Of a DNA stretch of 64,000 nucleotides, positions 1-64,000 are shown in pieces. How positions within the stretch are numbered: the stretch's first letter is position 1; each line of letters opens with the position of its first letter. The translations under genes and the position numbers were made by a program. This DNA is from Morinoia aosen (taxonomy: Eukaryota; Arthropoda; Malacostraca; Amphipoda; Talitridae): positions 4,967,934-5,031,933 of the forward strand of contig CM059574.1 of the NCBI GenBank assembly GCA_030386875.1, given 5' to 3'. The notes beneath the pieces are model-generated. The model saw only the letters and a list, made by a program, of their open reading frames with translations. It searched no databases and was not told the DNA's origin.

Positions 1-932
1 TTTGCAAGAATAATTCTACCTGATGAGTGTACGCAAATATTCAAGTATCCATTGGTGTTTTCTTTAAATTAATACTGGTGATAACATCACAACAAGAGAC
101 ACGGAGGATATTCGGGGTATGACGTACAATACGCGCCACTGGAAATGTGACGATGTCGCTTCTTCGCATGGCTACACTGAGTGCTGTGGTGCAATATGAT
201 ATTATTTTACTAAAAAATTATGTGGTCTCTGAATAGCAAATTATTTCATAAATGTCATGTACATGAAGTGTTGCATTAAATTTTCAGTTCTTAGATTCCT
301 TGAATAGTTATTGAAAATAATTATTGGGGTTATATCGACATGCAAATAATGCCGTTTGCAGGATGAAGTTAACTGAAACTCTAAATTTGCATTCAACTCG
401 TCAGCGTATTAAGTTTCATACGTTCACAGGGTTTTTAAAATCCATCTGTTCATGGATTTTATTTAATAGGTGTTTTACAATACAAATATTAGTTAATTAT
501 AAAAAGATTTCATGACTCTATAAAGAATCTTTATCTCTGACAAAATATAGGTCTTCGTTAACTAATAGCTAACGGATTGGTGCTCAGCTTTTATTTTTTT
601 CACGTCAAGCTTCGAATTTCGGTTGATTCTTTCACCACTTCGTAAAACAATAGAGTGATTAAATAACTAAATACTGGTTGCAATATCCGTAGAGTTGATC
701 GCCCATCAGATTATTTTTCCTTTTTTTTCTTGGCAAATTACTCGAAAGAAACAAGATTAAGTTGAAGTTCCTGCTATTAACAAATGTTTTCTGCTCAGCT
801 AATGAGTGGTCAATTTATAATTATAGAAATTATGAGTTATTAGGCCGTATTGTGAATATTAATTCAATTTTCTGTCAGAATAAAAAGTTTCTGTACTTGC
901 TACAGTAAAAGTTTAATAGAATTTTACTATAG
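1..932. other. AT-rich non-coding DNA, no gene recognised
   Basis: AT-rich sequence without a convincing reading frame; the only frame, at 324-515, is short and compositionally like the background. The last bases before 933 (a T-rich run ending in AG) look like a splice acceptor for the exon that follows, so this may be intron. Confidence 0.5.
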
Positions 933-1494
933 AGTGTCAAAACACATTACGATCATAGTTAGACGTGGCCATATTTATACGTTGAGTTTATTTGTCACCA
1001 GCAACATCGTGACTGCGTACATGGTGCTAGCAGTCGGTACGGTGCTCGCTGCCTTCGTTTTCTTCGCAGAATTTTTCTCTGAGAAATGCAAGCACAGCAG
1101 CCCTCACACTGTCTTCAAGTCAAGCCGCACTCAAACTCCAAGCCCGTTTTTGAATGAAATACCGAAGCTTGCGAACGGCTTTGCTTCACACAGTAAACAA
1201 AATGGTTCTGACCAAGCAACGCATGGATCATTCAGGCAAAGTTCGTTCCGCTCAAAAAACGCTTACAATGTTTCTTTGATTTCGGTACAACACTTCGTTG
1301 ACTCTAAAGCATCACTTGATGGAGCCCATCATCAATTCAGGAAATCGTCTGCCGTCGCTGGAGGACCAGCCGATGACGTCGCTGAGGGCAGACATGGAGG
1401 GTCCAAACGAAGAAGGAGTGCAAGTTACGGTAACTATCCAAAGCAAGCGACAGTTCTGAGAGGAACAATTGAATGTTCAAGTCAAGAAAACTAA
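933..1494 (+). CDS. candidate terminal exon of an ionotropic (glutamate-type) receptor
   Basis: An open frame of about 186 codons ends at TAA 1492-1494 and is preceded by a plausible splice acceptor (T-rich run, AG at 931-932), so it reads as a last exon without its own ATG. Near its start a short polar segment (HIYTLSLFVTSN) leads into a hydrophobic helix (YMVLAVGTVLAAFVFFAEFF) closed by an acidic residue and then a basic, Ser-rich, probably cytoplasmic tail. In ionotropic chemosensory receptors and iGluRs the last membrane helix (M4) has this shape: a Leu-Ser-Leu lead, a small/aliphatic helix, then Val-Phe plus Glu, then a variable tail. By inference this is the M4 and tail of such a receptor in the peripheral membrane of sensory cells. 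An AATAAA at about 1953 could end its 3' UTR. No upstream ligand-binding exon is visible here, so a chance frame is possible. Confidence 0.3.
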
Positions 1495-4016
1495 ACCTAA
1501 AAGCCTCAGCGGGAATATGGTCAAAGGAAAAATGACTATTTCTCCAGACAGTGTGTCGCGTAACTCCTGTGGTGATCACAGCAGAGACGCGGCAAGGACT
1601 CGGAGTAAGGTGGATGTGAACACGAAGGGAAGAACTAAGGATGCAAACCTAAGTCTGATGTTTGTGCGGCTAGTAATTCTTACTAGGAAGTAAATTAGCA
1701 TCTTAGCCTATAGATAAGTTTACTCTAATGCGAATTTGGCATTTTTGTTTCGTAGAAAATATCGCATAGGGGAAAATAACTACGGTCAACGTGTTAAGTA
1801 CAATTAGTTCTCTTAAATATCTTACGAAAATGAAAAATATTGACAATTAGTTTTATGCAATAGTTATACTCATCAAAATCTAACAATGTCACTAAAATAA
1901 AATTGCTGTAGACATTTATTTGCACAATCTAAAGTACACAATCGAGAAAACGAAATAAAAGTAATTCTAAATAAAAACAACAGGCTTTTGGCTCCAATTC
2001 TGACAACATCATCTGAAAATTAATCAGTTGCGAAAATAATGTTCCGACGAAGTTCTAATCTATTTTAAGCGATCTACGTTTTATATGGCAAATATTGAGA
2101 TAAATATTTCTGCTATCACGTGCGCAACATTGTGAAAGACTGACTTTAAGCAAAATTTAGTTTTGGCTAGCAATGTTATGATAAAATAGACTGTTCTACG
2201 TTTGTGCACGTATACGAAAATATTTGATTGGGCTGATGACACTTATGCTGCTTTATGTTTCTGTAGTCACCCAAATAAGGCATCAAGTATAACACTTTTC
2301 GCGGATGTTTGTGAAGGAACTTAGACGAGCACCGCAGAATTTCAGCATGTGGGCAGCTTTGTGTTGCAATAAAAGAACGCACAATGTAACGTTTTAATGG
2401 TTCCTTCTGATGCACTATACCTTAAACTCACGTTGAATAATAATGCTAAGTGTTTCAAACATGGCTGGCCAAAATGAAAATCAGTGAAATTCCATTACTG
2501 AAATAGCTGATATTATTCTACAATGGGCATGCCTTCCGCCAAAAGCAATGTGGTTTATTTGTGCTTAAATTCTCCAGAATTCTTATTTATTTCTTGCTCA
2601 AAAATCGTATTTTCTAAATGGATTTAAATTAAAACCTAAAACATAAATTTGGATTACTTCCGAGTTTATTTTCGACCTTGTCACATGGCACAACGAAACA
2701 TATCAGTGCGGTAATCGTGGCATTATTTTGCATCTTACGCACCTTCAATCAATAGGCTTCATCTATGTGGTAAATAAAGCCCTACAACGCATAATCAGTT
2801 AGGCTCTGCCCCGCATTTCGTTCAGCGAAGAAGGCACAAAGTTCACGCAGTCCCGCTGCAGGTGCAACGAAGCGCGTCTCAGAAGAACCGTTTTTCACCG
2901 CAGCTCATCAATGATGCATGCGTGGAGTAAAATGTTGCGATTTACGGTCGCATTATTTTAAAGTCATCCATCAACTAAAAGCTTTTTGTGAGATCAAGGT
3001 TGGGGAAAAATTTCACAAAAAAATAGAAATTAAAGTAGACAGCACAATCAATCTTAGGGCCTCATGCGTTTGGTGCGTTCAAGTTAGTCGTGGTGCTGCT
3101 CCAAAGTTCTGCCTTCTCAGGGAAAGGGGAAGGAGCATAGGTCTATCTGCAGTGTCTGCTTTGCAGTATTTAGTGCTCATACCCTCTTATCTATTTTTTC
3201 TTTGTCGCTTCTTTTTTATTCCTACCGTAGTGTTTCTATGCTCAGAGTTTTCTTCGTTGGTCATACCTTTTACGCGTGTAGATTTTTTTTCCTTTGGTCT
3301 GCACTTTATGGTCCCTTCTCTTCACTTTTTAAGATCTCGTTTTATGAGGCTGGGAGTCTTAAGCCAACTTTCTGTAATAATAATAGTAATCGTTGTCATT
3401 TTAAAATTACAAGATCATGTCACAATTTTTTTCAGTGAAATAAACCGAGATCTAACTTACCTTACCTATCCTATTCTAACTAAACTCAACTTACCCTGAA
3501 TTTATCTTCCGTGCTTTAGCATTAAACAAACGTCCAAAAGTTGTTTATTTTCAATTTAAGCACGTGCCCAATTGGAAAAGTGGGCAGGGCGTGCACGTGA
3601 GTCGTAGTCCTTACACTGGAAATTTCGACGCTGAGTAATGTTTAAATGGCATTTGAGAAAATGAGTAATAATTCTAAAGTTCTACAGAAAAATGAAGCTG
3701 ACGCTATTTTCTATTAGGACAGATCAATTATTTAGCAAAATTATGTAGTCCTTTTATGAAAATTGCAAGAGGCATATCAGTGAATTCATGAATAGAAATG
3801 CAATTTTAAACTGCATAGTCCAAAGCAACAACGATACTTTGAAATTGCGTAATAAATGGAAAAGAGCGAGCAAAGCAGTGATGTGCTGTTTAAATAAAAG
3901 CCACAAATTTTTCTGGTTAGTCTCGGTTCATCGGCTGAAAAATGTGTTCGTGTACAGCAGATCAAATGGTGCGAGCTGCTCTGTCATATGCTGACCACAC
4001 CCTAATGCAGTGCTGA
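1495..4016. other. AT-rich DNA, no gene recognised
   Basis: AT-rich, no transposase, RT or RNA motif seen. The 193-codon frame at 2918-3499 is T-rich and looks fortuitous. Its last 60 bases (about 3440-3500) are a run of degenerate CCTTA/CTTAA pentamers resembling the telomere-like tracts near 45 and 47 kb. Confidence 0.5.
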
Positions 4017-4548
4017 GCTGCCTGACTGCTGAGTGAGTGCAGCTGTACCGCCTGGCTGCTGAGTGGGTGCAGCTGTGCCGCCTGGCTGCTGAGTGAGTGC
4101 AGCTGTGCCACCTGGCTGCTGAGTGAGTGCAGCTGTGCCACCTGGCTGCTGAGTGAGTGCAGCTGTGCCGCCTGGCTGCTGAGTGAGTGCAGCTGTGCCG
4201 CCTGGCTGCTGAGTGAGTGCAGCTGTGCCGCCTGGCTGCTGAGTGAGTGCAGCTGTGCCGCCTGGCTGCTGAGTGAGTGCAGCTGTGCCACTGGCTGCTG
4301 AGTGAGTGCAGCTGTGCCACCTGGCTGCTGAGGGAGTGCAGCTATGCCGCCTGGCTGCTGAGTGAGTGCAGCTGTGCCACCTGGCTGCTGAGTGAGTGCA
4401 GCCGTGCCGCCTGGCTGCTGAGTGAGTGCAGCTGTGCCACCTGGCTGCTGAGAGAGTGCAGCTGTGCCACCTGACTGCTGAGTGAGTGCAGCCGTGCCGC
4501 CTGGCTGCTGAGTGAGTGCAGCTGTGCCACCTGGCTGCTGAGTGAGTG
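4017..4548. repeat. 30-bp minisatellite, about 18 copies
   Basis: Tandem copies of a 30-bp unit containing GCTGCTGAGTGAGTGCAGC, with single-base variants (for example TGCCG against TGCCA at the unit end). One unit near 4290 lacks a base, which shifts the reading frame. Because 30 is a multiple of 3, several frames on both strands stay open through the array (a GTAALTQQPG repeat on the minus strand, for instance). I take these as consequences of the period, not genes. Confidence 0.95.
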
Positions 4549-6006
4549 GGAAGTATACGTAAGGGAGTGCAGGATGCTTTAGAAATATTCACCTGGAACT
4601 CATGTATTTTTATTTGCATTTGCTCTATCCTCTATCTTATATTCACGATATGTTTATCACGTCGTCGAGTACGTGTGTAATCTCTCTTAGAGATTTTTGT
4701 TGAATACTTCTAGTCCTTAATTCTCATCACACAGTTACTGATGTAACTACGGGAAAATATATTTTCGGATGCACACGCATTCGTGAATTTCCAAATGCTC
4801 TGAGCAAAATGAAGAGTTGAACAGAAATCACGCTTGTTGTTGCATTTTACCGGACGATTTTTGTGTAACACTTGAGTGACTCCACCTCACTCTCGAAAAT
4901 TGAAAGCATTTGTTGGCAGTTTGGCACTCACTCTGATGCCTCATTGTGATGGCGTGGGCTGCGTTTGTAGTTTTGGTATGACTTGTTTGATGAGAACTTC
5001 TGGCACGCAGGGACAATGCCAAGTACGTTGTCGCTTGCTGACCTTCCCGTGCGCGCTATCACTTTAGAGCGCCGTCTGTGGACCACGCCCTCACACACAC
5101 TCCCCTGAGCGCCGTCCGCTCGACTTGTGTGCCTTTTGTGAATTGAGTATGCGCTGATAGACTACGCATACTGTACATCTTGTTAAAAGTGTTAATGGCA
5201 ATGCAGAATTATTTATTATTCAATTGAAAATCAGGCACCTTATAGTGTGTAATGGTAGTCTTTTTCAAAATTCTAGCTTCTGGTCATCCCGAGAATGAGA
5301 TGTCTGAGCAAAGCGCAATGTATACCAATAATGCCATGAGTTAAAAGACGCAGTAAGCAACATTTTCGTACTTGCTATGCTATTCATCCGTGAACTGAGA
5401 ACTTAGAAATAGGTAGGTCGTATAGTTGAACTAGGAACTTCCTGCGTGTAACGTTAATACTCGTAGCCCAAATCCCCAAAACAGATTCAGCGGGAATATC
5501 CTAGCGCAAGAAGTATATCATGTAGATTCTCCGTACACACAAAATAATCTAGTACAAGAATAAAAGCCGAAAGAAAAAACAGAAATATCACTCCGTTCCA
5601 TTTGGGCAGCGTCTCTTGATCTTGCACTGCGGCCGGTCATTGGGGAGGCTTGGGAGCGCCGCTTTAGACTTATGCCTCAATTCTTAACTGCAACGAGCGG
5701 AAGCGCGAACTCAAGATTGCAACTGTGAAATAGCTGCCGGCCTTGGTGCAGCGCGTCCACTTTACGCTGATTCACAACTCTGTAAAATTCTGGTGAAATG
5801 CGCGCTCTTCTCTATCGGTCCGGCCTCAGTGCGCTCATGGCCTCTCTATCAAGATTAGAGCACGTTTTCTCCTTTCGATTAAAAGAGGAAAAGAGTGCGG
5901 ACTTTAAGAGGCATGCTGTTCTCAAACTGAATTTTAAGATGAAAGCCTTGACGACAGTCTTGCTGTGTGCTCCCTTGCAGTGTTGGTGCAACTAAAGTAT
6001 ACAGGC
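4549..6006. other. no gene recognised
   Basis: Mixed-composition DNA with two GC-richer patches (about 5030-5150 and 5620-5770). Overlapping short frames occur on both strands around 4830-5070, none with a recognisable motif. Confidence 0.5.
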
Positions 6007-6300
6007 AGTGAGTGATGCTCATCACAGTACAGTGAGTGATGCTCATCACAGTACAGTGAGTGATGCTCCTCACAGTACAGTGAGTGATGCTCATCACAGT
6101 ACAGTGAGTGATGCTCCTCACAGTACAGTGAGTGATGCTCATCACAGTACAGTGAGTAGTGCTCCTCACAGTACAGTGAGTGGTGCTCCTCACAGTACAG
6201 TGAGTGATGCTCATTACAGTAAAATGAGTGATACTCATCACAGTACAGTGAGTGATGTTCATCACAGTAGAGTGAGTCATGCTCGTCAGAGTGCAGGGCA
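6007..6300. repeat. 24-bp minisatellite, about 12 copies
   Basis: Tandem 24-bp unit GTGAGTGATGCTCATCACAG plus TACA, with CAT/CCT alternation in the middle and increasing divergence toward 6300. The unit contains the near-palindrome GTGATGCTCATCAC. Period divisible by 3 keeps frames open on both strands (SDAHHSTV on plus), which I do not regard as coding. Confidence 0.95.
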
Positions 6301-6978
6301 ACTAAGTATTTTTTGTTTTAAGTTATGAACATGTTTAAGAAATTACTCAACGCGTCGGCACATAGGGTTTGTAATTCAAACCCTTGTCATCGTGAAGCAA
6401 GTTCCCACTTTTCACGGTTCCATAACTGGGTTACCTTTCGTTTAGCCCAGAGCCACCGATGCACAACAGAGCGCGGGTCTACCAAAATTTAGTGTGCCTG
6501 TTGTGGCCAATAATTTTCTGATGACGACACCGTGGAACAAATTCGCAGGAAGGGTTCTTTTCTGAGCTACTAGCCCTTGAAAAGAATGATATATGCTGAG
6601 ATCGTTAAAATACGTTTTTACGGATGCAGTGCAATAATTAAATTTGTCTTATTCAAGTTTCCAAAGCGTGAACAAAATTGATAGACTGCATCACGAGAGT
6701 GCTCCTTTCAGAGAGCAACTAAAATTATAAGGAAAGAATGTACTCTCTTATTAAATGCTAAATTCTTTAATTCAGCCAAATTTCCTAACTGAAAGTAGCC
6801 TCCCTATCTTCTTGCGTCAATTTCATTATCATTTCTGCATTAATAATGTTTCTTTTATACTCACAGAACTTTCGATAATATTTTCTTGAGATTCAACGGA
6901 TGCAGATTCTAAAAGATTTATTTTTTTGTAGAAAGCTACCGAATTTGTCATTGTAAAAATTAGCCTATGACAATAACT
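6301..6978. other. AT-rich DNA, no gene recognised
   Basis: AT-rich sequence between the 24-bp array and the first copy of the 937-bp duplication. No coding or structural signal seen. Confidence 0.5.
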
Positions 6979-7915
6979 AACTAGCTTATAAAAAATCAGA
7001 CTATCTACAATAATTGTAGGGCCAATATACAACAATAACCTAACCGGTTTACAATAAAACATAACCAGTCAACGATATTTACAATCTACAATTATGAAAT
7101 AACTTGTAATAGAAACATAATCAACTTCAATCATAATTTAATTAGTACTCGTATATAATAAAAATCAAACCAATCTTCAATGAAAACAAAATCGGTCTAT
7201 AAATTTGCCCAATTAACCCTCCATAAAAGCATCACCAGTCTACGCTTGTAACAGTCTACGATAATAACCTAATTAGTCTTCAATAATTGCCTAATTAGCC
7301 TGCAATACCTGCCTGTGCAGACTATAGCTACATAAGGGTGAGGGCAAGCCATTTCTCATGAAGCAATCAAGTTTCAAAATCCTACCTCGGGATGTGGCAG
7401 CCATTACATAATATTTCTAGCTTTGAAGTAGGAGTATTGCTACCCAATTCTGAAATGCAGTACAATGGTGTTGGTGGTATATTTCCCTATATTGATTAGA
7501 TTTCTGCCAAATACCGGGAAACTATGGAAGTTAAAAATCAACTAGTTGAAAAAAAATTCGTTATTTTTGCCTATTAAATGCTGTAAGAAGAATGATGCAG
7601 CGGGTTGAAATATAAGCTATGTTGATTAAAGAAAGAATACGCAAAAATTCGCATTTGTTATGTAATGAACGAATTTTGTAAAATGTCAGCCACAAATAAT
7701 ATCAGCTATCTAGAATATCATGAGCATCAAGATTATATTGTGTCAATAGGGCAAAAAAAAATGCGAAATCACATTAGCTTAATGCAAATTCAGAGATGGT
7801 GAGTTGCGATTCTGCAGACAAAGCATTAGTTTAGGGAAGAGAATTCCCGAAAAGGAAAATCAAGAGGGCACTGAAGCCTGTATCACAGATTAGCTAAACG
7901 GGTCTGTTCACCACC
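6979..7915 (+). repeat. 937-bp direct duplication, copy 1
   Basis: Matches 9703-10639 in the same orientation over the same length, from AACTAGCTTATAAAAAATCA to GGTCTGTTCACCACC, with no difference noticed by eye. Non-coding and AT-rich; no transposase or terminal motif recognised. The flanks differ sharply outside the block. Such identity means a recent duplication or an assembly artefact. Confidence 0.9.
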
Positions 7916-7961
7916 CGAATGCCATGGTTTCAATGGCGCTGGCGCACTACACCTTTTTCAC

Positions 7962-8143
7962 TTCAAATTAATCTAAGTCAAGTTCAAATTAATCCAAGTC
8001 AAGTTCAAATTGATCCGAGTCAAGTTCAAATTAATCCGAGTCAAGTTCAATTTAATCCAAGTCAAGTTCAAATTGATCCAAGTCAAGTTCAAATTAATCC
8101 GAGTCAAATTCAAATTAATCCAAGTCAAGTTCAAATTAATCCA
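7962..8143 (+). repeat. 21-bp tandem repeat, left arm of foldback element
   Basis: About 8-9 copies of a 21-bp unit, TCAAGTTCAAATTAATCCAA plus G, with A/G change at the CCAAG/CCGAG position. In frame it reads QINPSQV repeatedly. The same array, shorter and inverted, closes the other end of the element. Confidence 0.9.
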
Positions 8144-9144
8144 ACCCTCAGTTGAGCGAAAAGATGACATTATAATTTATTAATTTGAGTTGTTTGTGTT
8201 AAATGTGTACCTATTGGATGTGATGAGCAAAACTGGTTTCGAGGATTTATTTACACTCATTGATATTTATGTACGTGAAATTCCACTTTATCACATCAAT
8301 GAAATCATATACATGCAAATACAAAAGGTTATCATTGGACGATATGTAGATTTAATATTTAAAAGAAATATACAAATGCGCTTCACTGAGTACTAATGTA
8401 CGATTCCGTTTGATTACAATTTATATTTGTACATTACTACCCAGATACATTCTTGCATTAGCAATATAAATGTTACCATCCATTCTAATTCCGTCTTAGT
8501 CAATGTGAAGAAATGTAGGATCCACTTATGATACACAAGAATAATACAAGAAACAATGTTTCTAACTTAATACTGATTTTATTTGTGTGTGTTCACAATT
8601 CAAAGTATAATACTTTCAAGGCTTAAATATTCATAAAATGATTATTATAAAAGTTATTGATGTCTTAAAAGTATTGTGTATTGAATTGTGAATGAACACA
8701 CACACAAATAAAATCAGTATTAAGTTAGAAACATTGTTTCTTGTATTATTATTGTCTATCGTAAGTGGATCCTATACATTTCTTCACATTGACTGACAGG
8801 GAATTAGAATGGATGGTAGCATTTATATTGCTAATGCAAGAATGTATCTGGGTAGTAATGTACAAGTATAAATTGTAATGAAACGGAATCGTACATTAGT
8901 ACTCAGTGAATGCCATTTGGACATAACTTTTAAAGATTAAATCTACATATCGTTCAATGATAACCTTTTGTATTTGCATGTATAGGATTTCATAGATGTG
9001 ATAAAGTGAAATTTCACGCATATAAATATCAATGAATGTAAATAAATCCTCGAAACCAGTGTTGTTTATAACATCCAATAGATACACATTTAACACAAAA
9101 AACTCAAATTAATAAATTATGTCATTTTATAACTCAACTGAGGG

Positions 9145-9287
9145 TTGGATTAATTTGAACTTGACTTGGATTAATTTGAACTTGACTCGGATTAATTTGA
9201 ACTTGACTTGGATTAATTTGAACTTGACTCGGATTAAATTGAACTTGACTTGGACTAAATTGAACTTGACTTAGATTAATTTGAAGT
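9145..9287 (-). repeat. 21-bp tandem repeat, right arm of foldback element
   Basis: About 6-7 copies of the 21-bp unit in inverted orientation relative to 7962-8143. Lower copy number than the left arm. Confidence 0.9.
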
Positions 9288-9302
9288 GAAAAAGGTGTAG
9301 TT

Positions 9303-9702
9303 CTAAAAGATTGGATTTTTGTCTGGTTCACAACTCAACTACTCTATACAGCGGAAAAATACAGGGACATTTTCTCCCCGTTAAACAAAAAGCTATTCTT
9401 TGGGTGCTTGCTTAGTTGGTTTGGTTTATCTCTGTTCCACTCACCGGTGTTGCAAATACGAAAATTAACAGCTTCAAGTTAATAATATTAAATGAAAAAT
9501 TATGCCTAAAAAGAACATCTGAAACTTTCACACACTATCAAGTGAATACCTGCACAGCACGTATTGATTGCGAGATTATTCTTTTGAATTTTACTTTAGG
9601 TATCAATCCCCAATGACAGCAGCCGTTGCATGTTTATTTATTTATTTGTTTGCTTGTTTGTACTCGTACCCAATTCGCCATTCTTTCAGCAATAAATTAA
9701 AA
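9303..9702. other. 400-bp segment between foldback element and second 937-bp copy
   Basis: Not present beside the first 937-bp copy but repeated in inverted orientation at about 10801-11200 as part of the large inverted repeat. A 66-codon frame (9416-9616) has an identical twin at 10887-11087 on the minus strand only because the whole segment is duplicated. No function recognised. Confidence 0.6.
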
Positions 9703-10639
9703 AACTAGCTTATAAAAAATCAGACTATCTACAATAATTGTAGGGCCAATATACAACAATAACCTAACCGGTTTACAATAAAACATAACCAGTCAACGAT
9801 ATTTACAATCTACAATTATGAAATAACTTGTAATAGAAACATAATCAACTTCAATCATAATTTAATTAGTACTCGTATATAATAAAAATCAAACCAATCT
9901 TCAATGAAAACAAAATCGGTCTATAAATTTGCCCAATTAACCCTCCATAAAAGCATCACCAGTCTACGCTTGTAACAGTCTACGATAATAACCTAATTAG
10001 TCTTCAATAATTGCCTAATTAGCCTGCAATACCTGCCTGTGCAGACTATAGCTACATAAGGGTGAGGGCAAGCCATTTCTCATGAAGCAATCAAGTTTCA
10101 AAATCCTACCTCGGGATGTGGCAGCCATTACATAATATTTCTAGCTTTGAAGTAGGAGTATTGCTACCCAATTCTGAAATGCAGTACAATGGTGTTGGTG
10201 GTATATTTCCCTATATTGATTAGATTTCTGCCAAATACCGGGAAACTATGGAAGTTAAAAATCAACTAGTTGAAAAAAAATTCGTTATTTTTGCCTATTA
10301 AATGCTGTAAGAAGAATGATGCAGCGGGTTGAAATATAAGCTATGTTGATTAAAGAAAGAATACGCAAAAATTCGCATTTGTTATGTAATGAACGAATTT
10401 TGTAAAATGTCAGCCACAAATAATATCAGCTATCTAGAATATCATGAGCATCAAGATTATATTGTGTCAATAGGGCAAAAAAAAATGCGAAATCACATTA
10501 GCTTAATGCAAATTCAGAGATGGTGAGTTGCGATTCTGCAGACAAAGCATTAGTTTAGGGAAGAGAATTCCCGAAAAGGAAAATCAAGAGGGCACTGAAG
10601 CCTGTATCACAGATTAGCTAAACGGGTCTGTTCACCACC
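9703..10639 (+). repeat. 937-bp direct duplication, copy 2
   Basis: Second copy of 6979-7915. It forms the loop of the large inverted repeat: its first 161 bases also belong to the left arm, and it ends exactly where the right arm begins at 10640. Confidence 0.9.
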
Positions 10640-12108
10640 AAATTATGATTGAAGTTGATTATGTTTCTATTACCAGTTATTTCATAATTGTAGATTGTAA
10701 ATATCGTTGACTGGTTATGTTTTATTGTAAACCGGTTAGGTTATTGTTGTATATTGGCCCTATAATTATTGTAGATAGTCTGATTTTTTATAAGCTAGTT
10801 TTTTAATTTATTGCTGAAAGAATGGCGAATTGGGTACGAGTACAAACAAGCAAACAAATAAATAAATAAACATGCAACGGCTGCTGTCATTGGGGATTGA
10901 TACCTAAAGTAAAATTCAAAAGAATAATCTCGCAATCAATACGTGCTGTGCAGGTATTCACTTGATAGTGTGTGAAAGTTTCAGATGTTCTTTTTAGGCA
11001 TAATTTTTCATTTAATATTATTAACTTGAAGCTGTTAATTTTCGTATTTGCAACACCGGTGAGTGGAACAGAGATAAACCAAACCAACTAAGCAAGCACC
11101 CAAAGAATAGCTTTTTGTTTAACGGGGAGAAAATGTCCCTGTATTTTTCCGCTGTATAGAGTAGTTGAGTTGTGAACCAGACAAAAATCCAATCTTTTAG
11201 AACTACACCTTTTTCACTTCAAATTAATCTAAGTCAAGTTCAATTTAGTCCAAGTCAAGTTCAATTTAATCCGAGTCAAGTTCAAATTAATCCAAGTCAA
11301 GTTCAAATTAATCCGAGTCAAGTTCAAATTAATCCAAGTCAAGTTCAAATTAATCCAACCCTCAGTTGAGTTATAAAATGACATAATTTATTAATTTGAG
11401 TTTTTTGTGTTAAATGTGTATCTATTGGATGTTATAAACAACACTGGTTTCGAGGATTTATTTACATTCATTGATATTTATATGCGTGAAATTTCACTTT
11501 ATCACATCTATGAAATCCTATACATGCAAATACAAAAGGTTATCATTGAACGATATGTAGATTTAATCTTTAAAAGTTATGTCCAAATGGCATTCACTGA
11601 GTACTAATGTACGATTCCGTTTCATTACAATTTATACTTGTACATTACTACCCAGATACATTCTTGCATTAGCAATATAAATGCTACCATCCATTCTAAT
11701 TCCCTGTCAGTCAATGTGAAGAAATGTATAGGATCCACTTACGATAGACAATAATAATACAAGAAACAATGTTTCTAACTTAATACTGATTTTATTTGTG
11801 TGTGTGTTCATTCACAATTCAATACACAATACTTTTAAGACATCAATAACTTTTATAATAATCATTTTATGAATATTTAAGCCTTGAAAGTATTATACTT
11901 TGAATTGTGAACACACACAAATAAAATCAGTATTAAGTTAGAAACATTGTTTCTTGTATTATTCTTGTGTATCATAAGTGGATCCTACATTTCTTCACAT
12001 TGACTAAGACGGAATTAGAATGGATGGTAACATTTATATTGCTAATGCAAGAATGTATCTGGGTAGTAATGTACAAATATAAATTGTAATCAAACGGAAT
12101 CGTACATT
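10640..12108 (-). repeat. right arm of 1.47-kb inverted repeat
   Basis: Mirror copy of 8396-9863, separated from it by a 776-bp loop (9864-10639). Its outer end runs into a further turn-around, a 12-bp inverted repeat at 12086-12120. Carries a second copy of half of the foldback element, with its 21-bp repeats at about 11217-11358. Confidence 0.92.
11217..11358 (+). repeat. 21-bp tandem repeat inside right inverted-repeat arm
   Basis: Inverted copy of the array at 9145-9287, present because the whole arm is duplicated. Confidence 0.9.
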
Positions 12109-12120
12109 CCGTTTGATTAC

Positions 12121-15100
12121 AAAAAGGGAAATAATGAAACATGTAATAAGAATAAAATAATAATCGAAGCCTGTACCTAGGATGCAATCTTCACTAACTC
12201 TAGAATATGAATAAATTAGAGATAGATCAAGAATAAGTAAATGGATTTCATTTAAGTATGTTAGTTTAGCATTTGCATCTGAAAGATTAGTATCGGGAAA
12301 ATTAGGGAGCTAGTGAATTGTCTTTCAGGCAATGATTAACCTAGTTAAATTGTTTCTGTGTTTTTTTTTTGACGCAATCGAGTTTATTAATTCTTGATGA
12401 TCCATGTACGTTATCACGTAACTATTTGTCTTGAGTCTGCATCTAAAGGATTATGTTATACAGGGAAATTTGGAGAATAGTGAGGCCTGCTTCACTAATG
12501 CGCTTATCACACATTTCAGTTGTTGTAGTAATCAGAGTTGCTAATGTTTTTTATGTTTACTAACGTGATAAATTACTCCCGTCTCGTCCAAGTAATTCAT
12601 ACTCAAGGTAACAGAACCTCAGTCGTCATATTTTACCGCTCGGTTCAGAGATACAGAAAAATAAATTTGATCGCAATGAAGCGCATGGAATGCCACATTC
12701 TTATCTTTCCAAAATAACACGTTAGCATCTTTGTAAAGAGCAGCGAGTCAGTTCAGACGGCAAAGCAAATGGCGGCAGTCCAGCAAGCAACAAAAGCCCT
12801 CGACCAAAGTGTCTCCCTGACAAAGCTCGCCGCGTTATCAGCAGCCGAGGCTCAAGATGGCATTTGGCTGCAAGTCTCATTTGGTGTGGCGGTCTGCAGG
12901 CCGCAACCGCTCAACTTCCTTCGGTGGTGCACTTAAAGTCAGAGAGCGTCTGGGTTGTCCGCAGTGTTGATTGGAGCCTTCACTGACGTGCTCTTGGTGT
13001 ACAGCTACGTCTCGACAGGCCTTCCCCCTGGCTTGCTCGCCTCTGTACTCAGACGCTGACCTTATGCTATGTGTGTGTGTTTACTGGCAGCCTTCGAGAA
13101 CAGAATGAATAAAACTGCTCTTAAAGCTCAAGTAAATAAATACGAACTGAAGTCCTGATAATTATGTTGATTTTTCATCTTAAGTAGGTTTTCACATGCT
13201 CTTCTATAGTTTTATAATTTTTAATGGCCAAGTTTTATGCTCCGTAATTCAAGTCATTCTTAAGGCAAGTATCTCACAAAGAGTATCTTCATTTGACCAG
13301 TAAGATGAAAATATTACCCGCGAGGATATTTCAACTGGAGTATTTATGATCTACAGTTCTATCGTGCATCATATGTATGTACAAACTAAGACCCTAAATT
13401 TCCGTTTGCATCACAAGATGTTTGCTTTGATAAAGCTCGAATAGAAAAATTACCTCAAAAAAAGTGAAATTTTGGTTTAGCTCCAAAAACCACCACTAAC
13501 GCACTTTAATTTATTTCATTCCGGGCCGGCCGTAACTTTCTGTGCAGTAACTTTTAAATTGCGCATTGATCATGTTACAAATTTTTCATATTCAAACGCT
13601 GCATTAGAAAGGTGAATATTTCAGCACTGGAAATGAGTTATTTTGAATCGTTCCGAGCATTACTATCGCTGTACACACTCAAGTTTACAATTCATTTATT
13701 TCAACAATGAAGCTATCTTTCATATCTCTCAATAGATGCTTCATCCTGCTGTCCTCATAGCCGAAATTAAGCTCGGTAAAAGAATAATAAAACAGATGCC
13801 TGTAACTCCGTGAGGCGTACGCGTTACTTGGCGCATGAAGCTTGCGCCGAATGCAGCTTGAGCCAAACTCTTCCCGTTCGTATCTCATATTCAATGAGAC
13901 AGACCGTTGCTGCGCGCAAGCTGAAGCGAAAACTTCCTCGTATGACAGAAATAAATTTTGGCTTTCAATTTTAATCTGCAGTATCTTTATGCACATACTT
14001 ATTTGAGCACTGAAACTGCTCAACCAAGTGAAGGACATGTGTGAAACATTTTATAGTACAAAATTCTTTCGTGGTACAAGTGCTTTAGTCTGCTTTATTA
14101 AACATTTTCCTTTAACAATTAGAACGAATGACATTGAGCGAAATTTAATTCAACGCGTAAAAGTTTCCTAAAGACGAAATTTTTTACGACACGTGAAATT
14201 TCCTTTAAACTACAGTTGAGATCTTGAGTTGAGCCCATGAACTCCATCTGATTTAAACATTAATTGATGTCAGAGCTTTTGCTAGGCGGATTTCGGGTGA
14301 GCTTGATAGTCATTAGACGAGCAACCCATCATCAAATAGCTAGATTTCATCAGATAACAGAGACTTCATTGCGGTTTCAATGACATGCTGGGTAAAGCGC
14401 AATTTGTCAACCCAATGCTTCGCGCCATCAACTGCAGAGTTTATTGAAAAATTTAAAGCAAAATTAAGAACAAACATGTACCTCAATCTGCAAAACTCCC
14501 GATACTCGTAAGAGCGATCATAAAAGAGTGACACTCGAATGGCGCTTTCTTGCTAAGGAAATCCTCACGCGCTCTCCTCAATTTCCCTGGAGTCCGCAAC
14601 CAGCGATTCTACCAACGCACCGCACCGCGATTTTTCCCTCGAAAGAAACATTCTGCGCGGAAAATTCCTGCTGCCTAATTTTCCCCGCCGATAAAATAGA
14701 AAAAACTGCATTAAAATTCTGATGCAAATTTTAACGTGCAGTCTCAGTTCGGAAGCGCATGCAAGAAGGGGAGTTAGGAAAGTGCTTGCAAGGGGAGTTT
14801 GTAAAGCACTTGCAAGCAGAAGAACATGTGCCGAGAAAAACGAGTTCCACCGCAGACACGCCGTCCTACGACATCCGTACTGAAAGCACCAGGAGACAGT
14901 TCTTATTCGCTTGATCAACAGCTGTTAGTTTCTGCCCAGGTATGCGATTATTTAGATACTGTGTGTGGCAAATGCACCATAAACTTTGGCTTTTGTTGTT
15001 TCTAGTAATAATTCTAAGACTTCGGCAACATAATTTCTTACAGGGCACGTGTGGCAAGTTTACGAAGGAGACTGAAGACAAGTGAAGTGTTAGACGATAA

Positions 15101-15140
15101 AAAAAGAGTGAAAAACATACTAAAAATTAAAATATACAAC
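12121..15140. other. no gene recognised
   Basis: Mostly AT-rich. A GC-richer patch at about 12760-13060 has no long open frame. Frames at 13685-14038, 14340-14534 and 14565-14918 (all minus) lack any motif I know and overlap frames on the other strand. I see nothing to call. Confidence 0.45.
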
Positions 15141-15520
15141 CTAAACTCGCTGAAGGTGGAAAGTGGACTGACCATCATTTAAAACTGGTTTTGTTGTTAA
15201 AATATACAGGGATTCTAAAATACAAAGATTTATAATACCAGATGTAGATGCAATTACTTTAAAATCGTTCAAGCGTACTGGAAGATCGCATTTCTCTGCA
15301 TGAGAACGGATGGCAGAATGAAATGGCGTAGAGAGAAGGAGGCTTGGTCTAAAACTCCTACCAGCATGCTTCGCAACGTGAATACTGAGGGCCCGTTTAG
15401 TTGAGCCCACGTACTCAGACACACAATGTGCGCAATGATATTTGTCTAAAATATGGTCTTATTTCAATTATAAAGATAAAACTCCCGAAGACATGCTCAC
15501 ATCTGTTGTTTACAAATTTA
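15141..15520 (-). pseudogene. Penelope-like element fragment, GIY-YIG endonuclease end (locus 1)
   Basis: On the minus strand the sequence reads CAHCVSEYVGSTKRALSIH, then a His/Lys-rich stretch, HSAIRSHAEKC and a C-terminal ILESLYIL motif. This is the pattern of the C-terminal GIY-YIG endonuclease of Penelope-like retroelements: Cys-x2-Cys finger, Tyr-Val-Gly, Thr-Lys-Arg, conserved His, Cys near HAEKC. It nicks target DNA for retrotransposition. The frame shifts near 15425-15440, between the finger and the upstream part, so the copy is dead. The 15415-15813 minus frame may continue it upstream but I see no RT motif there. Confidence 0.7.
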
Positions 15521-18500
15521 TGCTCAAATTTTTTGACTATTGAGATATAACCGTAGCCATCGCAACCGGTCAAAATTAGCTCTAAAAATTTTCGCCAATC
15601 ATGACCTGCTATGATTAATCTATAACAGCCATTGCAAGCCATAGCAACAAAAACGCTAGCAGAAAGAAACAAATAATGTTTAAAAGTGTCTCTATCATTA
15701 TCTGTGTTTTCGAATCGTTGTCTCACCATTTGCAAGCCCCAGCCCCGTGCCCCCAAAAGGGGAAGTGTGTTCCAGTCCCTGCTGGTAATTAGCGACACTA
15801 GAATCCGAGGCATGCGACATCGCGGACCGGACAGGCAGGGTAAGTGCAGCGGACGCTGCTGATGAGCGCTTACGTGTGGCAGCTGTCACATTCTAGCGAG
15901 ACCTGACATGAGGGGGATTTTTTCGAGTGCTGAATCAATCGACTTCATTATAGAGTTCTGAAACAATAAGTAAATTAGATTAGAGTTTGGTCACTCAGCG
16001 AATTGGATTTAATTAGGCGCAAACAGTGAGCGAATTAGTTTTAACAGAGTTTGGACATTCACTGGAGATCCTATCGTTTGGGGATTTCATCACATTGTGT
16101 TGGTGAGTTCGCTTCATCAGACTCGATTTACATTGGCTTTACTTTAATTTTCCTTAAATACTGTAGTTTAGTTGAAAGTCAACGTGTCAGTTCAATATTT
16201 AATTTAGGTTAGGGAACGTTTCAAGCGAGCACCGTATGCAATTCGCTCCGGTACATCCGGTACTGGAAGAGCACCCAGCACTAAAAACTAGTCGTCTACA
16301 CTCGCTTACAACTTTTCGAGTTCAATTAAAGTTTTGCGACCCTCAATGCTTGAAATCAAAGTTTTAATGCTCCCAAATACAAATATCATAATTTCGTGCG
16401 CTCCAGCGCGCCTGCAAATTATAACGTTAGTAAAATCTTAATCTTGTTTGAGTTAGAGAGTCTAATGTTTTTTTTCTATCTTTTATATCTGAACTGAAAT
16501 TAAAGTTTTCACAATGCAGTGCTGATGAAGTTGCTTCCACACTGCAGATCGAACATTTTCTACTAGTTATGTATTCAAGAACAGCTACGTGAAGAGTGCT
16601 TGTTAACGCCTCAGTTAACATCTAGTATTGGCTTCGATTTTATCCGTGATGTAACTGTGCAATTTTCTCAGAGATACCATCGAATCTGTGGTTAATTACA
16701 GATATATTCGTATTTATATCCCGTGCGTAGAGCTTAGAAGGAGACATGAACAAAAAAAGCGAGTTGTTCCGTAAACAAAACTGTCTGCTAAAACTCTGAG
16801 GAAACGAATAAAAAGAAACTAATTTTGTAAAGAAAGTGTTTCCTTTTTCTTCCTACCACTGATATTTTTCCGAATAATTCAAAGTTCAACATCTTTAATA
16901 CAAGAGATTATCTAGTCTGGTTAGAGCATTTTTGTGCATTGCACTCGACAAAATGCCATGAAAGAATTGCAAGATTGGCAGTTGTAAATTAAAATCATTA
17001 AAATCTCTCAAAAAAATCAGATCAAAGATAGAACATGAACAAACACTCGACTTTAGGAAACCTCCATTTAACTCAGTGCAAACGTTTCAACTCAGAGGCA
17101 TGATAACGAAGTATGCATATTCCCGGAAAATGTCATGAAAAAAGCACAAATTAACTCAGGAGCAGCCGCCGTTCTAGCACCAGCAATACTCGGGTCTCAG
17201 GTGTTAAGCGAAACTAACATAGTTGACAAAACTCACCGCTGGAGCTGGCACGCAAACAAATAATCCTACATTAGTGAACTTTGCCTAAGTTTAACTTAGT
17301 CTGAGCTGTACTTGTTGCAACAACATAAAGAATTTCGGCTCGCTTTCGTGAGAATGTGAAATGAAAAAATGGCGGTCTAGGCAGAGCTGAGACGATGTAC
17401 AGGAGTTGGCAGCTGCAACAGCAGTTGCTCAACTTGCAGCTTTGTTGCCAGACACTTTGTAGTCAGGCTTCATTTAAACAGAGATGATATCAGTGCAGTC
17501 ATATTCGCTTTCAAAGTGTGGGGCTCCGGTGGGCTGTCCTATTATTACTCATAGCTCTTGGCTTCTTCAGAGCTCAGATTTATTTTAAGAATAATTGGTA
17601 TTTTTTCTTAACATTTAGTTGAATAAGTTATTATTGTGTTGACAATTGCCCAAGTTAATCATCTGTTGCTTCTGTCTGTGATTTTCTTCACACACAAGGA
17701 CCTTTTGGTTTTTAGATCAAGTCTTCACGGCAGTGTCACATAGAGTAAAACTCTAATTGTAATTATTTGAGCGATCGCTAGAAACTGATAGATGCGAAGA
17801 GCCTGAGTTACGGCGTACCTACGGAGTGAGGTATTTTCGTCACTACAGGGTACGACGCCTGGCTAATTTTTACGTTGATGGTTATGAAGCAGCCCTTTGA
17901 TACTCTTAATGAGTTCAGAGCGAGAAGAATCTCTGATTTCTTTTGAAATACTGAAGAATCGTGTCATGATACAGAGCGCTTCAGAAAAGAACAGGTTTTT
18001 TAAAATCTAGTTATAGATGTAGTTTTTCTCATCTAAACCATTCGTATTTTCATCATGTGCTGAAATAACTAAAATTCTAAAATATGTTTAATATTTTTTG
18101 TTCACTTCTCCGGCACAGAAACATCGACGAATATCCACTGCGAAGAACAGACGTTTTGTGCGTAGACGTTTGCTCAAAGATCTCCCCAAAACCGAGGTGG
18201 GCGCTTTGGTGAAAGTTCGCTTTAAATGCAGCAACATCCATCCATGCAGATTTGGGCACGGAGCAAAAACTTATGAATGGAAGGCCGTCTTTAGAGGAGT
18301 GAGAATGACTTGACGTGCGCCTGACACGCGCAAAGCGAGCTTTGAAACCTTGCAAAACCTCCAAAGTTTTGAATTTGTGTACTTTTTGAAAGCTGCCAAG
18401 CGAAGCGAATGCAACTGAAGCGAAGGTCAAAACAGGCCTCTCTGGAGGATACAACACGTGTATCTATGGGAAATTGCGCTTTCATGAAAAGATGTGAAGT

Positions 18501-18619
18501 TCCACGACGAAGATTAGGCAAGCTTTTTCGTTGTAAGAATAAGATTGCTTTTCGTGTTGTTTTCAAACACCCATTACTTTCTTCTTCAACTCTCATTGTG
18601 TTTCAATAAAAACAGGACA
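15521..18619. other. no gene recognised
   Basis: No element or host gene recognised. Paired overlapping frames at 18077-18609 on both strands (up to 126 codons) have no motif I can name; the region is GC-richer than its surroundings and could hold an exon, but nothing decides strand or frame. Confidence 0.4.
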
Positions 18620-18755
18620 GCAAAGTCACTGATAAAAATTTCATTTTACTGAAAACGTTTCGGGCAAATACCCATCATCAGCTCATTAAAAGAATCTGAC
18701 ATATATCACTGAAATAAAAAAAATGAAAGTAAATGTACAAACATAAACACGGATT

Positions 18756-19298
18756 TTAAGGTACAAAAAAAAGTAAAAAAGTAAAAATGCAGTAAATAAC
18801 ACGAAACAACTGAGAACCCATGATGCTGAGAGGATATGAACTCAACTGGTTGTTAAGAAAAGGCTTACGTTTAAAAATGAAAAGCGATTCTAAAATTCTA
18901 AGATCTAAAACACTTGAAGCTACACGTTCTACTTTAAAATGACTAGAGTGAGGATTTATATTGCACGTTTCAGCATGATCGCGAACAGCGGAGTGAGATG
19001 GACGGTTCAATGGAACACCAGTATGGTTACTAACTCCAACATGCTCGGCCACTCTAGCTCCGAGAGTACGTGTGGTCATGCTAAAGTACTCAGATGCACA
19101 TCGTGTACAACTGTATGAATACACTAGTGAGGCCTGTATGGTAGAAGGAAGTTTGTCTTTATAATTGAAAAAAGAACCAATTGTAAATTTGTTTCTTAAT
19201 ATGATATGAAATTTCATACCTGTAAAATGTCTAGAAAGCAGGGCAAGTAATTCAGCTTCGAGTTTTTCAGAATACGGTCCAAAATATGATAAACACAA
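18756..19298 (-). pseudogene. Penelope-type GIY-YIG endonuclease domain (locus 2)
   Basis: A 180-codon minus frame carries FNYKDKLPST, then SYSCTRCASEYFSMTTR, a following Leu-Gly-Ala-Arg-Val-Ala-Glu-His stretch, HSAVRDHAETC and LRILESLFIFK. These are the linker, Cys-x2-Cys finger, GIY-YIG core, catalytic Arg/His region and C-terminal motif of the Penelope endonuclease. The glycine expected after Glu-Tyr-Phe is serine here (EYFSM) but glycine in the neighbour copy (EYFGM), so this copy has probably lost activity. Confidence 0.85.
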
Positions 19299-19557
19299 AT
19301 AAATTGGTTGAGAGATTGGTTCTTGAATGATCGAATTTGGTTCGACTTTATCATTTTGAAACTTGTTGTCTAAAAACTTTCCAATTTGGTGTTCAATAAA
19401 TAAAACCTAAAATTATTTTGGCGGAAAAATTCTATTAAAAAAGAGAATTCTAAATGAAGGACGCTAAAATTAGAAAAATTTTTGTCAGCACGAGCAAGCT
19501 AAGTTTTAATGCAATTCAGTTCAAAATTGAAAGTGTAATAACTATGGAAACTCATTC

Positions 19558-20187
19558 CTAGACCAGAGAAAGTATTTTTTCGTACACCGACACTTCAAAT
19601 TTATTCTCTCGTTTAGTCACTAAACAATCCAGGAAAGGTAATTTATTATGCTCTTCACATTCCATAGTGAATCTTATATTTTTATGCCGACTATTAATGA
19701 AGTCAAAAAATAATGTTGCGTGGGATTCCTGACAGAACAGCAAAAAAGTATCGTCTATGTAACGACGGTAAAATATGGGTCGAAAGTCGTTGGCAGACAG
19801 CTTTAGCCAACTAGTTTCGTAAAAGGACATGAATATATTTACGAAAGTTGGGCCATGAGGTAGGCCCATACCAAGGCCCTCAATCTGCTTATGAAACTTC
19901 CCATTGAAAACAAAAAAGAATATTTTTCCGCAAGTTCCAATAGGGTTTTAAAAAATTTACGAGAGGCCAAAAACTAGAGAATCAGGATCAGGAAAAAGTT
20001 GCTGCAAAAATATATCTATAGTTTCTTCCAACGGGATATTAGTGAAAAGGTTTTCAATGTCAAATGCTGTCATAAAAAATTTTGCTGCATTACTAATTTT
20101 GCTAAATCATTAAGAAAAGAATGAGAGTTCTCAATCGTAAATTCATTGCGAGAAATAGGATTCAAGATTAAGAAATAGGGTTTATGA
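19558..20187 (-). pseudogene. Penelope-type reverse transcriptase, frameshifted (locus 2)
   Basis: Minus-strand reading shows successive RT motifs: TAFDIENLFTNIPLEETIDI (the Penelope motif A region), then GLGMGLPHGPTFVNIFMSFYE (motif B, split across a frame change near 19860), then FYRRYIDDTFLLF (catalytic motif C, Y-I-D-D), then FTMECEEHNKLPFLDCLVTK, the typical post-palm motif of the family. A shift near 19945-19955 and the one near 19860 interrupt the frame. The finger domain upstream of motif A is missing. Confidence 0.85.
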
Positions 20188-21360
20188 CATCATTCGACCC
20201 ATATTTTACCGTCGTTACATAGACGATACTTTTTTGCTGTTCTGTCAGGAATCCCACGCAACATTATATTTTGACTTCATTAATAGTCGGCATAAAAATA
20301 TAAGATTCACTATGGAATGTGAAGAGCATAATAAATTACCTTTCCTGGATTGTTTAGTGACTAAACGAGAGAATAAATTTGAAGTGTCGGTGTACGAAAA
20401 AATACTTTCTCTGGTCTAGGAATGAGTTTCCATAGTTATTACACTTTCAATTTTGAACTGAATTGCATTAAAAATTTGCTTGTTCAGGCTTACAAAATTT
20501 GATCTAATTTCAGCGTCCATCATTTCGAATTCTCTTTTTAATAGAATCTTTCCGCCAAAATGGTTTTAGGCCTTCATTTATTGAACACCAAATTGGAGGG
20601 TTTTAAGCAAACAAGTTTCAACATGATAATGTAGAACCAAATTCGATCATTCAAGAACCAATCTCTCAACCAATTTATTTGTGTATACCATATTTTGGAC
20701 CGTATTCTGAAAAACTCAAAACTAAATTAGTTGCCCTGCTTTCTAGACATTTTACAGGCATAAAATTTCATATTATATTAAGAAACAAATTTACAATTGG
20801 TTCTTTTTTCAATTATAAAGCCAAACTTCCTTCTACCATGCAGGCCTCACTAGTGTATTCATATAGTTGTGCACGATGTGCATCTGAGTACTTTGGCATG
20901 ACCACACGTACTCTCGGAGCTAGAGTGGCCGAGCATGTTGGAGTTAGTTACTGTACTGGTGTTCCATTGACCCGTCCATCTCACTCCGCTGTTCGCGATC
21001 ATGCTGAAACGTGCAATATATCTCCTCACTCTAGTCATTTTAAAGTAGTACGTGCAGCTTCAAGTGGTTTAGATCTTAGAATTTTAGAATCGCTTTTCAT
21101 TTTTAAATGTAAGCCTTCTCTTAACAACCAGTTGAGTTAATATCCTCTTAGCATCATAGGTTCTTAGTTGTTTCGTGTTATTTACTGCATTTTTACTTTT
21201 TTACTTTATTTTTGTACCTCTAAATCCGTGTTTATGTTTGTTTTTACATTTACGTTCATTTTTTTTATTTCAGTGATATATGTCAGATTCTTTTAATGAG
21301 TTGATGATGGGTATTTGCCCGAAACGTTCTCAGTATAATGCAATTTTTATCAGTGATTTT
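20188..21360 (+). mobile_element. Penelope-like element, 5'-truncated, head-to-head with locus 2 (locus 3)
   Basis: Plus-strand copy beginning abruptly inside RT at TTCGACCCATATTTTACCG. It has motif C (FYRRYIDDTFLLF, about 20200-20240), the LPFLDCLVTK motif (open to a stop at 20417-20419), then a 153-codon frame at 20679-21140 holding the complete GIY-YIG region with the glycine intact (EYFGMTTRTLGARVAEH) and HSAVRDHAETC. The RT motif A and B region present in locus 2 is absent. The 3' tail at about 21285-21360 repeats that of locus 2. Within the coding part it is broken between 20420 and 20678. Confidence 0.85.
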
Positions 21361-21869
21361 TGGTCTCCCATTTTATTGAAATTGAAGAAAATTCAAGAAA
21401 ATGTATTTGATTATGATCATTTTGCTTCATGAATTTTTTTCAATTTTACTATTTCGTTGCTCAAGGTGAGGGACACACCTTGTACATATGTTTTTCATTC
21501 CCTAAACTCCATACGAAATGTGCCTTTCTCCTCCCTATCTTGGAAAAAACTTCTTGGAGGATGACTGCAACTGACTTACAACGTAATTTAATCGGTAAAA
21601 AAGTATCGCAAGTGAACGACGGCAACTGGTAGTTTTATTTTACGTTCTAATTTGATGCGGCTATCTGATACGAATGCAAACCATGCACAGTGGTATTGTT
21701 TGTTAGAAGCAAAAATTCCAGGTTTTGTTAGCAAAAATCAAGCATTTTGGTTGAATTTTTCCAATTTGCTAAGTTTAACAATGAATGAAACGGTAAAGCT
21801 AGTATTTTAAACGATTCATTATTAATTTATACAGTTTAGTTAAATAGAGAAATCTTCAAAAAACGATGC

Positions 21870-22985
21870 ATAAAAACAAGCGTTTCGATCTCGAGGGTCA
21901 TCTTGAGCATCTGAAACAACACAAAAGCACGCTTGAAACCATACTAGAAATTCGATAAAGTGACACACATACATTTGTAGTATGATGCTTCAATTATGAT
22001 TCAAGCGATTGGAAGCAGGATTGAATTCCATTTAAAACCGCTTTGTCTTTGATGTTGAAAAGGAATTCTAAACTACGATTTTTCTAACGAAAGATCGCTA
22101 CAATTAGCTGGAAATCGTCTATACGACCTGGAAGGTCGCATTTTTCTGCGTCAGTGTCCAGCAGGTTGCAAAGGAGATGCAAAGGAAAGACAAAGGAAAA
22201 AAGAAGATACAAAGGAAAGAAGCTCCTTTCAGCAGTCTCTATTATACGAATACAAACGGCCCTCTTTCAGGACCCAATGTACTCAGATGCACAACTTGGG
22301 CAATAACATTTGAACATGATTTGCAAAAAGTAGCCTTAAGAAGCCTATTCTTATAATTAATGAGGGACTACATTGAGCAGTTGTAGAATATTGTTAGTCG
22401 AAAATTTATGTGAATGAAATGTTTGGATAAAGCATAAGTGTAACATTGTTCTGCTTTTCATATGGATAACAAAAATACCGCAGTACAGGAAAAGAAATTT
22501 TACCGAGGAGTTGTTCTGAGTTGACGATTTTAAATTTTAGGGATAAAAAATTATTGAGGTGTCGGCAAGCCGAGATGAAAAGCTATCGTTGAAAATCATT
22601 GTTGCAACAATTTAATTTCGTTGAGCAAAGCATGATAAGTAGAGCATGAACAGTAGGCTTTATTCAAAAAATTGTTGATATTATTTATTTTAAAACGGAA
22701 GCTACAGAAACTAATAAAACTCATAACCGACCCAGTAAATGTTGGCATATGAAAAATTGAGCTCTGAAATTTGCTGTTTTGATGATTGTTCATAAAATCC
22801 AGAAGGAGATGCAATTATATGGCTCAACTTCCCTTGGTTAATTTTATATTTAGGCCTTTGATTAGCCAATAGTTCAAGTAGAGGCTGGAGTGAGAGCTAT
22901 CCCAAAATAATATGGATGTATCGTCGTAGTGAAGTTGATAAAATATGATCTTACACGCCATTAGGTATATTTCTACACATTTTTA
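21870..22985 (-). pseudogene. Penelope-like element, strongly decayed (locus 4)
   Basis: Minus-strand fragments in family order: HYDDTSILFWDSSHS (RT motif C, about 22880-22965), PTFTGSVMSFISF with FLNKAYCSCSTYH (the post-RT stretch, 22596-22814), a CYCPSCASEYIGS finger/GIY-YIG core (about 22250-22320), an Ala-Glu-Lys-Cys-like motif (about 22140), and a tail with CTCGAGATCGAAACG (about 21885-21905). Stops and frameshifts throughout. It belongs to a different subfamily from loci 2 and 3 and matches the tail of locus 5. Confidence 0.75.
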
Positions 22986-23229
22986 TACCTAAAAAGATAT
23001 AAAAAGGTCTTCAGACAAGCAATTAGACCTATTGTATACGAGTATTTGAACTCCAGCTATCACAATGCTCATCAATCTGTGTTCAAAGCTGTGTCCGAAA
23101 TTTATGTTATAACCAAGAACTGGACAAGCGTCAGTTTTCATTCAGAATTAGAACATAGGCATTTTTCTTCCATACTCTACATTGATGGGACGAAAGCAAT
23201 GAGTCTCAGAAAGACAAAAGGGATATTAT

Positions 23230-24245
23230 ATTTGATGGGGTTAAGAGACTTACGGTGAAGGAAGTAGCTGAGTTCGCTTGTTTTTCATGCCGCATTGTTG
23301 TGCGGGTCTATCACCTTGGAAACAATCCGGTATGTACGAAAATTCAAAGCTAAATAGTGGCTGTAAGAATATTTAAGCCGATTGAGACCGTTGCAGTGCA
23401 TCCCGAATTGTTGACAAGAATCTCTTTGCATCAGGGATGTAACGCAGCGAAACGTCTATGATGGCCCTTCTCCTGCTGGTTGTGACCGAACTCTTAGCAG
23501 GGAGCACCATGCTATGCATATATGTAGCATAGTGGCTCGTAAGCGGCAGATATTAATTCCAGCCGAAAAAAACACTCGTTTAAACTGGGCAAAAATAAGC
23601 GCTTGTTAGGTTGCGGAGGAGTGGAGAATTATCATGTGGTTAGATGAAACACGATTTTGTCTCCACAGCATTGATGCTCGCCGCCGTGTTCATTGAAAAT
23701 CTCATGAAGCCTTCAACAAACCCTGTGTACAACGGGTGATACAATGAGAAGAAGGAGTATCTGTCATGTTCTGAGGTTGTTTCCACAACAGGGAAGTGAA
23801 TCTTTTAGCTGCGGTAATAATAATCTTCAAACCGAACTAGCAAGGCTATATTGAACTGATAGATAACCATATTTTGCCCTTTGCACAATATCTAAATGAA
23901 GGAAGGCATGTTGCTTTGCCTATCAGGATGACAACTGCCGGGCACATCGGGTTAGAACAGTCATTAATTGGCATGACAGTCATTCAAGAAATGTAAGACA
24001 TTTATATTGGCCAGCTAAGTCTCCAAACATGAATCTAAAAGAATATTTTACTTCCACTTAGATGCCCATTTTAGGTGTCAGGAAAATCGTTCACGAACAG
24101 TGGCTGCACTGGGTAATCAGTTGATGCAAGAGTGATTTAAAATCGACCAGTTGTACATCATAACACTTGCAGACTCAATGCCACGAAAAATTACCGCCAT
24201 TATTCGTGCTCGTAGAGGTCCTACACCATTTTGGCAGATGGTGAA
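23230..24245 (+). pseudogene. Tc1-like DDE transposase, decayed
   Basis: Plus-strand fragments in Tc1 order. An N-terminal helix-turn-helix reads RLTVKEVAEFACFSCRIVVR (23230-23300). The first catalytic Asp is in LDETRFCLHSIDARRRVH (about 23640-23692). VMF, a stop, then GCFHNREVNLLAAV follows (about 23763-23820). Then comes HRVRTVINWHDSH (about 23945) leading to LYWPAKSPNMN, the WPAqSPDmN-type motif before the last catalytic acidic residue. The C-terminal SMPRKI with RARRGPTPFW ends near 24240. Multiple stops and frame changes make it a fossil. Terminal inverted repeats were not identified. Confidence 0.8.
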
Positions 24246-25089
24246 TAATTTTAGTTAAATCAGAGAAGGCAACGAAGTTTTGTACAATTACCGAGTCAAA
24301 CCATTGGCAAAATCCTTACGAGCAAAAAGATAATCTAAACATATACCAACAGTTCTCGAGGTGAGGAATATTACGAAATTAATTTTCTGTGGCAAAAAGA
24401 TGCAGCATAAAGTATATTCGCGTTCACAACAGGAACTACATCGTCAATAAAATACTTTGAACTTGCTACCGTATACGGATTACCCCATGAGGGAGATTAA
24501 ATTAAAGTTTCAATCTTGCAATATTTTCAGTTTCAGTATACAGTTCAGTTTCGAATAATAAGTTGCAAAATTGGTCCACATGGTAAATTTAAGGAAAAGT
24601 TTGCTCTGGGAATCTTTATTTATCAAGCCATAAAAGAGGCCAGGAGCAGTCCTTGCACAAATCATGTTTTGTGACACAAATTTGTAACACAACAAATGTT
24701 TTAGACAAATTAGTCAGATACAAACGAGAGTTCTTAAGTTCACGTAGAAAGTTGTTTACGTTATCTTTATCACATGTAGCTAGCATCAATATTGGTTGAG
24801 TTATTGCTTTAAATGTTGTTTTATAGAAAATAGTTTTTACCTCACCAAGTAAAACTTATCACATTTTATAGTAACGCTTCTGCTTTAATCAGGACATGAA
24901 ACAGTTACGTTTTTATTTGCGGTAAAATTTCTTAGTAATGAGGTATGGTCACAGCTAATAATTGATGAAAATATTCTAGGCGGCCTAAATTTGAAATGGT
25001 ATTTATGTGTTGAAATTCTCGGATCTTTTCTATGAACAAAGACTTCAAGAGGCTTGATAGCTATGGCAGTAAAACGAATTTGTTAAAAG
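24246..25089. other. no gene recognised
   Basis: AT-rich sequence between the Tc1 fossil and the LTR element insertion site. No motif seen. Confidence 0.5.
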
Positions 25090-25094
25090 GTGAT
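25090..25094. repeat. target-site duplication (left), GTGAT
   Basis: GTGAT immediately precedes the left LTR and is repeated immediately after the right LTR at 31673-31677, marking a single integrase-made insertion. Confidence 0.9.
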
Positions 25095-26081
25095 TGTCGA
25101 TACCGTCGTGCGGTCGACGTGAGGGTTCGTGGAAAAGGGGTTGTCTTCTGTACAGCTACCTTTTCCGGGGCGCTAGCTTTTCTTCGCAGCTGCCCTTCCT
25201 GAGGTTCGTGTGGGTACCGCCCACGCCGTAATCAGTCCGCTAGGGCAACAGAAGTAAATTCTGTTAGTGCCGAACTACGGCGGTACCGTTGTGTGTGGGG
25301 GGGTGAGTGAGGTTAGTGTAGGTACCACCTGCGCCGTATTCAGTCCGCTAGGGCAACAGAAGTAAATTCTGTTATGTGCCGAACTACGGTGGTACCGCTA
25401 GGGAGAGGTGTGTGTGTGGGTACCACCTACGCCGTAATAAGTCCGCTAGGGCAACAGAAGCAAATTCTGTTAGTGCCGAACTACGGTGGTACCGTTAGGA
25501 AGACGAGCAACTGTCTGCGCCGTATGAGACCGCTAGGGCAACAGAAGTGAATTCTGTTAGTGCCGAACTGCGACAGCGTCTTCCTATCGACAAACTATGC
25601 GAAATAGTTCGTCCTTCCGAGGTGGCTCCTTAAACCCCTTATTAGGCGAGGTGTCGTATAAGACTAAAGCCTGTGTCAACAAGGAGAAAGGAAACTCTTT
25701 TGACCCCAGGGTATGACTTCTTTAATGATGAATCTCTTTGAAGTCCCTATCACATACACTGATATATTTTAACAAACACAGTGATTTATTTTCTATTGCA
25801 AAAATAGTGCGTACAGACGTGAGCTACTGCATAACAGGGTACAACACTCAAAATTGCATTTAAAATATTAGTCACATTTAGCTAGATAACACAAGAAACA
25901 TTGGAATATCGACATGTAATACAAATGATATTTAAGGGCTAACTAAAGTAAATGCACAAACGCAACATCAGCGCGGGGAAATAGATAAGTCGGCGTTCAG
26001 AGAGCTGGACACATGAAGAAAATACTTAAGATTAGGGGTAACTAACACAAAAAGGCTCGACAAACCCTGTGCGGCCTGACA
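25095..26081 (-). repeat. 3' LTR
   Basis: Begins TGTCGATACC and ends GGCCTGACA on the plus strand (TGTCAGGCC to TATCGACA in the element's sense). Contains a sense AATAAA (TTTATT at 25785-25790) and the four hairpin modules at 25213-25585. It is followed directly inward by the C-rich CACCCTCCCCCGGGCG in sense, where a polypurine tract would be expected. Confidence 0.96.
25213..25585. repeat. four tandem hairpin modules in 3' LTR
   Basis: Modules at 25213-25287, 25321-25396, 25419-25493 and 25497-25585 share a core, CCGCTAGGGCAACAGAAG, a few bases, then TTCTGTTA and GCCGAACT. The AACAGAA / TTCTGTT arms form an inner stem. The outer stems differ but stay paired: GGTACCGCC with GGCGGTACC in module 1, GGTACCACC with GGTGGTACC in modules 2 and 3, and AGGAAGACG with CGTCTTCCT plus CTGTC with GACAG in module 4. 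Confidence 0.9.
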
Positions 26082-26103
26082 CGCCCGGGGGAGGGTGTCT
26101 CTG

Positions 26104-29100
26104 CTACAATAGCCGAGACAGGAAATCTGCAAGGTGGTTGTCGACTCCCGGAAGGTGTTCGGCTCGGAACCTAAAAAGGCTGAAATACAAAGCCCAGCGT
26201 TTCAATCGGGGGTTCAACTTGTCTGCCTGTTGCAAATAAAGGAGCGGTCGATGGTCGGTTTGTAACACAAATTCTCGTCCATACAGGTAGACCTCAAACT
26301 TCTGTAGAGCCCAGTAGATGCTTAACGCTTCTTTTTCAATGGTAGAATAGTTTATTTCTGCTCCTCTCAGTCGACGTGAAGCATATGCTACCGGCGCGTA
26401 GTGACGGAAGTCTCGTTTGCTTGGCTGGAGAAGAGCTGCTCCAAGTCCAGTTTGGGAGGCATCTGTCCTCAGAATGAAAGGACATCTGGGGTCTGGTAAC
26501 TGTAAGACCGGTCTCTTGACTAACGCTATCTTCAAACTTTCGAACAGATCTTCTGTTGTATCGGTCCAAGGTATTTGTTCTGGGGAGTTCTTCTTTAGGA
26601 AATCATGGAGTTTAGATGTCAGTTGAGAGTAGTTAGGAATGTACTGTTGGTAGTACCCAACTGTACCGAGAAAACTTCGGAGCTCCCGTTTGGTTTTTGG
26701 GAGTGGAGCCGATTTCAAGGCTTCGACTCGGTTCTCCAGAGGCTGGATCTGATTACTGCTTAGTTGATGACCCAAATACTGGAGGCTGTCAAATCCGAAT
26801 TCGCATTTGGACGGCTTCGCCTTAAGGCCATGTCGAGAGAGAGCTTCGAACAGTTTAGCTAATGCTGTGCAATGATCTTCCCAGGTTGTCGAGGCGATTA
26901 AGATGTCGTCCATGTAGACCTCGGTGTCTTGCAGTCTTGCAGTGACTTGACGTATAAGGCGGGAAAAAGTGGCTGGAGCATTTGCTAGGCCGAAAGGCAG
27001 TACGTTGAATTCATAGAGGCCAGACCTAGTTTTGAAGGCGGTGTATTGGCGGGACTCAGGGTGTAGAGGTACTTGCCAATATCCACTGGTCAGATCCATT
27101 TTGCTGAATATTGTTTTGCCTGCTAAATTGGTGAAAATAGCAGTGGTGTCTGCTATCGGCTCGGCATCGAATACTGTCTGGCTGTTGAGGTGCCTGCAGT
27201 CGAGACAAAATCGGTGGGTTCCGTCTTTCTTCCGGACAGCAAGGAGCGGTGAATAATAAGGTGATGTGGATGGCATCACGATTCCCATCTTCATCCACTT
27301 CTCTAAACTTGACCGCAGTTCAGGCTCCAGCGCTAAGGGAAGTGGATACGAATGTTGAAGTCGAAAACTGGAAGGGTCCTTCAATTTTATTTCATGAACT
27401 GCCGTGCTGGTTCTTCCGGGAGTATCTGTGAAAAGATCGCGATATTCTTCAAGTAGTTCCTGGAGTTCTGAGCGTTGTGTTGTAGTCAACGTAGAGGAGA
27501 TGAGACAGTCTTCAATGGTTTCTCCGACGGGTGACGGTATCTCTGGTTCTTTCCGGTCGAGTTCTTCTTCTTCGCAGGTAGGTTCTAGGGCGAGGCCAAC
27601 CGCTGCAAATGCTTCCTCTACTCTCTCGTCGTCCTCGCGATCTTTCTCGCTTGGTGAGGCGGAACCTTGCTGCTCCCGGTCGTGGTACTGGCGAAGGAGG
27701 TTGATGTGATAGACTTTGTTGTTTCCATCCACGTCCAATGTATAGGTATAGGTTCCCAGGCGTGATTTCACTGTATAGGGACCTTTCCAAGTCATAAGTA
27801 GCTTCTTTCGAGAATCGGGCAGAAATACGAGGACTTTATCTCCTTGCTTTAGAGTTCGCATCTTGGTACGTCTGTTGAAGAACTTGGCGCTTTTCTCTTG
27901 GCTCCTGTTTAGATTCTCGCGAGCGATTTTACATGTTTCTTTCAATCGGTGCTTCATTTCCATCAAATACTGAGCAGTGCTCGTGTCGTCTTGCAAGCTC
28001 TCATCGGTCCAGCATTCCTTGAGCACGGTTAAAGGTCCACGGACGCGATGGCCGTAGATGAGTTCGAAAGGAGAATACCCGGTTGAGGCCTGAGGAGCGT
28101 CTCGATAAGCAAAAAGGAGTGAAGGCAGATACAGGTCCCAATCTCGCGGCTGTTCTACGGCTAACTTCCGCAACATGACTTTGAGCGTACCATTGAAGCG
28201 TTCGACTATGCCGTTCGATTGGGCATGGTATAATGGCGTCAATCGGTGCTGGATACCGACGAGTTTCAGGAAAGCTTCGAAGGTTGCAGCTGTGAACTGA
28301 GTGCCGTTGTCGCTTGTTAGCGTGTGAGGGAAACCAACTCTGCTGCAGATTTCGAGTAGCTCCTGGGCGACTGTTTCTGCATCTATATGTCTGAGCGGGG
28401 CTGCGTCTGCGTACCGAGTTGCTTGGTCCACCACGGTGAGAATGTATCGGTGGCCACGTGCCGAAGCTGGTTGTAATGGGCCTACCAAATCAACACTGAG
28501 CGCGGAGAATGGAGTGGTGATCGGTGGGGTTGAGATAGGTGCCTTTCTTGGTCGAGATGGAGCGTGCGTCTGGCAGGTATGGCAGGAGTGACAGTATTGG
28601 ACCACATCTTTTGCTAGGGACGGCCAATAAAAATCGCGTTCTAGTCGAGCCTGAGTCTTCTTTTGGGAATAATGGCCAGCAAGTGGATTGTCATGAGCCA
28701 TTTCCAAGATTTGTGGGCGCACGCTTGCAGGTGCTACAAGTTGATGAGTTTCCTGACCGTCTCGTAACGTTTTCCGATGGAGAATGCCGTCATGGAGTTC
28801 AAAGGTAATGACTCTGCCATCCTTGTGTGTTTCTTCTTTGCCAGTATCAACTTTCTTAAATAAAAGCTGCAATGTTTTGCACTCCCGCTGTAATTTCTTG
28901 AAGTCTTCTTTGTTGTGTTGCAATATATCGACAGTGCTTGGTGCGGCAGTGGGATCTTCGATCGCTTTTGCTGCTGCCCTTGTGACAACGTGAGAGACTT
29001 CTGCAGCAACTGGTTGCTCTTCATAGTCGGTCATCTGTTCTTCGAAGGAGGTGGTTCCGGGAACTCGGCCGAGAATGACATCGTGGGAGAGCTCTTCCAT

Positions 29101-30588
29101 GGCTACGGCTGTCACCTCTCCGTGGTAATAGGGGCACACGAGAGAGACCCGGGCCAGAGGCGCTTCGAAAGAGTGATTGTTGGCCAGCCGTACGGTTATT
29201 TCCTTCTTCAAAATGGCGTCAGCTGGGACGAGAGCCTTCTTGACGAAGACCGCCGTTGCTCCTCCATCGAGTAGTACTTGAACGGGTTGTTGGTTCACGG
29301 TGCCAGAGCATGTTTTCAGCTGTCCCAATTCGATCAGCTTGTTCGAGGCGATGTGATTGCATGCGACTGGGGGAATATCGTCGTATTCATCTGCTTCTTC
29401 ATGCGTTGCTAGATTGTTTACTCGAGCGGTAGTACTGGAGATAAGTGGGCTTGCATGGGCTGCTCCATTACTGGGACCATCACCTTGCCTCCTCTGTAAT
29501 TGGCGGCACTCGTCACTGGAATGCGATTGGTTGGGACCATGAAAAGTACAGTAAAATCCATTGTAAGGTCCTCGTTGTTCGCGCTGCGGAGTGTTGACCG
29601 ATCCTGAGCGGGTGGGACCACCACGTGTGTTAGAAGTTCTTGGCGGCGTTCCTCGAGAGTTGTTGCTGGAGTTGGGTGTTCTTGCTGGAGTGCTCGGGGC
29701 TCGGACAGGGAATGTCGCGCGTCGCTCTGGTGCTCCTGATGCTTTGAGTGCTGGAGGGCCCGCATCCGTCGATGATGTCAGTGTGCGACCCTTACAAAGC
29801 TGATGGAGCGATGTATGAGGTCTTGCTTGTAAGAAGCTATCACCTTGCTCTCCTAGGCTTGCGACTGTGTTACCACCCCTGTCACGCAACTGAGTAGCGA
29901 GGAAGGGCGGCAAGCTTGAATAAGCTCGGTCAACAATTAGAAAGTCACGAAGAGTCTTGTAGTTGGCTTCGATGTTGCATCCTTTTAACCAAGCGTCAAA
30001 GGATTGTTCGAGTCGCCGTAGGTAACGTGACATATTGTCGCCTTCTTCTGGCTTCAATTCGTAGTAGTTGGCACGTAGTTTTGCCGGAGTAACTTTATGA
30101 GCATCTAGTAGGAGCAATTTAATTTCCGGAAGCTTGAAGCGATCTGCTGCGGGCAGGGTATCGATGAGTCGACGTTCCTTCGGTGTGATCAAATTATGGA
30201 GCATGACAACAGCATCGACTTCAGTAAATCCCATCGCTGTGGTGTGAGTGCAGAAGCGTTGCAAGAATTCGTCCATCCTTTCTTTCGTGGGATCGAATGA
30301 GGCCGGTGGAGGTATCTTCACTCTAGCATTTTGGGGAGCGATTCGAGCATCGAGTTGTCGGAGTCTGAGCTCGTGGTCTCGTTGTGCTGCTTCTCGTTCC
30401 GCTGCTCGTTCTGCGGCTTCTCGTTCCGCTGCTCGTTCTGCGGCTTCTCGTTCCGCTGCTCGTTCTGCGGCTTCTTCCAAATGCCTCAGGCGGCTGGTAA
30501 ATTCTTCCCGGTACTCCGCATCGGTGGGAGTGAGGCCGAGGGCTTCGACGTATTCTCGAGCTTGAGCGACGAGATTCATCTTGTTCAA
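26104..30588 (-). CDS. gag-pol: Gag-Pol polyprotein: gag, protease, integrase, reverse transcriptase, RNase H
   Basis: One 1494-residue frame, ATG 97 nt inside the 5' LTR. Residues 38-70 are a charged coiled coil built from ERAAEREAA repeats. About 92-255 is gag capsid-like. C347-x2-H-x5-H-x4-C361 replaces the usual CCHC knuckle. The protease core is LLDGGATAVFV (catalytic Asp 441), with VILG at 504-507. Integrase has an HHCC finger (H632, H639, C669, C672), a DDE triad D700, D760, E796 (a D-35-E spacing) and a GPY/F module (WKGPYTVKSRLG, 934-945). RT follows: MDLTSGYWQ with D1165, and YMDD at 1225-1228. RNase H has D1376, E1418/E1420, D1445 and D1488. The polyprotein makes the particle, processes itself, copies RNA into DNA and integrates it. 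The integrase-before-RT order and the single frame without a gag-pol shift are its oddities. All catalytic residues I checked are present. Confidence 0.97.
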   Translation of the reverse strand: MNKMNLVAQAREYVEALGLTPTDAEYREEFTSRLRHLEEAAERAAEREAAERAAEREAAERAAEREAAQRDHELRLRQLDARIAPQNARVKIPPPASFDPTKERMDEFLQRFCTHTTAMGFTEVDAVVMLHNLITPKERRLIDTLPAADRFKLPEIKLLLLDAHKVTPAKLRANYYELKPEEGDNMSRYLRRLEQSFDAWLKGCNIEANYKTLRDFLIVDRAYSSLPPFLATQLRDRGGNTVASLGEQGDSFLQARPHTSLHQLCKGRTLTSSTDAGPPALKASGAPERRATFPVRAPSTPARTPNSSNNSRGTPPRTSNTRGGPTRSGSVNTPQREQRGPYNGFYCTFHGPNQSHSSDECRQLQRRQGDGPSNGAAHASPLISSTTARVNNLATHEEADEYDDIPPVACNHIASNKLIELGQLKTCSGTVNQQPVQVLLDGGATAVFVKKALVPADAILKKEITVRLANNHSFEAPLARVSLVCPYYHGEVTAVAMEELSHDVILGRVPGTTSFEEQMTDYEEQPVAAEVSHVVTRAAAKAIEDPTAAPSTVDILQHNKEDFKKLQRECKTLQLLFKKVDTGKEETHKDGRVITFELHDGILHRKTLRDGQETHQLVAPASVRPQILEMAHDNPLAGHYSQKKTQARLERDFYWPSLAKDVVQYCHSCHTCQTHAPSRPRKAPISTPPITTPFSALSVDLVGPLQPASARGHRYILTVVDQATRYADAAPLRHIDAETVAQELLEICSRVGFPHTLTSDNGTQFTAATFEAFLKLVGIQHRLTPLYHAQSNGIVERFNGTLKVMLRKLAVEQPRDWDLYLPSLLFAYRDAPQASTGYSPFELIYGHRVRGPLTVLKECWTDESLQDDTSTAQYLMEMKHRLKETCKIARENLNRSQEKSAKFFNRRTKMRTLKQGDKVLVFLPDSRKKLLMTWKGPYTVKSRLGTYTYTLDVDGNNKVYHINLLRQYHDREQQGSASPSEKDREDDERVEEAFAAVGLALEPTCEEEELDRKEPEIPSPVGETIEDCLISSTLTTTQRSELQELLEEYRDLFTDTPGRTSTAVHEIKLKDPSSFRLQHSYPLPLALEPELRSSLEKWMKMGIVMPSTSPYYSPLLAVRKKDGTHRFCLDCRHLNSQTVFDAEPIADTTAIFTNLAGKTIFSKMDLTSGYWQVPLHPESRQYTAFKTRSGLYEFNVLPFGLANAPATFSRLIRQVTARLQDTEVYMDDILIASTTWEDHCTALAKLFEALSRHGLKAKPSKCEFGFDSLQYLGHQLSSNQIQPLENRVEALKSAPLPKTKRELRSFLGTVGYYQQYIPNYSQLTSKLHDFLKKNSPEQIPWTDTTEDLFESLKIALVKRPVLQLPDPRCPFILRTDASQTGLGAALLQPSKRDFRHYAPVAYASRRLRGAEINYSTIEKEALSIYWALQKFEVYLYGREFVLQTDHRPLLYLQQADKLNPRLKRWALYFSLFRFRAEHLPGVDNHLADFLSRLL

Positions 30589-30662
30589 GTGATGCGGTGT
30601 CCGCGTAGTCGATTAGAACCCAGAAATCCCAGACAACGTTGGTAGTCGCGCAACGCTTCTGG

Positions 30663-30680
30663 GTCCCTGTTCGGGCGCCA
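30663..30680 (-). promoter_or_regulatory. primer-binding site for tRNA-Lys
   Basis: In sense, TGGCGCCCGAACAGGGAC, an uninterrupted 18-nt match to the 3' end of tRNA-Lys (the tRNA-Lys3 type primer site), 5 nt (TATTC) downstream of the 5' LTR. It primes minus-strand DNA synthesis and fixes the element's orientation independently of the coding frame. Confidence 0.93.
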
Positions 30681-30685
30681 GAATA

Positions 30686-31672
30686 TGTCGATACCGTCGT
30701 GCGGTCGACGTGAGGGTTCGTGGAAAAGGGGTTGTCTTCTGTACAGCTACCTTTTCCGGGGCGCTAGCTTTTCTTCGCAGCTGCCCTTCCTGAGGTTCGT
30801 GTGGGTACCGCCCACGCCGTAATCAGTCCGCTAGGGCAACAGAAGTAAATTCTGTTAGTGCCGAACTACGGCGGTACCGTTGTGTGTGGGGGGGTGAGTG
30901 AGGTTAGTGTAGGTACCACCTGCGCCGTATTCAGTCCGCTAGGGCAACAGAAGTAAATTCTGTTATGTGCCGAACTACGGTGGTACCGCTAGGGAGAGGT
31001 GTGTGTGTGGGTACCACCTACGCCGTAATAAGTCCGCTAGGGCAACAGAAGCAAATTCTGTTAGTGCCGAACTACGGTGGTACCGTTAGGAAGACGAGCA
31101 ACTGTCTGCGCCGTATGAGACCGCTAGGGCAACAGAAGTGAATTCTGTTAGTGCCGAACTGCGACAGCGTCTTCCTATCGACAAACTATGCGAAATAGTT
31201 CGTCCTTCCGAGGTGGCTCCTTAAACCCCTTATTAGGCGAGGTGTCGTATAAGACTAAAGCCTGTGTCAACAAGGAGAAAGGAAACTCTTTTGACCCCAG
31301 GGTATGACTTCTTTAATGATGAATCTCTTTGAAGTCCCTATCACATACACTGATATATTTTAACAAACACAGTGATTTATTTTCTATTGCAAAAATAGTG
31401 CGTACAGACGTGAGCTACTGCATAACAGGGTACAACACTCAAAATTGCATTTAAAATATTAGTCACATTTAGCTAGATAACACAAGAAACATTGGAATAT
31501 CGACATGTAATACAAATGATATTTAAGGGCTAACTAAAGTAAATGCACAAACGCAACATCAGCGCGGGGAAATAGATAAGTCGGCGTTCAGAGAGCTGGA
31601 CACATGAAGAAAATACTTAAGATTAGGGGTAACTAACACAAAAAGGCTCGACAAACCCTGTGCGGCCTGACA
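30686..31672 (-). repeat. 5' LTR
   Basis: Same 987 bp as 25095-26081 (offset 5591), with no difference noticed by eye. Drives transcription on the minus strand. The sense AATAAA lies about 295 nt from the LTR start (31376-31381), so R ends soon after, and the hairpin array at 30804-31176 should fall in U5, inside the genomic RNA leader. No clear TATA box; TTAAATATC near 31525 is a weak candidate. Confidence 0.96.
30804..31176. repeat. four tandem hairpin modules in 5' LTR (U5)
   Basis: Same modules as in the 3' LTR, at 30804-30878, 30912-30987, 31010-31084 and 31088-31176. In sense RNA they precede the primer site by about 125 to 500 nt, a position where retroelements keep packaging, dimerisation or translation-control structures. 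Confidence 0.9.
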
Positions 31673-31677
31673 GTGAT
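31673..31677. repeat. target-site duplication (right), GTGAT
   Basis: Pairs with 25090-25094. Confidence 0.9.
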
Positions 31678-32894
31678 GAATTTTTATAAAAATCCAATCA
31701 ATTAACGAGCAAAAAATCTAAGCCGAAAGCGAGTAAGTGAGTGTGAGGCGAGCCGACATGTCTACCGAACTGAAGTTAGAGCCCAGTTACAGTGGCTGGT
31801 CTCGCAGAGCTGAACATTTCTAAGGACCCCTAGCCCTCTGAGCTTGTTCTAATGGGTCGACTTAGTCTAGTGCACGTAGGAGCTGATCGAGTGATTGACA
31901 TGGTGGGAAATCAATCAATAGGTAGCAACACTAAAATAATCTTGAGTGCAGAGATTGTTCAAGGTCATTTACGTGTGCAGTTATCTTGATAGGAGCATTC
32001 TTTTTAGAAGAGATTTTGTTGACGAGTAGTTATACTCGTAATGGCCAGGTTCTTTGAAATTTGATGACATTAACTACAGTACCTTTTCTAAAGGCTGAAG
32101 CGAAAGAATTTTGGGATTGTGCCGGGTATTTTGCAAGTTCCTAGAAATATGACGTTCAGCTTTACCTTGGAAAATTATCATGAAAAGTTTTCGAATTATC
32201 TAAAAAGGCGTGGACTATTTTTACAATAATAACGACGCAAGTAATGTCCTATGTTGGAGTTTTGATGTTTCCAAAGTCACCCGATGGATAAAACGGGAAG
32301 ATAGTCACTCTTCAAAAACTCATTATTCATTCATTTGAAATAAATATTAACAAACCTTTACACCCAGATCCTGTCATTCATGCTTTACTTTTTCTGTTTT
32401 TCACAAAGAAATTGAATTTTTACGACACTTTTTTACATTAGGGAAATCCCGTCGGGATGTGTAGGAACCTCAATTAATGAATTTAAGGGTCTTAATGGGT
32501 CATGATTGTTAACTCACAGCAACTTTTCGGAAAAAAGATTTTTCTTTGTACCACCACATTTCGTTCCCAATCTAAAAAATTAGACAGACGAGACGAGCTT
32601 TTTCTCCATCCAGACATTTTACGCGCATCAATGTTCGGCTCATTCTGGTCACCAACGGTGTATGAAGTTTAGTCTCTTTTAACTAACTATAAAAAACGCT
32701 CTCTTATGCTGTGCTCTCGTTAATTGCGTACAAATGTTGTTGCGCACGTTGTGTGTCTGAGGAAATTGGGTCCTCAACGTGTGCATTACGTATTCTTCTA
32801 GCAGAGTATACAGGGTTCTTCAGCTAAATTCCCATAGTTTCCCTTTCTGTGTTTAAGTACTAATAAACCCAAAAAGTAACATTTATTTTAAAAT
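31678..32894. other. no gene recognised
   Basis: Flanking DNA of the LTR insertion, AT-rich, no motif. A 15-bp word ACGCATACCAGGCAA occurs twice at its end (about 32910 and 32931). Confidence 0.5.
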
Positions 32895-33765
32895 TTTGAC
32901 AGATCATTACGCATACCAGGCAAACAAAATTACGCATACCAGGCAAGACCGCCTTTAGCCATGATGACGGTTTTTACACACTTTCGAAAGGTGATTGCGA
33001 CGCAGTGTCTGCCGTTTTTGGTGTCCTTCTTAAGGCCAGTTCCCACTATCAATCTTTCAGCAGAATCTTGTGTTTTTCGGCAGTCCGCGAACACGAACAC
33101 AGGTGGAAAACTGCCAGATTTTAGTGTGTTGGTGTTTTCGAAGCTGTTGGAAAACTCGGACCACAAACTTTCGTAGAAACAGCGAACACTCACTTTATGT
33201 ATTGTGGATGGTGTTTTTGCTCGTAAATTGCTTGGTTTCTACATCTTTTTTACAATTTTATCTATTTACTTATGTTTGTCTCGCGAATACGGTAAATTCT
33301 AGGACTGCGTGGATATTGTATTTACCAAAACTAACTACGTTACGTACTAAACAACGTACTAAATAAACTAAACGTAGTTAACTACTGCTACTAATTAACT
33401 GCTAAAACGTATTCCAGGAGCAGTCTTCTTTGCTTGCACACTGCTCGCGGACAACTTCAAGCCGCCGAAAGCTATAGTCTGGATACGATTCAGAAAAGTT
33501 TGTGTTTTATTCGCGTTTTGGTGTATTTGTGATTGACGAAAATTTGGATCGTATAGATGAGCCTTAAGGACTTTGACGCAGTTGGAGGACTTTGCACAAG
33601 CTTTGGGCTCAATTTGCATCCAAAAATTAGAAAACCATCTGGTTCTGGTGGATGGGTCGGAAAGCTAAAAATCTTTCTCCTACAATCGCACGTCTGACTT
33701 CTTGAGCAAGTCAACGATTTTGCTTGCCGTGTGGGCGGATGCCGTGTCATGATGGTACATGAAAA
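32895..33765 (-). pseudogene. mariner-type transposase, decayed
   Basis: On the minus strand, HHDTASAHTASKIVDLLKKS (about 33693-33762) corresponds to the second catalytic Asp block of mariner transposases (HDNArpHtA pattern). HPPEPDGFLIFGCKL follows in a shifted frame (the HPPYSPDLAP..F.LFP.L block). FRKCVKTVIMAKGGLAWYA near 32930-32990 resembles the C-terminal F..W/C....C.....G.Y motif. The N-terminal half is missing and the dispersed repeat at 33762-34212 abuts it. Stops and shifts make it inactive; the family within mariner is uncertain. Confidence 0.6.
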
Positions 33766-34212
33766 AAAAATTATTTCCAGTAGAGATAGTGCAAAATTCC
33801 TATCACTGGTTTTTAAAATATCTTAAAGTTAATACACTTAGGTGATACACACACACGAGTATTGTAATACTCATGTCACTAGTCGAAAATAAATGATTGA
33901 GGGCAATGTTCTCCTAATCTTGCTTAATCTACATTTGATAATACATGTAATGATAATTATAAGGTGCTCCCTAGTTAATCTACATTTGATGATTCATGTA
34001 ATGATAATTATAAGAGACAACACAATTTCATAGACGATGCATTTTCATTGTGTGTTTAGAACACTTTTTACAATTTACACATACATGATATGAAACTTCG
34101 CAATTCTTGGCGCCAGGAAATGATATTAGAGTTGTTTGTTTCGGAAGATGTTAAAAAATGCCATTTTAAGAAAGCACTAAAAAAATTAATATACACATGT
34201 AAAAGCATGAAG
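33762..34212. repeat. about 450-bp dispersed repeat, copy 1
   Basis: Similar to 46050-46450 from the ATTTCCARTAGAGATRGT region through GGTTTTTAAAATATCTTAAA, a palindromic GAGTATTGYAATACTC and CGGAAGATGTT, ending near AAGCATG. This copy has an extra internal duplication of about 50 bp (CTAATCTACATTTGAT repeats near 33927 and 33975). Non-coding; probably a MITE or SINE-like element, but no ends were identified with certainty. Confidence 0.75.
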
Positions 34213-34740
34213 TTCTTATTTGAAGCCTTGGCCTTTATCCGATGAATTATTGAAGTTTGTAAAACGTTACAGTAGGATTCCGTGTTCGCATATTCGTAGT
34301 CGGCGTAGAAGTGGGCAAAAACGCCATCCTCACTTAAAACCACGTAGAACGGCATCATGCACTCTTGCTGGTTTCATCGCAGTCAACGTAAGTTGAATGT
34401 CAGTGCTGGAAGAGGCAATCCAGCGATCGTTACTTCTGTCACGAGACCTATCAACTGTAAAAAATTCTCATAGGGAAAGAACTTTATGATCGATCCGATT
34501 GTTTTCAAACAGTTTAAAACATTCCTACTCTTTTTTTAAGCAAACTTCTATCATCTTGTTAGTTAGGAGATGCTTCTTTCCTGTTGCATTTGAGTTTAAA
34601 CCAAGGTTAGATTGTTGTGATGCTGATGAGCCTCTCTTTAGCCAAGATCTCAAATTACACGATGGGATTGGCCTTGAGGCTTCTTCAGATGCCAGCTAGT
34701 GAGCGAGGTTAGCAAATTTTATATTTCCTTGGCGTATCTG
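34213..34740 (-). pseudogene. Tc1/mariner-superfamily transposase with NDRWxA motif, decayed copy 1
   Basis: Minus strand shows NDRWIASSSTDI (about 34400-34432), then after a frame change MPFYVVLSEDGVFAHFY and ANTESYCNVLQT. This matches the DEK.F.V....N..NDRW.A family common in arthropods, where a further block (PasVMvlgvVSsdG...) and Y..vL follow. A related copy lies at 43400-44230. The catalytic C-terminal part is absent here. Confidence 0.65.
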
Positions 34741-34867
34741 CCTGGCGTGCAGGAGGGATTTTGCCAAAACTACGATTGTTGGCCAACACGACGAATTTAC
34801 AAATGGCTGAACGTTTCGACAGCTCCATTGTTTTAATATTTATGTACCGAACTCTAAGTGTTAATTA

Positions 34868-35320
34868 TTGGCTTTAAAGATAACTAAGGGTAATTTATTC
34901 ACTATAGTGATGTCAAACTGCGAAAGAACCAGGATTATTAAGATTTTTAAACTTATATTGATTAGTGTGAAAGACCCTGTAAGTTGGAAAGAATTTCAGT
35001 TCAAGCATTCCTCTTGGATTTCATCTGCAATCTGGCGTATGCTCTCTATATCAGAGAAATGCGACTTTACTGTTCGTTTACATGATTCGCACATGACTGC
35101 AGCTATATATAGTCAAACAAATCTTCGTAATTTAAAATGCACTTCTATCATCAAAGAAAAACGTGTCTTAAATAAAACTTAATCGTGCTTCCAGTTGCAA
35201 ACTGTGTAGTCTCAAAATATATAATTGGTCTTCATCAACTTGTCATGTTTGCTTTTATGTTGTTTCAGATGCTGAATACAACACTCGAGAACGAAACGTT
35301 CATTATAATGAATCGGTTTT
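34868..35320 (+). pseudogene. Penelope-like element fragment, endonuclease end (locus 5)
   Basis: The plus frame 34868-35182 includes SEKCDFTVRLHDSHMTA, then a Leu-Lys-Cys-Thr-Ser-Ile stretch and KEKRVLNKT, the C-terminal part of a Penelope GIY-YIG domain (HAEKC...L.DF..... ILESL.I...kp.LN). A tail with TTTCAGATGCTGAATACA then CTCGAGAACGAAACG follows at 35265-35305, like the tail of locus 4. The finger and GIY-YIG core are lost. Confidence 0.6.
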
Positions 35321-36608
35321 CAAACTAGCTCCGTTTAATTAAAGCCTATCAATGAATATTGAATTGAAGCTCATTGTCATCTTATTCATTGCCGATTCAA
35401 CAATAACAAAATAGCATAACATCGTGTCCTGGTAGTTGGCTAGAGTCTGTTCCGTGAAGAGAAGCATGTTGCTTTGGAAGTGGATGAGTGTTCCGTCTCT
35501 CATTTCAGCTTAATAAAATGAAAAGTATTAGACTAACTCATTTTTACTATCTGGCTCTGGTTGGTAAACAGTCACGATGGTGTCTTTGGCTCGCCTTTGA
35601 CACAGAAAGGATAACTAAAGGGGCCGACGCAGTATGCCATTTCGGCTGTCATGCCTACAGGCTTGCTCGCAGCTACACGTTTTGCTGTGACGCGGCCGAG
35701 ACATGATGCATCGATCACTACCGCAAGTGCAGAGCACCATGTATAATCATCATGTGCCGTGGTGATGACAGCTACATAGACCAGTGTATCGCGCACTTAA
35801 TTGGTCGTACCTGCGTCTGTACGTTACATCAAAGGGAATACATCCCATGTTCTACCATAATTCTGACGTAATCCTGCGTTAATATTTAGTTAAAACAAGC
35901 GAACGGAAGACAGAATCTAAAACCGCCACTCCTCGTACTTCAGCGCTAGCTAAGCGACGCTGTTAGCGATGGGTGAAGCCGGCATTGAAGCATTCAGCTT
36001 CAAGTGCCGAAAATCTTGATCGGCTAGAAAACTGTGTGTGTGTGTGAAGGAAAGGGAGGGGAGGTTGTGTCAGAAGTGAGTGGATGTGATGTACGTCGAG
36101 GTTGCGAATGGGGGTTGAGTTAATGAGGTTGAGCGTAGAGTTTGTGTTTGGGGCTGTATGTGTATGAGGGTTCTCATGTGAAGGTTGTGTGTGTGAAAAG
36201 GAGGGAAGTGGCATGGGGGTTACATGGGGATTTGTGAATTGGGGTTGTGTGAGTATGGTTGTGTGTGTAGGTGGTGAATGAGGATTATTGAGAAGAGGTT
36301 GCTTGCGGGGATTGTATGTAGGAGTTATGCGTGGAAGTCGAATAAGGAGAGTTGTGGTAAGGGAGAGGGTATGTGTAAGCTGTGTTTGTGAAATCTTATG
36401 GAGAAACACGCATGTAAACGTTGAAAAGCACGCAATGTACTCGTACTGAAAGTGTTTCCGTCATGACTCACAGTAAGCTTGTTTTATTCTGCACTTTTCT
36501 CATACGGTCGACTAGGTCTTAAAAAACGTACTATTTCAATTGCATTATTTTGTGGGACGGGCTCTTTTTAAATGTCGCATTGATTTTATAGTACTGCTAC
36601 AGCTCTGC
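35321..36608. other. no gene recognised; contains a C-depleted tract
   Basis: No gene seen. At about 36030-36400 the plus strand is almost devoid of C and is built of loose GGGTTGTGTGTG/GGAGGG words, a degenerate strand-asymmetric repeat. The minus frame over it (35963-36409, Thr/Pro/His rich) is a consequence of that composition. Confidence 0.5.
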
Positions 36609-39600
36609 AGTGCTCCACTGACTGCAAGTACTGCACCATTGACTGCAAGTACTGCACAACTGACTGCAAGTACTGCGCCACTGACTGCAAGTACTGCACC
36701 ACTGACTGCAAGTACTGCACCAGTGACTGCAAGTACTGCACCACTGACTGCAAGTACTGCACCACTGACTGCAAGTACTGCACCACTGATTGCATGTACT
36801 GCACCATTGACTGCAGGTACTGCACCACTGACTGCAAGTACTGCACCACTGACTGCAGGTACTGCACCACTGATTGCAAGTACTGCACCAGTGACTGCAG
36901 GTACTGCACCACTAATTGTAAGTACGGCACCATTGACTGCGAGTACTGCACCACTGACTGCAGGTACTGCACCACTGACTGCAAGTACTGCACCACTGAC
37001 TGCAAGTACTGCACCACTGACTGCAGGTGCTGCACCATTGACTGCGAGTACTGCACCATTGACTGCGAGTACTGCACCACTGACTGCAAGTACTGCACCA
37101 CTGACTGCGAGTACTGCACCATTGACTGCAAGTACTGCACCACTAATTGCAAGTACTGCACCACTGACTGCAGGTACTGCACCACTGACTGCAAGTGCTG
37201 CACCATTGACTGCAGGTACTGCACCACTGACTGCAAGTACTGCACCACTGACTGCAAGTATTGCACCACTGACTTCAAGTACTGCACCATTGACTGCGAG
37301 TACTGCACCATTGACTGCGAGTACTGCACCATTGACTGCGAGTACTGCACCATTGACTGCAAGTACTGCACCACTGACTGCAAGTACTGCACCAGTGACT
37401 GCAAGTACTGCACCACTGACTGCAGGTGCTGCACCATTGACTGCAAGTACTGCACCACTGACTGCAAGTACTGCACCACTGACTGCAGGTACTGTACCAA
37501 TGACTGCGAGTACTGCACCATTGACTGCGAGTACTGCACCAGTGACTGCAAGTACCGCACCAGTGACTGCAAGTACTGCACCATTGACTGCAAGTACAGC
37601 ACCAGAGACTGCGAGTACTGCACCATTGACTGCAAGTACTTCAACCTTGATTGCGAGTACTGCACCACTGATGGCGAGTACTGCACCACTGACTGCAAGT
37701 ACTGCACCACTGACTGCAAGTACTGCACCATTGACTGCGAGTACTGCACCATTGACTGCAAGTACTGCACCACTGACTGCAAGTACTGCACCATTGACTG
37801 CGAGTACTGCACCATTGACTGCGAGTACTGCACCACTGACTGCAAGTACTGCACCACTGACTGCAAGTACTGCACCACTGATGGCGAGTACTGCACCACT
37901 GACTGCAAGTACTGCACCACTGACTGCAAGTACTGCACCACTGATGGCGAGTACTGCACCACTGACTGCAAGTACTGCACCACTGACTGCAAGTACTGCA
38001 CCATTGACTGCGAGTACTGCACCATTGACTGCGAGTACTGCACCATTGACTGCGAGTACTGCACCATTGACTGCGAGTACTGCACCATTGACTGCGAGTA
38101 CTGCACCAGTGACTGCAAGTACCGCACCAGTGACTGCAAGTACTGCACCATTGACTGCAAGTACAGCACCAGAGACTGCGAGTACTGCACCATTGACTGC
38201 AAGTACTTCAACCTTGATTGCGAGTACTGCACCACTGATGGCGAGTACTGCACCACTGACTGCAAGTACTGCACCACTGACTGCAAGTACTGCACCATTG
38301 ACTGCGAGTACTGCACCATTGACTGCGAGTACTGCACCATTGACTGCGAGTACTGCACCACTGACTGCAAGTACTGCACCACTGACTGCAAGTACTGCAC
38401 CATTGACTGCGAGTACTGCACCATTGACTGCGAGTACTGCACCATTGACTGCGAGTACTGCACCACTGACTGCAAGTACTGCACCACTGACTGCAAGTAC
38501 TGCACCACTGACTGCAAGTACTGCACCACTGACTGCAAGTACTGCACCACTGACTGCAAGTACTGCACCACTGACTGCAAGTACTGCACCATTGACTGCG
38601 AGTACTGCACCATTGACTGCGAGTACTGCACCATTGACTGCGAGTACTGCACCATTGACTGCAAGTACTGCACCACTGACTGCAAGTACTGCACCACTGA
38701 TTGCAAGTACTGCACCACTGACTGCAAGTACTGCACCATTGACTGCAAGTACTGCAACATTGATTGCGAGTACTGCACCACTGACTGCGAGTACTGCACC
38801 ATTGACTGCAAGTACTGCAACATTGATTGCGAGTACTGCACCACTGACTGCGAGTACTACACCATTGACTGCGAGTACTGCACCAGTGACTGCAAGTACC
38901 GCACCAGTGACTGCAAGTACTGCACCATTGACTGCAAGTACAGCACCAGAGACTGCGAGTACTGCACCATTGACTGCAAGTACTTCAACCTTGATTGCGA
39001 GTACTGCACCACTGATGGCGAGTACTGCACCACTGACTGCAAGTACTGCACCACTGACTGCAAGTACTGCACCATTGACTGCGAGTACTGCACCATTGAC
39101 TGCGAGTACTGCACCATTGACTGCGAGTACTGCACCATTGACTGCGAGTACTGCACCACTGACTGCGAGTACTGCACCATTGACTGCGAGTACTGCACCA
39201 TTGACTGCGAGTACTGCACCATTGACTGCGAGTACTGCACCATTGACTGCGAGTACTGCACCATTGACTGCGAGTACTGCACCAGTGACTGCAAGTACAG
39301 CACCATTGACTGCAAGTACTGCACCATTGACTGCGAGTACTGCACCAGTGACTGCAAGTACTGCACCACTGACTGCAAGTACAGCACCATTGACTGCAAG
39401 TACTGCACCATTGACTGCGAGTACTGCACCATTGACTGCAAGTACTGCACCACTGACTGCGAGTACTGCACCACTGACTGCGAGTACTGCACCATTGACT
39501 GCGAGTACTGCACCAGTGACTGCAAGTACCGCACCAGTGACTGCTGCAAGTACTGCACCATTGACTGCGAGTACTGCACCAGTGACTGCAAGTACCGCAC

Positions 39601-41379
39601 CAGTGACTGCAAGTACTGCACCATTGACTGCGAGTACTGCACCACTGACTGCAAGTACTGCACCACTGACTGCAAGTACTGCACCATTGACTGCGAGTAC
39701 TGCACCATTGACTGCGAGTACTGCACCATTGACTGCAAGTACTGCACCACTGACTGCGAGTACTGCACCATTGACTGCGAGTACTGCACCATTGACTGCG
39801 AGTACTGCACCACTGACTGCGAGTACTGCACCATTGACTGCGAGTACTGCACCAGTGACTGCAAGTACCGCACCAGTGACTGCTGCAAGTACTGCACCAT
39901 TGACTGCGAGTACTGCACCAGTGACTGCAAGTACCGCACCAGTGACTGCGAGTACTGCACCATTGACTGCGAGTACTGCACCATTGACTGCGAGTACTGC
40001 ACCATTGACTGCGAGTACTGCACCATTGACTGCGAGTACTGCACCATTGACTGCGAGTACTGCACCATTGACTGGGAGTACTGCACCATTGACTGGGAGT
40101 ACTGCACCATTGACTGCAAGTACTGCACCATTGACTGCGAGTACTGCACCATTGACTGCGAGTACTGCACCACTGACTGCGAGTACTGCACCATTGACTG
40201 CAAGTACTGCACCACTGACTGCGAGTACTGCACCACTGACTGCAAGTACTGCACCATTGACTGCGAGTACTGCACCACTGACTGCGAGTACTGCACCATT
40301 GACTGCGAGTACTGCACCATTGACTGCGAGTACTGCACCACTGACTGCAAGTACTGCACCATTGACTGCGAGTACTGCACCATTGACTGCGAGTACTGCA
40401 CCATTGACTGCAAGTACTGCACCAGTGACTGCAAGTACTGCACCATTGACTGCAAGTACAGCACCAGAGACTGCGAGTACTACACCATTGACTGCAAGTA
40501 CTTCAACCTTGATTGCGAGTACTGCACCACTGATGGCGAGTACTGCACCACTGACTGCGAGTACTGCACCATTGACTGCAAGTACTGCACCACTGACTGC
40601 GAGTACTGCACCATTGACTGCGAGTACTGCACCATTGACTGCAATTACTGCACCACTGACTGCAAGTACTGCACCATTGACTGCGAGTACTGCACCATTG
40701 ACTGCGAGTACTGCACCATTGACTGCAAGTACTGCACCACTGACTGCGAGTATTGCACCATTGACTTCGAGTACTGCACCATTGACTGCGAGTACTGCAC
40801 CACTGACTGCGAGTACTGCACCATTGACTGCGAGTACTGCACCAGTGACTGCAAGTACCGCACCAGTGACTGCAAGTACTGCACCATTGACTGCGAGTAC
40901 TGCACCAGTGACTGCAAGTACCGCACCAGTGACTGCAAGTACTGCACCATTGACTGCAAGTACAGCACCAGAGGCTGCGAGTACTGCACCATTGACTGCA
41001 AGTACTTCAACCTTGATTGCGAGTACTGCACCACTGATGGCGAGTACTGCACCACTGACTGCAAGTACTGCACCACTGACTGCAAGTACTGCACCATTGA
41101 CTGCGAGTACTGCACCATTGACTGCGAGTACTGCACCATTGACTGCAAGTACTGCACCACTGACTGCCAGTAACTGCACCACTGACTGCAAGTACTGCAC
41201 CATTGACTGCAAGTACTGCAACATTGATTGCGAGTACTGCACCACTGATTGCGAGTACTGCACCATTGACTGCAAGTACTGCAACATTGGCTGCAAGCAC
41301 TGTACCACTGATTGCGAGTACTGCACCATTGACTGCAAGTACTGCACCACTGACTGCCAGTAACTGCACCACTAACCAG
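36609..41379. repeat. 4.8-kb array of a 21-bp minisatellite, about 227 copies
   Basis: Tandem 21-bp unit, CCACTGACTGCAAGTACTGC plus A, with a few recurrent variants (ATT for ACT, GAG for AAG, GAT for GAC). Five of the six frames have no stop in the unit, so frames up to about 1600 codons appear on both strands (PLTASTA and YCTTDCK on plus; AVLAVSG, QYLQSVV and CSTCSQW on minus). Variants recur in blocks, giving higher-order repeats. Two 3-bp insertions (GACTGCTGCAAG at about 39539 and 39880) and two 22-bp units (CCAGTAACTG at about 41167 and 41357) break the period. I find no signal that any frame is used. Confidence 0.97.
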
Positions 41380-43399
41380 TAATGGCACTGTCAGTTACGA
41401 CGCATTTTACTTGTCAATTATCAAGTATTAGACCGTAATACGTACGGTATTCACATTTACTCACTCCCAATAAGATTTTGTTCAACTCAGTGGCGTTGAT
41501 CTACAAACGTACGTATAAACGAACGTACATACTAATGTACATATGTACTTACGTGCGCAGTTCGAACAGTTCGCAAGAGCACACAGGCTGACTTTGAGGG
41601 ACGAATTAAGTATGGAAACGTTGCACCGTCTCAGTGGTTCGTATTTTTTGCCCACCTACGGGACGGGCGACACTCATGAGTGAATATCAACTATGGATTC
41701 TTAATGTTCAGATTTTTTAAATCCAATGTAATACATTTCATGTATTATCTTTATTGGAAATGAACTGTTTTTATTTATTTCTCTTCATCCCATACAAATA
41801 TACTTTCGCATAGCTTGGCAGGCCTGGGAAGTACGTCTGGCAGGTACATCGCCATCCGACCTTACTAGCAGTCATTTTTTTTATATTATATTAGCCCGAC
41901 TCATGCTTCATATGAACCCCGTCGCTACGTCGAGGTCTATTCGATCTTAATAATTAATAAATCTGACAAGTGTCACCTGAAGACGTCAAGCGCTCTCGCT
42001 TCAACTCATATTTGTTCATGTATCTTTATATGAAATATTTCATCATTTCCTCGTGTGAAAAAAAATTCCGCATAATAAACTCCAAAATTAATTTTAAAAT
42101 GAAATAAAATATGTCAAATATTGGCTGTATAAAACTATCTGTACAAAATAGGAATGTCTTTCGAATGTAGAAAATTCCTCAGAATAAACTGTCAATTCCT
42201 TCGACATTACTTCATACCTTTACGATAAAATTGCCATAAAACGATTACAAAAATATTTTCTTGCATAAAATAGCCCACGAATTGTATGTTATTGTTTGAG
42301 AATAAAGTTAATGATCTCTAGAAAAAACTAATATTCTCATCAGTTAACGTGAAGTTTTCCTCACCATGCACTCTGTACGCTGATAGAAAAGAAAGTTTCC
42401 TCCTATCAGCTCAAAGTTCGAAAGCTTTCATAGCTGTTTATTAATAAGAAACTGAAGCTGATAACGCTTCAGCAGCGACATCAATATGTTCAATGCAATC
42501 AATAACATTAAAGTGACTCATTTCACGACTCTAGTTATCCGTAGTTACACATTTATGAGAAAGACTGTTTATTATTTACAAACTCCGGAGAAAAGTTGCT
42601 AGAATTTCGATAATTTCGATAAAATTTTGTAAAAATATTTTCATTTGTTTGAAATTGACACAGAGTTAAAAAAAGTTTAGATTACGACGCAATGCTGGGA
42701 AAATGCTTAATAAAACGTGTCACGAGCTTCAGAGGCTAGAATGGTTATTTGATAATGTTAAAAAGTTTAATTAGCGAAGAACACGTGCATATTCGCACAC
42801 TTTCAGATTGTACCGTTCATGCAGTTTTCTAAAATACGTGAGTGAAAAAATGAGAAGTGAAGAGCCTTTTCGCAGACTTGGAAGCCATCACGGGGAACTC
42901 TGCTCTCTACAGCAACACTCGAATCAGTTCGATGCTGTTCGGAACTGCGAGGTCTTCTTTAATTTTCTTCGTCGCACCCCGAAATGAAGGTGAGATCGAC
43001 CAGGAGATCCTCCCAGTTCATCTTCACAGTAAATTTAACACTAATTCAAGCATTTCTTGGCAAGGCTTCCTAACCTACCCTGTCAATTATGAAAGTCACC
43101 GTATGTTTAAAAAACTTACTAGACTTGGTTCATTTGAGCCGATAGTTTTATGTTATCGACACTGTCCACGCCGTTACTCATTTGAGCCAATAATTTTATA
43201 TTATCGACAATGTCCACGCCGTTACTGCATTTTCATTTTATAAAAAACATATTACTAAAATGGCGGTAAAAATTCACATAACTATACAGGTCTCTTAGAT
43301 AAATTCATACAATGACCTCAAGGAAAAGTAACAAAACTTTGAAACTATGACAATATATTCAGCAGACCAGGAGAGCAAACGTTTTATTCAATAGGACTA
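41380..43399. other. no gene recognised
   Basis: AT-rich. A cluster of ACGTAC/GTAC words lies at about 41505-41560. A 128-codon frame at 42857-43243 ends in a twofold tandem duplication of about 50 bp (about 43125-43230, CACTGTCCACGCCGTTAC shared) and has no motif I recognise. Confidence 0.45.
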
Positions 43400-44230
43400 C
43401 TTTCAGATAAGATGACGGCTACTAATCTTTTTCTAATGCTGGACTCGGCGCGAATGACTTCTGCCGTTTCCAACGACTCCATGCCTTTTTGAGGGCCCTA
43501 ACAAGGGTTGTGACACTGTTGTGACGTTTCGTACAACCTTTACCTTGAATTTGTGACAAAAATAATACTCCAACAGGTTATGCCAGGCAGGTTGGAAGGC
43601 CAAAAGTCATTCTTCTAGAATGGCAAATCAGACCTTTCGAACAAATAAACAGTTGGAACATAAACCTTTATTTGAGGGTCTAGCCTTCATCCATGAAATA
43701 ATTTCTGTTTGCAAGACGTTGCAGTAAGATTCGGTACTGAGTTTTTCGGTGTCAGCGAAAAAATGAGTGAAAATATCACCCTCACTCGAAACCACACAAA
43801 GGGTTAGACGCCAGCTGGCTTCTTCTGGGTCATCGAAGGCTGAAAATCAGTGCTCGAGCAGGCAACCCAGCGATCATTACGTTCGTTACGCGCCGACTGT
43901 AAAAATCTTCTCATCATAATAGAACTTGGTATTAGATTAGTTAGACTTCAACCAGTTCAGAACTTCCTTGTACCGCTCGAAACGAACTTCTTTTATCTTA
44001 TTAGTTTTTAAAAGTTTTCTCCCTTGTGCATAAGAGGATAGGCCTAAGTCTTTGATCGATCTGTGAATTGTCAGGATACTGACTAGTCTCTTCTTGGCCA
44101 ATGGCGGTAATGCACGATTGCATTGGCCTTGAAGCTTTTTTTGACGCTAACTAGAGAGCAGGGTTTACGAATTTCATCTTTTGTGGTATATGGGTGATTT
44201 TGGACAGATTCATGAAAATGCTTAAAACGT
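43400..44230 (-). pseudogene. Tc1/mariner-superfamily transposase with NDRWxA motif, decayed copy 2
   Basis: Longer relative of 34213-34740. Minus-strand fragments in order are RSIKDLGLSSYAQGRKLL (helix-turn-helix region, about 44010-44070), RFERYKEVLNWLKSN, YDEKIFTVG, NDRWVACSSTDFQP, then after a shift VVSSEGDIFTHFFAD and TESYCNVLQTEIISWMKAR. Later comes KRHNSVTTLVRALKKAWSR near the C-terminal end. The acidic residue of the DEK motif is the expected first catalytic Asp. Several stops and shifts; inactive. Confidence 0.75.
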
Positions 44231-44997
44231 GGTAAAGTGGCCTAGAATACCGAAGATATTTCTTAAATAAAGGCTTGGCTTCGGCCCGCGAGACGTTCTC
44301 ACATACAGAAGTTAGACGTTTCGTCTGCTACATTGCGTAATGTTTATGAAACAACTTTATATGTAAATTGCCGTCTTTATAGATAACTAACCAGAACTGA
44401 TGCACTTCACAGTTGACCACTGTTAAAATAATCAGAATAACCTATGTGTTTAAATTTATTTGGATATGTAACACCCTATTCACGTGAGCCTTATTCTTTT
44501 CTTCATTCATTTCAATGTCTATCATGATTATCATTTTTTTTCTAGTTCATGTTCTATTAAATCGGTGCGATTATATAAAATATAAACAATTTCCATTGCA
44601 TAAATTTCAAATTCATCAACAACTTACAAAACACAGCGCCAATTTCCCCTCATGGACAGTTCACTCAGAAGCAATCTGCCAGTGATAAATTAATGTCATA
44701 AATCTCATCTTATGAATGATTGATTGAAATCATACTTGAAATGTTGCTGTTCAAAAAGGAATTACGTAGAAAAGCTTCTACTTAAATAGAATTAAAGCTA
44801 AAGCTCATAAAGAGAACTCGTACACATCGCTTAAAACCAATTTTCATTGTTATTGACCACACTCCATCGGATTATCCTTATTCTCAATTCTTATGCGCAT
44901 TCTTGATTCATACGCGCATTCTTGATTCTTTATAACGAATTCTTGATTTTTATTTTCATCATTTATTTTCAATGAATTTTTGGTTATTATTTCATTA
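44231..44997. other. no gene recognised
   Basis: AT-rich linker; a twofold GCGCATTCTTGATTC word occurs near 44895-44925. Nothing else seen. Confidence 0.5.
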
Positions 44998-45345
44998 GGT
45001 CGGATATGGTAAGGTTAAGTTGGGTAAAGTTAGGTAAGGTTAGGTTAGCTTAGATATAGTCAGTAAGGTTAGGTTAGGTCAGGTAAGGTTAGGAAAGGTT
45101 AGGTAAGGTTAGGTATGATTAGGTATGGTTAGGTAAGGTTAGATGAGATCAAGTGAGGTCAGGTCGAATCAGCTGAGGTCAGTCTGGCCAGATGTAGTCA
45201 GGTGGGGCCAGGTTAGGTTAAGTCACTTGAGGTTATGTTAGGTCAAATGATGTCAGGTCAGGTTTGGTTAGGTTAGGTTAGGGAGGGTTGGTCACGTTAG
45301 ATTAGGTTAGGTAAGGTTAGGTTACATAGGGTTACCCTAGGTAAA
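44998..45345 (+). repeat. degenerate TTAGG telomere-like tract
   Basis: About 350 bp of GGTTA/GGTAA/GGTCA pentamers with clear (TTAGG)n patches such as GGTTAGGTTAGGTTAGGGAGG near 45269. TTAGG is the arthropod telomere repeat, so this is an interstitial, decayed telomere-like tract. A CCTAA-orientation tract follows at 47155-47262. Confidence 0.8.
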
Positions 45346-45821
45346 TATTAGTTACCTACTATACTGGGCGCATGTTAGGTATAGCTGTCTGGTTCGGCCA
45401 TGTTTTTCATTCAGAAATAAAATGAAACCATCTTGAAACACTTATGTTCACAAATGGTTTATTATACATGATGCAGTTCTTCCACTCATAAAATTTACAA
45501 GCATACAATTTCCCTTCTGGTACTTAATTCAAAAGTAATCCACCTAGCGCCGTATCTAGAGAAAATGTGATGCAAGGACATTCGTCATCATGTATTCTTA
45601 TAAAGATGACGGTCCTAGTTAGTTGTTATTTGCCAAACTACTCTCAGTCGATAGCCTCTCATGCAGGGTTGTCTCATTGGCATTCTCTGCGGCCAGAGTT
45701 TAGGTTTTTAAATACAACCAGGCAACTCTGCATTTGTGAACCGTTTGGCATTGCCGTACAGTTATAGTCCTAGGAACATCCAAGGTTAATGTTCCTACAT
45801 GTAGGAGGCATTGCCCTAGCC
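45346..45821. other. no gene recognised
   Basis: Unassigned DNA between the TTAGG-like tract and the Harbinger remnant; no motif seen. Confidence 0.5.
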
Positions 45822-45824
45822 TAA

Positions 45825-46803
45825 AGGCCTGTTGACACGGGCAGTGGGCGAGCGCTTCACCATGAGCTCAGTAAAATGCTTGGTCGAGTCAGCGTGTCTA
45901 TACGTCATGGTGCCAGTGGCGCAACACTGATCCCGTAAAATCTTCAGTCTGCTCGTGGAAACGGTTGAAAGTGTATGTATGATGGTGGCTCGGCAACAAG
46001 CAATGGCGCTGGCACTCTCTATAACAGTTGTCGCAGCTATAAGAAAAAAGAAAGAAAAACATTTTATTTCCAATAGAGATGGTACAAAAATACCATCATT
46101 GGTTTTTAAAATATCTTAAAGTTGATACACTTTGGTGATACACACACATGAGTATTGCAATACTCATGTCACTAGTCGAAAAGAATTGATGGAAGGCTAT
46201 GTACGTCTAATCTTGCTTAATCTACATTTGACGATACACAAAATGATAATTATTAGAGACAACACAATTTCATGGACGGTGCATTTTCATTGTGGGTTGA
46301 GAACACCTTTGACAATTTACGTATTCATGATATGAAACTTCGCAATTCGTGACGCCAGGAAATAGTATTAGAATTGTTTGTTTCGGAAGATGTTCAAAAA
46401 TGTCATGTTAAGGAAGCACGAAAAAGATAAATATACATATATATAAGCATGGGGACCACGAAAATTACAAGATTTGTATTTCTAATTAAGAAATTTAACA
46501 TAACGGAAGAGAAGAAACAAAAATGAAAGAGGAAAATGTGGGCAAAGCGCTGGTTAAAAAAAACTTTTCAAGCAGCTACAGGACAATTTTCCAAAAGAAA
46601 GCGTAGGGAAGGAGCAGAGACTATACACCCTTCTCGTACGACGACTGAAATGGCACTGGCAAGCATTGGATAGCTCGACGAAGACCAAAGCTACACACAC
46701 TGTTGTCTACTGCTCCATTCAGTCTGAAACGAGAGAAAATGGGCGTGGTTTAAGCCTCTCTTTCCTGGTGAAGCGCTTGCCCACTGCCCGTGTCAACAGG
46801 CCT
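45825..46803 (+). mobile_element. PIF/Harbinger remnant with 40-bp terminal inverted repeats
   Basis: Both ends read AGGCCTGTTGACACGGGC, then AGTGGGC and GCGCTTCACCA inward (about 40 bp, one mismatch). They are flanked by a TAA duplication (45822-45824 and 46804-46806), the 3-bp target typical of PIF/Harbinger. Two plus-strand snippets support this: MVARQQAMALALSITVVAAI followed by Lys/Arg (about 45980-46040), and RKMWAKRWLKKTFQAATG (about 46515-46570). These correspond to the Ala/Leu-rich lead and the RRxWVRPWL motif at the start of Harbinger nucleases. The rest of the nuclease is deleted and another repeat is inserted between the two snippets. Confidence 0.8.
46050..46450. repeat. dispersed repeat copy 2, nested in Harbinger remnant
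   Basis: Related to 33762-34212. It interrupts the Harbinger reading between its Lys-rich stretch and the WAKRW motif, so it inserted after the Harbinger. Contains the palindrome GAGTATTGCAATACTC. Confidence 0.7.
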
Positions 46804-46824
46804 TAAGGCGTGTATGTCCGGGAG

Positions 46825-46880
46825 GCACAGACTCCAATCTCGCAGGATTTCTACCCCGCCCAGCCCTCTCCCTCCACCTC
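46825..46880 (+). repeat. 56-bp inverted repeat, left arm
   Basis: GCACAGACTCCAATCTCGCA onward to CCCTCCACCTC; reverse complement of 47300-47355 with one mismatch seen. The pair encloses the CCTAA-like tract. Confidence 0.85.
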
Positions 46881-47154
46881 TGTGTTGCTACATAAAGTTG
46901 GCATTCGCGCCAATTATTTAACTATGTAATAATTCTGAGGTTTATTAACCTATCTGTTCGTTATACAGTTATTATTAATCACTGCATTATAAACACTACA
47001 AGTACTTAGTAAGTAGATACTACAGCGGAATACCAAAGTTAACCTGTATTAAATCATTATAATAAGTTTTTACAACGACCGCTGGTGTTTGGCTATTCGA
47101 CCCTCCATCTCGGCACGCAAAACAGGCATTTTTAAACTTTTTATAGTTAACCTT

Positions 47155-47262
47155 AAACTAACTGAACTTGGCCTAACCTAACCCAACCTTACCTAACTTA
47201 ACCTAACCTCTTAACCTAACTTAACTTAACTTGACCTAACCTAAATTAATTCAACCTAACAT
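47155..47262 (-). repeat. degenerate CCTAA telomere-like tract
   Basis: About 100 bp of CCTAA/CTTAA/CCTTA pentamers, the complement of the TTAGG-like tract at 44998-45345. Confidence 0.75.
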
Positions 47263-47299
47263 TTCTGTAGCTGCTTGGAGGTGGTGCTGTAGCTGCTTG

Positions 47300-47355
47300 G
47301 AGGTGGAGGGAGAGGGCTGGGCTGGGTAGAAATCCTGCGAGATTGGAGTCTGTGC
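47300..47355 (-). repeat. 56-bp inverted repeat, right arm
   Basis: Partner of 46825-46880. It is preceded by two tandem copies of GTAGCTGCTTGGAGGTGG (about 47268-47310). Confidence 0.85.
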
Positions 47356-47589
47356 GTCCGGGAGGGTCATTGTCGTAACACCATTCACACGAAGCGGCCG
47401 AAAATGTCGAGCACTACAATTTTATTTACTCGATTTATTTGCGTGATTCTATTTTCGAGTTAAATTTTTTTAGTTAAACTGTACAAGATAACATGATAGA
47501 AGGTTTTTTTCAAGTAGAAAAGACCTGTTTTGAGCGTGTATAGAATTTTAAATTTTCATAAACATATATCGGAAGAATGAAGACCCGAG

Positions 47590-48600
47590 AAAAGGACTTA
47601 ACATTTAACAGAGACGTATCATTAGGATTCATAAAAGTGGAATATCAATCTGGGAAGTCAACTCACCAGTAGCCTTAATAAATGTCAGGACGGTACAAAA
47701 AACAATAACACGCAGGAAACGAAATGCTGAACCCAGTTCATCTTGTAGAATATGTGGAAGGTCTAACAATCTGGATGACAGACAGTTACTGTTTGAAGAG
47801 ATTGGCGAAGAAAAATCAGCGTTCACCGAGTTCAATACCATTGGTCAAGTTTTGAGAAGGTCCAAAAATGATTTCTCGAAGGACTGTGCGTCGAGACTTA
47901 AGGAAGGTGAAAATTTGGGCAAATGCAAATCGACCAGAAATCCATTAGTGTCAGTAGTAAATCGGGAAAAAACTATTATAATTCATTCGAGGACTCTGAG
48001 ATTAGACTGTTGAGGCTTAGAAGCTTATAATGTGGTTCAATGAGCCAGATTTACACTCTCCAAAACGTTGGGTTGTACCGCGACAACACATGAAGCCAGT
48101 GATCCATGATGCATGATCCCAACTGTTCAGACATCTGGAGGCAGTGTAATGGTTTGGGGCCGATTTTCCTGAGGTGGAGATGAATCTGTCACTCTTGGCA
48201 AAACAAAATGAATTCTGAAAACTATCTTCAAGTTCTTTTTACGTTTATCCATTAATGGTTTTTTTATTGATGGCAGCAGCAGTATATTTCAATATGAAAA
48301 TATTCGCGTTTATAAAGCTAAAATGTTCCTCATTGGTTTATTGTGGATGAAGGAACATATGGGCTGGGGGCCATAATCTTGTTTTAAACTCCATTGATAT
48401 TTTATGGGACGAGCCTGAGAGGAACCTGCGTGACTTATCGCCCCTATCTTCATCATTGATCGCGTTAAAGAAGACAAGTTACAGCAATAATGGTCATGAA
48501 TGGAGCTGCAGATGATAAAAATCTTGCAGAATCAATTCTATATGCAAATAATTCAAGCTGAAGGCGTTGCAATCGCTTGCTAATAAATTTCGGAACCCCG
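47590..48600 (+). pseudogene. Tc1-like DDE transposase, decayed
   Basis: Plus-strand fragments in order: ISRRTVRRDLRKVKIWANAN (second helix-turn-helix, about 47870-47930), MWFNEPDLHSPKRWV region (first acidic block, about 48030-48075), PTVQTSGGSVMVWGRFS (about 48119-48169, the hallmark GGGSVMVWGCFS block), NSIDILWDEPERNLR (about 48388-48432, the NPIEhLWDeLeR block with catalytic Glu replaced by Asp). A degraded C-terminus follows. Stops and shifts throughout. It belongs to a different Tc1 lineage from 23230-24245. Confidence 0.8.
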
Positions 48601-48879
48601 CGAACTTTTTGGACACTCACTGCATACTATTTACATGTTAACGGAAACGATAAATTTAGAAATGATTGAGATGAATAGCGCCTCGAACAATTTCACTGTA
48701 ATATTAAACTATATTTCACTACATTAAAACGTCACTTTTGAGAACCTCAAATCTATCCCTTGCAACTGTTCATGGTGAGAAAACATCTGTCAGCGATGAG
48801 CAGAGGCCTCAGGTAAAATAATGTTGACATCTTAACACTGGAGGCCATCCAACTTTCATCAATGACTTCTTTTCCTTCG

Positions 48880-49055
48880 GTTTCTTGCGCTTTCTGCACC
48901 TCTTGCACGTCTTGCAGTTTAGTGTATCTTCTACACCTCCAGTAAGTAGCGCAGCCTCCCGCACTACCTATAATCTCTAGCATATCCTGCAATCACTTAT
49001 ACGTTCTGCAATCTCCTGTGCGTCCTGCAATCTTATGCAAGTCCTGCAGCCTTTG
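48880..49055. repeat. degenerate minisatellite, CCTGCAATCTCCTGTGCGT-like
   Basis: Loose tandem units of 18-20 bp with CTTGCACGTCTTGCAG and CCTGCAATCTCCTGTGCGTC. Similar words form the array at 50700-50850. Confidence 0.6.
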
Positions 49056-50699
49056 TTATGAAATATGTATGTTTATATCACATGATATGTTTTTTGGCTA
49101 AATCACGTAAAGCTAGGTTCATATTAGATGATATTTTTATTTTTACGTGATTTTTTTTGGCTAAATCCCGTAAATCTACAACATATTTAAGACATGTTGC
49201 GTATATAACATTCTGCTGGGCTACGACAAAGGAATGTCAGACCGTTAAGCCGGCGCCGATATAGGCGTGAGAATGGGAGACAGCGCCGCGAGTGCGAGGG
49301 GGAGCTTCGAAGGGGTGAGGGATCAAGAGAGGGCCGCAACACACGGGCCAATCATGAGCTCGCGAAGACATCACACGTGGAGGTGTGTTGAGCGCGAACC
49401 AATCATAGGCAAAACTTCAGGACCGGCAAGTTTCCAACGAATCAAAATTGAGAAAATCGAGTGACTTTCTCTGTAGCTTGGAAGAATCCAGATCCTTCGA
49501 GAAAGAAAGAGGCGACACACATAAAAGGAGTGAGACGAGGATAAGGAGGGTTCTTTGGGTGGAGGCGAGTGCGGAAGAGGTGCACGCATCTGAGGGGCAC
49601 GCTAACAGGCACGCCGGCGCACTGCTGGTGTGCCTTCAACATACTCAGCAAATCGTATAAATATGAGCACATCGAAATTTTCAAGAAAGGCAACGTCGTC
49701 CATCATAAATCGTCGAAGCACCAATTTTGCAACAGCGACTCGCGCGAAGAATTACGGCCTGAGCACATCAACAATTCAACGTGAAGAGAAATGCCCATAG
49801 AGAATCTCTACGCCAATTATAAGCTCACAAACAACCACAGCATTAAAATGTGGAGTCACGCGTTCACCAACAATGCGGAAGGAAACAAGAAAAGATCTAC
49901 AGTTATCCAGCCCTTCAACGCAGCCAAAACTCAGACGTGCGAAGCATGGACGTGCGGAAAATGGAGGGCAGCAGCGCCTGCCTGACGGAGCATGAGTATC
50001 ACCGACGCCGCGATGGAACTCTAAGAACTCTGTCGAGAATTCTGTTGAGAAATTGGAAGAAGTCGGCACCGAACACTCAGCGATCGCGCATCACAGAAAA
50101 GTTGAAATTTCGTCTTATAGAGATCGTTGAAACAGTGATTTAAAGTGAAAAATTGGAAAGCAAAATACCAGACTGAACGGTGCTTTCAGATTGCCGCGCA
50201 GTCCAATGTGATTAGTGTGATGTGTTTTCTTAGCTGAGGTTCTAATTTTGTATTGTGCATAATGCGAAGCGTTCTGTGTTACGACACCTTGCTGTAAGTC
50301 AGGGTTCTTCCTGTTTTGGCATATTCCTTTTATTTCATGTGTGCGCTGGCCAGGATATTCATTTCATGTTTCTAATTCTCTTGTTATAGTGTGAAATTCA
50401 ATGTTTGATAGTTGTCGAGAAATTCTATGCAGCCAAGATTTAGCTATCTCATTGTGCCGGATAAAACTGTCATGACGTTAAATCATAAGCGCATATTTAT
50501 TATTTCGTTAAAATATTCCCTGTGCCAAAATTCCACGTGTTCTTAAAAATAAACCCATGTTAATCTTTCAAATTCTTTTATTCTCCATGTCTGGTATGCA
50601 GGGGTACGCAAGCGTGAAAGTATAATACTAAAAAATTGTGCGGGGGTTGAAATTCCCTCAAGCGTCTGGGAAGGGGGTCCTAAACCACACCCTTTTCTC
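49056..50699. other. no gene recognised; GC-richer, promoter-like words
   Basis: At 49245-50150 composition is GC-richer, with short frames on both strands but none dominant. CCAATCA occurs at about 49349 and 49400 and TATAAATA at about 49657, which could be promoter elements of a host gene or an unrecognised LTR. No coding motif supports either. Confidence 0.35.
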
Positions 50700-50850
50700 A
50701 TATCGCAACACCTTCTTCACGTCCTTTAACCTTCTGCACATTTTGCAGCCTTCTGCCCGTCCTGCAGCCTTCTTTGCGGCCTTCAATGGTCTGCACGCTT
50801 TGCAGCTTCATACACATCCTACAACCTTCATCGCAACCTGCTCATAAATT
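50700..50850. repeat. degenerate minisatellite, CCTTCTGCACGTCCTGCAG-like
   Basis: Loose units of about 18-20 bp (CCTTCTGCACATTTTGCAG, CCTTCTGCCCGTCCTGCAG and so on), related in wording to 48880-49055. Confidence 0.6.
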
Positions 50851-53800
50851 TGTCACTGCCTTTGCACTGCATCGCTGCAGCCTGAGGAGAATTTCACGCG
50901 CAGACGGCCGTGAGATTGGAGCTGCCACGCAACACCAAGTGGGGCCATCGAGCGGCACGTGATGACAGGCGCGATGCCCGTCACGCCGGGCGTCAGAGCA
51001 GCTCAACACAAGGAACTCTGCCCTGTATCACCGCAGTGCCTCATACCATCTTTATAGGTCATAGCAAAGTTAGACGGTCGTGTTGCGGGGCTAAACGAGG
51101 TGGTTAGCGCGAGTTGGAGTGCGTCTGTAGTCGAAAGTGTCGTTCTCCAGATAACCAGTCGCGTTCAGCCGTGAGGGTATATTACAAGCTTTTACACCCT
51201 GAAACCTAGGTAGAGTGAATAATTATAAGAAAGTTTGAATAATTACAGAAGTTCTGGACTCCTTGCCTTGTTATGCATCGTGCAATGCTGATGAGCACGA
51301 ACAAGCAATGTGCAGGTTTACTCGTCTAGAGGAGTACCTACTGAGACCTAAGACTTGAGCCTGTCACCACGAGTCTGCATCTCTAGAACGCTAATGCAAA
51401 CAAGAACCCTTTAGTTTGGTGCTAACTTTTGACGTTAGTGTAATTAATGTTTGACTTATCCTTTAAAAACAAAAAGTTTTTTAAATGCGCAAGAAACAAG
51501 TCAGCTTACTTTTTAAATGGAGCTCCCGTTCCCTCAGGAATATTCTCCTCCCAAATGCAAGCGAATGTCTCTCTGTCTTGTGAGTTGGTGAATTGAGAAT
51601 TTTTGAAACTGCAAAAACCGGTTCATGCTGAGTGGAGTGAGACCAATTTGATCTGGATGGGAAATTGCGGCGTTGCGTTCATGGGAGGCGGCACAGCCTG
51701 GAGCTTTTAAGTATAAGTGTGAAAAATATATTTCTCCAACTAAGTAATATATCATATTATAATTTGGCTTTGCGACTGCCTTATAACTAATGTTAATACG
51801 TACTTATAGTTATTACGGTCGAGCCAGTACTGATTTAATACATCTGGGGGGAGTGAGGAATTATGGTGTCGTGATTCACGACTGTGAGGTGCCATGGAGT
51901 TGGACAACGATTAAACCATCCCTGACCCGATAGGGTAGAGACGTCAAGGGAGGATGGCTTAACCATTTTAGTAGGAAAATTCAAATGGCTTAGGAAAAAA
52001 ATTTCCAGGAGGAAAGTTATCAGTACACTGAAATATCAGTGTATTTGCTCACGTGTGGGTGTTTTTCGCTTAATCAAATGCCTACTTCTTTATTTTGAAA
52101 ATAAAGTTTTTTTAATTTAAAAAAATATATATTCATAGGTTTTTGCCCAAACTTATCTGAAAACGAATTAGAAAAATCTTGCTCAAGTTAAATAGAAAAG
52201 TTATTGAATATGTTGCACGGACCCTGTGGCGTAAACTCAGAGATAATCAATGGTAATTCACGCGAGCCGGCTTGTGGAATGTCTAAAAAAGAGTTTCATA
52301 AATGCTACTAATTTCCCTAATTTTGTTATTTATTTCAAAATGTTCCCTCAGTAGTTAAATGACTTTAAAATTATGTTTGATACCCTAAACTGGAAGCACA
52401 AGCCATCTCGACACTATAGTAACCGTCAATACCTAAACGGTTTATATAATCTTTTTACTTGGTCATGAAGTTCATAGTTGTAGGGGGTGTTACTGGTAGT
52501 GCAGCACCCAAGCTCAGCGATTATGCGTGACGGGGCTCTCTGTGCAGCGAAAATGTTGAAATGACGTCCGCTTCGCTTTGTTCCTAGTGTATGAAAACAG
52601 CAGAGTGAGCGCATGGACGCAGTCGGTAGCGAGATCCCAGTTAATGATTAATTGTCATGTTGAATGGGTGTGTTGGCTGCAGAGTGGGTTAGCGAGAGTT
52701 TGTTGCGGCGTATAAGATATTGTAGAAGGGTTGCGCGTAGGGACGTAGTAGTGTGCTCTCATAAGCTATCGGTTTCGGCCAAATATGGTGGAGTGAATGA
52801 GCGCTGGTGAAAGGGGGCTTTCGTAGAAAATCTTGTGTGAGAGCGCATGCGTAAAAGCGTTTGCTCGGTGATCGAGCGCTTGTTCCGCTCCGGAGAGCAA
52901 AACTGTGCTGTAGGCGTCGTCGGAGTAGAATGAGGTGAAGTGCTGCTCACCTCAAACCCGAGTTTGAGACTTTTGAATGGGCCAGCAGAGTGAGAAGGGT
53001 GAGAGAAGCCTTGACCGTGAGTTGGCGTTGGAATGACACACTTTGATAGATAGAAAGCTCTCCGGAGCTACTTTGCTTCAACCTAGGCTAACCAAAAGCG
53101 TGCAGTTATTGGTCCGTGTGAGGGGCGAGTCGATATTCGATATTCGTACGAGTAATTCAAACTCATCTCATAGTGTGGACTACATGAGAAGTATTTGGCT
53201 AGGGTTTAGGTGCGTAGCGGGTTTGCAGTCAATATGCGGTATTCATCCGTATGGTTTGACCTAGTTTGTAGTTTTTCTTCCACTCCAAAATACAAAAAAT
53301 ACCTTTTTGGTAACGCTGGGTATCGGACCTATAACCTTTCATATGAAAGGAGTGTGGTTTAAAAAACGAGGCTAATATAACTAAGAGACAAAACACACAA
53401 CAAAAATTACTTTAAATTCATGAATTAAATTTGAATCTTATAGAAGCTGATTTGAAAAAGCGAAAATAAAAACATGCCAGAAGATGAAGATCAAGACGAA
53501 AAAGATCAAGTGTCAACAAGACGGATCATGAACAATCATAAGAAAAGAGACGCGGAAACGCTGGTTAGTTAAACAACATGGTGTTCGATAAAATAAAAAG
53601 GTGTTCAATAAAAGGAGGTGGAATTTTTAAATATTTATTACTAATTAAGTATTGATCGTAGGTTCTTGAACTTAGTCTAATTTTAAAGCGTGAAATGTCT
53701 TCTTTTACTAATTAAATTGTTTCTTGGTCATAATAATAGTTTAGAAACTTTTTGGCCAAAATTAAGATTTGGTTTTTTGCCCATTACGCGAGCGGGTCTT

Positions 53801-53944
53801 TAAAAGCGTAGGCAATAACTTTAAACGCTTAATCACTAACTTTATATACTTGAATAGAGCTGTATATAAAAATGCGCAAAAAATATCGAACAGGTATTTT
53901 TAAGAAAAAACAATAATTTTCAATAACAACACAATTTTCAATTC
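50851..53944. other. no gene recognised
   Basis: Unassigned. A G-rich, CpG-containing stretch at about 52600-53050 has no convincing frame. Nothing else recognised. Confidence 0.45.
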
Positions 53945-55230
53945 CAGCCCCAATTAGTTCATTAGTTCCAAACGATGGCCACCGTTGCTTGCGAGACACT
54001 TTTAGCATCGGTCTCTCATTGCTTCCATCAATTTCCGAATCATTAAACAGTTGTCTTCAAACTCGTTAACATTGTGAATCATGCGTCCATCTTACAAATC
54101 AATTGGAGGTGTTTCATAGACTCTATTTTTCAAATAACCTCTGAGAAAGAAATCTCATGGAGTCAGGGCGGGACTACGTGGTGGCTATTTTACTCCGTGT
54201 CTAACTCCAATGACACGTTCTCCAAAAACTTCGATTAATACACCTTAATCAGTTTTTACGGGAATACTTCTGTTGCATAAATCCCATCTTTTACTATACT
54301 TTGTTTGATAGCTCCCCGTAACCAGTAGGAAATTGTGGAATAATTTGTTCATTAAGCATGTCTAAGTAAGCTTGGACATTCAAATTTTGTTCATATGGTA
54401 AATATGGACACCATTTTGTAATATGATGTGGTCACCGTGGCCAAGGGGTTAAGAACGAGCCCGCTCTTCACGGGAAGGAGTCGGCTGTTCGAATCCCGAC
54501 AATACCGCCCGATGTTTCTCCGGGTTTGGAAAAGGGAGAACTCAACCACAATTCCCCACTCTACCCAGGTGTCAGAAATGGGTACCGGCTTGACCGCGAG
54601 TAACCGTCATTACGTCCTGGTGTTAGTAATAGAATATTTGAAATCCAATGTACAATATGATATGGATCAAGCTAGATTGTAATAAAGCATCCTTTTATAG
54701 AAAACTACCCCAACAACTTAGACCAGTTCCAGTAAGTCCAATCCAAACTGATATTTTTTCTCGAAAGTTAGATTTTTCGGAAAAATTCTTGATGGTTGTT
54801 TGTAAAGGGAACATGCCCTTTGTTTTTGAGAGTTAACTGAATCATTCATACGAGAAACCGCTTCATCAGAAACAACGAGGTCTTCAACAAATCTTCCACT
54901 TATGTCAGTAAACCACCTACAGAACATGTGAATTTTTCTCAGATCATTTTCTATCCATGCTTAACTAATTCCAGTTTTGTAAGGAAAATAACGTAAGTCA
55001 CTTTTCATGATTGTGCACTCCGTTGCATGGGAAAGATTAATTCCATTTCGCAAGAAAAATTCTATTCTCTTCAGTTTGATGACGCTCCCTTTGAATGTTT
55101 TCTGGTATTCTTTTCGTAAAGCGTTTCCCAGAATGTTCTATGTTTCTGTTAAGTGAAGTTCTATTAAATCTAGCAACTGTCTTTCTCACGGTAGTATCGC
55201 TAAAAAATCTTCCCTCAAATTTATTTTGAA
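53945..55230 (-). pseudogene. Tc1/mariner-superfamily transposase, decayed and split by a SINE
   Basis: Minus-strand fragments in order: DTTVRKTVARFNRTS-like helix-turn-helix words (about 55160-55210), INLSHATECTIMKSDLRYFP with YKTGIS (about 54975-55045), FCRWFTDISGRFVEDLVVSD (first catalytic Asp, EA following), MNDSVNSQKQRACS (about 54840-54860), then beyond the SINE PPRSPALTP, a stop, DFFLRGYLKNRVYETPPIDL (about 54105-54190, the WPPRSPDLTPLDFFLWGYLK block). RKLMEAMRDRC and a CLASNGGH tail follow. This is the insect transposase family with SDEA and LDFFLWG motifs and a DUF4817-like N-terminus. Many stops; dead. Confidence 0.8.
54428..54653 (+). mobile_element. tRNA-derived SINE (Leu/Ser tRNA-like head) inserted in transposase fossil
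   Basis: A pol III promoter is visible: box A-like TGGCCAAGGGG (54438-54448) and box B GTTCGAATCC (54487-54496). Their spacing suits a tRNA with a long variable arm, and the TGGCC..G.GGTTAAG start suggests a Leu or Ser tRNA ancestor. A non-tRNA body of about 150 bp follows. AATATGATGTGG at 54420-54431 and AATATGATATGG at 54654-54665 look like target duplications. No intact acceptor stem pairing was seen, so it is not a functional tRNA gene. Confidence 0.75.
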
Positions 55231-58200
55231 ATTGTAGAACTTACATTTTTTATTTCACCGTAAGTTGTGATGGTGAAGATTCACAGCTCCTTTATTTACT
55301 GCATGGTTGAACTCGGGGCAAAACTAACTTTTAAAAAGTTAAATGTAAATCCATACCGACCTGTAAAATTACAGGTCGTTCGCATGATCAAAGAAATCGA
55401 TCCTACAATCAATACTTAAGGAGCATTAAATAACTGAAAATTCCAACACTTTTCTTGTAAAACACCCTGTAAATTACCGTCTAAGTAAATTGTTAACTAA
55501 TGCTCATTCAAATGCTCGAGACTACGTTTTCGAGTGCAATAGCTTCATAAAAATATGGCCTGAAAATTTTAGGTTATAGAAGGCTTACTGCAGTTCAGCG
55601 AATTTTAGAATTGTATGTCTTCTAAAGAATAGCATGATCATCTCCGATACTATTCGCAAGTTTTCTAGTGTTTCTTCCCGTCGACTTCATATTTAACTGA
55701 TATTTTACAATTTTTCAATTCCGTTTTCTTGCAACATTATTCGTTTCGTATTTTTAGATGAAAATTTCAGTGCTGACTTCTCTGCTGATGATGTGCGAAT
55801 GTACAAAGCGTCTTTTTGAAAAATTTGATTTCCACAGCGCTTTTAAAGGATTAAATGCTTCACTCGGTCTAGTTCAATTTTTTTTACCAGTGAAGCACAA
55901 AATCCGAGTGGCTGCGCTAAGTTGCACTTTGCTGAACAGAAGGAATTAATCAGGCCACAATACAGGCGCGGCGATGAAACGGAATATCTCACGTTGCTTT
56001 CCAGACAATTTTTAACATTTCCCCCGAGGTTGCCTCAATGACGTCTCACTAATTGTAATTCATATAGCGTTAAATGGCTTTCAGGAAATGAGGCCTTTAA
56101 GCACGAAATATATGAATGAGGTTATCTATAAAACTTAAAATGGAACTTCCGAGTTAATTGATTCTAAGTTAGGAATATTGTAGAAGTTAATTATAATTAG
56201 CGCCCCTGCTTTACTACAGGACAGAACTTCATCAGGGATGTCATGCAGATAGTTTTTGCGAACCAAAATCTTATGATTTAGCCATTTGATGCTAAAGTTT
56301 GTCCAAACCTGAGAGTTTTGGGCAGTAAAAGGTTAATTAAGCAACCCTAAGCTAAATAGCCAAGTCAAACACTCTCGTGCTATGTGATGCCCTCATTCAT
56401 TGTCGAATACTCACTGACCCATCGATCGGAGTGTCGGGTTGCAGTGGGTACTCTTCGAAGCCCGGGTTGTATTCCTGCACTTGAGCACTCCTGTGATATG
56501 TACTCATGCATATTTGATATGGTCGGAAGAACCGATCTCATGATACACGTCCCATGCATTTCTTGTTTGGGTCATTATAAGACGCAAATATAATCAATCG
56601 GAGAGCTGTGATGTGTGCATATTCGAGCCTTGGAAACATGACTATTTGAGCCGGTCGTGAAGACTCTCAAGATCTGGTAGCGACTTCTGGGATTTTGATT
56701 TCAACTTTTAAAATAAACTCATCAATTTTGATTGCATCTTGGAGATAAAGTTGACGGAGCAATGTGCTGATTCACATTTCACCAGGACTGTACTTTTAGA
56801 TTTTTTATTAGTCGAGTGAGGGCTGCAACAACTTCATAAATTTTCAATATATTCGTGAGGACATCCATGCCTACAATGAATGCGATGATCTCTTATGGGT
56901 TAAAGCATTGATAATAGTGAAAACTTGAATTTCTATCAACAACAGACATGATATTAGAGAATCAATAACTTCAAATTATTCCGTTTCCACTACGAAGGTA
57001 AAACGAAGAATGTTAAATTCAATGAAACAAATTACTTTTTGATGCGGCCATCGACTTTGCTCTCCTCATTTGGTATGAACTACTGGCGAGCACGCACCGC
57101 TGCTGCCGCGTCGCACAGCGTCTCGCCTCCTGAGGTGTGAGGTGCGTCACCCGCTGCACTGTGGCTGCCGCCGGTTGCCCACTTTGTTGCTCTCTTTACA
57201 GTCTACTGCCAGTAAATATTTATTTCAACTCCGTATACAAGTTAATCTGCCCTATTAATGTCCGTCATTCATGCCTCTGAATATCTGTTCTGTGCCCGTG
57301 TTTGAGGAACTTATATAAGAAAGATTCGAAAAGTATTGGAAGTCCGTTACGTAGATACGCTTATCTCACACATTAATTGTTCGAGTATTCAGAGAGTAAT
57401 TAATGCTTTATGTGAATGCCTGTTTCTGTTAGTTTGTTCATTTTTAAGACATTTTTTTACTTATTTTCTAATTGACTCACTCAACTAAATATTTACTCAC
57501 TTATTTATTTATATATTAATTTTTTGCTTATTTAATTTCTGACTTAGTTGTTTTTTCTCTTTATGATTGAAAATTTACAATGCAATTTCTTTTAATAATG
57601 TCAAATTATAATGGATACACAAACATTACATAATATTGCTGCTTTTGAATTATAATTGGTCCATACTGTCGATATTCTTTAGTATTAAAAAGCAAAAATT
57701 ACTTATGAATTTCCCCAAACATAACCGAGTGTCGCCATTTTTGCTGAGATTCGCGAATCAACATCTACAACTAAGAATGACCGTCGTGTGTTTATTAGAG
57801 AATAGATAGGAAGAAATAAACCCTGTTGGTCTTGGTTCCAGTTCACTGGTATATTAATGCACTTTTTTTCGCTGCACAAGTGCGCTATAATAAGTCACTT
57901 TCAAAAAAACTAGAGCCACCCAGAGCCTTATATACTCGAGTCCGTATCGTGGATATCCGAGTTCGGCGGGGTATTGCGTATTACAATATACATACACAAG
58001 CTCGCAGTTGCTCTCAGGAATGCTGAATTTCGAATTGCTGAATTGTTACCTAGGATATGACACGAATGGCTATAACTACTTCTATTGCTTCTATTGCGGC
58101 TCAATAATACTGTTTTCTATGTGTTTATTACTGTCAGAATAAAAATAAATTACTTTTCAAACATGGTAACTCCACTGGAACGAAAATTTGTTCAAGAGAG

Positions 58201-59389
58201 GTATTGAATCCCGTCATTTTTGACGGGCCATGTACACTAGCATAAATAATAATATTCTGTTTCGAAGACTCGAGTAAGCGTGCATTGAAGAACATGAAAT
58301 AAAGTCCGTAGCGCAAATACTGTACACGATCAAACTACTGCCATTTACTTTGAAGAAACATTTTATTTTACCCCCTTTTATATCTAATGCCGGGTACTCT
58401 GTTTAATTTCTGAAAGAAAAAAATATGTGAAAGAAGCAGATGTGATAACACAGTAATATAACAAATATTAACAATGACAAACTTACCCAAATGACTTTCA
58501 TGCTTTATAAATTATTAGTTTTGAAGCAACTTGCCAGCAACATTGAAGTGCGGAATTTTGTACTTGCATTCGTATCACTAAGATTGGCTCAAAAATTTCC
58601 ATACAGATACACTAATTGAAAAGCTGATATTTTCAGGGTTTGTAAATAATGCCGTCATTTCTTTTGGCATGGACACACTAGCGGTGTAATGTATAATCAA
58701 ACTGATTAAATGAGAAACTTCTTTCAAAATTAATTGAGACTTCATGAAATAGAAAAAACTCCTTTTTTGACAGAAAGGGAGCACTTGCAGACTGATAACA
58801 TTTATACTTATTTAATTCTTCAAACGATTCATTATTGTTAAGATCATATTCCAAACCAGTTGCCCTGTCTTGCCTGCGACGCGCAGCGAAGATATTGCAG
58901 GTGCCGGTGACAGGAGCCGAACACATGGAAGTTAAAAGCAGGTTTTTCTCCACCCAACTTCTGTTATTTTATGTTTAAGTGCATATGATAACTACTGGGT
59001 GGCATGGATACGATGGCGCAGTCTTCAAAAGCTAATGCCATTGATGACGCACTCGAGCAGCCTGGCACACGCGCCTGGAGTGCGACGCGTGGCCTGACAA
59101 CAGGGCATTCATTTCTCAATAAATGCTGAGGCCATCTTGCCGAGCGACGTGCCTTCATTAGAAGTTCATTTCGGAAGATTGCGCTGCATAAACTAAAGGC
59201 CAATCAGTCGGCCGGTCGAAGGTAAGTTAACGGCAGACAGAGGGCGGCTTTTGGAAACACGAAGAGCTGCAGCAGGGCTCGATGGGTCACATATTTATTA
59301 TGCATTTAATTCAAAATGCGCTCTGAAATCGATGCGGCGGACGTGGCTTGGAAATGGGAAAAAATTTAAACCGATTGTTAACACTCCCA
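55231..59389. other. no gene recognised
   Basis: Over 4 kb without a recognisable gene or element. GC-rich islands at about 57080-57190 and 58860-59230 have only short frames. I see no motif worth naming. Confidence 0.45.
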
Positions 59390-59667
59390 CGACAGACACT
59401 TCAAAACACTTTGTAGTAGAATCTTCACTTCCCTTTTCAATAACCCTTTCGATGGCCTTTTTCAATCGCTCTTTCAAATACCCTTCAAGGGAATCGGCAA
59501 CGGACTTTTTAATAGACCCTTGCTATGCTAAACCCGTTCAATAATCCCTTCAAAAATATCTGAGTATATCTGGGATTTTTAGCCCCTTCAGAGTAGTATC
59601 TTCACCCTTTTAAACATTCCCTTCAATAACCCCTTCCAGCGGCCCCTTCAGTTACTTTACATAAGCC
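59390..59667. repeat. decayed precursor of the 11-bp repeat
   Basis: Irregular CCTTCAATAACCCC / CCCCTTCAG words at uneven spacing, grading into the regular array that follows. Confidence 0.55.
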
Positions 59668-59840
59668 TCTTCAGTACCCCTTCAGTACCCCTTCAGTGCC
59701 CCTTCAGTGCCCCTTCAGTGCCCCTTCAGTGCCCCTTCAGTGCCCCTTCAGTACCACTTCAGTACCACTTCAGTACCCCTTCAGTACCCATTCAGTACCC
59801 CTTCAGTACCGCTTCAGTACCGCTTCAGCAGCCCCTTCAA
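59668..59840. repeat. 11-bp minisatellite, about 15 copies
   Basis: Unit CCCCTTCAGTG / CCCCTTCAGTA / ACTTCAGTACC variants with strict 11-bp period. Three units make 33 bp, so two plus frames read an 11-residue peptide repeat (PLQCPFSAPSV); not considered coding. Confidence 0.92.
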
Positions 59841-60091
59841 CAACTCCCATCACCGCCGCCCCAAAACTGCACCCGCACTTCATCACCACACAAATGAATG
59901 CCTTATTTCAGCTAACAACACTTCAGTCCCCGCACACCGTGTGCGCTGTGGTCAGTGTATCAGGTCTAAGTTCGTCACTGCCCAACGATTGCAGGAAAGC
60001 CCGAGGTGATGGTCGATGTAGACCGGAGTATCTCCCACCTACACGACACTTAAATGGTACCAGTGCTTAATTTATCCCACTTGGAAGATGG

Positions 60092-60178
60092 AACTGACCA
60101 CGTCACCACGTGGATGACACAACTGACCACATCACCACATGGATGATACAACTGACCACATCACCACATGGATGATAC
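60092..60178. repeat. 29-bp tandem repeat, 3 copies
   Basis: Three copies of a 29-bp unit, AACTGACCACATCACCACAT then GGATGATAC. The first copy differs at three positions. Confidence 0.9.
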
Positions 60179-62734
60179 AGCTGAAAAATAAACAAAGAGC
60201 ACGCAAGGCACAATAACGAAGATATTTTCGCATTCAAAAGACGAATTCGGTACACAAATTTCTCTGTCTTCTAGGAAAATAATCGTTCTGCACTTCCCGT
60301 GATACTTACCCGTGATGCCTATTGTGGTGTACATACCTATGGCTACACGGTGTTTCTGCCTACTGGTCTGTTGTAAAATATTGTACACGTCTATTCCTTT
60401 ACCCTAGGTATAAGCTGCCCACAATTTATTGTATCAACTTTTGGCCTAGGTATAATCTACCTATTGCCTACCTAGCAGTCAACCTTCCGCCTCACAACCA
60501 ATTCTAGCAAACCTACTTACATTTCCCCACTATACGTCACCAACCATCAAGAAGGGACCTTATTTCGGGTTGGTTGGTAGACCTAATGTCTTCACTACTC
60601 CCGACCCGATTGAACGGACATCAAAGGACTCCAAAGACTCGCAGACTCTTCGGTTTTATTTCATGGCCCGTGACGCCGTAAACTGCACAACAAGGACATT
60701 TTCAGTTTCGGCAACAAAACGAGGAACAACCACATAATAGGGAAACTCCTAGTTCAAAAATATAGATGAGGAATAACTGATTAAAGTATGAAGAGCAACT
60801 AAATGATGCTAGAACTAATACATCTCAATGACAATGATCTATCACGCCAGTCTCGAGAGTCTGGTAGCTCACGTGTCGATTCTTGTTAGCAAGAATTCTA
60901 GTTCCGGGAAACAACAATACGGATAGTACTCCACGCTCAGAATCAACTCGTAAGGACTCGTGAACATATCCATGATAAATGTCAAAAGCCAAACACATAA
61001 CACAGTGATACAGCTATTGGAATATCTGGACAGAAAAATGCACGACTTTCTAACTGGGCAACACATTTTAAACTTTGTGTGGGGGCACACAGTATTGTAC
61101 AAAAATCCAATTTTATGAACATGCACCTGGAAGTTATTTCTTTAGCTTCCCGTATAATTTTCTAAACTGTTAAATATATATGCTGTGGTCAAGGGAGGAC
61201 AGTACATTCGCGCATACTGTGTTTAACGCAGGTTCTCACAAATGAAGTTCACATAAATGAAGCGCTGCTGTGGGCACGGTTTTACACCCTCAGTGGGACA
61301 AACTGACGCGCCTTAATAGATATACTCACAAGCAATGGGGAGCGGTATTCTCACGCCTCTATTTTCAGCCTACATAAATGAGGCTATCTCAATAAGTTCT
61401 TTACTCTACCTGTTGAAAGGGGGTCCTGAAAGGGTTAGGTCTCTGATGCAGAGGCAACACTAAAAAGAGAACAGCAAATTATCATTCACACTAAATTTCA
61501 CAGGCAAGCACGACGGCTTCTTCAGCCGTAGAATAATCAGAGCTTAAAGTTAATGTACATGAACACAGCAGATCAGCTATAACTATTTTAGCATCATCCT
61601 GGCTATCTCTCATGTCAAAAATTTAGATTGTTTAATTTAAATTATAGGTGAACTATCCCCCGGGCAAAACAAGTACCCAGTTGCTGATATCATCTTGAGT
61701 ACACAAATTCATATGGGCAGTAGTCACAAATTTCTGAACACATTCTCAGTCTAGTTTGAATGCTTTAGCTCTAGGCTTCCACCCTACTGACTTGCGCAGC
61801 TTGCTCAGCACAGCTCATGGGTGAGGGGCCGACACATTATTGACATTCAAAAATGTATTTTATTTTTCAGCAAAAAATAAAAAATCTGAGCTATGCACTG
61901 TCAATATATGAAGTTCTTAGTTTTAACTAGCTGTTTACATTTAATGAGGCGCCAGTTCAACAGTTAATCTTACTCCCAGCAAGTGTTGGCTGCAGCCATT
62001 TTGTGGTTACAGAAAAATTTAAAAAAAGCTACAACTTCTCATAAACTGCTGGCTACCTTAACTTACATAACTAAATTATCAAGTTCCCAGCATCACAATG
62101 CGGCATACTGGCTAGAGAAAGCACTAGAAATTCACGAAATCACAATGGCTAGTCTGACTCGATATAGGTAGTTCGCCGGCTGCCAGAAGCATCATTGAAT
62201 GCTCTAGGAACCGGCTGTTCACCACTATCTGGCACAGCGACAACACATATAAACGAGACTAAATTCGGGGTACGAATACTCCGAATAATATTTCTTACAC
62301 ACACAGTTACAATAATAACACGGAACGAGATAAACTTGGGGAGAGAACCTTTCAACTCAACGGCTACAGCCAGACTTACTTTTTTAGAGTACGGCGCGTC
62401 ACCCGATGCTGGTATTGGCGCCCTACAGCCAGACAAAGACGCTGCGCTGGGCTTGCGGACCAGCGCGAGAATCCGCGGCGATGTTGCCACAGATATTTAC
62501 AAAAATTCGCGTCTTGTAAGACGCGACAGACCTTTACATAGAGACATTGTTAAATCCCAATCCTGTTTCACGTCTTATGAATCAATTTATAATAAATACC
62601 GGATGTTGTTCGTTTTGTCTTTTTCCATCGGAACGTTACTCTCAGCTGAAGAGACGCACAGAAGGAGGTCTTGGGTGTACAGGTACAGGTATGAGAGGGA
62701 GCTCTGTGTACAGTGGAGGTTGTGTGGTATACAG
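60179..62734. other. no gene recognised
   Basis: Unassigned. The plus frame starting 62195 runs into the minisatellite that follows, which lengthens it artificially. Its non-repeat part (about 160 codons) has no motif I recognise and is overlapped by a minus frame (62149-62490). Confidence 0.4.
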
Positions 62735-63525
62735 TGTGTGTCATGCAGTATCTGTGTCATGCAGTGTCTGTGTCATGCAGTGTGTGTCATGCGGTGTGTG
62801 TCATGCAGTGTGTGTGTGTCATGTAGTGTGTGTGCCATGCAGTATGTGTGTAATGCAGTGTGTGTGTCATGCAGTGTGTGTGTGTGTCATGCAGTGTGTG
62901 TGTGTGTCATGCAGTGTGTGTGTTATGCAGTGTGTGTGTTATGCAGTGTGTGTGTCATGCAGTGTGTGGGTGTCATGCAGTGTGTGTGCCATGCAATGCG
63001 TGTGTGTCATGCAGTGTGTGTGTCATGCAGTGTGTGTGTGTCATGCAGTGTGTGTGTGTCATGCAGTGTGTGTGTGTCATGCAGTGTGTGTGTGTCATGT
63101 AGTGTGTGTGCCATGCAGTATGTGTGTAATGCAGTGTGTGTGTCATGCAGTGTGTGTGTCATGCAGTGTGTGTGTCATGCAGTGTGTGTGTGTCATGCAG
63201 TGTGTGTGTCATGGAGTAAGTGTGTGTCATGCAGTGTGTGTGTCATGCAGTGTGTGTGTCATGCAGTGTGTGTTTCATGCATTGTGTGTGTGTCATGCAG
63301 TGTGTGTGTCATGCAGTGTGTGTGTGTGTCATGTAGTGTGTGAGCCATGCAGTATGTGTGTAATGCAGTGTCTGTGTCATGGAGTGTGTGTGTCATGCAG
63401 TGTGTGTGTCATGCAGTGATGTGTGTGTGCAATGCAGTGTCTGTGTCATGCACTGTGGGTGTCATGCAGTGTGTGTGCGTCATGCAGTGTGTGTGTGTCA
63501 TGCAATGTGTGTGTGTCATGACGTG
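62735..63525. repeat. TGTGTGTGTCATGCAG minisatellite, 16-18-bp unit
   Basis: Tandem units alternating a (TG)n run of variable length with TCATGCAG, with TTATGCAG, CCATGCAG and TAATGCAG variants. The variable (TG)n gives a length-polymorphic array. Cys/Val-rich frames across it reflect only the unit. Confidence 0.95.
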
Positions 63526-63531
63526 CAGTCG

Positions 63532-64000
63532 CTGTAGACGTGGTGTATCTGGACTTCGCCAAGGCTTTCGATAAAGTTGACTATGGCGTGCTGCTTAAGA
63601 AGCTCCGCCTTTTTGGAATCAGTGGTGTGCTCCTGGAATGGATTCACACCTTTCTAACAAATAGAAAACAGGTTGTCTCAGTGGACGGGAGCCGCTCGAC
63701 GGAGTCGGTGGTGGTGAGTGGTGTGCCTCAGGGTTCTATTTTGGGTCCACTCCTTTTCCTGGTCCACATTACGGACATCGATGTCAACTGGTTGCACTCA
63801 TGAGCCTCATCCTTCGCTGACGACACCAGGGTCTTGAAAGCTATAGCTACTGTGGGGGATTGCGAGGCTCTTCAGAGTGACCTCCAAAAGATTTGCGAGC
63901 GGGCGACACGAAATAACATGACCTTCAATGAAAATAAATTTGAGTTGATGCGGTACGGTTTGCACCCTGACGCCTCGTATGCGTACAGCCCTACTGGTGG
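63532..64000 (+). pseudogene. non-LTR retrotransposon reverse transcriptase, partial (CR1/Jockey-type LINE)
   Basis: The plus frame reads VVYLDFAKAFDKVDYG (RT motif with first catalytic Asp), LEWIHTFLTNRKQVVSVDG, SGVPQGSILGPLLFL, then an in-frame TGA at 63801-63803, then SSFADDTRVLKA (catalytic FADD) and NNMTFNENKFELMRYG, continuing past the window edge. These are successive RT blocks of CR1/Jockey-group LINEs, which copy their RNA at a nicked target. It begins abruptly where the minisatellite ends, so it lacks endonuclease and N-terminal RT, and the stop between the two catalytic blocks inactivates it. Confidence 0.88.

Follow-up and report, generated by a model that had tools for sequence, protein, structure and literature searches.

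A recently transposed, integrase-first Ty3/gypsy-type retrotransposon with structured LTR units in a talitrid amphipod

The window, a 64,000-nt stretch of the Morinoia aosen genome, carries on its minus strand a complete LTR retrotransposon of 6578 bp (6.6 kb, positions 25095-31672), which extends beyond the originally noted interval 26104-30588. That interval is a single minus-strand frame, uninterrupted from end to end, with its first ATG at 30579. As expected of an LTR retrotransposon, it has paired LTRs that begin with TG and finish with CA (sense strand TGTC...GACA), a short target duplication and a primer binding site, which we take to be the complement of the 3′ end of tRNA-Lys(UUU). 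A first-pass annotation had called the LTRs identical-looking, and their alignment gave 0 mismatches over 987 bp. Both contain an AATAAA that may serve as polyadenylation signal. The features of the element, in window coordinates, are:

25090..25094, no strand: target-site duplication GTGAT, low-coordinate side, flanking the LTR on the outside
25095..26081, minus: 3′ LTR, 987 bp
25208..25583, minus: four structured units of ~83 nt in the 3′ LTR (25208-25290, 25316-25399, 25414-25496, 25497-25583), from tandem repeat, alignment and folding
25785..25790, minus: AATAAA in the 3′ LTR, a candidate signal for polyadenylation that precedes the ~83-nt units in the sense direction
26082..26103, minus: 22-nt gap that follows the stop codon and precedes the 3′ LTR, rich in C when read in sense, at the place where a polypurine tract would normally lie
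26104..30579, minus: single Gag-Pol open reading frame of 1491 aa, counted from its first ATG
26179..26568, minus: RNase H (Pfam)
26761..27237, minus: reverse transcriptase (RT) with YMDD (Pfam and motif)
27664..28731, minus: integrase with H2C2 finger, D,D-35-E core and GPY/F module (Pfam and motifs)
29068..29304, minus: aspartic protease domain, matched weakly in Pfam (scores under the curated cut-off), whose active-site triplet D-G-G begins at residue 441
29266-29268, minus: codon 441 counted from the TTG frame start, first of the D-G-G triplet, read in 21 copies
29506..29550, minus: putative finger-like motif C-x2-H-x5-H-x4-C towards the Gag end (motif search)
30663..30680, minus: primer binding site TGGCGCCCGAACAGGGAC, 18 nt, five nt inside the 5′ LTR
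30686..31672, minus: 5′ LTR, 987 bp, exact match to 25095-26081
30799..31174, minus: 5′ LTR counterparts of the four ~83-nt units, ahead of the primer binding site
31673..31677, no strand: target-site duplication GTGAT, high-coordinate side, flanking the LTR on the outside

Within the frame, the Pfam domains follow each other as aspartic protease (residues 429-507), H2C2 (620-677), rve (693-787), RVT_1 (1118-1276) and RNase H (1341-1470), giving an overall order of Gag-protease-integrase-RT-RNase H in one open frame. Domain matches and motifs thus confirmed the order proposed earlier, as well as the motifs named with it: the catalytic residues D700-D760-E796 form the D,D-35-E core, GPY lies at 936 and the YMDD of the RT at 1225. 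For the HHCC finger, which had also been named, the Integrase_H2C2 match was strong (3.9e-20) and the strict spacing pattern tried for the zinc finger gave no match. Judged by Pfam and motifs, a Ty3-type RT/RNase H is combined with a GPY/F integrase, as in Ty3/gypsy elements. The order PR-IN-RT-RH is shared with Ty1/copia, whereas the Pfam families matched by RT, RNase H and integrase are those of Ty3-type elements; the RT of Ty1/copia has a Pfam model of its own.

Other repeats lie elsewhere in the window. Positions 36611-41371 are occupied by a 4.8-kb minisatellite with ~226 copies of a 21-bp unit, in which several frames are open on both strands, and further tandem arrays are found at 4012-4548 and 62721-63520, with periods of 30 bp and 16/34 bp. 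Two similar ORFs in opposite orientation (18756-19298, minus; 20679-21140, plus) gave no Pfam match at E 0.01; from their likeness by eye, we take them to resemble the GIY-YIG part of Penelope-like elements.

The host assembly (1.99 Gb, 29 contigs) was searched with a 1-kb stretch of the frame. The search returned 889 candidate places, 40 of which were scored, the window's own among them, and all 40 were 99-100% identical over the 1 kb. We then compared the window element with the first 20, by score, of the 39 other scored places, a sample biased towards young copies. A 5-bp target duplication was present in all 20 copies in which it could be tested, and the LTR pair differed by 0-2 mismatches in 19 of the 20 copies with both LTRs measured (the window is included in both counts); copy L026 had 15 mismatches between its LTRs, and the 5′ LTR of L011 was matched only partly. 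LTR-to-LTR spacing was equal within a few bases among the 20 fetched copies, and the 18 nt of the primer binding site were unchanged in all 21. The frame was open in 19 of the 21 copies and broken in two. Among 19 copies of the same length, mean pairwise divergence of the internal region was 0.56%, and the ratio of amino-acid-changing to silent variable positions, per site, was 0.42. No strong consensus was seen among the 20 insertion sites. The identity of the LTRs, the GTGAT duplication and the near-identical genome copies support the original view that the element is very young and recently active. In the same assembly, contigs C26, C28 and C29 hold five full-length COX1 copies of equal score, each with 8 internal TGA, a pattern that nuclear copies or a misassembly of the mitochondrial DNA would show. 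On contig C27 (~55-72 Mb), several COX1 matches are free of stops under the standard code, whereas the mitochondrial-type ones contain TGA; this suggests bacterial sequence joined into the contig.

Gypsy elements with the integrase upstream of the RT are known as Gmr1-like (PMC3587641, PMC8220671, PMC6238403), and among the best 120 relatives listed for the RT/RNase H region, 105 were ordered IN-RT-RH, whether a protease was detected or not. A look at viral contigs confirmed no relative there. Three of them (P0001-P0003) are 71-74% identical to the window element over this region and have the same domain order. A quick RT/RNase H tree was built from 98 rows, with 97 of the 120 relatives kept and 23 near-identical oyster rows left out (P0095, P0096, P0099-P0118, P0120). 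In this tree the integrase-first rows fell together with the single exception of P0032, whose 2385 aa come from an over-long gene model. Bootstrapped RT/RNase H trees were then calculated from hand-picked subsets of 53 and 47 rows, window included and P0032 excluded, with an outgroup of RT-first proteins that are known by their domains and order alone and include no named Ty3 or Ty1 reference. The integrase-first rows formed one clade in both (100/100), with the window element in a lineage A, likewise supported by 100/100 in both, which comprised 46 rows besides the window in the quick tree.

Decapods, mantis shrimp, bivalves and urchins make up a lineage B, which was weakly one clade in the 47-row tree (90/59) and not on one side of a branch in the 53-row tree. 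The relatives from Penaeus, Oratosquilla and Scylla, recovered by a search with a Penaeus protein, share the integrase-first order with the window element and fall together with the bivalve and urchin rows in lineage B of the 47-row tree. For the integrase tree, 8 further rows were dropped (P0022, P0032, P0047, P0059, P0063, P0072, P0074, P0094). Here the RT-first rows lie on one side of a branch with support 94, in line with the kinship proposed from the RT; lineage A received 98 and lineage B 0, long branches meet in this tree, and the three groups (A, B, RT-first) require the minimum possible number of changes. Judged from these trees, the lineage of the window element is separate from the integrase-first elements that decapods, mantis shrimp, bivalves and urchins carry. 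Order and clade together support its membership in the Gmr1-like group, as first proposed, with trees that contain neither the cod nor a tunicate reference Gmr1.

A mitochondrial-type COX1 from the assembly shows 98% identity to that of Platorchestia sp., a talitrid, and no more than 90% to the other 119 sequences listed, in keeping with a talitrid amphipod as host. That the host is an arthropod agrees with the first-pass annotation and is no surprise. Piednoel et al. (2013) reported four Gmr1-related elements in decapods, GyRex4, Gychoro2, GyMaja1 and GyLiva4, likewise from crustacean hosts, as the first in protostomes (PMC3587641). Gmr1 is also listed among the clades occurring in several phyla (PMC8556966) and in an annelid (PMC8220671), and with Gmr1 of the Atlantic cod and the tunicate elements the window element shares the integrase upstream of the RT in a Ty3-type pol. 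Given these earlier reports, the Gmr1-like arrangement is one already known from crustaceans, and the element adds a member to a known kind. What sets it apart is not so much its domain order as its protease, the missing polypurine tract and the units in its LTRs.

The active-site triplet of the protease is D-G-G in all 21 copies read and is followed by an ILG motif in the translation (D-V-I-L-G). It stands in place of the D-T/S-G triplet of clan AA retropepsins, the canonical motif (PMC2642776). In an alignment of 95 rows, the window and 94 of the 104 integrase-first rows with a detected protease, the triplet was DTG in 54, DSG in 30, DGG in 5 and DNG, DCG and DQG in one each, and three rows have no D at the site and start with M. 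Besides the window, D-G-G occurs in P0003, P0006, P0007 and P0015, all from the window's lineage in the quick tree. Near the 3′ LTR, the final 220 nt of the internal region contain no run of 9 or more purines; the LTR is touched by GGGCG only, and before GGGCG the sense strand reads CCCTCCCCC. The copies are so young that their agreement in D-G-G and in the missing tract says little about constraint. Both traits are atypical for an active element.

The element could be an ordinary Ty3/gypsy element whose integrase-first order came about by chimera or assembly error, in keeping with how uncommon this order is and with the over-long gene model behind the one integrase-first row that fell outside the clade. 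The 40 scored places on many contigs, the nearly equal LTR-to-LTR spacing of the 20 fetched copies and the identical order in 105 of the 120 listed relatives rule this out for practical purposes. An explanation in which the copies spread with the proteins of another element, their own protease being weak or dead, draws on the departure of D-G-G from the canonical motif (PMC2642776) in every copy read. We consider it improbable: 19 of 21 copies keep an open frame, amino-acid-changing variable positions are fewer per site than silent ones, and the same triplet recurs in four other members of the lineage. Its anatomy, copies, target duplications and clade are shown directly, and we are highly confident that this Ty3/gypsy-type LTR retrotransposon is autonomous, has transposed recently and belongs to the integrase-first (Gmr1-like) group; that confidence applies to its identity and not to the role of its LTR units.

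The number of ~83-nt units per LTR ranges from 3 to 5 between copies: L016 has three, L019 five and the other copies four, with three matched in the 5′ LTR of L011. Within L016 and within L019, the two LTRs are identical. L016 also carries, in both LTRs, a hybrid unit that combines units 1 and 2. A first alignment comprised 14 hand-picked variants, some with broken pairs having been left out, and 55 of its columns were invariant, almost all of them core positions. Two-sided changes were found at 6 of 22 pairs, in 18 cells (shuffled mean 5.1, with 0 of 500 shuffles as high); 14 of the 500 reached 6 two-sided pairs, and every one reached the observed count of pair types. We prefer a fuller recount, with 143 matches from 18 of 21 sources (L014, L022 and L024 out) and 33 distinct rows. 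In this alignment, 98.6% of cells were paired (shuffled 94.4), a value that dropped to 64.7% or less when partners were slid. Two-sided cells numbered 44 against a shuffled mean of 14.2, and the covariation score was 0.223 against 0.138, neither reached by any of 500 shuffles, although the alignment is fitted to a structure derived from these same sequences and related rows inflate covariation scores. Of the 500 shuffles, 114 attained six two-sided pairs and 422 the observed count of pair types.

Most two-sided changes set unit 1 apart from the rest, so that few independent events lie behind them. The nine-pair closing stem is whole in 28 of the 33 rows, with one pair broken in four and two pairs broken only in the L016 hybrid. 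The inner helices say little because they hardly vary, and where they do change, a pair is usually lost. Folded singly against shuffles, the window units gave z -2.3 to -3.4 in sense and -1.5 to -2.9 on the other strand; the presumed RNA leader gave z -3.6 (20 shuffles). No covariance model of Rfam 15 matched within the window at the gathering threshold. In the region 25000-26200, 4 matches up to E 5 were obtained, all of which scored far under the respective gathering score and lay outside the units. An HDV-like ribozyme was considered in view of GGGCAAC on the other strand; known ribozymes (HDV-like, twister) were rejected for lack of an Rfam match and of a P1 helix by eye. A tRNA-like cloverleaf was rejected likewise, as a three-armed minimum-energy fold occurs in unit 4 alone of the four window units.

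In sense direction the units follow the AATAAA, which suggests that they belong to U5 and hence to the RNA leader, and our guess, with moderate support, is that they function there as RNA, in packaging, dimerisation or translation. They could instead be enhancer repeats in the DNA, as tandem LTR repeats frequently are: protein-binding sites in which paired half-sites, and not an RNA fold, account for the stem symmetry. In retroviruses and in Tnt1, tandem repeats within U3 can serve transcription (PMC3601003); the varying unit number, the weakened stems in some units and the excess folding of single units on both strands fit this as well. At odds with it are stem arms more than 50 nt apart, a nearly invariant core combined with a closing stem altered on both sides, and the location in what seems to be U5 and not U3, so that we regard enhancer repeats as possible but on the unlikely side. 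Returning to RNA function, a bolder form of that reading would assign the units to a class of RNA element not yet described: folded domains of ~83 nt in tandem, 3-5 of them depending on the copy, in the leader of an integrase-first lineage, that replace or assist some usual function, for instance packaging, translation start or plus-strand priming, where the polypurine tract is missing. The 33-row recount slightly lowered our expectation of this bolder form, which we hold to be doubtful. A narrow literature search on structured tandem repeats in LTR leaders was made, and we make no claim that they are absent from print.

Taken as an autonomous element, the retrotransposon would be transcribed from its LTR and translated as one Gag-Pol protein that its own protease would cleave. 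Its RNA leader would probably include the 3-5 structured units, which are located after the AATAAA and before the end of the LTR. Reverse transcription would be primed by tRNA-Lys, and the element's own integrase would insert the product, leaving the 5-bp duplications. An amphipod thus harbours integrase-first elements that are still moving, or were until very recently, and the kind as a whole divides into two or more deep lineages. The D-G-G protease, the absent polypurine tract and the LTR units pose testable questions on how this element replicates.
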